This document shows, one piece after another, positions 1 to 26,989 of a stretch of DNA of 26,989 bases. The stretch's first letter is position 1; each line of letters starts with the position of its first letter. Both the position numbers and the translations under genes were made by a program. Below the pieces are notes generated by a model. That model saw nothing but the letters and a program-made list of their open reading frames with translations. It did not search any database and was not told where the DNA came from. This stretch comes from a virus: the IMG/VR virus record IMGVR_UViG_3300027736_000210, positions 1-26,989 of that record; one strand, written 5' to 3'.

Positions 1-201
1 CTCTTGACTTACAACATCGGCTAGATTCTGGGCAGTGATGTTGATATCCAGATCATTGGCCAGTTTGATAAACGCATCTTGGCTGATTTCTTTTCGAGCA
101 TGAGTATTGTTGGCACGACCATTGAGGAACTGCACAAGGCCTGACAGTTGTTCAGGGTCTGGCGTAGTCGCCATGCCCATGTCAACTTCGAATATTTTCA
201 T
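1..201 (-). CDS. conserved phage protein, 5' part only (runs off left edge)
   Basis: The first 67 codons of a minus-strand gene are present; the rest lies outside the window. It begins MKIFEVDMGMATTPDPEQL and continues through a short helical stretch with no catalytic motif I recognise. Its ATG (201..199) shares a base with the TAA stop (203..201) of the Ala-rich gene upstream, so the two are probably translationally coupled in one late operon. It is too short for the ORF length cutoff but reads openly to the edge. Function unknown. Position beside late genes suggests a virion or assembly protein, which is inference. Confidence 0.7.
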   Translation of the reverse strand, partial: MKIFEVDMGMATTPDPEQLSGLVQFLNGRANNTHARKEISQDAFIKLANDLDINITAQNLADVVSQE

Positions 202-1142
202 TATCTCTTGGCGCGGCCTAGCGCGGCAGCAGGAGGTTCAGCACCGGCTTCGGCGGCTGCGGCATCTAATTCTGCATCAGCGCCCATCTCAGCACCCATG
301 TCGCCTGCGGCGGCCATGTCAGCACCTGCGGCGGCCATGTCGCCTGCACCTGCGGCAATGTCAGCGCCCATAGCACCAGCGGCTGCGGCACCAGCAGGTG
401 CTTGTCCTGTTACAACATTCAATGCGGCATCAAGTTGTTGTTTGGCACCTTGCAGGTTTTGCACCAGTCCGGCCAATGCGGCGGTAGCATCTGAATTGAA
501 TTGTGTGGCTTGATCAATACCAACTTGATTCTTGATTGAGTCAACCAAGGCAGGCAATTCTTTGAATTGCAATTCTGTAACATCTTCCAACATGCCTTGC
601 ATCTTGTCAACCATGTCTTGTGCAGCCAACACCACTTGGGCTTGTTGTACTTCACTTTCGTTGAGACGATGCATTGCACGACGCAAACGGCTTTCGGCCT
701 GCATCATTGCGGCACCGGCCACAAGTTTTTGTTCTTCGGGATTTAATTGTTGTCCGCCGGCAGATTTTTTCAATGCGGCAGCCAGTTTAGGATCCTGTGG
801 AGGTTTTGCACCAGTAGGGGCGGCGGCACCAATTGCGCCAGGTTGTGCTGGGGCGCCAGCGGCAGCACCTGTACTGGCCACAGGTGGCAGTGTGGTTTCT
901 TTTAGTCTGGCACTTAATGCCTGTTCCATCATTACCAGTTGCAGGTACTTGGGATTGGTTTCACTGCGATGACGGGCGGTTGTTCCACGGTGTTCTTTTA
1001 ACACGCCTTGCACCTTGACCAACATCACACGAGTTTGATTGTGTGACAATTGATCAAAACGAATACGTGAACCAAAGTAACTTTCGAATACTTTGGCGAT
1101 TTGTTTACTTGGCTTGGGAGCCGATAGTTCTTGCAGTTTCAT
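201..1142 (-). CDS. Ala-rich conserved phage protein (313 aa), late gene
   Basis: Unidentified 313-aa protein. The N-terminal 90 residues (starting MKLQELSAPKPSKQIAKVFE) are basic and helical. The middle (about 130-240) is Gln/Ala-rich, helical, coiled-coil-like. The last 65 residues are low complexity, built from Ala, Gly, Met, Asp and Glu, and end in a basic GRAKR tail. A CTAAATA late-promoter box lies 23 nt upstream of the ATG, inside the end of the preceding gene, which it overlaps by 38 nt. Late expression and the acidic, Ala-rich helical make-up would suit a head-assembly, core or scaffold-type protein, but no homology motif confirms this. The next gene starts on its stop codon. Confidence 0.75.
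   Translation of the reverse strand: MKLQELSAPKPSKQIAKVFESYFGSRIRFDQLSHNQTRVMLVKVQGVLKEHRGTTARHRSETNPKYLQLVMMEQALSARLKETTLPPVASTGAAAGAPAQPGAIGAAAPTGAKPPQDPKLAAALKKSAGGQQLNPEEQKLVAGAAMMQAESRLRRAMHRLNESEVQQAQVVLAAQDMVDKMQGMLEDVTELQFKELPALVDSIKNQVGIDQATQFNSDATAALAGLVQNLQGAKQQLDAALNVVTGQAPAGAAAAGAMGADIAAGAGDMAAAGADMAAAGDMGAEMGADAELDAAAAEAGAEPPAAALGRAKR
225..400. repeat. in-frame low-complexity repeats coding the Ala/Gly/Met tail
   Basis: The DNA coding the C-terminus of the Ala-rich gene contains short imperfect direct repeats. The clearest is the 17-mer CCTGCGGCGGCCATGTC at 304-320 and 325-341, offset by 21 nt (7 codons), with degenerate copies on either side. The offset keeps frame, so copy-number change would lengthen or shorten the tail without breaking it. 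Confidence 0.6.
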
Positions 1143-1590
1143 TATTGAATCCTCTAATCTGTAGATATTTAGCCCGATTTACACAATTTTCTAATTCTGC
1201 GTCAACGGAATTATATAGGTCTATTTTGGGTTGAATCTTCATGTTTATGATTTCATAAAAATTCTCATGGCGTCCACGTTCGCCCACTGTCTTACGACAG
1301 TATATATCCGCGGCCAGGGCCTGTTTTTTACGGTCTAACACCAGTATTGAATTGCTTAGATTGTACTGTTGCTGATGATCAGCAGTGCACCAACTCATGG
1401 CTGATTTTTTACTGCTGAAACTGTGTATTTCTCTATCCCATGTGCTCACACAGAATCTTGAGTCTTTGGATTCAATACAGTATTTTCCAAATACCACAAT
1501 GCCGCCTGCGCCATTATCTATTATGATACTATCAATGTTGCGTTTGAGCTCACGTTCGGCCCAGGCTTCTAGTTTTTGTTCTCGGGTCAT
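1105..1590 (-). CDS. conserved hypothetical phage protein (161 aa)
   Basis: Not recognised. A 161-aa mixed alpha/beta protein starting MTREQKLEAWAERELKRNID, with a Gly-rich turn (DNGAGGIVVFGKY), scattered Cys (positions 38, 47, 68, 98, 137) but no clear zinc-site spacing, and a helical C-terminus. Its start overlaps the stop of the upstream 87-aa gene by 4 nt (ATGA). Its 3' end overlaps the next gene by 38 nt and carries that gene's late promoter. The gene therefore has a double role as coding and regulatory DNA. No signal peptide or membrane segment is visible. Confidence 0.7.
   Translation of the reverse strand: MTREQKLEAWAERELKRNIDSIIIDNGAGGIVVFGKYCIESKDSRFCVSTWDREIHSFSSKKSAMSWCTADHQQQYNLSNSILVLDRKKQALAADIYCRKTVGERGRHENFYEIINMKIQPKIDLYNSVDAELENCVNRAKYLQIRGFNNETARTIGSQAK
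1166..1172 (-). promoter_or_regulatory. T4/cyanophage-type late promoter box CTAAATA
   Basis: On the minus strand this reads CTAAATAT, 23 nt upstream of the ATG at 1142. T4-like phages use a single TATAAATA-type box recognised by a gp55-like late sigma; cyanophage relatives use CTAAATA. The same motif recurs at matching distance before other virion-like genes in this window. Confidence 0.55.
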
Positions 1591-1850
1591 TTTATTACAT
1601 AATGGGAGATCATATATCCCAACGCCGCCATTAGTACCCCAATGGATCCCACGGCCCAGTTGAGCAGTTGATTGTTGCGCTGATCGTTCATTTGAGTCAC
1701 TGTTTCATGTATTTCTCGAGCAGTTACTTTGACAGAAGCAACGTCAGTTTCTAAATTTTCTAGTTTGAGTTCTAGGTGGCGATAACGCTCTGCACACAGT
1801 TCAACGTGCGCTTCAAGACTTTTCTTTTCAATATCAGTTGTATCGGCCAT
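1587..1850 (-). CDS. small coiled-coil membrane protein (87 aa)
   Basis: An 87-aa protein with a long charged heptad-like helix (about residues 8-60) followed by one hydrophobic segment near the C-terminus (about 64-84, NWAVGSIGVLMAALGYMISH). This tail-anchored arrangement resembles XhlA-type haemolysin/holin accessory proteins and other small phage membrane proteins, but no family-specific residue proves it. It has a good ribosome site, GGAG five nt before the ATG, inside the end of the upstream gene (2-nt gap), and overlaps the next gene by ATGA. A role in lysis or membrane attachment is inference only. Confidence 0.75.
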   Translation of the reverse strand: MADTTDIEKKSLEAHVELCAERYRHLELKLENLETDVASVKVTAREIHETVTQMNDQRNNQLLNWAVGSIGVLMAALGYMISHYVIK

Positions 1851-1852
1851 GA

Positions 1853-2284
1853 TTACTCCAATGCATTATTTACCGCAATGAACCAAATGTTTTGATCTTC
1901 GCCATTGGTGGTGATAGTAGGAGCCAGACTGGGTTGTTCTGTCAAGTTCAACATCATGGGTATTCCTTCACAATCAACTCTGAGTCCGGCCAAGGGATCA
2001 GGGTCTCCGTGCATTTCAAATACGCCTTCACTTTCACTTCGGAATTCAAACTCCCATACCCCGTCCGTTTCTACAGGCACAGTAAGGTCAGCAGGCTGTG
2101 TTCGCAAACTTATAATTTGTAACAGTGTTTCCCAGTTGCGTTGTTGGTTGCGCGAATGATTCCAGTCGTGTTGATTGTGTACAGATTGCCCAGCGCGATC
2201 TACAAATGGAATTTCACTTGATCTGAAATGACCGGTCACACCAGTGAGACTGCAATCAAAAAGAGTACGGCATATGATTTTCAT
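1853..2284 (-). CDS. conserved hypothetical phage protein (143 aa)
   Basis: Not recognised. I place the start at ATG 2284 (MKIICRTLFDCSLTGVTGHF). An in-frame TTG at 2305 would add seven residues but lies in the U-tract of the terminator of the preceding gene, so it is unlikely. The protein is mostly beta-rich, with an N-terminal segment typical of a phage-conserved family (DCSLTGVTGHF; RNQQRNWETLLQIISLR) and an acidic second half. A weak late-box variant TTAAATA (2299..2293) lies only 8 nt before the ATG. It is followed after 2 nt by the 87-aa membrane protein. Probably late and virion-related by position. Confidence 0.7.
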   Translation of the reverse strand: MKIICRTLFDCSLTGVTGHFRSSEIPFVDRAGQSVHNQHDWNHSRNQQRNWETLLQIISLRTQPADLTVPVETDGVWEFEFRSESEGVFEMHGDPDPLAGLRVDCEGIPMMLNLTEQPSLAPTITTNGEDQNIWFIAVNNALE

Positions 2285-2302
2285 TCTATGAGTATTTAAT
2301 GC

Positions 2303-2337
2303 CAAAAAGAAACCCCGGAGTTTTTACGTCCGGGGTT
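2303..2337 (-). terminator. rho-independent terminator after the 146-aa virion gene
   Basis: On the minus strand a 9-bp GC-rich stem (AACCCCGGA paired with TCCGGGGTT, arms 2329-2337 and 2311-2319), a 9-nt loop, then TCTTTTT. It sits 25 nt beyond the stop of the 2363-2803 gene and isolates that gene as its own transcription unit. Confidence 0.85.
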
Positions 2338-2362
2338 GGTTCAACTAAAAACCAGTTGGTTA

Positions 2363-2803
2363 TTAAGCAACCAAACTAGTGAATGTAGCCGCGTTGGATA
2401 CGTTACCAGTTGGGATACCAATGTTCAAACCACCAGTTGCATTGGCTGTTTGAGCAGCCGCTACCAATGTTGCTGTTGTGTAAGCGCCACTTGGGTAGAT
2501 AGCAATGTTGATTGTACCAGCAGTTGCACCTGCTTGGTAGAACGCAATTGTTCCGCCTGCACCGCCGCCAGTGATGCCAGCACCAGATTGGATTGCTTGG
2601 AACACATTGTTCAAATAACCGTTGACGTTACCAGCATTTGTCAATGCGGCATTTGCTGTCAATAAGAAGAAGTCTAGCTTTGGGCCAGACAACATCACTG
2701 GGCCTTGGGCCGCGACGTTTGCTGTACCAGCGATAGAACCATTTGCTACGTCCAGTGCAAATACTGGTTGGGTAGTACCGTTTACTTTTGTAAATGTTGC
2801 CAT
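2363..2803 (-). CDS. probable abundant virion structural protein (146 aa)
   Basis: A 146-aa protein of small residues (Ala, Gly, Thr, Asn, Val) with almost no Cys, Trp or Lys, typical of beta-rich, tightly packed capsid decoration or fibre proteins. The middle has a Gly-rich stretch (GAGITGGGAGG). It forms its own unit: a CTAAATA late box 42 nt upstream, a strong AAAGGAA ribosome site about 8 nt before the ATG, and a strong hairpin terminator just downstream. Such dedicated control suggests high late expression, as for a head decoration or tail protein. The exact role is not identifiable from sequence alone. Confidence 0.75.
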   Translation of the reverse strand: MATFTKVNGTTQPVFALDVANGSIAGTANVAAQGPVMLSGPKLDFFLLTANAALTNAGNVNGYLNNVFQAIQSGAGITGGGAGGTIAFYQAGATAGTINIAIYPSGAYTTATLVAAAQTANATGGLNIGIPTGNVSNAATFTSLVA

Positions 2804-2845
2804 TTTATTTTTCCTTTAAGTTAGTGGTCTCAGTGGACCTGCTTT

Positions 2846-2852
2846 TATTTAG
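2846..2852 (-). promoter_or_regulatory. late promoter box CTAAATA
   Basis: Minus-strand CTAAATAAA, 42 nt upstream of the ATG at 2803, in the short gap after the 634-aa gene. With the terminator at 2303-2337 it defines a single-gene late unit. Confidence 0.6.
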
Positions 2853-2866
2853 TCAGTTTGGGAAAA

Positions 2867-4771
2867 TCACGCCTGTTGCGGATTGTTTCTCTGTCTGTTT
2901 TGAGCCGCAAATGCGTTGGGATCAAACCTACTAACCAGCTTAGCATAGCCAGCAGGGGTGGCCATGACCCAGCCTTCTTGCCCAGGATGTTCAGTGTCAG
3001 CCTGACGTTTGATATACATTTTGAGATCGTGTAGCAAAATAAACGCTGAGAATGCCGCGGCAATAGCGGGTGTATTAGAACTTGGGCTGTTTAAGTATTC
3101 TACAATATTGCGGTATTTTTGCGGGGTGACTTTTGTTTCCAACCACTTGCCAAACTCAGGCAATAGTGTAGCGCCGTTGAGTGGTGCACCTACTTTGGTG
3201 TTGATAAAGTCCACACACAGTTTTGCTAGATCAGTGATCTTGTGTGCCCGCAATTCAGCAGGGTTGAACAAGGTATCGATGTCTCGGCCCTGAGACTTAA
3301 TCAATTGTTTGAGTTGTTTTTCAGCATTGGTTTCGGACTGTAGTCGACTAGGTGTAGCTGGCTTTTCTAGCATGAGTCCAGGAACTTCGTTGAATCGTAC
3401 TCCACTCAAGGGCTGACGTGCATCACCTGCATCTGCATACATTGAGTGTATGGCAATACCAATATTTGAATTGCCAATACGTTGACCCAGCGAAGATTTG
3501 GCAGGTATCTTGTATTCAATGGTGTTGGGCTCGAACACGTAGTTTCCAGCAATTTCTGGCGGGGTTTGCATGTACAACAAATCACCTTTGACATAACCAC
3601 GGAAGTTTGGGGGCAGTGCGGCTTCTAGTATAGGAAACAATGTGGTATAGATTTGAATCAATTCAGTTCTGTCACCTGGACGATGACTTTGTATATCGGT
3701 CATCATTTGAGGACTTGTGGCAAGTCCATCGTAGCCTTTGGCTTCAAAGCCCGACCCGTCTGTCAGCACAAACTCACCAGTGGCAGGTTTACGGCCAAAT
3801 ATCACAGCAGGCTTGCCGTCCCACTTGGCTGTGGTTGTTTTGGGTTGTTCCGTAGCATGTTGCACAATAGCAAGAGCATCCTTGATGCCTTGTGTGCCAC
3901 GACGGAATACTAGATCTTCCAGGTGTTCAATACCTTTGGCCCGTCCGCCAACACCGGCTTGTTCTGCTTCCACTAGCGCAACATAACCTCGATTAACAAT
4001 TCTATCACGTAGTCTTGCCAAGAAGTTGACATCACTTTCGGCCACGCCCATTTCGGGTTCTTTTACACCTTCACGTGAGATATAGTCACGGAAGTCTGCT
4101 AGTTTGGCATCACGGTCAGGGTCCATTGCTAGTGCTTTGTAAATGCTTTCCACAGTCATCATCTGACTGCGGTTGTAGTTGGGTCCTAACAATATGCCTG
4201 CGGCTTGATCAGGATCCATTGTGACTGCCCGATCTGTTTGGCGACTGATAATGCCTTTGGCTGAGGCTTTGAGTCCCAGGGCTTTGGCAATACTGCTCAT
4301 CAATATGTTACGAAACACACCTTTGTAGGCTGATCCTGTGCCGCCACCCAGCCAGAATGTGCCCCATTCCATGTCGGGCATGAACATAAAATCTGTTTGT
4401 ACATATCCACGCTTGGGATCACCTTGTATGGGTGTTTTGAAGTGTACTGCTTCACCTGTGAGTTTTGTCCAGTCTCGGGGATCTTGTTTGTTTTTTGTGG
4501 CCCAGGCATCTAGTATGCCCTTGAGTTCAGCCTTGGTTATTTCGTTGGCATCTACAGCAAGATCTAAATCACCCGAATCAGATTTTTTGCCAGTTGATCC
4601 CAGCCACTTGATGGGAATGCCTGCTTCATCCCGATCATGTGATAAGTCAAGCCCTGTGATGGTTTCCAACCAAGACACTGTGCTGGCGATGTCTGCCTGT
4701 TTGATGCGTTGTGTTAGTGGCCGGCCTTGTGCATCTTTAAAAACATTGCCACCTTCGTTGAGATACATCAT
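2867..4771 (-). CDS. fused nucleotidyltransferase + KxDG ligase-like protein (634 aa)
   Basis: Two nucleotidyl-transfer domains appear in one chain. N-terminal: a Pol-beta-superfamily minimal nucleotidyltransferase, with G58-S59, then D68-L69-D70 (GDLDLAVD), and a third carboxylate D127 (VQTDFMF). This is the hG[GS]...DxD...D pattern with all metal ligands present. C-terminal (from about 285): a phage-conserved domain with HLEDLVF, then K316-W-D-G319 like motif I of DNA/RNA ligases and capping enzymes, VKGDLLY (394-400) in the place of motif III, and NTIEYKIP (416-423) resembling motif IV. K316 would be the AMP-accepting lysine. It follows the 328-aa gene with an ATGA overlap. The substrate (RNA end, tRNA, protein or DNA) is unknown. 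The nucleotidyltransferase call is firm; the ligase-like call is probable. Confidence 0.75.
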   Translation of the reverse strand: MMYLNEGGNVFKDAQGRPLTQRIKQADIASTVSWLETITGLDLSHDRDEAGIPIKWLGSTGKKSDSGDLDLAVDANEITKAELKGILDAWATKNKQDPRDWTKLTGEAVHFKTPIQGDPKRGYVQTDFMFMPDMEWGTFWLGGGTGSAYKGVFRNILMSSIAKALGLKASAKGIISRQTDRAVTMDPDQAAGILLGPNYNRSQMMTVESIYKALAMDPDRDAKLADFRDYISREGVKEPEMGVAESDVNFLARLRDRIVNRGYVALVEAEQAGVGGRAKGIEHLEDLVFRRGTQGIKDALAIVQHATEQPKTTTAKWDGKPAVIFGRKPATGEFVLTDGSGFEAKGYDGLATSPQMMTDIQSHRPGDRTELIQIYTTLFPILEAALPPNFRGYVKGDLLYMQTPPEIAGNYVFEPNTIEYKIPAKSSLGQRIGNSNIGIAIHSMYADAGDARQPLSGVRFNEVPGLMLEKPATPSRLQSETNAEKQLKQLIKSQGRDIDTLFNPAELRAHKITDLAKLCVDFINTKVGAPLNGATLLPEFGKWLETKVTPQKYRNIVEYLNSPSSNTPAIAAAFSAFILLHDLKMYIKRQADTEHPGQEGWVMATPAGYAKLVSRFDPNAFAAQNRQRNNPQQA

Positions 4772-5754
4772 GGTCGTTTGATTCCTGCCGCATCACCAGC
4801 GGCCTTGTGTTGTGGATTGGCATCGTTGTATGGTTCCCATCCTCGACCAAAGTTAATTATAAGATCATTAGGTGCTGGTTTGCCAGTATATCTTAGGTCA
4901 AATCCGGCTGGCGAAACTGCCCCACTACCTCCACCAAGGGCACTATTTCGATCATAGGCCAAAGAATTTTGTGCTGGCAATATTCCATCGCCCACAAGTT
5001 TCAACCAATCTCCGCCAATGGTCTTGGGGTCAACACCTTGTACTGTGGCTTTGTAGATGGTATCTATCATTTGTGTAATTTTTGTAACAATACTTTGAGT
5101 ACCACGCTTGACTGCCGGGTCTTTAGCATAGTTGCCTATGGTTGTGTAGTCCCCGCCATTGCGACCCCCAATCATTTGATTGACCATTTGGTGTAACTCT
5201 TGTTGTAGGGCACCTATACTGGGTTGTGTTACTGTGCTGAGACTGGACGCTGGATTACCATTGGCATCTTTGCTGTGCGCCAAGAAATTCTGCACTGTTT
5301 GCGCCCAAGCAGCCTGCATGGTTGTGGCCAGTGTTTTGGCTTCGGGACTGTTTACCTGGCTCTTCATAAAGTCTTCACGACTTTGAGATGCGCCTTTCTT
5401 GCTCAGGACATCTACCCCACCAAATGCTTTGCTCATTAAACTTTTACCCAGGGCACCTGCTACTCCGCCAGCAACATTTAATGCGCCAGTTGCAATTTTT
5501 CCTGGTGTGCTGTTTGCAACTGCGCCAGTAACTTTGCTGAGTGTTCCCCCTGTTGAACCACTGGTGGCAGGTGCCGCAGTGGCTGCGGGTGCCACAGCCG
5601 GCGCTGATCCACTTGAGTTAGCAGTGCCGGCGGTTGGCTTTTTGATGGTGTTCATTATGTTAGACGCATTGAACCCCGCTGGCGAGCCAGTTGTGGTTGC
5701 TGGCATGTTGGCAAGTTCGTTTAAGGGTCTACGTGTTATCTCATGAATCTGCAT
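4768..5754 (-). CDS. Ala/Ser/Thr-rich conserved phage protein (328 aa)
   Basis: Start chosen at ATG 5754 (MQIHEITRRPLNEL) because AGGAGG lies 4 nt before it; the longer 346-aa reading from 5808 has no such site. Residues 20-110 are a flexible Pro/Ala/Thr/Gly/Ser linker-like region including a Gly-Ala hydrophobic stretch (GALNVAGGVAGALGKSL). Residues 120-250 are helical (KSQVNSPEAKTLATTMQAAW...). The C-terminus is again flexible. No enzyme motif. The short N-terminal MxIxEIT peptide is a common start among proteins of cyanophage-type T4 relatives. It lies in a late operon between an 82-aa gene (14-nt overlap) and the nucleotidyltransferase fusion (ATGA overlap). Function unknown. Confidence 0.7.
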   Translation of the reverse strand: MQIHEITRRPLNELANMPATTTGSPAGFNASNIMNTIKKPTAGTANSSGSAPAVAPAATAAPATSGSTGGTLSKVTGAVANSTPGKIATGALNVAGGVAGALGKSLMSKAFGGVDVLSKKGASQSREDFMKSQVNSPEAKTLATTMQAAWAQTVQNFLAHSKDANGNPASSLSTVTQPSIGALQQELHQMVNQMIGGRNGGDYTTIGNYAKDPAVKRGTQSIVTKITQMIDTIYKATVQGVDPKTIGGDWLKLVGDGILPAQNSLAYDRNSALGGGSGAVSPAGFDLRYTGKPAPNDLIINFGRGWEPYNDANPQHKAAGDAAGIKRP

Positions 5755-5989
5755 GGGTCCTCCTGACAGATCGTGAAAACTTGCCGGCATCTTTGGTGCG
5801 TATGGCATTAAGCAGTTTGCGTGTGAGGTTGTCCGCTTGCTCTGCGCCGAACTCTGATTCTATTTGTTCAATCAAGCGTATGGCGCTGGCAATCACGCTG
5901 TCGGCACGGGTTTCAATGATCAAGCGTCTATCACGCTCCACATACATTGAATCTAATTCTTCCAACAAACTTCGGGTCTTTTTCTGCAT
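5741..5989 (-). CDS. conserved small helical phage protein (82 aa)
   Basis: An 82-aa charged, fully helical protein (MQKKTRSLLEELDSMYVERD...) with no catalytic motif. It heads a late operon: CTAAATA box 19 nt upstream of the ATG, then this gene, the 328-aa gene (14-nt overlap) and the nucleotidyltransferase fusion. A divergent late promoter for the tail-fibre-like gene shares the same intergenic region. Function unknown. Confidence 0.7.
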   Translation of the reverse strand: MQKKTRSLLEELDSMYVERDRRLIIETRADSVIASAIRLIEQIESEFGAEQADNLTRKLLNAIRTKDAGKFSRSVRRTHADS

Positions 5990-6008
5990 TCGATCTGGGC
6001 CTTTGGAT

Positions 6009-6015
6009 TATTTAG
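6009..6015 (-). promoter_or_regulatory. late promoter box CTAAATA (leftward)
   Basis: Minus-strand ACTAAATAA, 19 nt before the ATG at 5989. It lies back to back with a plus-strand TAATAAATA box, making a divergent late promoter pair in a 69-bp gap. Confidence 0.6.
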
Positions 6016-6029
6016 TGCTTTTTAGATTC

Positions 6030-6038
6030 TAATAAATA
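6030..6038 (+). promoter_or_regulatory. late promoter box TAATAAATA (rightward)
   Basis: Plus-strand TAATAAATA ends 20 nt before the ATG at 6059, a close match to the T4 late consensus TATAAATA. AGGA lies 6 nt before that ATG. Confidence 0.6.
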
Positions 6039-6058
6039 TCTATTATACAGGATCACAC

Positions 6059-6982
6059 ATGACAAGTCAAATTAACCCCAACAACATCGACGGCCAATAC
6101 CCCGTTGCAGGCCAGCCCAACAACACACAGGGCTTTAGAGACAATTTTACCAACATCAAAACCAATTTTCAAACAGCCGCAACTGAGATCACTGACTTGG
6201 AAAACAAAGGTGTTTTCAAAGCCGCACTAACAGGTACTACACTTGACAACAACATGGCAGATAACTTAATATACGCCGTTAAATTAAATGATGTGAGTTA
6301 TACCTATCTGCAACAGACTGCCACAGCAGGTGCTATCGCTATTGATTACTCAGCCGCACAGTATCAACTGGTCGCACCCACTGCCAATGTTAGTTTGAGT
6401 TTTAGCAACTGGCCAGTATCAGGTGTAGAAGGTGTGATCTACGTTGATGTTGTTGTTACCAATACTGCTTATACTGTTACCTTGCCCAGTGCAGTCAGCC
6501 TGGGCACCACTGGCATTCAAGGATATGTTGCCAACGTAATCACATTTGGTGCCACCGGCACCTATAGATTTGCATTTAGCACTGTGGATTCAGGTACCAC
6601 AATTGCTATCTATGATTTGAATCGTGCTCTCACTGCCTATACCAACCCATTCGGATATGTTGCCGGGGGTGGTGGTACTGTGACACAAGCCACAAACAAG
6701 GCCACCGGTGTTACACTTAACAAACCCAGCGGACAAATTACCATGAACAATGCGTCCTTGGCAGCCGCAACTATTGTGAGTTTTACTTTTACAAACAGCA
6801 CAATCTCGTCAACTGATTTGTTAGTGATCAATCATGTGAGTGGTGGCACCATTGGTTCCTATACATTTACTGCCGCTTGTGGCGCAGGGTCGGCTGCTGT
6901 TTATGTTCGTAATGCAACCTCGGGCTCGCTTGGTGAAGCCGTTGTGTTGCGGTATGCTGTGATCAAGGGTGCTATAAGTTAA
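6059..6982 (+). CDS. tail-fibre / receptor-binding-like structural protein (307 aa)
   Basis: N-terminal part (1-60) begins MTSQINPNNIDGQYPVAGQP and contains a conserved helix (GFRDNFTNIKTNFQTAATEI), as found at the start of many T4-relative tail/baseplate fibres. The middle is beta-rich. The last 100 residues (from VTQATNKATGVTLNKPSGQI) match the widespread phage fibre C-terminal type, with alternating small and hydrophobic residues ending in VVLRYAVIKGA. It would sit in the virion tail and contact the host surface. It is the only plus-strand gene between 1 and 12476 and has its own late box. Its TAA overlaps the TAA of the convergent radical SAM gene by 4 nt. No tail-fibre chaperone gene follows. 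Confidence 0.75.
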   Translation: MTSQINPNNIDGQYPVAGQPNNTQGFRDNFTNIKTNFQTAATEITDLENKGVFKAALTGTTLDNNMADNLIYAVKLNDVSYTYLQQTATAGAIAIDYSAAQYQLVAPTANVSLSFSNWPVSGVEGVIYVDVVVTNTAYTVTLPSAVSLGTTGIQGYVANVITFGATGTYRFAFSTVDSGTTIAIYDLNRALTAYTNPFGYVAGGGGTVTQATNKATGVTLNKPSGQITMNNASLAAATIVSFTFTNSTISSTDLLVINHVSGGTIGSYTFTAACGAGSAAVYVRNATSGSLGEAVVLRYAVIKGAIS

Positions 6983-8091
6983 AGATATCTAGCATAAAAT
7001 TCAGCTACTTTGGGAAAGGTCTTAGCAAAGGATTGAGATCTAAAATGATCAAATTTTTTGATCTGATCAATCATGTATTGAATTTTTACAGGACTCTCTT
7101 GCCAACTTGCTGACACAAGATGTTTGTTGTTGCTTTGTTGCATGGCTGTCACATACTCTTGAGAACATGCATCCAAAGAAAAAGTATCTTTTGCAAGATG
7201 TTTGGTATGATTAACTATGTCTCCCTCTCGATTGGTAGTAAAGTTTTGTTGTACCCAGTTCGACAATTCATCAGTATACCATAGATTGAATATGCTAATT
7301 GTTTCTTCGATCAAAAACATCATGTTACTCGGAGCAGTCTGTTTTATTTGTGATATGTTATCAACCACTTGATTCCATTCAGCAGGCCAACGTAGATATT
7401 CAAATTTTTCTCCGACACCATCTAAACTTATGTGCAGTTTCACCAGATGGAATCGATTGATTAAATCATAGTTACGAGGAGCGATAGGTTGTGTACCATT
7501 GGTTTGAAAACTCAAAGTCAACTGCTGTTTAGCATTGGGCACATTGTCTGCTAGCCATCTGGCCACTTCCCAATATGCTTGACCTAGAAGTGTCTCACCA
7601 CCACAGAATACAAGCATACGAAGATTAGAAAGATCTAACTTTTCTAAAGATGTAATTACATTATTGTGTTGTTGTGGTGAGCCAACTGGCTGGTTCCATT
7701 CACTGTGTTCTTTAAGGTGCTTTTGCCAAAAAGTGCTAGACCAAGGTCCGCAAGATCTACAAGCAAGATTACAACTTATATCAAACATGAGATCTATTCT
7801 TGTGGGTCCAGACCGATCATATTCAGATATACCAAAGTTTGAATTCATTCCCTGGCGAAGACTAGTTTGACCAGCGGCTTCTAAACTTTGACAATTTTCG
7901 CATCCTGGTGCCCATACATTTTGTTTGTTTATATCGCGAAGAGGGATGAATCTAGAATCATTCCAAAAATCAGTCGTGATATCTATTGGGAATCTAGTAT
8001 TACGCAAACAACAATGTTGCGCAGTTGCATTCATACCTTTGAGATTTAACTCTAGACCGGCATTGATCATCGAGCAATATAAATCGCTCAT
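6979..8091 (-). CDS. radical SAM enzyme, N-terminal twitch-like (370 aa)
   Basis: A radical SAM core is clear: C107-x3-C111-x2-C114 (CNLACRSC) to hold the 4Fe-4S cluster, GGE at 164-166 (CGGETLLG) for SAM binding, QTNGT at 196-200 and HISLDG at 220-225, all in barrel order. Upstream cysteines (C6, C27, C28, C64, C67, with GCENC) would fit an auxiliary cluster in an N-terminal twitch-type domain, as in phage/marine radical SAM proteins of that layout. The reaction is unknown; peptide or nucleotide modification by radical chemistry is possible. Its ATG overlaps the stop of the helicase gene by 4 nt (ATGA), so it should be co-translated with replication proteins. No precursor peptide is evident next to it. 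Confidence 0.85.
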   Translation of the reverse strand: MSDLYCSMINAGLELNLKGMNATAQHCCLRNTRFPIDITTDFWNDSRFIPLRDINKQNVWAPGCENCQSLEAAGQTSLRQGMNSNFGISEYDRSGPTRIDLMFDISCNLACRSCGPWSSTFWQKHLKEHSEWNQPVGSPQQHNNVITSLEKLDLSNLRMLVFCGGETLLGQAYWEVARWLADNVPNAKQQLTLSFQTNGTQPIAPRNYDLINRFHLVKLHISLDGVGEKFEYLRWPAEWNQVVDNISQIKQTAPSNMMFLIEETISIFNLWYTDELSNWVQQNFTTNREGDIVNHTKHLAKDTFSLDACSQEYVTAMQQSNNKHLVSASWQESPVKIQYMIDQIKKFDHFRSQSFAKTFPKVAEFYARYL

Positions 8092-9566
8092 GATTGTTTG
8101 ATCTGCCCTAACAGTTGTTTTAGTTTTGCACTTTGTACATCTGCTGAGATTTTTTCTGCAACTTCGGGTTTTAATTCTTTACCCCCTTGTTGATAATCCC
8201 AAGCATGTGTTCCTGTTGGCTTTTCCCATTTGGTGGAAACATTACCAATTTCTTCTCCTTCTGCAGATTTAACTTGGCTTCGTGCTTTGATCGAATCCAT
8301 TATACTACTTTGTGGTTTATTATACCCAGTTCCTTCGTCTCCGCCCTCGTCTGTGATACGCATGGTTTCAATGTTGTATTCTAAATCAATCTTTTGTCCA
8401 ACGCCTGTTGAACTACGACTCTTCATACATTGTATTTGATACTTGCCACGTTCTTTCATGGCACGACTTGTAAAGATACCAAACACATTATCTGCTGTGT
8501 TGATCTTGGAAATACCACCTGAAATATGGCTGTGATCAAATTCAATTTCTTCCACAGCACTACGATTCAACTGACTAGCAGTGACCATTAGTACTGCTAG
8601 TTCTTTGGCCAAATTACGCAGTTCTTCTGAAACATATTTGTCTTTCACAAACAAGTCATTGGGACTAACCTTGGCAGAGACTGGCATCAGCAAATCCAAA
8701 TAGTCAATCATCACAAAGTCTACCTTCTTGCCTGTTTGAATCTGATACTCTTTCAAATAAGCACGAATGTCATTGATATTGCTTTGTGCCGGTAAACCTT
8801 TAACTTGATAATTGCCCGACTTCTTGGCCACTAGTTTGACCTTGAGTTCAGTTGTGTCCATGTCACGACGAATATCTTTGGTGCTCATGTTGGTCAACAT
8901 GGCATCAGTTCGCAAACTTGTGAGTTCTTCTGAAAGTTCTAGTGTGATATACACTCCACTGAGTCCTTGTTGCAACCAGTTCAAGGCAATGTTCATCATC
9001 ACAAGCGACTTGCCTGATCCTGAGCCTCCGGCAAAGATGTTGAGTTCACCACGTGAGAAACCGCCATACAGCAATCTGTCCAGTTGTGGCCATCCTGTGC
9101 TTACTTGCCCGCCCGAGTTGAAGTACTTCTCAATGCGAGCCTTAGGATCAGCAAAGTAATCTGTGCCCATGTCTTTAGTGAGTGATATCTGTACCGCATC
9201 CTTGATGAGTTTTTCAACAGGTTCAAATTCGCCTTTCTCCAGCAAGTCTGCTGATTTTAAAATAGCACGCTCAAGTTCTTGACGTCGGGTAAACGCTTCA
9301 AACTCGCCCATGAACCAGTCAAAGTGACCTTCGTTCAAGTCTGGCACTGCGGCAAGTTTAACGCCAGTAGTGGCAGAAATCTGCTGCCTGTCGGGCATGG
9401 TTTTGTGTTTGTCCGAGTGTTCTTTTATAAACTCAGCCGCAGACCTTAGACTCCGATCAAAGTTTTGTGGATTGTAAATGTTTTGAACACGCACATAACT
9501 TGTTGCGTCTTCCAACATCATTTCTAGAAATAATCTTTGGACATCAAGTCCGTATTCTTTTAGCAA
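8088..9566 (-). CDS. 41: replicative DnaB-family DNA helicase, gp41-like
   Basis: A 492-aa hexameric replicative helicase of the T4 gp41/DnaB type, unwinding the lagging-strand template with the primase. The RecA-like core has Walker A GGSGSGKS (180-187), conserved ITLELSEE (207-214), Walker B VMIDYLDLL (D288) and VTASQLNRS. An N-terminal helical primase-contacting domain precedes it, and a flexible polar tail follows. The start is TTG at 9566 with AAAGGA 6 nt upstream; the first in-frame ATG would remove 15 conserved-looking residues. It lies downstream of the primase in the same operon (one gene between), and the radical SAM gene overlaps its stop. Confidence 0.92.
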   Translation of the reverse strand: MLKEYGLDVQRLFLEMMLEDATSYVRVQNIYNPQNFDRSLRSAAEFIKEHSDKHKTMPDRQQISATTGVKLAAVPDLNEGHFDWFMGEFEAFTRRQELERAILKSADLLEKGEFEPVEKLIKDAVQISLTKDMGTDYFADPKARIEKYFNSGGQVSTGWPQLDRLLYGGFSRGELNIFAGGSGSGKSLVMMNIALNWLQQGLSGVYITLELSEELTSLRTDAMLTNMSTKDIRRDMDTTELKVKLVAKKSGNYQVKGLPAQSNINDIRAYLKEYQIQTGKKVDFVMIDYLDLLMPVSAKVSPNDLFVKDKYVSEELRNLAKELAVLMVTASQLNRSAVEEIEFDHSHISGGISKINTADNVFGIFTSRAMKERGKYQIQCMKSRSSTGVGQKIDLEYNIETMRITDEGGDEGTGYNKPQSSIMDSIKARSQVKSAEGEEIGNVSTKWEKPTGTHAWDYQQGGKELKPEVAEKISADVQSAKLKQLLGQIKQS

Positions 9567-9576
9567 AATCTATCCT

Positions 9577-10407
9577 TTAAAACGAGTAATTTTTTTCATT
9601 AGCAATCAAAAACTCAATACATTCGGGTACTGTGTTGGGTAGGTCATCAATGGTCCATAGTCGATTGCTGTCTATTGTATTGTGATTTTTTTCATAGATA
9701 AACAACGCTGTTGCAATGTCAAATGCATCCTTTGGATCTACATGTTCGACAATATCAATTATTGACATTTTATCGCAGTCATTTATTGGTGAAAATTGTT
9801 TACTTATATACTCTTCTGCAAATTTAATTCTCATGTCATCAGGATGATTTCCATTGGCTGATTTATACAAGTCTACCAGATACGTTATGTCATTTATTTT
9901 ATCAAAGTCAATAATCATATCACTTGGGCAATCTATATCAACTCTGTTTATTTCGTACCAATTCTGTAAATTTACAAAACACGCATCTACTTGTTGAGTC
10001 ATTGCAGTTTGGCGAAAATCAATCTTTTCAACATATTGTTTTTTATACATAATGTTTTTTATCCATCCAAAGATGTTGTTGGTCGGAGCCACTTTTTTTA
10101 TCCAGTTAGTCGATTCAAATTCTCTGAGTTTACTGATTTTTTGATAATGGCTTAATATGACTTGCTGGGGACTATTAACAATGGCGGTTTTTATATTTGC
10201 TAAACAAATGTCAGAATCAAAGTCAATAAATCTCTTATCATGAGATGATTCACCCGATACAAATATTGCCGAAGATACTTTCTGTCCAAGATCAATCCTG
10301 TTATTGGGCAATACAAAAATGTTTCCAACAGTTAAAAACGCGGCCAAAAAATTTCCGCTTGACCCTGCTTGAAACAAAATAACTTTTTTATTGTAGTTTC
10401 TTGACAA
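9577..10407 (-). CDS. AT-rich unknown protein between primase and helicase (276 aa)
   Basis: Not recognised. It starts with TTG at 10407, with AAGGAA about 9 nt upstream; no ATG occurs in frame for about 120 codons. The N-terminus (KKVILFQAGSSGNFLAAFLT) is a beta-strand followed by a small-residue loop and helix, resembling nucleotide or PAPS-binding loops of phage sulfotransferase-like proteins, but the classical P-loop GxxxxGK[ST] is absent. The rest is mixed alpha/beta, rich in Asn, Ile, Lys and Asp. Base composition is visibly more AT-rich than primase and helicase on either side. It overlaps the primase end by 20 nt. It looks like a later insertion (moron) in the replication operon. Confidence 0.65.
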   Translation of the reverse strand: MSRNYNKKVILFQAGSSGNFLAAFLTVGNIFVLPNNRIDLGQKVSSAIFVSGESSHDKRFIDFDSDICLANIKTAIVNSPQQVILSHYQKISKLREFESTNWIKKVAPTNNIFGWIKNIMYKKQYVEKIDFRQTAMTQQVDACFVNLQNWYEINRVDIDCPSDMIIDFDKINDITYLVDLYKSANGNHPDDMRIKFAEEYISKQFSPINDCDKMSIIDIVEHVDPKDAFDIATALFIYEKNHNTIDSNRLWTIDDLPNTVPECIEFLIANEKNYSF

Positions 10408-11374
10408 GATTGCGTTTCCTTATTTCTATTTTGATTCGACTGGTTTCTCTTGAGGCCATTATAGTTAGCAAGGCTCCTAATCGTCCTAGTTTTATCACAG
10501 CGTCATTGACGTCTTTGCAACCTTCTGGCCACTCGGGTATGCTCACTGCCCAACCCAGTTCCACCGCACGATCAATCAGTTCCACACCTGGCATGTCTTG
10601 ATCTGGCACCACAGTTACTTCACGTCCGAGACTGCGAATCAGCCTTGCTTGGCTATCGCTGATGGTATTGTGCATCACAGCAAGTCCACCTATTGAAAGT
10701 GCATCAAAGATACCTTCCATCACAAGTACATGTTGCCAATTGTCATGTTGTAGATCTGTACCAAACACATAGCCAGGTTGTGAGTGATTGATATACTTGG
10801 GTTGTTTGTTGTCTAAGAATCTAGCAGTCCACCCCACTACTCGGTTGTCGTATGTGAACGGAACCAACACAAATGGCCTCACCCAATGAACACCATCATT
10901 CTTGATTGCTGTCATTATGGGAAAATCTTCTGGCACACCACGTTTGCGAATGTAATTCCAATACAAAGGAAACTCTGGCGTAACTACTTCAGAGAACGGA
11001 GGAAAGTCATCCGACTCTTCAAACTCAATAGCACTCAGTGTGTTAAACACACGCTGTCGATCTTCTAGTATGCCGTGTATGCTACGATGCCGCAGGCTTT
11101 CGAGATTAAGCATTTCAATCTCGTTTTTGGGCACCCCCATCCATGTCAATAATCTTCGGGCTTTGAATCCAACTGTACGGCCCAGTACAAAACTGGCTGT
11201 GTATGAGCAGTTGAAACAGTGATAACTCCAACCTTGTTCAGTCGCCTTGATACCACCACGCCCGCGCCGGTCTTGTGAGTTACCACTATGAGTACAACAT
11301 ACCGCATTGAAACTCAGCCAGCCCTGTGGACTGGGCTTTCGTTTCGCAGGTAGGTAGGCAAGGATGTCTAGCAT
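10388..11374 (-). CDS. 61: DNA primase, gp61-like (zinc-binding + TOPRIM)
   Basis: A 328-aa DnaG-family primase that makes RNA primers with the gp41-type helicase. The N-terminal zinc-binding domain has C26/C27, H29 and C53-x2-C56 (CCTHS...YHCFNC). The TOPRIM domain has E220-GIFD224 (VMEGIFDAL) and D258-x-D260 (VPDQDMPG) as metal ligands. Its length is close to T4 gp61. It is the first gene of the operon primase, AT-rich gene, helicase, radical SAM. A sigma70 promoter (TTGATC-17-TATACT) ends 6 nt before its ATG, and no ribosome site fits between, so a leaderless transcript is predicted. Confidence 0.9.
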   Translation of the reverse strand: MLDILAYLPAKRKPSPQGWLSFNAVCCTHSGNSQDRRGRGGIKATEQGWSYHCFNCSYTASFVLGRTVGFKARRLLTWMGVPKNEIEMLNLESLRHRSIHGILEDRQRVFNTLSAIEFEESDDFPPFSEVVTPEFPLYWNYIRKRGVPEDFPIMTAIKNDGVHWVRPFVLVPFTYDNRVVGWTARFLDNKQPKYINHSQPGYVFGTDLQHDNWQHVLVMEGIFDALSIGGLAVMHNTISDSQARLIRSLGREVTVVPDQDMPGVELIDRAVELGWAVSIPEWPEGCKDVNDAVIKLGRLGALLTIMASRETSRIKIEIRKRNLVKKLQ

Positions 11375-11380
11375 CTAGTT

Positions 11381-11409
11381 AGTATAACACAATTGTCACA
11401 CTAGATCAA
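11381..11409 (-). promoter_or_regulatory. sigma70 promoter of primase operon, predicted leaderless
   Basis: Minus strand: -35 TTGATC (11409..11404), 17-nt spacer, -10 TATACT (11386..11381), then AACTAG and the ATG at 11374. Transcription starting 6-7 nt after the -10 would begin at or next to the A of ATG. Confidence 0.75.
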
Positions 11410-12476
11410 CGATATTGAACGTTTTGTACTCGTCCGTTTGTGAACAATACTGTGGCACTCACGTTGCTTTGGAATTGAATTGGCAAATACCCTGATCCGC
11501 CATTGGTAACAGTTACCCCGGCCACTCCGCCGTTGGGATCAATTGTACAGTTAGCAGTGGCACCTGAACCGTCACCCAAAATCTGAACCAAAGGAGGTGC
11601 CACGTAATACACTCCGGGATTGGTCACGCTGACCGAAGTTACCACGCCATCAGTGACTTGCACAGTACCCGATGCGCCAAACCCAATTGAGTTGTTAAAT
11701 GCCAGGCGCAATAATGGATGAAATCCCACAACATTGAAGTGGTCACTCACAGTTTCTGACAGATACTGTCGACTCTCTGTAACATTGTACCAAACTGATT
11801 CATAGTTTTGAGCCGCTTGTATTTTAACTGTGCCGGTATAGCCCACAAGATCATATTTTACCGTGGTCAAACTGGCACCGTTGGTGGGCATGAAACTGCT
11901 GTAGAATTCGGTCATTTGAATAGAGTTTTGTGGTTGTGGTGTCAATGCCCAGTCTGGCCATTGTGTTGGGCCAACACCAAAGTAGTTGTTCTTGCCGTAC
12001 ATGTCAGGCACAGTGCATTCTGCGGCTGGTATGTGTTGCGGAAATATCGAATCCACAATGTTGCAATCGGCTCTGGCTTGGCTGTTGGCATCGGTATACA
12101 CTGCCTGCACGTAGTTGCCGGCTGTGCGTTGTATGCTATAACTGGCAGGTTGTGCCTGTATATTGATGGTATCTGTGTTGTCAAGTACAACTTTGACTCG
12201 GCCCAGGGCCGAACTTAGAATCTCCATGGGCTTGGTAATCAGGAGTTCATCTCCTGTTTGATTTACCACACGGAAAACAAAACTTGAGCCCGCAATATTC
12301 ACGGGCTTTTGGTCTTGATTGATAAATTCAAAGAGCAGAACATTGTCCACTCCCTTGTTGATGGTTAATTGTTTTGCGTACACTGGGTCGTACCTCTTTG
12401 TAAAATATCCGCCACTGGTGTCTATCAAAAGTACCCGGACGAGTTGTTGGTATAAGTAAACGGTGGTTGAATACAT
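11406..12476 (-). CDS. virion structural protein, tail/baseplate-like (356 aa)
   Basis: A 356-aa beta-rich protein. The N-terminal region (30-110, QLTINKGVDNVLLFEFINQD) resembles N-terminal domains of baseplate upper or fibre proteins. The C-terminal 90 residues carry the phage-common Gly repeat type (VTSVSVTNPGVYYVAPP, then GDGSGATAN, then VAGVTVTNGGSGY), seen in many T4-relative structural proteins. A late ATAAATA box lies 15 nt upstream, as for other virion genes here. It is divergent from the plus-strand 125-aa gene, with 20 nt between start codons. The exact position in the virion cannot be assigned. Confidence 0.7.
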   Translation of the reverse strand: MYSTTVYLYQQLVRVLLIDTSGGYFTKRYDPVYAKQLTINKGVDNVLLFEFINQDQKPVNIAGSSFVFRVVNQTGDELLITKPMEILSSALGRVKVVLDNTDTINIQAQPASYSIQRTAGNYVQAVYTDANSQARADCNIVDSIFPQHIPAAECTVPDMYGKNNYFGVGPTQWPDWALTPQPQNSIQMTEFYSSFMPTNGASLTTVKYDLVGYTGTVKIQAAQNYESVWYNVTESRQYLSETVSDHFNVVGFHPLLRLAFNNSIGFGASGTVQVTDGVVTSVSVTNPGVYYVAPPLVQILGDGSGATANCTIDPNGGVAGVTVTNGGSGYLPIQFQSNVSATVLFTNGRVQNVQYR

Positions 12477-12491
12477 AGGATCCTCAGCAAG

Positions 12492-12498
12492 TATTTAT
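12492..12498 (-). promoter_or_regulatory. late promoter box CATAAATA
   Basis: Minus-strand CATAAATACT, 15 nt before the ATG at 12476. It overlaps the ATG (12497) of the divergent 125-aa gene, so leftward late initiation and rightward translation start share bases. Confidence 0.55.
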
Positions 12499-12874
12499 GG
12501 GTAACAATATCTTTGAAAAATTGACAGAAAAATATCCCTTCATAACATTGTGCGTGTATGCCAATGCAGAATATGTGGGTGTGGTACAAAACAGGGACGA
12601 TATCGTTACAACCATCTACGACTTTGGCAGCATCTTGGACCAAGAATCCAAGGTATTGTTCCTGGAATTGGCGTCAACCTGGTGGTGGGAAAGCAATAGA
12701 TCAATCCCTATCAACATATTCCTGCGCAAAGACTGGGAACAGTTCCGCTACACACTGCGTACTTTTGTCAACAAAGATCTAGAAATCTTGCACGGTCCTG
12801 CTTGCAGTTTGCTGGACATAGTACGCAAGAAAAGCAAACGAAAATCAATTACCCTGGTGCGGAGAATGGATTGA
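12497..12874 (+). CDS. conserved hypothetical phage protein (125 aa)
   Basis: A 125-aa protein (MGNNIFEKLTEKYPFITLCV) with a beta-rich core (EYVGVVQNRDDIVTTIYDFG), an aromatic patch (TWWWESNR) and a very basic C-terminus (RKKSKRKS). It looks like a small conserved T4-relative protein; I know no function. No convincing ribosome site lies near its ATG. A weak TATAAGTA (12451-12458) 38 nt upstream could be a degenerate late box. The SGNH hydrolase starts within its last codons. Confidence 0.7.
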   Translation: MGNNIFEKLTEKYPFITLCVYANAEYVGVVQNRDDIVTTIYDFGSILDQESKVLFLELASTWWWESNRSIPINIFLRKDWEQFRYTLRTFVNKDLEILHGPACSLLDIVRKKSKRKSITLVRRMD

Positions 12875-13635
12875 TCAAAAATTTCATTGCCAACGGATGC
12901 TCGTTCACTGAATATATTAAAAATCCCGACAGTGTAACAAATACCTGGGCAACATATCTGGCACAGGATCTTGCAGTAGATCATCATGTGAACTTGGCTA
13001 GTTCAGGTGCAGGCAATGACTATATTTGTCACAGCACAATTAACTATCTTGAAGCAAATAGTCTTGATCCAGACGAAACTCTAGTAATTGTTATGTGGTC
13101 TGGCCCTGCTCGAATTGATATGCCCATGAGCCAGGATTGGTATAACCATATTAAATTCAGTGAGTACTCTTGTTGTAAAACTGATGGTACCGGTCATTGG
13201 ATTAACAGTGGTGGTATGGCAGGCAGTTGGAAAAACTACAACATCAGTCGAAATGTATTTGAACATCTTTACAAAATTACTGACCCTGTGGATCTTGGCA
13301 TGCAAAGTTTAAGGTATTTTATTCTATTAGAATCGTATCTCAAACAACGTGGCTACAGGTTCTTGTTTACTAGTTTTATTAACTACTGGGACACTACCAA
13401 ACAATACCCTGATATATCTGTAGGCGAATACAATCTAGGTTGGTTGTGTAAGGAACAACTGATATTTAAAAACTTTGATTTTTCCAATTGGTTGTTTCTG
13501 AATGACCGCAAGGACTGCATTGGAGAATTTGCGTGGGATGATCGATCAAATGGTGATGCTCATCCTAGAGACGAAATGCATCAACGTTTTGCAAAAGAAA
13601 TTTTACTGCCTAGAGTTCAACAAATTCATGTGTAA
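12871..13635 (+). CDS. SGNH/GDSL-like hydrolase (254 aa)
   Basis: I place the start at TTG 12871, with GGAG 6 nt upstream, overlapping the stop of the 125-aa gene; the longer frame from 12802 has no such signal and would overlap by 73 nt. SGNH features: block I N8-G-C-S11-F with S11 as candidate nucleophile; G48-N49 (SSGAGNDY) as block III-type; and D229-A-H231 (GDAHPRDEMH) near the C-terminus as the acid/base pair. This family removes acyl or other ester groups, often from glycans, in the cell or on the virion. The substrate is unknown; trimming of O-acylated surface polysaccharide is possible. The 3' end overlaps the convergent mini-polymerase gene by 33 nt. Confidence 0.75.
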   Translation: MIKNFIANGCSFTEYIKNPDSVTNTWATYLAQDLAVDHHVNLASSGAGNDYICHSTINYLEANSLDPDETLVIVMWSGPARIDMPMSQDWYNHIKFSEYSCCKTDGTGHWINSGGMAGSWKNYNISRNVFEHLYKITDPVDLGMQSLRYFILLESYLKQRGYRFLFTSFINYWDTTKQYPDISVGEYNLGWLCKEQLIFKNFDFSNWLFLNDRKDCIGEFAWDDRSNGDAHPRDEMHQRFAKEILLPRVQQIHV

Positions 13636-14163
13636 GGCCACCAAGGCCGCATAACTGATTGCATGAGCCTTTTTGAATGTGTATCCTTGACTGCTGTCAC
13701 CATCCCATACTGATGCAAACACTTCGGTCCAGGGTCGAGTTTGTAGATGTGACTTGCCTGGACGAATAACAGATATAAAGGCAGCCATCCTGGGTATCGA
13801 GTCTGGTTTCATTACCTTGAGCAAATCTGTGTAGTTGCCTACGTGTACCAGTTGAGAGGCCCAAGGTCCATCTTGCCACAGTCGTTCCCAAGGTGGAGTG
13901 GCTGTGAGCATGGCTTCATAGTGTGTAGGATCCTGTATCAACTGATACACACTCATGTTCAAGAAGTCCAGTTTAAAGTATCCACGAGATTCAGCAGTTT
14001 CTGAATCTAGTGACGCACAGCCCGCAATAGGATCCACAGGAATGTCTGTTACATAGATACCTGAGTTGTGCTTTCGCCCATTGCTTTGTCGTGCTGGTGT
14101 GTGTTGAATTAACCTCAACACAGTTTCTCTGTCAGCAAAGTCAATGTCAATGTCTGCGCTCAT
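13603..14163 (-). CDS. mini C-family DNA polymerase (DnaE/PolC alpha)-like protein (186 aa)
   Basis: A 186-aa protein whose motifs follow the order of the bacterial DNA polymerase III alpha palm. DIDIDF (4-9) corresponds to PDxDxDF with the two catalytic Asp. KHNSGIYVTDIP (31-42) corresponds to THAAGVVI. GYFKLDFLNMSVYQLI (61-76) corresponds to GLLKMDFLGLRTL, with D66 in the place of the third catalytic Asp. FISVIRPGKSHL (129-140) corresponds to LNALYRPGP. FKKAHAISYAALVALHMN (163-180) corresponds to FNKSHAAAYALVSYQT. Full-length alpha exceeds 1000 aa; PHP, most of the fingers, beta-binding and OB domains are missing here. It is the last gene of the early operon, with ATGA coupling to the upstream gene. 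It could be a minimal nucleotidyl-transfer enzyme or an inactive regulator; activity is not predictable. Confidence 0.75.
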   Translation of the reverse strand: MSADIDIDFADRETVLRLIQHTPARQSNGRKHNSGIYVTDIPVDPIAGCASLDSETAESRGYFKLDFLNMSVYQLIQDPTHYEAMLTATPPWERLWQDGPWASQLVHVGNYTDLLKVMKPDSIPRMAAFISVIRPGKSHLQTRPWTEVFASVWDGDSSQGYTFKKAHAISYAALVALHMNLLNSRQ

Positions 14164-14528
14164 TTGGTATCCACTAATGCGGCCATAATGCGAACTTGTT
14201 CTTCGGCTTTTGCGACTGCTTCTAATGCATCTGCCACTGCTGGATGCTTGGCGGCCAATTCTCTTAGGCGTGATTCTTCGGCCATCTTAGTCTGTGCCCA
14301 GGTCACAACTGCCTGCACATGTGGTGCAAGATCAATTGTGGGATATCCGCTAGTCATTGTTAGCCAGGTATTGCCGTCATACACTTCTAGGTTTTGACTG
14401 CTGCCATTGTAGCGAAGTTGCCCTACCAAACTATTACCTGTGCTAGAAACTGTGTTGTAAAAACTAGGCCAGGTACTGTGGTTGTTGTTGATAGTTATAC
14501 CACTTCCGGGTGTTATGTTCTTGATCAT
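14160..14528 (-). CDS. small structural-type phage protein (122 aa)
   Basis: A 122-aa protein in two parts: a beta-rich, Gly/Asn/Ser-rich N-terminus (MIKNITPGSGITINNNHSTW; LRYNGSSQNLEVYDGNTWL), typical of short fibre or whisker repeats, and a helical C-terminus (about 70-120) rich in Ala, Glu and Lys that could form a coiled coil. Oddly it lies in the early operon between a zinc-finger protein (1-nt gap) and the mini C-family polymerase gene (ATGA overlap). Function unknown; a virion fibre role is suggested by composition only. Confidence 0.65.
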   Translation of the reverse strand: MIKNITPGSGITINNNHSTWPSFYNTVSSTGNSLVGQLRYNGSSQNLEVYDGNTWLTMTSGYPTIDLAPHVQAVVTWAQTKMAEESRLRELAAKHPAVADALEAVAKAEEQVRIMAALVDTK

Positions 14529-14529
14529 G

Positions 14530-15204
14530 TTACCATCCTGCCTTGTTCAAGATATCTTTCACGTACTCTTGGTCTGCTGGGTAGTTTGAGAACTTCTTTT
14601 GCCAGGCGTCTGAATCGATGTAGGGCCAGACCATGGCCACTTGTTCTGTTGTGAGTTCACTCAGGAACTTTTGTCCCGATTCACTGTTGTAGATTATCCA
14701 AGGTGAGATACGTCCTGCTGTGACCGCATAACATAGACTATTGGTGTTGCCATAACGCATCCAATCGTGTGCGGGGTTGCCTGTTTCTTCTGCCCAACGC
14801 ATACTATGTTCTATTGCTCGAGCCAAGGCATCATCTACCGCTTCTACCCGCAAGTATTCCACAAGATACTCTGTGTACACATTGTCACTGCACCAGTGGT
14901 CGATCTTCTTTTGTGCTTTGAGCAACCAAGTCATAAATCTTGCTGGCGCAATTACATTGGTGTTTACACAATAGTTTCCAAACTTAACAAATGCTCTGTA
15001 ATAAGGTGAGTCACAAAAGTCATCGTGTGTTTTGTTCTTGGCACTACCTTGCATGGTTTCGTAGAACCGGATGTAGGCCTGGAAACCCATGCGTACACCT
15101 GCTTCGTCTCTGGCCAGTCTTCTGCGCTTGGGCTCACAAGAATGCACCAGCATGGATGATTCTTTCATGAATATTTTCTTGCAATACTCACACGTGAATG
15201 TCAT
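14530..15204 (-). CDS. conserved phage protein with N-terminal zinc finger (224 aa)
   Basis: The N-terminus has C5-x2-C8-x12-H21-x-C23 (CEYCKK...LVHSCEP), a C2HC zinc-finger-like motif followed by a basic patch (KRRRLARDE), suggesting DNA or RNA binding. The remaining 190 residues are helical with a conserved-looking core (GFQAYIRFYETM; SPYYRAFVKFGNYC; KIDHWCSDNVYTEYL). I recall the type from T4-relative aquatic phages but without a function. It starts on the stop of the clamp-loader-like gene (ATGA). By operon position a replication or nucleic-acid role is likely; that is inference. Confidence 0.7.
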   Translation of the reverse strand: MTFTCEYCKKIFMKESSMLVHSCEPKRRRLARDEAGVRMGFQAYIRFYETMQGSAKNKTHDDFCDSPYYRAFVKFGNYCVNTNVIAPARFMTWLLKAQKKIDHWCSDNVYTEYLVEYLRVEAVDDALARAIEHSMRWAEETGNPAHDWMRYGNTNSLCYAVTAGRISPWIIYNSESGQKFLSELTTEQVAMVWPYIDSDAWQKKFSNYPADQEYVKDILNKAGW

Positions 15205-15647
15205 TTCTTGTCGTTACCTGCGGCACGGTTGTATGCGTCTATTTCTTTTTGGGTTGTTATTTGGCACATGACATCTATCTCGTCATCTTTGTAGGTGGGG
15301 TACATGGCCATTAGGGCCTTGCGTTTGGCACTCAGTCCTGCTTCTTTCTTCCGGGGGGCAATCCACGGATGTCTTGGTGTGCCCATGTTGGGACTTACAC
15401 TTGTGGCCATAAGCCATTGCAGTTTAGGATGCCGGCTCACGTTAAAGAAGTGTTTGTTCAATCGTTCATTGCAACTGATAACATAGAACTCCTGTAGTTC
15501 TCTTGAACCTTCAACCGCTGATCCCCAACGTATCATGAGATAGTTACTAAACTTCTTTCGCTCTTCGGCTGTCAAATCGTCGTAGAATGTTCTAACCTTG
15601 CGGTCAAACATACGCATCTCGTTGGCAATGTTTAGTTTATCACTCAT
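15201..15647 (-). CDS. possible clamp-loader small subunit (gp62-like), 148 aa
   Basis: A 148-aa basic helical protein starting MSDKLNIANEMRMFDRKVRT. The order of features (a conserved hydrophobic-Arg-Ser element, YLMIRWGSAVEG; then an Asn-rich helix, CNERLNKHFF; then HPKLQWLM; then a basic Trp patch, HPWIAPRKK) parallels T4 gp62, the small clamp-loader subunit, where F-NR--S and a basic W-containing C-terminus occur in similar order. Similarity is remote, and a separate gp44-type large subunit is not in this window, so the call is tentative. It overlaps the upstream gene by 8 nt and the zinc-finger gene by 4 nt in the early operon. Confidence 0.5.
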   Translation of the reverse strand: MSDKLNIANEMRMFDRKVRTFYDDLTAEERKKFSNYLMIRWGSAVEGSRELQEFYVISCNERLNKHFFNVSRHPKLQWLMATSVSPNMGTPRHPWIAPRKKEAGLSAKRKALMAMYPTYKDDEIDVMCQITTQKEIDAYNRAAGNDKK

Positions 15648-15957
15648 TGGTTTTGGTCAGTCGATAGATCATTATAGCATGATCCAAGGCATCTTGTAAA
15701 GTAGGATTGGTCTTTGCGGCTCTGCGTATTTGTCCCCACAGTTGGTCTTCCATCATATGGTTGTGTAGCGGTCTGCCATCACTGGTTCTTGAATCCCATT
15801 GGTGTGGTATCTTTTGTCCTGTGACGGGATCGTATTCGTATCCTATCTCAAATCGGTCACCGGGATCAGCACCAAATTCACGGGCATAAACAACACCATT
15901 AGCACGTTCGTAAATGTACGTGGCGCCTGGTTTAAGTTGTCCCATACTTGTATCCAT
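15640..15957 (-). CDS. conserved hypothetical phage protein (105 aa)
   Basis: A 105-aa protein with a beta-rich first half (LKPGATYIYERANGVVYARE; RFEIGYEYDPVTGQ) and a helical, charged second half ending RLTKTNE. Start uncertain: ATG 15957 (MDTSMGQ) or ATG 15945 (MGQLKPG), the latter having GGA 7 nt upstream; the longer frame to 15999 would run deep into the preceding 48-aa gene and has no ribosome site. It overlaps the 48-aa gene end by 26 nt and the gp62-like gene by 8 nt. Function unknown. Confidence 0.65.
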   Translation of the reverse strand: MDTSMGQLKPGATYIYERANGVVYAREFGADPGDRFEIGYEYDPVTGQKIPHQWDSRTSDGRPLHNHMMEDQLWGQIRRAAKTNPTLQDALDHAIMIYRLTKTNE

Positions 15958-16078
15958 ATTGTATATGCGCCCAACGCAGAAAACGTTCGAGGCCTTCACG
16001 GTCGTTGGGATAACTTTCTAAATAAACTCGTGCCAGTCTATTAACAATTTCAAATATTTCAGGTTCCGTATAGGGCAT
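15932..16078 (-). CDS. 48-aa helical phage protein
   Basis: A short open frame (starting MPYTEPEIFEIVNRLARVYL, ending YKYGTT) fills what would otherwise be a gap. Its ATG (16078..16076) shares a base with the TGA stop of the 166-aa gene, as in other coupled pairs here, and its end overlaps the 105-aa gene by 26 nt. The sequence is an amphipathic helix pair with regular acidic/basic alternation and no rare-codon or stop pattern suggesting chance. Function unknown. Confidence 0.65.
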   Translation of the reverse strand: MPYTEPEIFEIVNRLARVYLESYPNDREGLERFLRWAHIQYGYKYGTT

Positions 16079-16578
16079 CACCAAGCCTTGTTGTAGTCTA
16101 CAATCTCACAATTACGACTAACATCTTTAACGAAGTACACACAGTCGGGTTCGGGTTCGTCGTTTAGTGGCACAGCCAACATCTGACCGTTCTTGAGTTT
16201 GGGTGCGTACCAGTTGACTTCATGATACACGTCTAGTATTTCAATATCTGGAAAACTGGGTCTGTAACTGCTTAATGGATTGAATTGGAATACTCTAAAG
16301 CCACGGTCATTGATTGATGTCAATGGTAACACCTCTAGGTCGCCAATGTCTGGTTCTCCGATCAGTATCTGCCAGTCCATGGGCATTTTGATTGTTTGTG
16401 TTCCTATGCGCAACACCAAGGCAGGCGCATTAAACGATTCTAAAAATATCAGTGGAATAAAATGATAGTCTGGGTCTGCTGGATTTGAGTTATCAAGTAT
16501 GGCAAAACGCATGTCATCAACTTCTTCGGGCAGTTGATTTAGATCGTAGTAAGTGTTGTCTAGTGTTAGTATTCTCAT
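16078..16578 (-). CDS. conserved early phage protein (166 aa)
   Basis: A 166-aa acidic, beta-rich protein and first gene of the seven-gene early operon. Conserved-looking blocks are LIFLESFNAPALVLRIG (43-59), DWQILIGEPDIGDLEVLPL (68-86) and CVYFVKDVSR near the end. No known catalytic motif; the fold may be an all-beta binding domain. A sigma70 promoter (TTGACA-17-TATACT) ends 6 nt before its ATG, with no room for a ribosome site. Function unknown; its operon partners (gp62-like, zinc finger, mini polymerase) suggest a role in DNA replication or its control. Confidence 0.7.
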   Translation of the reverse strand: MRILTLDNTYYDLNQLPEEVDDMRFAILDNSNPADPDYHFIPLIFLESFNAPALVLRIGTQTIKMPMDWQILIGEPDIGDLEVLPLTSINDRGFRVFQFNPLSSYRPSFPDIEILDVYHEVNWYAPKLKNGQMLAVPLNDEPEPDCVYFVKDVSRNCEIVDYNKAW

Positions 16579-16584
16579 AGTAAT

Positions 16585-16613
16585 AGTATATAGATATTAA
16601 GAAGATTTGTCAA
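16585..16613 (-). promoter_or_regulatory. sigma70 promoter of the 16578-13603 operon, predicted leaderless
   Basis: Minus strand: -35 TTGACA (16613..16608, inside the last codons of the methyltransferase gene), 17-nt spacer, -10 TATACT (16590..16585), then ATTACT and the ATG at 16578. The predicted transcript starts at or next to the ATG. Confidence 0.8.
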
Positions 16614-17187
16614 GTCTTTTCATAATGACTCCACAATCTAATGTTTGATGTACCACACTCCATCCATAAGCCTGCATGTATACCACAGCAGGACCACATT
16701 TACCAATCCAACAATCATTATAGCAATAGGTGTCATCAAACACCACAACTGCATCAGGTGCCAAACAAGGACTAAGAGCAACAATCTGGCGCATGTGCTC
16801 CGCTTGGCAATTTTGATTATTCATTGCAATGCCTTGACCAGCATATTCTTGCATTTGTATTTGAATTTCGGCAGTTACATCATTGACATTCCAAATATAA
16901 TCAAAATTGTCTAGATATAATACAGAAATATCACAGTGAGTACCAGCAAACTCTTTGGCCCAGATGCTACCAGATTCTACCACAAACTCTGTGTGTAACA
17001 ATTGATGGACATAACGTTGTTGTGCATCAGGTTTGATATCCACACTAATTAATTTGGTCTTGAATTGTCTAGCCAAGTCGTTTAATGCTATTGTGCTGCC
17101 TTCGCCGCGCTCACTTCCGATTTCTACAAACACACCTGTAGGTTTTTCAGGCAAATAGTTAGTTATACTTTGATATACTTTGCCCAT
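16597..17187 (-). CDS. class I SAM-dependent methyltransferase (196 aa)
   Basis: A Rossmann-type methyltransferase. Residues 19-32 (VFVEIGSERGEGST) form motif I with the Gly-rich SAM loop, ISVDIKPDAQ follows as the acidic strand-2 end, LYLDNFDYIW as motif IV-type, and VVVFDDTYCYND as a later strand with a DD pair, as in Methyltransf_24-like families often linked to glycan or small-molecule targets. Start at ATG 17187 overlaps the UvsW stop (TAATG); upstream in-frame ATG 17205 is possible but less coupled. The substrate is unknown. Its 3' end contains the -35 box of the next operon. Confidence 0.75.
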   Translation of the reverse strand: MGKVYQSITNYLPEKPTGVFVEIGSERGEGSTIALNDLARQFKTKLISVDIKPDAQQRYVHQLLHTEFVVESGSIWAKEFAGTHCDISVLYLDNFDYIWNVNDVTAEIQIQMQEYAGQGIAMNNQNCQAEHMRQIVALSPCLAPDAVVVFDDTYCYNDCWIGKCGPAVVYMQAYGWSVVHQTLDCGVIMKRLDKSS

Positions 17188-18656
17188 TATGCTATCTTCA
17201 TCCATTCCAGTTTTTCCGCTGAGAATGGGTAGTTGGCTTCTTTGTAGAACTGTTTGCGTTTGGTCAGGTGTCGTTTGGCGAACTTGCAGGTACTGGTAAT
17301 GTCCCAAATCTGAACATGATCTTTATCCTCTGCTTTTCGGATGCCTCTACCAATTGACTGGATAACCCTAACAAAAGATTTGCCAGGCTCAATGAGAACC
17401 AGATTAAAAATTCTCGGAATGTTAATTCCAACTGCCGCCACACCATAAGTGGCCACAATAATTTTGTCTGTGCTGTCTGCAACTTCGTCGTATTCATCTT
17501 GACGGTCCTTTGCTTTGGTCGCTCCGGATACAAACACAGCACGATCACCCAACCGCTCTACCAAGGCATGCCCTGCGGCTACCCGATCCACCAGCACTAG
17601 AGTGTTGCCTGTTTCGTTTACCTTGCGTATGAGTTCTGCCATTGTGTCCAATCGGCCCGACTCTTCAAGCAAGTATTTAAGTTCACTTTGATATTCTTTG
17701 TACTCCACGTGATCAACCAACTGCACAATGTTCACATGACAATTGGCCAACACACCTTGCTGTTGCAGTTCGTTGGCACTCAAGCGACCAATAACAGGAC
17801 CAAGGCTGACCAACAGGGCTTGGCTTTCAAACTTCTCTTTGGGAATAGTTCCGGTCAAACCCCAGCGAATTGGCACTCTAGCCATTACACCTGTTAACAG
17901 AGTTTTTAGTGCATCTGCCTTGGCCATGTGTACTTCGTCTACAATAACGCATACCACACCTTCCAAGAACTCACCAATGGTTACTTCACCTGTACCCGAC
18001 TTGGTGTTCTTTAACAGCACATTCAAACTTTGCCAGGTGCAAATAGTGTGCTGGCGTCCATATTCTTTTCTATCACCAAAGAACACACCAACATCTTGTT
18101 CCATATTGATGTAGTCTTTTTCTGTTTGTGTTACTAGACTCTTGTTGGGCACAATCACAATTGAGCGTCCATATGGTGCCACTGCATTGGATAAGGCCGC
18201 TGTCATAATAGTCTTGCCTGCACCTGTGGCCACTTCTTGCAAGCATTGCGGATTGGCCAGGAAGTTATTGACAATATCAACTTGATAGTCTCTCATGACA
18301 ATAGGTTGACCAACAGCAGGGTGTCCTTTAGGCCACTTGATATGTGCAAATGAATCTTCACGCACCTGGTCAAATGCAAATGTAGTTGAGTACTCTCTTT
18401 GGTCATCTAGTTCAATATCATAATCAAACTTTTCCAATATGGGAATGACTTCGGGCAATAAGTTTGTGTATGTACTGCCACCTAGTTGAAAGTAACTAAC
18501 CTTGCCGTCCCAACGTCCCAGTCTTACCGCTGGAAGATATCTAGCATATGGTACATCATATTTAAAAGCATTAACCAAGGCCTTGCGAACGTCTAAATCT
18601 AAACCTTCTAGTTTAAGATTGACTTCGTCTTTAATTTGTATAGTGCATCTTTTCAT
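17187..18656 (-). CDS. uvsW: UvsW-like SF2 DNA helicase
   Basis: A 489-aa superfamily 2 helicase. Motif I ATGAGKT (143-149), motif II DEVH (240-243), motif III LTGTIPK (TGT 268-270) and motif VI QSIGRGIRK near residue 437 are all present. An N-terminal domain of about 110 residues (starting MKRCTIQIKDEVNLKLEGLD) matches the layout of T4 UvsW, an ATP-dependent branched-DNA unwinding and annealing enzyme for recombination-dependent replication and fork regression. A sigma70 promoter with TATACT 6 nt before the ATG follows directly on a strong terminator. The methyltransferase gene is coupled to its stop codon. Confidence 0.92.
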   Translation of the reverse strand: MKRCTIQIKDEVNLKLEGLDLDVRKALVNAFKYDVPYARYLPAVRLGRWDGKVSYFQLGGSTYTNLLPEVIPILEKFDYDIELDDQREYSTTFAFDQVREDSFAHIKWPKGHPAVGQPIVMRDYQVDIVNNFLANPQCLQEVATGAGKTIMTAALSNAVAPYGRSIVIVPNKSLVTQTEKDYINMEQDVGVFFGDRKEYGRQHTICTWQSLNVLLKNTKSGTGEVTIGEFLEGVVCVIVDEVHMAKADALKTLLTGVMARVPIRWGLTGTIPKEKFESQALLVSLGPVIGRLSANELQQQGVLANCHVNIVQLVDHVEYKEYQSELKYLLEESGRLDTMAELIRKVNETGNTLVLVDRVAAGHALVERLGDRAVFVSGATKAKDRQDEYDEVADSTDKIIVATYGVAAVGINIPRIFNLVLIEPGKSFVRVIQSIGRGIRKAEDKDHVQIWDITSTCKFAKRHLTKRKQFYKEANYPFSAEKLEWMKIA

Positions 18657-18662
18657 TGTGTT

Positions 18663-18691
18663 AGTATATACTTATTGTTGGAAGAAGTCAA
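18663..18691 (-). promoter_or_regulatory. sigma70 promoter of uvsW, predicted leaderless
   Basis: Minus strand: -35 TTGACT (18691..18686), 17-nt spacer, -10 TATACT (18668..18663), then AACACA and the ATG at 18656. The U-tract of the upstream terminator runs straight into the -35 (TTTTTTGACT). Confidence 0.8.
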
Positions 18692-18723
18692 AAAAACAGG
18701 TACCTTTTTTAAGGGTACCTGTT
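18690..18723 (-). terminator. strong rho-independent terminator upstream of uvsW
   Basis: Minus strand: a 10-bp stem (AACAGGTACC with GGTACCTGTT; arms 18714-18723 and 18695-18704), a 9-nt loop, then a run of T. It ends transcription from the AAA+/139-aa operon just before the uvsW promoter. Confidence 0.85.
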
Positions 18724-18729
18724 ATAAAA

Positions 18730-18757
18730 CCCGGGCCGGAGCCAACCAATGCCCGGG
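18730..18757 (-). terminator. second hairpin (CCCGGGC stem) in tandem before uvsW
   Basis: A 7-bp all-GC stem (CCCGGGC / GCCCGGG, arms 18730-18736 and 18751-18757) with a 14-nt loop, flanked on both sides by runs of A or T. It follows the 139-aa gene by a few bases and precedes the GGTACC terminator, making a tandem pair. The short T-run after it makes it weaker alone. Confidence 0.6.
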
Positions 18758-18764
18758 AAAAGGA

Positions 18765-19184
18765 TTAACCGAGATGCGGATCTAATTTTGTCGAAGTCAG
18801 TCCCGCTAACATTTGAAATTGATTCCAGGCATCTTTAAGAGATGGTGATTTTTCTATATCCTCGTTTGCCAACACAGTCTCTAACCAGATGTAAGGCAAG
18901 CGTCTGGGGTGAGTGCCAAACTTGCGTGGCTGATGCAGTTTGCCAGTTTCCCAAAGTTCAATGCTCACACTACGAAAACGGTCCTCGTCTTCTGGAGGAT
19001 AGTTGCGCCATTCTGGATTACTCAATCCGTAACTGTCATGATACCCTTGCCATATACTGGACCATTGTTCGTCATCATGTGGATCAAAATCAGTGCGGGC
19101 AATAACAACCAGCACATCATGCATGTCCACAGTGCCGTCCACAATGTCTCGAACACAACGGCTATAACTAAGTCCAATTTTCAT
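18765..19184 (-). CDS. conserved hypothetical phage protein (139 aa)
   Basis: A 139-aa protein (MKIGLSYSRCVRDIVDGTVD) with a conserved-looking N-terminal block (MHDVLVVIARTDFDP), an aromatic acidic middle (WSSIWQGYHDSYGLSNPEWR) and a Pro-Arg loop (GTHPRRLPYIWLETVL). It appears to be a recurrent aquatic T4-relative family with unknown function. It lies 2 nt after a 35-aa gene and has no ribosome site of its own, so coupled translation is likely. Two hairpin terminators follow. Confidence 0.7.
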   Translation of the reverse strand: MKIGLSYSRCVRDIVDGTVDMHDVLVVIARTDFDPHDDEQWSSIWQGYHDSYGLSNPEWRNYPPEDEDRFRSVSIELWETGKLHQPRKFGTHPRRLPYIWLETVLANEDIEKSPSLKDAWNQFQMLAGLTSTKLDPHLG

Positions 19185-19186
19185 GG

Positions 19187-19294
19187 TTATACACTAACCT
19201 TACGTACGATATATCCTTCGATTTTGTAGTAGTCTGCTTCTTCCCGATCATTGGTTGTGAACAACAACAAGTCACCATCATAAATTTCGTACAT
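19187..19294 (-). CDS. 35-aa micro-protein
   Basis: A short acidic open frame (MYEIYDGDLLLFTTNDREEA then DYYKIEGYIVRKVSV) with GGAG 6 nt before the ATG, this site lying inside the end of the 30-aa gene. The next gene starts 2 nt after its stop. The tight fit with its neighbours supports a real gene. Function unknown. Confidence 0.6.
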   Translation of the reverse strand: MYEIYDGDLLLFTTNDREEADYYKIEGYIVRKVSV

Positions 19295-19295
19295 A

Positions 19296-19388
19296 TCAAT
19301 CTCCAAACATCAAAATAATAAACGATAAGAGTAGTGCCCACCAAAGGTGTCCTAACATTAGCAACATTAGTACGGCAATCCAGGCCAT
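19296..19388 (-). CDS. 30-aa single-pass membrane micro-protein
   Basis: A tiny open frame, almost entirely hydrophobic (MAWIAVLMLLMLGHLWWALL then LSFIILMFGD), so one transmembrane helix is expected. Its ATG is 1 nt beyond the AAA+ gene stop and its TGA is 1 nt before the next ATG, and it contains the ribosome site of the 35-aa gene. Function unknown; small membrane proteins made early by phages often act on host membrane proteins. Confidence 0.55.
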   Translation of the reverse strand: MAWIAVLMLLMLGHLWWALLLSFIILMFGD

Positions 19389-19389
19389 G

Positions 19390-20412
19390 TTAGGCACTCT
19401 TCATACAAGTTGTCTCTGCCAAACGTTTCCAGTTTAACACTGACATCTTGCGCAAGTCTGCAATCTTGAGAGCCATGCGCAAACTCAATTCACGCAAACG
19501 GTCCTTGTTCACCAACATAAAGTCAATGATGTCGTCTTGCACAGCCTCATCAAACTCGTAGTCCTGGAACAGCACACCGTCTTTGGCAATCTGTTTGATA
19601 CGCAACAACTTGTCGCGCTGTGAGTCGAGAGTCAAGTCCAGATAGTGACAGCGTGATTGGAGTGCGTCCAAGTGGTCACGCAATTTCTGCGACTTCATCT
19701 GATCAAACTTCAAGTTGGTAATAAAGATCACTGAACCTTTGAACTCGAAACGATCTGGGATACCTTCACGGCGTAAGGCACTGCTCTCACTCAACCATGA
19801 AATAGTACGCTTCTTGCCTGAGTCAAGAGCACCCTTCAACAAGTTAAGAGCCACGTCATCTAGCAAAATGCTATCACAGTCGTCAAACACAATGACGCAA
19901 TTCTCATCGGAGTATTTGTAAAGTGTCTGGAACAGACCAATTGGGGTAGCACTGCCTTTAACAACCTCAGCACGGAGGCGTTTGCCTGCCAGTTTGTCAA
20001 ACAAACAAGCCTTTTCAATTTCAGTTTCAACGCCAAAGGATTTGCCAACACCTGGAGGGCCGCTAACAATCATTGCACGGATGTCACCGCTCACAGTGGC
20101 CTTGGTCATCTCTGTCAAGATGTCAAAACGCTCGCGGATACGGTTCATTGCATCCTCGTCTGTTTCTGTAACAAGAACTGATTTTTCGAAATGTACTGTA
20201 TTGTCTTTTGTCATACCGTTAGTATACTCTATGTCAGAAATGTTGTCTACACTAATACGGATTGTATCAGGGCAGTTTGGGAAGGTGCCATTATTTTTCA
20301 CTGTAACATAGTTACCTTTGGCACCAGTTTGGAAACCGCTAACAAGAACAAATTCTTGGTTACGGACGGGTTTGTTACGGTATGTACCGTTCTTTACGCA
20401 AATTGCACTCAT
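19390..20412 (-). CDS. AAA+ ATPase with N-terminal extension (340 aa)
   Basis: An AAA+ core: Walker A SGPPGVGKS (117-125), Walker B CVIVFDDCD (172-180, D177/D178) and sensor 1 FITNL (N233). The C-terminal 60 residues are helical. The N-terminal 66 residues (MSAICVKNGTYRNKPVRNQE...) form a small beta-rich domain. A second ATG at codon 67 (20214, MTKDNTVHFEKS) has its own sigma70 promoter with TATACT 6 nt upstream, so a 274-aa core form is likely also made. The full form has AAGGAG 6 nt before its ATG. It is not a clear gp44 clamp-loader subunit; the role (remodelling of DNA or protein complexes) is unknown. Micro-genes follow. Confidence 0.85.
   Translation of the reverse strand: MSAICVKNGTYRNKPVRNQEFVLVSGFQTGAKGNYVTVKNNGTFPNCPDTIRISVDNISDIEYTNGMTKDNTVHFEKSVLVTETDEDAMNRIRERFDILTEMTKATVSGDIRAMIVSGPPGVGKSFGVETEIEKACLFDKLAGKRLRAEVVKGSATPIGLFQTLYKYSDENCVIVFDDCDSILLDDVALNLLKGALDSGKKRTISWLSESSALRREGIPDRFEFKGSVIFITNLKFDQMKSQKLRDHLDALQSRCHYLDLTLDSQRDKLLRIKQIAKDGVLFQDYEFDEAVQDDIIDFMLVNKDRLRELSLRMALKIADLRKMSVLNWKRLAETTCMKSA
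20221..20249 (-). promoter_or_regulatory. internal sigma70 promoter in the AAA+ gene, predicted leaderless
   Basis: Minus strand: -35 TAGACA (20249..20244), 17-nt spacer, -10 TATACT (20226..20221), then AACGGT and an in-frame ATG at 20214 (codon 67). This is the same architecture as the promoters of primase, uvsW and the 166-aa gene. Confidence 0.6.
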
Positions 20413-20458
20413 GGTTGGCTCCTTTTGTGTGCGGGTTTATCTTACTGTCTATGTGTAT

Positions 20459-20487
20459 ATTATAGCAAATGTTGATTTATTGGTCAA
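20459..20487 (-). promoter_or_regulatory. sigma70 promoter A (AAA+ gene)
   Basis: Minus strand: TTGACC (20487..20482), 17-nt spacer ending TTTGC, then TATAAT (20464..20459), an extended -10. It is followed by a leader of about 40 nt with AAGGAG before the ATG at 20412. Confidence 0.85.
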
Positions 20488-20493
20488 GTACAC

Positions 20494-20510
20494 AAAAAGT
20501 ATTACTTTTT
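20494..20510. repeat. palindrome A, centred 15 bp beyond the -35 of promoter A
   Basis: AAAAAGTA-T-TACTTTTT, with 8-bp arms around one base. It contains the TAA stop of the 73-aa gene at its centre. It may be an operator, or a weak AU hairpin terminator. Two more copies lie at 20785-20801 and 21090-21104 in the same geometry. Confidence 0.8.
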
Positions 20511-20723
20511 AGCGATTTCATCAACTTTTTGGCTGTATTCCAAGCGGCTCAGCACCAGTTGGTACATGCAATATACCAAAAGTGTAATACTTCCTACTGA
20601 CAGTATATTAGAGATGTCATCTGCGGTTAAACCTGTTAACAAAAGTTGTACACCAACTGATACGGTACAAATCACAGCAAGGATTCCTGCTGTCTGTAAT
20701 GCGGCTTTGAGTTTTAGATTCAT
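20502..20723 (-). CDS. small two-helix membrane protein (73 aa)
   Basis: A 73-aa protein with two hydrophobic segments (about 8-30, ALQTAGILAVICTVSVGVQL; and about 40-58, ILSVGSITLLVYCMYQLVL) separated by a short polar loop (TADDISN), and a charged C-terminal tail. This hairpin layout suits an inner-membrane protein. It has its own strong sigma70 promoter (B) and AAAGGA before the ATG, so it is probably an early gene. A holin-like role cannot be excluded, but early expression argues for host-membrane modification instead. Function unknown. Confidence 0.75.
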   Translation of the reverse strand: MNLKLKAALQTAGILAVICTVSVGVQLLLTGLTADDISNILSVGSITLLVYCMYQLVLSRLEYSQKVDEIAKK

Positions 20724-20749
20724 ATATTCCTTTGTTTCTTTATGTGTAT

Positions 20750-20778
20750 ATTATAGCAAAAGGGCAATTATTTGTCAA
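20750..20778 (-). promoter_or_regulatory. sigma70 promoter B (73-aa membrane gene)
   Basis: Minus strand: perfect TTGACA (20778..20773), 17-nt spacer ending TTTTGC, and perfect TATAAT (20755..20750), an extended -10. Leader of about 20 nt with AAAGGA. Confidence 0.9.
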
Positions 20779-20784
20779 TTACAG

Positions 20785-20801
20785 CAAAAGTATTACTTTT
20801 G
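20785..20801. repeat. palindrome B, centred 15 bp beyond the -35 of promoter B
   Basis: CAAAAGTA-T-TACTTTTG, with 8-bp arms. Its centre coincides with the stop codon of the 76-aa gene. Same spacing to the promoter as palindromes A and C. Confidence 0.8.
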
Positions 20802-21023
20802 GAAATCAACCAAACGCTTGACAAGAATACCGTGTTCGGCATCCATTTCCTCATGGCTGAGATAGAAGTCTGTAGTAGGGTCATAATAGCGACCTTCTCG
20901 GGGATCGTAATATAACACCCGTCCTGATGCGTATTTGAATGGGCCTTCAAGCCCGGCACGTGGGCCATACTTTTGGCGCATCATGTCTGTTTCAAACTTG
21001 TCTGCGATAATGCGGTATCCCAT
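20793..21023 (-). CDS. conserved small phage protein (76 aa)
   Basis: A 76-aa soluble protein (MGYRIIADKFETDMMRQKYG) with a Tyr/Arg/Asp-rich middle (YYDPREGRYYDPTTDFYLSH). No known motif. It has its own sigma70 promoter (C) and AAGGAG 6 nt before the ATG, so it is probably a strongly expressed early gene. Its stop codon forms the centre of palindrome B. Function unknown. Confidence 0.7.
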   Translation of the reverse strand: MGYRIIADKFETDMMRQKYGPRAGLEGPFKYASGRVLYYDPREGRYYDPTTDFYLSHEEMDAEHGILVKRLVDFQK

Positions 21024-21053
21024 GTAGGACTCCTTTTTGCTTTGTATGCCACT

Positions 21054-21082
21054 ATTGTAGCAAAAAGGGAATTCGTGGTCAA
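21054..21082 (-). promoter_or_regulatory. sigma70 promoter C (76-aa gene)
   Basis: Minus strand: TTGACC (21082..21077), 17-nt spacer ending TTTTGC, and TACAAT (21059..21054). Its leader carries AAGGAG. Confidence 0.8.
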
Positions 21083-21089
21083 GTACTAC

Positions 21090-21104
21090 AAAAGTACTAC
21101 TTTT
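21090..21104. repeat. palindrome C, centred 15 bp beyond the -35 of promoter C
   Basis: AAAAGTA-C-TACTTTT, with 7-bp arms around one base, abutting the stop codon of the glycosyltransferase gene (21105). Same geometry as A and B. Confidence 0.8.
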
Positions 21105-21830
21105 TTACTGCCACAATTGTTGTATTACAGGGTCATGCACTTGGGCAGGTTTGGGGTTGCCGTGGAACACAACCACTGAGGTATCGGGCTGTATTTTAAC
21201 ACCGCTGTTGGGTCTAAGGTGTCGGCGTCGAGCAAAATCATATCCGCCATCTAGGCATTGCCAACGAAAACTTTCAAAACGAAAGTCGTCTGCAAAACGT
21301 CTTTGGTTGACATTCAGCACCGCGCCCAGGTAATCCTGATCTCCAGGATAACTTTTGATTATGGTTTTAAAATCTTCTTGTGAGAACTTGTCCCATATCC
21401 AAGAGAACTTGCTGACATTAAACCACATCATGCTAGAGTTCATTGTAACCGTGTCTCTGCGTTGTAGATATCTAAAATCTCTAATGGTCCAAAGATAGTC
21501 GGTGCTGAGTTCACCTACCCAGTCAAGTTGATTTGCAATCACTACATCCAGATCAAAGTACAACAAGTTGCCCGAAAAATGAGCAGGATTAAACAACTGC
21601 ATCTTGTACCACCATGATCGTTTGGGACCTGAAATGCCCCAATCTTCAAGTATGTGTTTGATCATGTGTGGTGGAACTGATCTATCATGTTCGGTGTATA
21701 CGTGCAAGCGCACTTCTGCGTCCAGGTTTCGACACAGCATATTATACAGTCTTTCTACATATTGCCAGTCATAGCCCGATCCGTGTATAACGCAGGCACA
21801 GTCAATGCGTCCAGGATTCTTTTTTGACAT
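21105..21830 (-). CDS. GT-A-type glycosyltransferase (241 aa)
   Basis: A 241-aa protein with the layout of GT-A sugar transferases: an N-terminal strand-helix (CACVIHGSGYDWQYVERLYN), VYTEHD, and the DxD metal/nucleotide-sugar motif D93-L-D95 (LLYFDLDVVIAN), then SSMMWFN and a PGDQDYL acidic element. The acceptor is unknown; sugars on virion proteins, DNA bases or host surface glycans are possible. Its ATG overlaps the stop of the upstream methyltransferase (TAATG), so the two are probably made together. Its stop abuts palindrome C. Confidence 0.8.
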   Translation of the reverse strand: MSKKNPGRIDCACVIHGSGYDWQYVERLYNMLCRNLDAEVRLHVYTEHDRSVPPHMIKHILEDWGISGPKRSWWYKMQLFNPAHFSGNLLYFDLDVVIANQLDWVGELSTDYLWTIRDFRYLQRRDTVTMNSSMMWFNVSKFSWIWDKFSQEDFKTIIKSYPGDQDYLGAVLNVNQRRFADDFRFESFRWQCLDGGYDFARRRHLRPNSGVKIQPDTSVVVFHGNPKPAQVHDPVIQQLWQ

Positions 21831-22465
21831 TAGAATTGAAAAATGATTTGATATTCGTCTAATATTGGCAAATGGCCTTGGTCCTCGAGATACTCAACAA
21901 TTCTGCGACCTTTTCCGGTGCGGCGATTGTTGTTGACCCAGCGTGAGTTATCATCTATTGCCACAATTGTGCCCGGACGAATAAATGGCTGGATAATTTT
22001 GAATTCTTTTAAGTGATGATCAGCACTTGCAGTGTCATTATTCCAATCTACATCATAACTGTCTAGATAGAACAAGTCCACTTGATCTAAATCAGTCTGC
22101 GACTCAAGCCATTCGACGCTGTCACTGTGGGTGACTGAAAAGTTTGTACTGGCAATACTGTTACGTGCGGCTTCACAAGCCACATTATCTATATCTACAC
22201 TACGCATTCGTCCACCATAAAGATCCACAAACTCTGTGAATAGTCTGGCACTTTGTCCGTCCATCCAGTTGCCCGGTGTTCTCAGTGTACCTGTTTCAAT
22301 AATGTTGAAATTGGTTTGTTTTTGACTCAATAGTAATCGAAAAATAATATCAAATCCCACGGCTCGATTGTAAAAACCATCAGTAAGAACACCCCGTACT
22401 CCATCAAATTGAATGTTTAACAAAGGATAGTAGATACGTCGATAATGATCAAGCCAGGTATTCAT
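21830..22465 (-). CDS. class I methyltransferase (211 aa)
   Basis: Motif I is IIETGTLRTPGNWMDGQSA (56-74), with ETGT in place of the usual DxGxG, typical of a phage/glycan-linked methyltransferase family. RSVDID (strand-2 acidic end), VDLFYLDSYDVDW (motif IV region) and TIVAIDDNSRW follow. The substrate is unknown; pairing with the coupled glycosyltransferase suggests O-methylation or similar tailoring of a sugar, which is inference. The upstream region (ATATATAAT close to the ATG) lacks a clear -35 or a standard late box, so its promoter is uncertain. Confidence 0.75.
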   Translation of the reverse strand: MNTWLDHYRRIYYPLLNIQFDGVRGVLTDGFYNRAVGFDIIFRLLLSQKQTNFNIIETGTLRTPGNWMDGQSARLFTEFVDLYGGRMRSVDIDNVACEAARNSIASTNFSVTHSDSVEWLESQTDLDQVDLFYLDSYDVDWNNDTASADHHLKEFKIIQPFIRPGTIVAIDDNSRWVNNNRRTGKGRRIVEYLEDQGHLPILDEYQIIFQF

Positions 22466-22500
22466 GGCATTATATATCTAGTTTTGAAATCACTGATGCA

Positions 22501-23016
22501 TTAAGCCGCCACGTTTCCTAGACCAATATTTAAATTGCAAGAAAGGTTACTGCCAGAATCAACCTGCCACGTCCAGGCACCCTTACTTGCCTCCAATGGT
22601 GGCACTTGTATTACTCCATTGATCTGAACACTGCTACGAGCATCAATGGTACTTTCTGAATTAACAGGATTTCCGTTGTATGCTGTGACAAAACCAGTGG
22701 CATTGCCAGGTATAAGAGTGTTACCAACACGATTTGACATGTAGTTAGACAGTATCTGATTTATCAAAATACCCGAACCGCCAGTGACTTCAATAGAATG
22801 TGTATAATAGCCACTAAATGTTGTTGGGAACAAACTAGTATTATCAACTTCAAATAATACTTGGTCACAGACAACATCGCCACTGGGTGGTACTGGACCG
22901 GGAATGGTGCTGACTGTATTTAAAAATACCTGTTGTCCATTTACTTTGACATCTAATGTGACTGGTGTGTCACCGTATGCAAAGCCGTAAAATTGTAGAT
23001 TTCTGTTGATTGCCAT
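22501..23016 (-). CDS. virion-type beta-rich protein (171 aa)
   Basis: A 171-aa beta-rich protein (MAINRNLQFYGFAYGDTPVT) with features of carbohydrate-binding or decoration-type virion proteins: VKVNGQQVFLNTV, alternating hydrophobics, Gly/Asn/Ser loops and no catalytic motif. A late CATAAATA box lies 18 nt before the ATG and overlaps the stop codon of the upstream gene, so it is expected to be expressed late, unlike the flanking sugar-modifying genes. Probably a minor capsid or fibre protein; not proven. Confidence 0.65.
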   Translation of the reverse strand: MAINRNLQFYGFAYGDTPVTLDVKVNGQQVFLNTVSTIPGPVPPSGDVVCDQVLFEVDNTSLFPTTFSGYYTHSIEVTGGSGILINQILSNYMSNRVGNTLIPGNATGFVTAYNGNPVNSESTIDARSSVQINGVIQVPPLEASKGAWTWQVDSGSNLSCNLNIGLGNVAA

Positions 23017-23033
23017 AGTTTAATCCCTTGCTG

Positions 23034-23885
23034 TTATTTATGCTCCAACGCAGGTCTCACACGATCTAGCCATAAACCCCGGCGCAGTTCATCTAATGTG
23101 TACTCTGTATGGCAGATTTGAGTCAGCCATGTTTCACGATCTTTTGCATAGGGTTGCTCAATATCAGCAAATCCAACTCCCACAGGATGGGCTAAACTGG
23201 TTGGATCTACTATAGGATGCACTCCCGCTATAGCCGCTTGTATGCCAGGCCCTGAATTATAGTTTACCATGGCATGACAATCATAATGCATATCATAACT
23301 GTCATAAGTGTTGGGCAATTTATTTGGTATTTCTACAGAGACTCCTGGGGGCAAGTTGTTTAGTGCCAGGCGACAGCGCGGGTGTGGGCGTACAGTAACG
23401 GGACGATCGGTGTTATTTTTAAGTATTTCCAAGGTAGTATGTAACCATTCTGACATGTTCAATCCAGTTACTTGTAAACTGCGATCATGTTGTAGGGCCA
23501 CAACGACGTTGGGTCGAGGGTTAAATTGCGTGGCCAAACTTATTTTTAGTTTTTGAGGCCTGTCCCAGTCTAAATTATCTAAGTGTCCATAATAGCCTTG
23601 GGCATTGATGTTGTTCACAGCAATCTTCCAAGTGTTGCCGCGATACAATGCACCAATTTCGATTATGATAACTGGCCGGCCCTGTGATCTATAGTGTTCA
23701 TACACTGCTTGATTGGCAGCCATTTTGCCCGCCCATAACACTGACCAAATAATAGCCGCATCCGATGTCATTGAATTCTCTTGTGTTTGGATTCCCCGAG
23801 CCTGTAAACAATCTAGTACTGCACTCATGACAGGCTGTGCATTTTTTGCACATTGCAAAGGATAATAGGCTATGTTTTTGATCAT
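23034..23885 (-). CDS. GT-B / capsule-biosynthesis-like glycosyltransferase (283 aa)
   Basis: The C-terminal half resembles the nucleotide-sugar domain of capsule-synthesis (CapU/KDO-type) transferases: a strand (VVVALQHDRS), MSEWLHTTLEIL, VTVRPHPR (171-178), then YNSGPGIQAAIAGVHPIVDP, a Gly-rich turn and helix where the sugar nucleotide would bind. The N-terminal half is a Rossmann-like region (IIWSVLWAGKM; PVIIIEIGALY). It is clearly related to the plus-strand 267-aa gene at 24694. It is divergent from the 266-aa GT-A gene, with 11 nt between ATGs. The acceptor is unknown. Confidence 0.65.
   Translation of the reverse strand: MIKNIAYYPLQCAKNAQPVMSAVLDCLQARGIQTQENSMTSDAAIIWSVLWAGKMAANQAVYEHYRSQGRPVIIIEIGALYRGNTWKIAVNNINAQGYYGHLDNLDWDRPQKLKISLATQFNPRPNVVVALQHDRSLQVTGLNMSEWLHTTLEILKNNTDRPVTVRPHPRCRLALNNLPPGVSVEIPNKLPNTYDSYDMHYDCHAMVNYNSGPGIQAAIAGVHPIVDPTSLAHPVGVGFADIEQPYAKDRETWLTQICHTEYTLDELRRGLWLDRVRPALEHK
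23035..23041 (-). promoter_or_regulatory. late promoter box CATAAATA
   Basis: Minus-strand CATAAATAA overlaps the TAA stop of the 283-aa gene and lies 18 nt before the ATG at 23016. It suggests late control of the virion-type gene. Confidence 0.55.
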
Positions 23886-23896
23886 AAGTATTTTTA

Positions 23897-24697
23897 ATGA
23901 AGTACACAGTAATTACCACCTTTAATGAGTCGGGCTACAAACAATATGGCCAACGTATGATACAAACCTTTCTGCAGAACTGGCCAGGTGAAGTCACGCT
24001 AGTAGTATATGCAGAAGATTGTGCGGTTACCGAAACAGCACCTAATCTTGTGGTGTATGATATTGGTATAGCAGATGCATTGACTACATTTAAAACTGCT
24101 TGGGCAGATGTACCACAAGCCAATGGAGATGTCAGTGCCGACCCCGTTCGTAACAAAAGAAAAGATGCTGGAAAGGGATTTAAATGGGACGCTGTGCGTT
24201 TTGCTCACAAAGTATATTCAATATTCCATTGTGCTAGATCTATTGCAACTGATTGGCTGTTGTGGATGGATGCGGATACTGTGTGTCACAGCACCATTAC
24301 TGTAGCAGACCTAGATCGATTGTGTCCCCCAGATCGAGACCTGTGCTTTTTGGGTCGTAGGCACAAATACACTGAATGTGGATTGTATGCTATGAATCTC
24401 GGCCGGCCGGCTGTGAAAACTTTCCTACAAATGTTTCAGCGTTATTATGATGATGCTGAACACGGAATATTCACCTTGGCAGAATGGCACGACTCGTTTG
24501 TGTTTGACGCTGTGAGAAAACAATGTGCATTAAACGAACTAGACTGGTCCAGTCATTTGATCACAGGAGAGGGCCATCCCTTGATCAACTCGGAATGGGG
24601 TGCTTACCTAGACCATCTCAAAGGTGCCAGGAAAGATCAGGGTCGTAGCAAACGAGCAGACTTAAAAGTTTCACGTACAGAAGCGTACTGGCAATGA
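23897..24697 (+). CDS. GT-A-type glycosyltransferase (266 aa)
   Basis: A 266-aa protein with TVITTFNESGYKQYG (strand-helix), VTLVVYAED, and the DxD motif D125-A-D127 (WLLWMDADTVCH), followed by CFLGRRHKYTECGLYAMNLG and EWHDSFVF. This is a GT-A nucleotide-sugar transferase layout and the first gene of the rightward sugar/methyl island. It ends with an ATGA overlap into the 267-aa gene. No ribosome site is visible in the 11-nt gap before its ATG, so initiation may be weak or leaderless. Acceptor unknown. Confidence 0.8.
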   Translation: MKYTVITTFNESGYKQYGQRMIQTFLQNWPGEVTLVVYAEDCAVTETAPNLVVYDIGIADALTTFKTAWADVPQANGDVSADPVRNKRKDAGKGFKWDAVRFAHKVYSIFHCARSIATDWLLWMDADTVCHSTITVADLDRLCPPDRDLCFLGRRHKYTECGLYAMNLGRPAVKTFLQMFQRYYDDAEHGIFTLAEWHDSFVFDAVRKQCALNELDWSSHLITGEGHPLINSEWGAYLDHLKGARKDQGRSKRADLKVSRTEAYWQ

Positions 24698-25497
24698 CTT
24701 GGATATTCTTAAACAAAAACAACGCCGACGAATACATTGAAATGTTTGCGGCCGGATCACAAACCGTGCCTACTTGTCTGGAAACATGGCAGTACGAAGA
24801 CAGTGATGCTCCGCTTGTGTTACGTGGTATCATGAAGCACAAGATTATTAAACGTTGCTGGGAGGACCAAAGACAGTTTTACTACATGGATTCTGGATAC
24901 TTGGGCAACAGACCCAGCATGGCCAATCCCAATGGTTGGAAGTTTTGGCATAGGATTGTGCCTAATGATTTGCAACACGGTGCAGTGGCAGATAGACCAG
25001 CAGATAGACTACAGCGACTAAACATACGGATTAGGCCCCGACAAAATCACTGCAGAGACATATTAATAGTTGCACCAGATGAAAAGCCTTGTACATTTTA
25101 CGGGATTACCCTAGACGAATGGCTAAAAACCACAGTCGATACTATCAAACAATATACTGACCGTCCCATACGCATGAGAGAACGTCCTGCATCAAGACAG
25201 GATCGCAAAACACAACGACCCGAAGAGTGGTTAAATGATGTGCATGCCATAGTTACATTCAATAGCACAGCCGCTACAGAAGCAGTATTAGCCGGTGTGC
25301 CGGTATTTGTTACAGCACCTGTCAATGCCGCTAGACCTGTTAGCAATTTAAATTTACAAGATATAGAAACACCTTGGTTCCCAGACAGTGACCAGGTACA
25401 TAAGTGGGCTTGCCACTTGGCGTATGGACAATTCCATACTACAGAATTGGCCGATGGCACCGCTGCCGCAATACTCAAGGAGACTCAAAATGCGTGA
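24694..25497 (+). CDS. GT-B-like transferase, paralogue of the 283-aa gene (267 aa)
   Basis: The C-terminal half mirrors the 283-aa minus-strand protein block by block: GITLDEWLKTTVDTIKQYTD against GLNMSEWLHTTLEIL, DRPIRMRERP against DRPVTVRPHP, HAIVTFNSTAATEAVLAGVP against HAMVNYNSGPGIQAAIAGVH, and DIETPW against DIEQPY. Both are therefore copies of one sugar-transferase domain. The N-terminal region differs (MTWIFLNKNNADEYIEMFAA). It sits between the GT-A gene (ATGA) and the FkbM methyltransferase (8-nt overlap). Confidence 0.65.
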   Translation: MTWIFLNKNNADEYIEMFAAGSQTVPTCLETWQYEDSDAPLVLRGIMKHKIIKRCWEDQRQFYYMDSGYLGNRPSMANPNGWKFWHRIVPNDLQHGAVADRPADRLQRLNIRIRPRQNHCRDILIVAPDEKPCTFYGITLDEWLKTTVDTIKQYTDRPIRMRERPASRQDRKTQRPEEWLNDVHAIVTFNSTAATEAVLAGVPVFVTAPVNAARPVSNLNLQDIETPWFPDSDQVHKWACHLAYGQFHTTELADGTAAAILKETQNA

Positions 25498-26140
25498 ACA
25501 TTATGGATGGCAATTTCCCGACTTCGAAACACACTTGCCAAGGATGATAAAGAAAAGTGTAGACAAAGGCTTGCCACCTGAATATCAAATTGCCGTACGA
25601 CGTCGCAGTATTGAGTTATGTAAAAAACGAGATGTAGCATTAGACATTGGTGCCAACGTGGGATTATGGTCGCGTGATCTTGTGAAAAGTTTTGGCCGTG
25701 TGATAGCATTTGAACCTGTTGGTATATTTAGAGAATGTTTGGAACGCAATGTCGCAGGAGATAACTTTGAAGTGCGCCCTATTGCACTAGGCGATCAGGA
25801 TACCCAGGGCACAATGATCATTACCGAAGACAACTCTGGACACAGCCATCTTGACCCTGCTTCTATGGGCACTGGTGATGTACAAGTTGTTCGCCTTGAC
25901 AACTTGAACTTTCACGACATAAGTTATATCAAAATTGACTGCGAAGGCTACGAGTATCGCATACTGCAAGGTGCTGAACAAACTATTCGACGTTGCAAAC
26001 CTGTTGTAGTAATAGAGCAAAAACCACATGATGCTTACAGCAAACAATACGGACAGTTTGCGGCTGTGGGATTGCTGGAAGATTGGGGCATGGTTCGACT
26101 GGATCAGGTGCGTGATGATTGGATCATGGGATGGAACTAG
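25490..26140 (+). CDS. FkbM-family methyltransferase (216 aa)
   Basis: Start at ATG 25490, with AAGGAG 7 nt upstream; the longer frame to 25388 is read-through of the previous gene. Motif I LDIGANVGLWSRDL (51-64), FEP (74-76), and the FkbM signature IKIDCEGYEYRILQGAE (147-163) are clear. FkbM enzymes O-methylate sugars or polyketides, and in phages often accompany glycosyltransferases. It overlaps the previous gene by 8 nt and the next by 10 nt in the island. Confidence 0.9.
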   Translation: MREHYGWQFPDFETHLPRMIKKSVDKGLPPEYQIAVRRRSIELCKKRDVALDIGANVGLWSRDLVKSFGRVIAFEPVGIFRECLERNVAGDNFEVRPIALGDQDTQGTMIITEDNSGHSHLDPASMGTGDVQVVRLDNLNFHDISYIKIDCEGYEYRILQGAEQTIRRCKPVVVIEQKPHDAYSKQYGQFAAVGLLEDWGMVRLDQVRDDWIMGWN

Positions 26141-26766
26141 ATACAACTGACAACATTGATAAGGGTGCCGAGGATTCTGCTACCTGGGCTCGTAAATGGA
26201 CCAAAGAACGATATATAGCCAAGCACCGATCTAGTTGGGAAATAGCAGATGCTTATCTCAACCAACCGGTAGGAAAATTATTGGACATTGGGTGTGGCTT
26301 TGCCTGGGAGAGTCGCTGGTTCAATGAAAAGTATGGCACAGAACTTTGGTTGTTGGATGGTGATTCTAGTACCAATGCCGCAAAGCCTGAGACTGCCAGT
26401 TACGGCAACTGGAATACAGATTCTAGTCAATTGAAATTTTATCACACATTTGATTTTTTAAATTCAAAACTACAAGAACTAGGTACAAAAAACTATCACT
26501 TGATAGATGCTAACAACATAAACATACCCGGTGATGTTAAATTTGATGTTATCACATCGTGGCTCAGTTGTGGACATCACTATCCTGTAAAAACCTACAT
26601 AGATTTAATGAAAAAACATTCACATGAGAACACTAGAATTATTTTAGACGTTAGATGCAAAGGTACTGCAACAAATTTTATCGGGGTAGATGGGTTTGAG
26701 ATCGTGAATATTGTGTCCGATGCAGGAGGTAAAAAACGTGCAACTGTGGAGATAAAATTATTATGA
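26131..26766 (+). CDS. class I SAM-dependent methyltransferase (211 aa)
   Basis: Start at ATG 26131 (MELDTTDNIDKG), with GGAT a few nt upstream; a TTG at 26119 is less likely. Motif I is LLDIGCGFAWESRWF (50-64), then WLLDGDSS as the strand-2 acidic end, and FDVITSWLSCGHHYP as the motif IV/V region. It is more AT-rich than the FkbM gene. The substrate is unknown. It is the second methyltransferase in a row and is followed by a third with ATGA overlap. Confidence 0.8.
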   Translation: MELDTTDNIDKGAEDSATWARKWTKERYIAKHRSSWEIADAYLNQPVGKLLDIGCGFAWESRWFNEKYGTELWLLDGDSSTNAAKPETASYGNWNTDSSQLKFYHTFDFLNSKLQELGTKNYHLIDANNINIPGDVKFDVITSWLSCGHHYPVKTYIDLMKKHSHENTRIILDVRCKGTATNFIGVDGFEIVNIVSDAGGKKRATVEIKLL

Positions 26767-26989
26767 CAAGTTCATACTATAATGAATCAGTTCGGCTGGG
26801 TCGTGAGTTTCAAGAGCAAAACAAAAGTTGGGCCGGTTACGATGTTGTAAAGTATCAAAAAAAGATCAAAGACCTAGTGGATCGTTATAATGCTCGAACC
26901 ATACTAGACTACGGGTGTGGCAAGGGCCTGCAATATCAAGAACGACTTCCGTATGGTGGTAGTGTTGGTCACGAATTACCTGAACAAGA
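26763..26989 (+). CDS. class I methyltransferase, 5' part only (runs off right edge)
   Basis: The first 75 codons (MTSSYYNESVRLGREFQEQN...) contain TILDYGCGKGLQY (46-58), a methyltransferase motif I. Its ATG overlaps the TGA of the previous gene by 4 nt. This is the third consecutive methyltransferase of the rightward operon. The rest lies outside the window. Confidence 0.75.
   Translation, partial: MTSSYYNESVRLGREFQEQNKSWAGYDVVKYQKKIKDLVDRYNARTILDYGCGKGLQYQERLPYGGSVGHELPEQ

Follow-up and report, generated by a model that had tools for sequence, protein, structure and literature searches.

Helically phased GTAnTAC dyads upstream of sigma70-type promoters as candidate operators in large uncultivated phages

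Three promoter cassettes in a 27-kb virus record

What is the role of a short palindrome that recurs, at a fixed distance upstream of a sigma70-type promoter, at three successive gene junctions of a virus genome? The stretch of DNA analysed here (the window) is a virus record of 26,989 nt, in which the sequence AAAAGTAnTACTTTT is found as exact copies on the minus strand at the three palindrome positions listed in Table 1. A fourth copy with two or fewer mismatches is absent from the 27-kb record, the sole further site having three mismatches. Downstream of each copy come 7 nt and then TTGACC, TTGACA or TTGACC (cassettes A, B and C, respectively), a 17-nt spacer, and TATAAT, TATAAT or TACAAT. 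All three promoters conform to a sigma70-like TTGACc-17-TAyAAT arrangement and match the consensus at 11/12 (A), 12/12 (B) and 10/12 (C) positions. The genes run head to tail on the minus strand from a glycosyltransferase gene through the genes for a 76-aa protein (gene C) and a 73-aa protein (gene B) to an AAA+ ATPase-like gene, with one cassette at each of the three junctions.

Table 1. Coordinates of genes and cassette elements in the window
Feature	Position	Strand	Remarks
AAA+ ATPase-like gene, 340 aa	19390..20412	-	served by promoter A; phrog_1250, weakly matching a DnaC-like helicase loader
Cassette A promoter, TTGACC-17-TATAAT	20459..20487	-	reads into ATPase gene
Cassette A spacer, TGTGTAC	20488..20494	-	degenerate second dyad adjoining the -35, judged from the spacer consensus
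Cassette A palindrome, AAAAGTAATACTTTT	20495..20509	-	dyad GTAATAC at 20499-20505, centre near -50
73-aa small protein, probably membrane (gene B)	20502..20723	-	served by promoter B; stop codon in palindrome A
Cassette B promoter, TTGACA-17-TATAAT	20750..20778	-	reads into 73-aa gene
Cassette B spacer, GCTGTAA	20779..20785	-	position of decayed second dyad
Cassette B palindrome, AAAAGTAATACTTTT	20786..20800	-	dyad at 20790-20796
76-aa small protein (gene C)	20793..21023	-	phrog_13298; served by promoter C; stop codon in palindrome B
Cassette C promoter, TTGACC-17-TACAAT	21054..21082	-	reads into 76-aa gene
Cassette C spacer, GTAGTAC	21083..21089	-	contains part of the tandem pair
Cassette C palindrome	21090..21104	-	contains part of the tandem pair
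Cassette C tandem pair, GTAGTACTTTTGTAGTAC, complete	21083..21100	-	two dyads 11 bp apart, adjoining the -35
Glycosyltransferase gene	21105..21830	-	phrog_1962; stop codon adjoins palindrome C

The three cassettes had been reported in a preliminary description of the locus, and their coordinates were confirmed by the positions on the minus strand, as was the distance of 15 bp from palindrome centre to -35. The placing of the stop codons given there was also correct, in that the TAA of the 73-aa gene (20502-20504) and that of the 76-aa gene (20793-20795) lie at the palindrome centres of cassettes A and B, and the glycosyltransferase TAA (21105-21107) adjoins the palindrome of cassette C. The repeat is real, but the 15-bp palindrome is incomplete as a unit: in the 7-nt spacer of cassette C the dyad recurs at a distance of 11 bp, which the preliminary description had missed. 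Cassette C accordingly carries a perfect pair, and cassettes A and B each have one good dyad and one that has decayed.

Some additional features of the locus were recorded. Both the 17-bp promoter spacer (AATAATTCCC...TTTTGC) and the leader CATACAAAGCAAAAAGGAGCC before the ATG recur between unrelated genes, in the three window promoters (Table 1) and at related loci, and promoter and leader therefore seem to have been copied as a block. The 76-aa protein matches the OCRE domain at the Pfam threshold; this domain is otherwise known from eukaryotic RNA-processing proteins. A relative of the ATPase in Pseudomonas phage PA5oct (L440:2486-3640) is annotated 'thioredoxin', which is probably a misannotation.

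GTAnTAC dyads, their phasing and their occurrence in related phages

Across related phages in IMG/VR the unit proves to be a dyad of 7 bp, GTAnTAC, which mostly occurs as tandem pairs repeating every 11 bp (GTAnTACTnnAGTAnTAC). Six related contigs, each 130-225 kb long (0.99 Mb in total), were read whole, with promoters defined as TTGACn-17-TAyAmT. At distances of up to 57 bp upstream of 156 such promoters, 86 GTAnTAC dyads were counted, against 2.6 expected from background. The six contigs had originally been found via the palindrome; when every promoter matching the selecting pattern was dropped, 39 dyads were counted against 1.8 expected, a 21.7-fold excess, with a Rayleigh vector R of 0.79. 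The enrichment is specific, GTAnTAC being the single outlier among the 64 odd heptamer palindromes, the best populated of the others (TTTnAAA) reaching 11 against 4.3 expected (2.6-fold).

Gaps between the -35 and the nearest dyad, taken over clusters at 60% identity, were 0 or 1 bp in nine cases, 7 in two, 10-12 in ten, 20-22 in two, 31-34 in five and 42 in two, with single values of 60 and 65. At a period of 10.7 bp these nearest-dyad gaps give an R of 0.79, for which the Rayleigh p-value is too small, the clusters being partly related by descent. The dyad centres fall near -39, -50, -61, -72 and -82, and the spacing from dyad to dyad is 11 bp in 17 of 23 pairs in the six contigs. As judged from the proximal gaps and from R, the sites keep to whole helical turns measured from the -35; less weight falls on the 31-36 bp class, part of which may mirror a common terminator length. 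A further scan, which required only AGTAnTACT, a free gap of 0-30 bp and a promoter, showed the phase peaks recurring in other contigs among the matches listed; gaps of 2-6, 14-17, 25-26 and 28-29 bp were without a dyad among these matches (252 clusters, part of which were selected near gap 11). Since the phages are related, formal p-values are too small generally, and the pattern of peaks and troughs is the firmer evidence.

The spacing within the original cassette was assessed by an IMG/VR pattern scan in which the gap between palindrome and -35 was left free at 4-14, yielding 102 stretches. Among 90 distinct instances in the loci fetched, the gap was 7 in 68, 6 in 11 and 4 in 5; with so many at exactly 7 despite the range allowed, the spacing is not due to chance. 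The 7-nt spacer is itself conserved in these instances, its commonest form being GTAGTAC, i.e. the second dyad copy at 11 bp from the first. Orthologous genes, moreover, have dyads in different registers that remain in phase, at 11, 11, 11/22, 22, 23 and 42 for gene B and at 0/11, 10, 11, 11/22, 21, 22 and 34 for gene C, and the linkers within pairs vary (TCAA, TTGA, TAGA, TTTT). A codirectional promoter with at least 10 consensus matches lies downstream of 50 of the 51 modules in the six contigs and the window, the exception being inside a gene. Position, phasing, specificity, promoter association and the spread over many unrelated downstream genes are in this sense direct readings from sequence comparison. 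The suggestion in the preliminary description of an operator at about -51 is thus retained as regards the operator, but not as regards a single palindrome at that position, sites being present also at one to four turns upstream and often as pairs. Among promoters of the same set that are without dyads, AAACGG directly preceding TTGACC is about 10-fold enriched, and may be an alternative upstream element.

The carriers of GTAnTAC modules are uncultivated large phages, mostly from lakes. The extent of the operator, as first described, was accordingly widened to other large phages and to sites before many unrelated genes: 172 protein families are represented among the first three ORFs downstream of module-bearing promoters, and this spread, like the exchange of upstream DNA at the ATPase promoter, places many module copies beside exchangeable small genes. 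A second sample was picked by protein, as relatives of the ATPase. Inspection by eye revealed a sigma70-type promoter at all of these loci that have enough upstream DNA, while the DNA upstream of it varies between the 73-aa gene with the palindrome, other genes, and a GC-rich terminator. In many relatives a different gene precedes the ATPase promoter, the boundary of the swap lying a few bases before the -35. Counted as distinct upstream contexts, those bearing a dyad are 6 of 22 for the ATPase, 6 of 6 for gene B and 14 of 26 for gene C. Loss of the palindrome from promoters that are themselves kept, which had been set beforehand as the observation that would tell against the proposal, was consequently found at the ATPase promoter (16 of 22 contexts without it) but not at gene B, where all six contexts keep the dyad. 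On these contexts the module is optional at the ATPase promoter.

The operator model and its alternatives

On balance, the GTAnTAC dyads are probably operators for a regulator that contacts RNA polymerase and most likely activates transcription. The recognised unit would be GTAnTAC, preferably as two dyads 11 bp apart on one helix face (GTAnTACTnnAGTAnTAC), and the binder a putative sequence-specific, probably cooperative dimeric protein. Dyads placed whole turns away from a strong sigma70-type promoter's -35 would hold such a protein on the polymerase face, on the side of the helix shared with the alpha C-terminal domain of RNA polymerase and sigma region 4, and its most likely effect would be to activate a selected set of early-type promoters that precede small accessory genes. 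That sites can stand in for one another at whole-turn offsets, with linkers unrelated in sequence but equal in length, points to polymerase contact from one helical face, as for class I/II activators, and the whole-turn geometry fits such contact. The existence of the binding protein and the 'early' timing of the promoters are what we infer from this pattern, and activation is the probable outcome rather than repression. Some observations run the other way: the promoters are near consensus, for which an activator should be unneeded; the module is missing upstream of many orthologous ATPase promoters in the sequences compared; and no candidate regulator was recognised in the 11 contigs searched, which may be incomplete.

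The preliminary description had offered a duplicated regulatory module serving either as a protein-binding operator or as a combined weak terminator and promoter. Phasing, specificity and the lack of pairing covariation favour the operator over an RNA hairpin, and the terminator was not borne out. Under the latter reading, which resembles the promoter-early stem-loops (PeSLs) of other phages, the palindrome would be a weak stem-loop ending the upstream transcript before the next promoter, as might be expected from the stop codon of the upstream gene lying in or beside it, from long forms that fold as a hairpin at about -6 kcal/mol, and from the joining of early promoter and stem-loop in PeSLs (as cited in PMC4503421). 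The 16-nt short form, however, folds at only -1.3 kcal/mol with a 3-nt loop at best, against -12.4 kcal/mol for a genuine terminator from a relative. Nor do the central bases of paired dyads (n1/n2, commonly A/G, A/C or G/G) covary, being Watson-Crick in 25 of 70 non-redundant tandem pairs when 22.1 are expected if independent (permutation p 0.21). At about a dozen loci, GC-rich true terminators sit between the dyad pair and the promoter, and a stem-loop would leave the phasing to the -35 without a reason. An intrinsic terminator or RNA hairpin, with a stable stem, a T-run and covarying pairs, was therefore rejected, and the PeSL-like reading is most improbable.

A repressor presents a more serious alternative, although an unlikely one: a phage or host protein bound beside the -35 could shut the promoters, as a delayed shut-off or a block to superinfection. 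Promoters with 10-12 of 12 consensus matches would need turning off rather than on, and the gap-0 class directly adjoins the -35, but a steric repressor is not expected to show strict phasing as far out as about -72 and -82, with terminators in between, and no repressor gene was recognised with the RHH_1, HTH_3 and Arc models in 11 contigs. It is very unlikely that the dyads are instead an UP element or curved DNA, that is, A/T tracts in AT-rich DNA, phased at 11 bp and either bound by the alpha C-terminal domain or intrinsically bent. Dyad positions do coincide with the alpha-CTD subsites, and UP elements have A/T-rich DNA from -40 to -60, with good matches among T4 early promoters (PMC2988021); the signal, however, belongs to GTAnTAC, G and C included, and not to A/T palindromes such as TTTnAAA, the linkers vary, and the sites reach about -82. 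Similarly small is the probability of a shuffled repeat devoid of regulatory meaning, copied by recombination as a block with promoter and small gene. The repetition of promoter and leader sequence, and the exchange of ATPase-upstream DNA with its junction shortly before the -35, are what such shuffling would produce, yet it leaves unexplained both the in-phase registers with unrelated linkers of equal length and the retention of the dyad in all six gene B contexts.

Comparison with known systems and search for the regulator

PeSLs are reportedly a feature of T4-type phages, in work attributed to Arbiol in 2010 and Comeau in 2014. As described in papers that cite this work, they resemble the GTAnTAC cassettes in being small intergenic repeats that carry a sigma70-type promoter and are found among small accessory genes, at gene-exchange boundaries; unlike their stem-loop terminator, the second element here is a phased DNA operator without pairing covariation. 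The cassette resembles PeSLs in genome role, but is not filed as one, because the stem-loop feature was looked for and not found. T4 early and MotA-dependent middle promoters likewise combine a sigma70-type promoter with an upstream element at -40 to -60 (UP) or an activator site (MotA box), whereas GTAnTAC is sequence-specific and is found at several registers that are in phase. In MotA-dependent promoters the box, at -30, takes the place of the -35 contact (PMC2988021). The promoters studied here, by contrast, keep an intact -35, with the dyads upstream; nor are the dyads the A/T tracts without G/C specificity of an UP element, GTAnTAC alone being strongly enriched among the 64 heptamers.

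CRP sites are centred near -41.5, -61.5, -71.5 and -82.5. The dyads resemble CRP/FNR class I/II sites in that palindromes are confined to positions whole helical turns away from the -35 on its upstream side, but sequence and half-site geometry differ, and the likeness concerns spacing, not a CRP-family protein. Arc half-sites are 11 bp apart, and Arc/MetJ ribbon-helix-helix operators share with the present ones short pseudo-palindromic subsites about one turn apart; here, unlike in those systems, no Arc or RHH_1 protein was found in 11 related contigs of uncertain completeness. The Xanthomonadales LexA box, TTAGTAGTAATACTACTAA, has the core AGTAATACT in common with the sites described here, and differs in its flanks and in the tandem 11-bp arrangement. 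The kind of element, a multi-copy phage operator beside promoters, is already known; its sequence, spacing rule and phage group appear to be new in the literature searched. What is gained is a concrete regulatory code (site, spacing rule and controlled gene set) obtained from sequence alone for large uncultivated phages. If the dyads recruit an activator, accessory phage genes would have regulated and not merely strong promoters, pointing to a new DNA-binding protein.

If a host protein were used, the GTAnTAC site would provide a handle for host assignment. No full cassette architecture was seen by eye among 76 stretches from a scan of 84,980 bacterial species genomes, and the 18-bp pair was present in one genome of 369 sampled Gammaproteobacteria, against three for the reversed control, although the host may lie outside this sample; a host factor is for these reasons not favoured. 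A host-wide promoter element was also rejected, most of the 76 stretches being Bacteroidales sites, which are probably unrelated because on the reverse strand they read as a Bacteroidetes-type promoter (TTTG ... TAnnTTTG). Host assignment from a paper on bS21-encoding phages was rejected too, as that paper concerns Bacteroidetes phages. The 77-nt cassette gave only short partial matches against 50,697 phage records, and the 18-bp site was not found in the isolated distant relatives PA5oct, Atu_ph07 and Vibrio phage D506.

It is tentatively proposed, as a rather doubtful extension, that the regulator is phage-encoded and possibly virion-delivered, belongs to a family not yet known to bind DNA, and uses the phased GTAnTAC sites to activate those promoters that are expressed first in a clade of large freshwater phages. 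Were this true, it would add a dedicated activator layer to early promoters, where phages are thought to use host polymerase alone. The RHH_1 (PF01402), HTH_3 and Arc (PF03869) models gave no match in the 11 related contigs, and no recognised transcription-factor family was seen in about thirty small proteins that are either conserved or linked to modules. One protein conserved in several module-bearing contigs (L297:17299-17757) matches WYL_2, an Sm-like SH3 barrel; WYL domains are often found in regulators, making this protein a weak candidate. Another, similarly conserved (L296:17719-18069), reaches the threshold for a SWIM zinc finger. Ribosomal protein bS21 and an IF-1-like translation initiation factor are encoded by a related contig, G004 (L295:15269-15493 and L297:17765-17983), together with ClpP, ClpS, Hsp20 and IscA/ErpA-like proteins recognised by eye.
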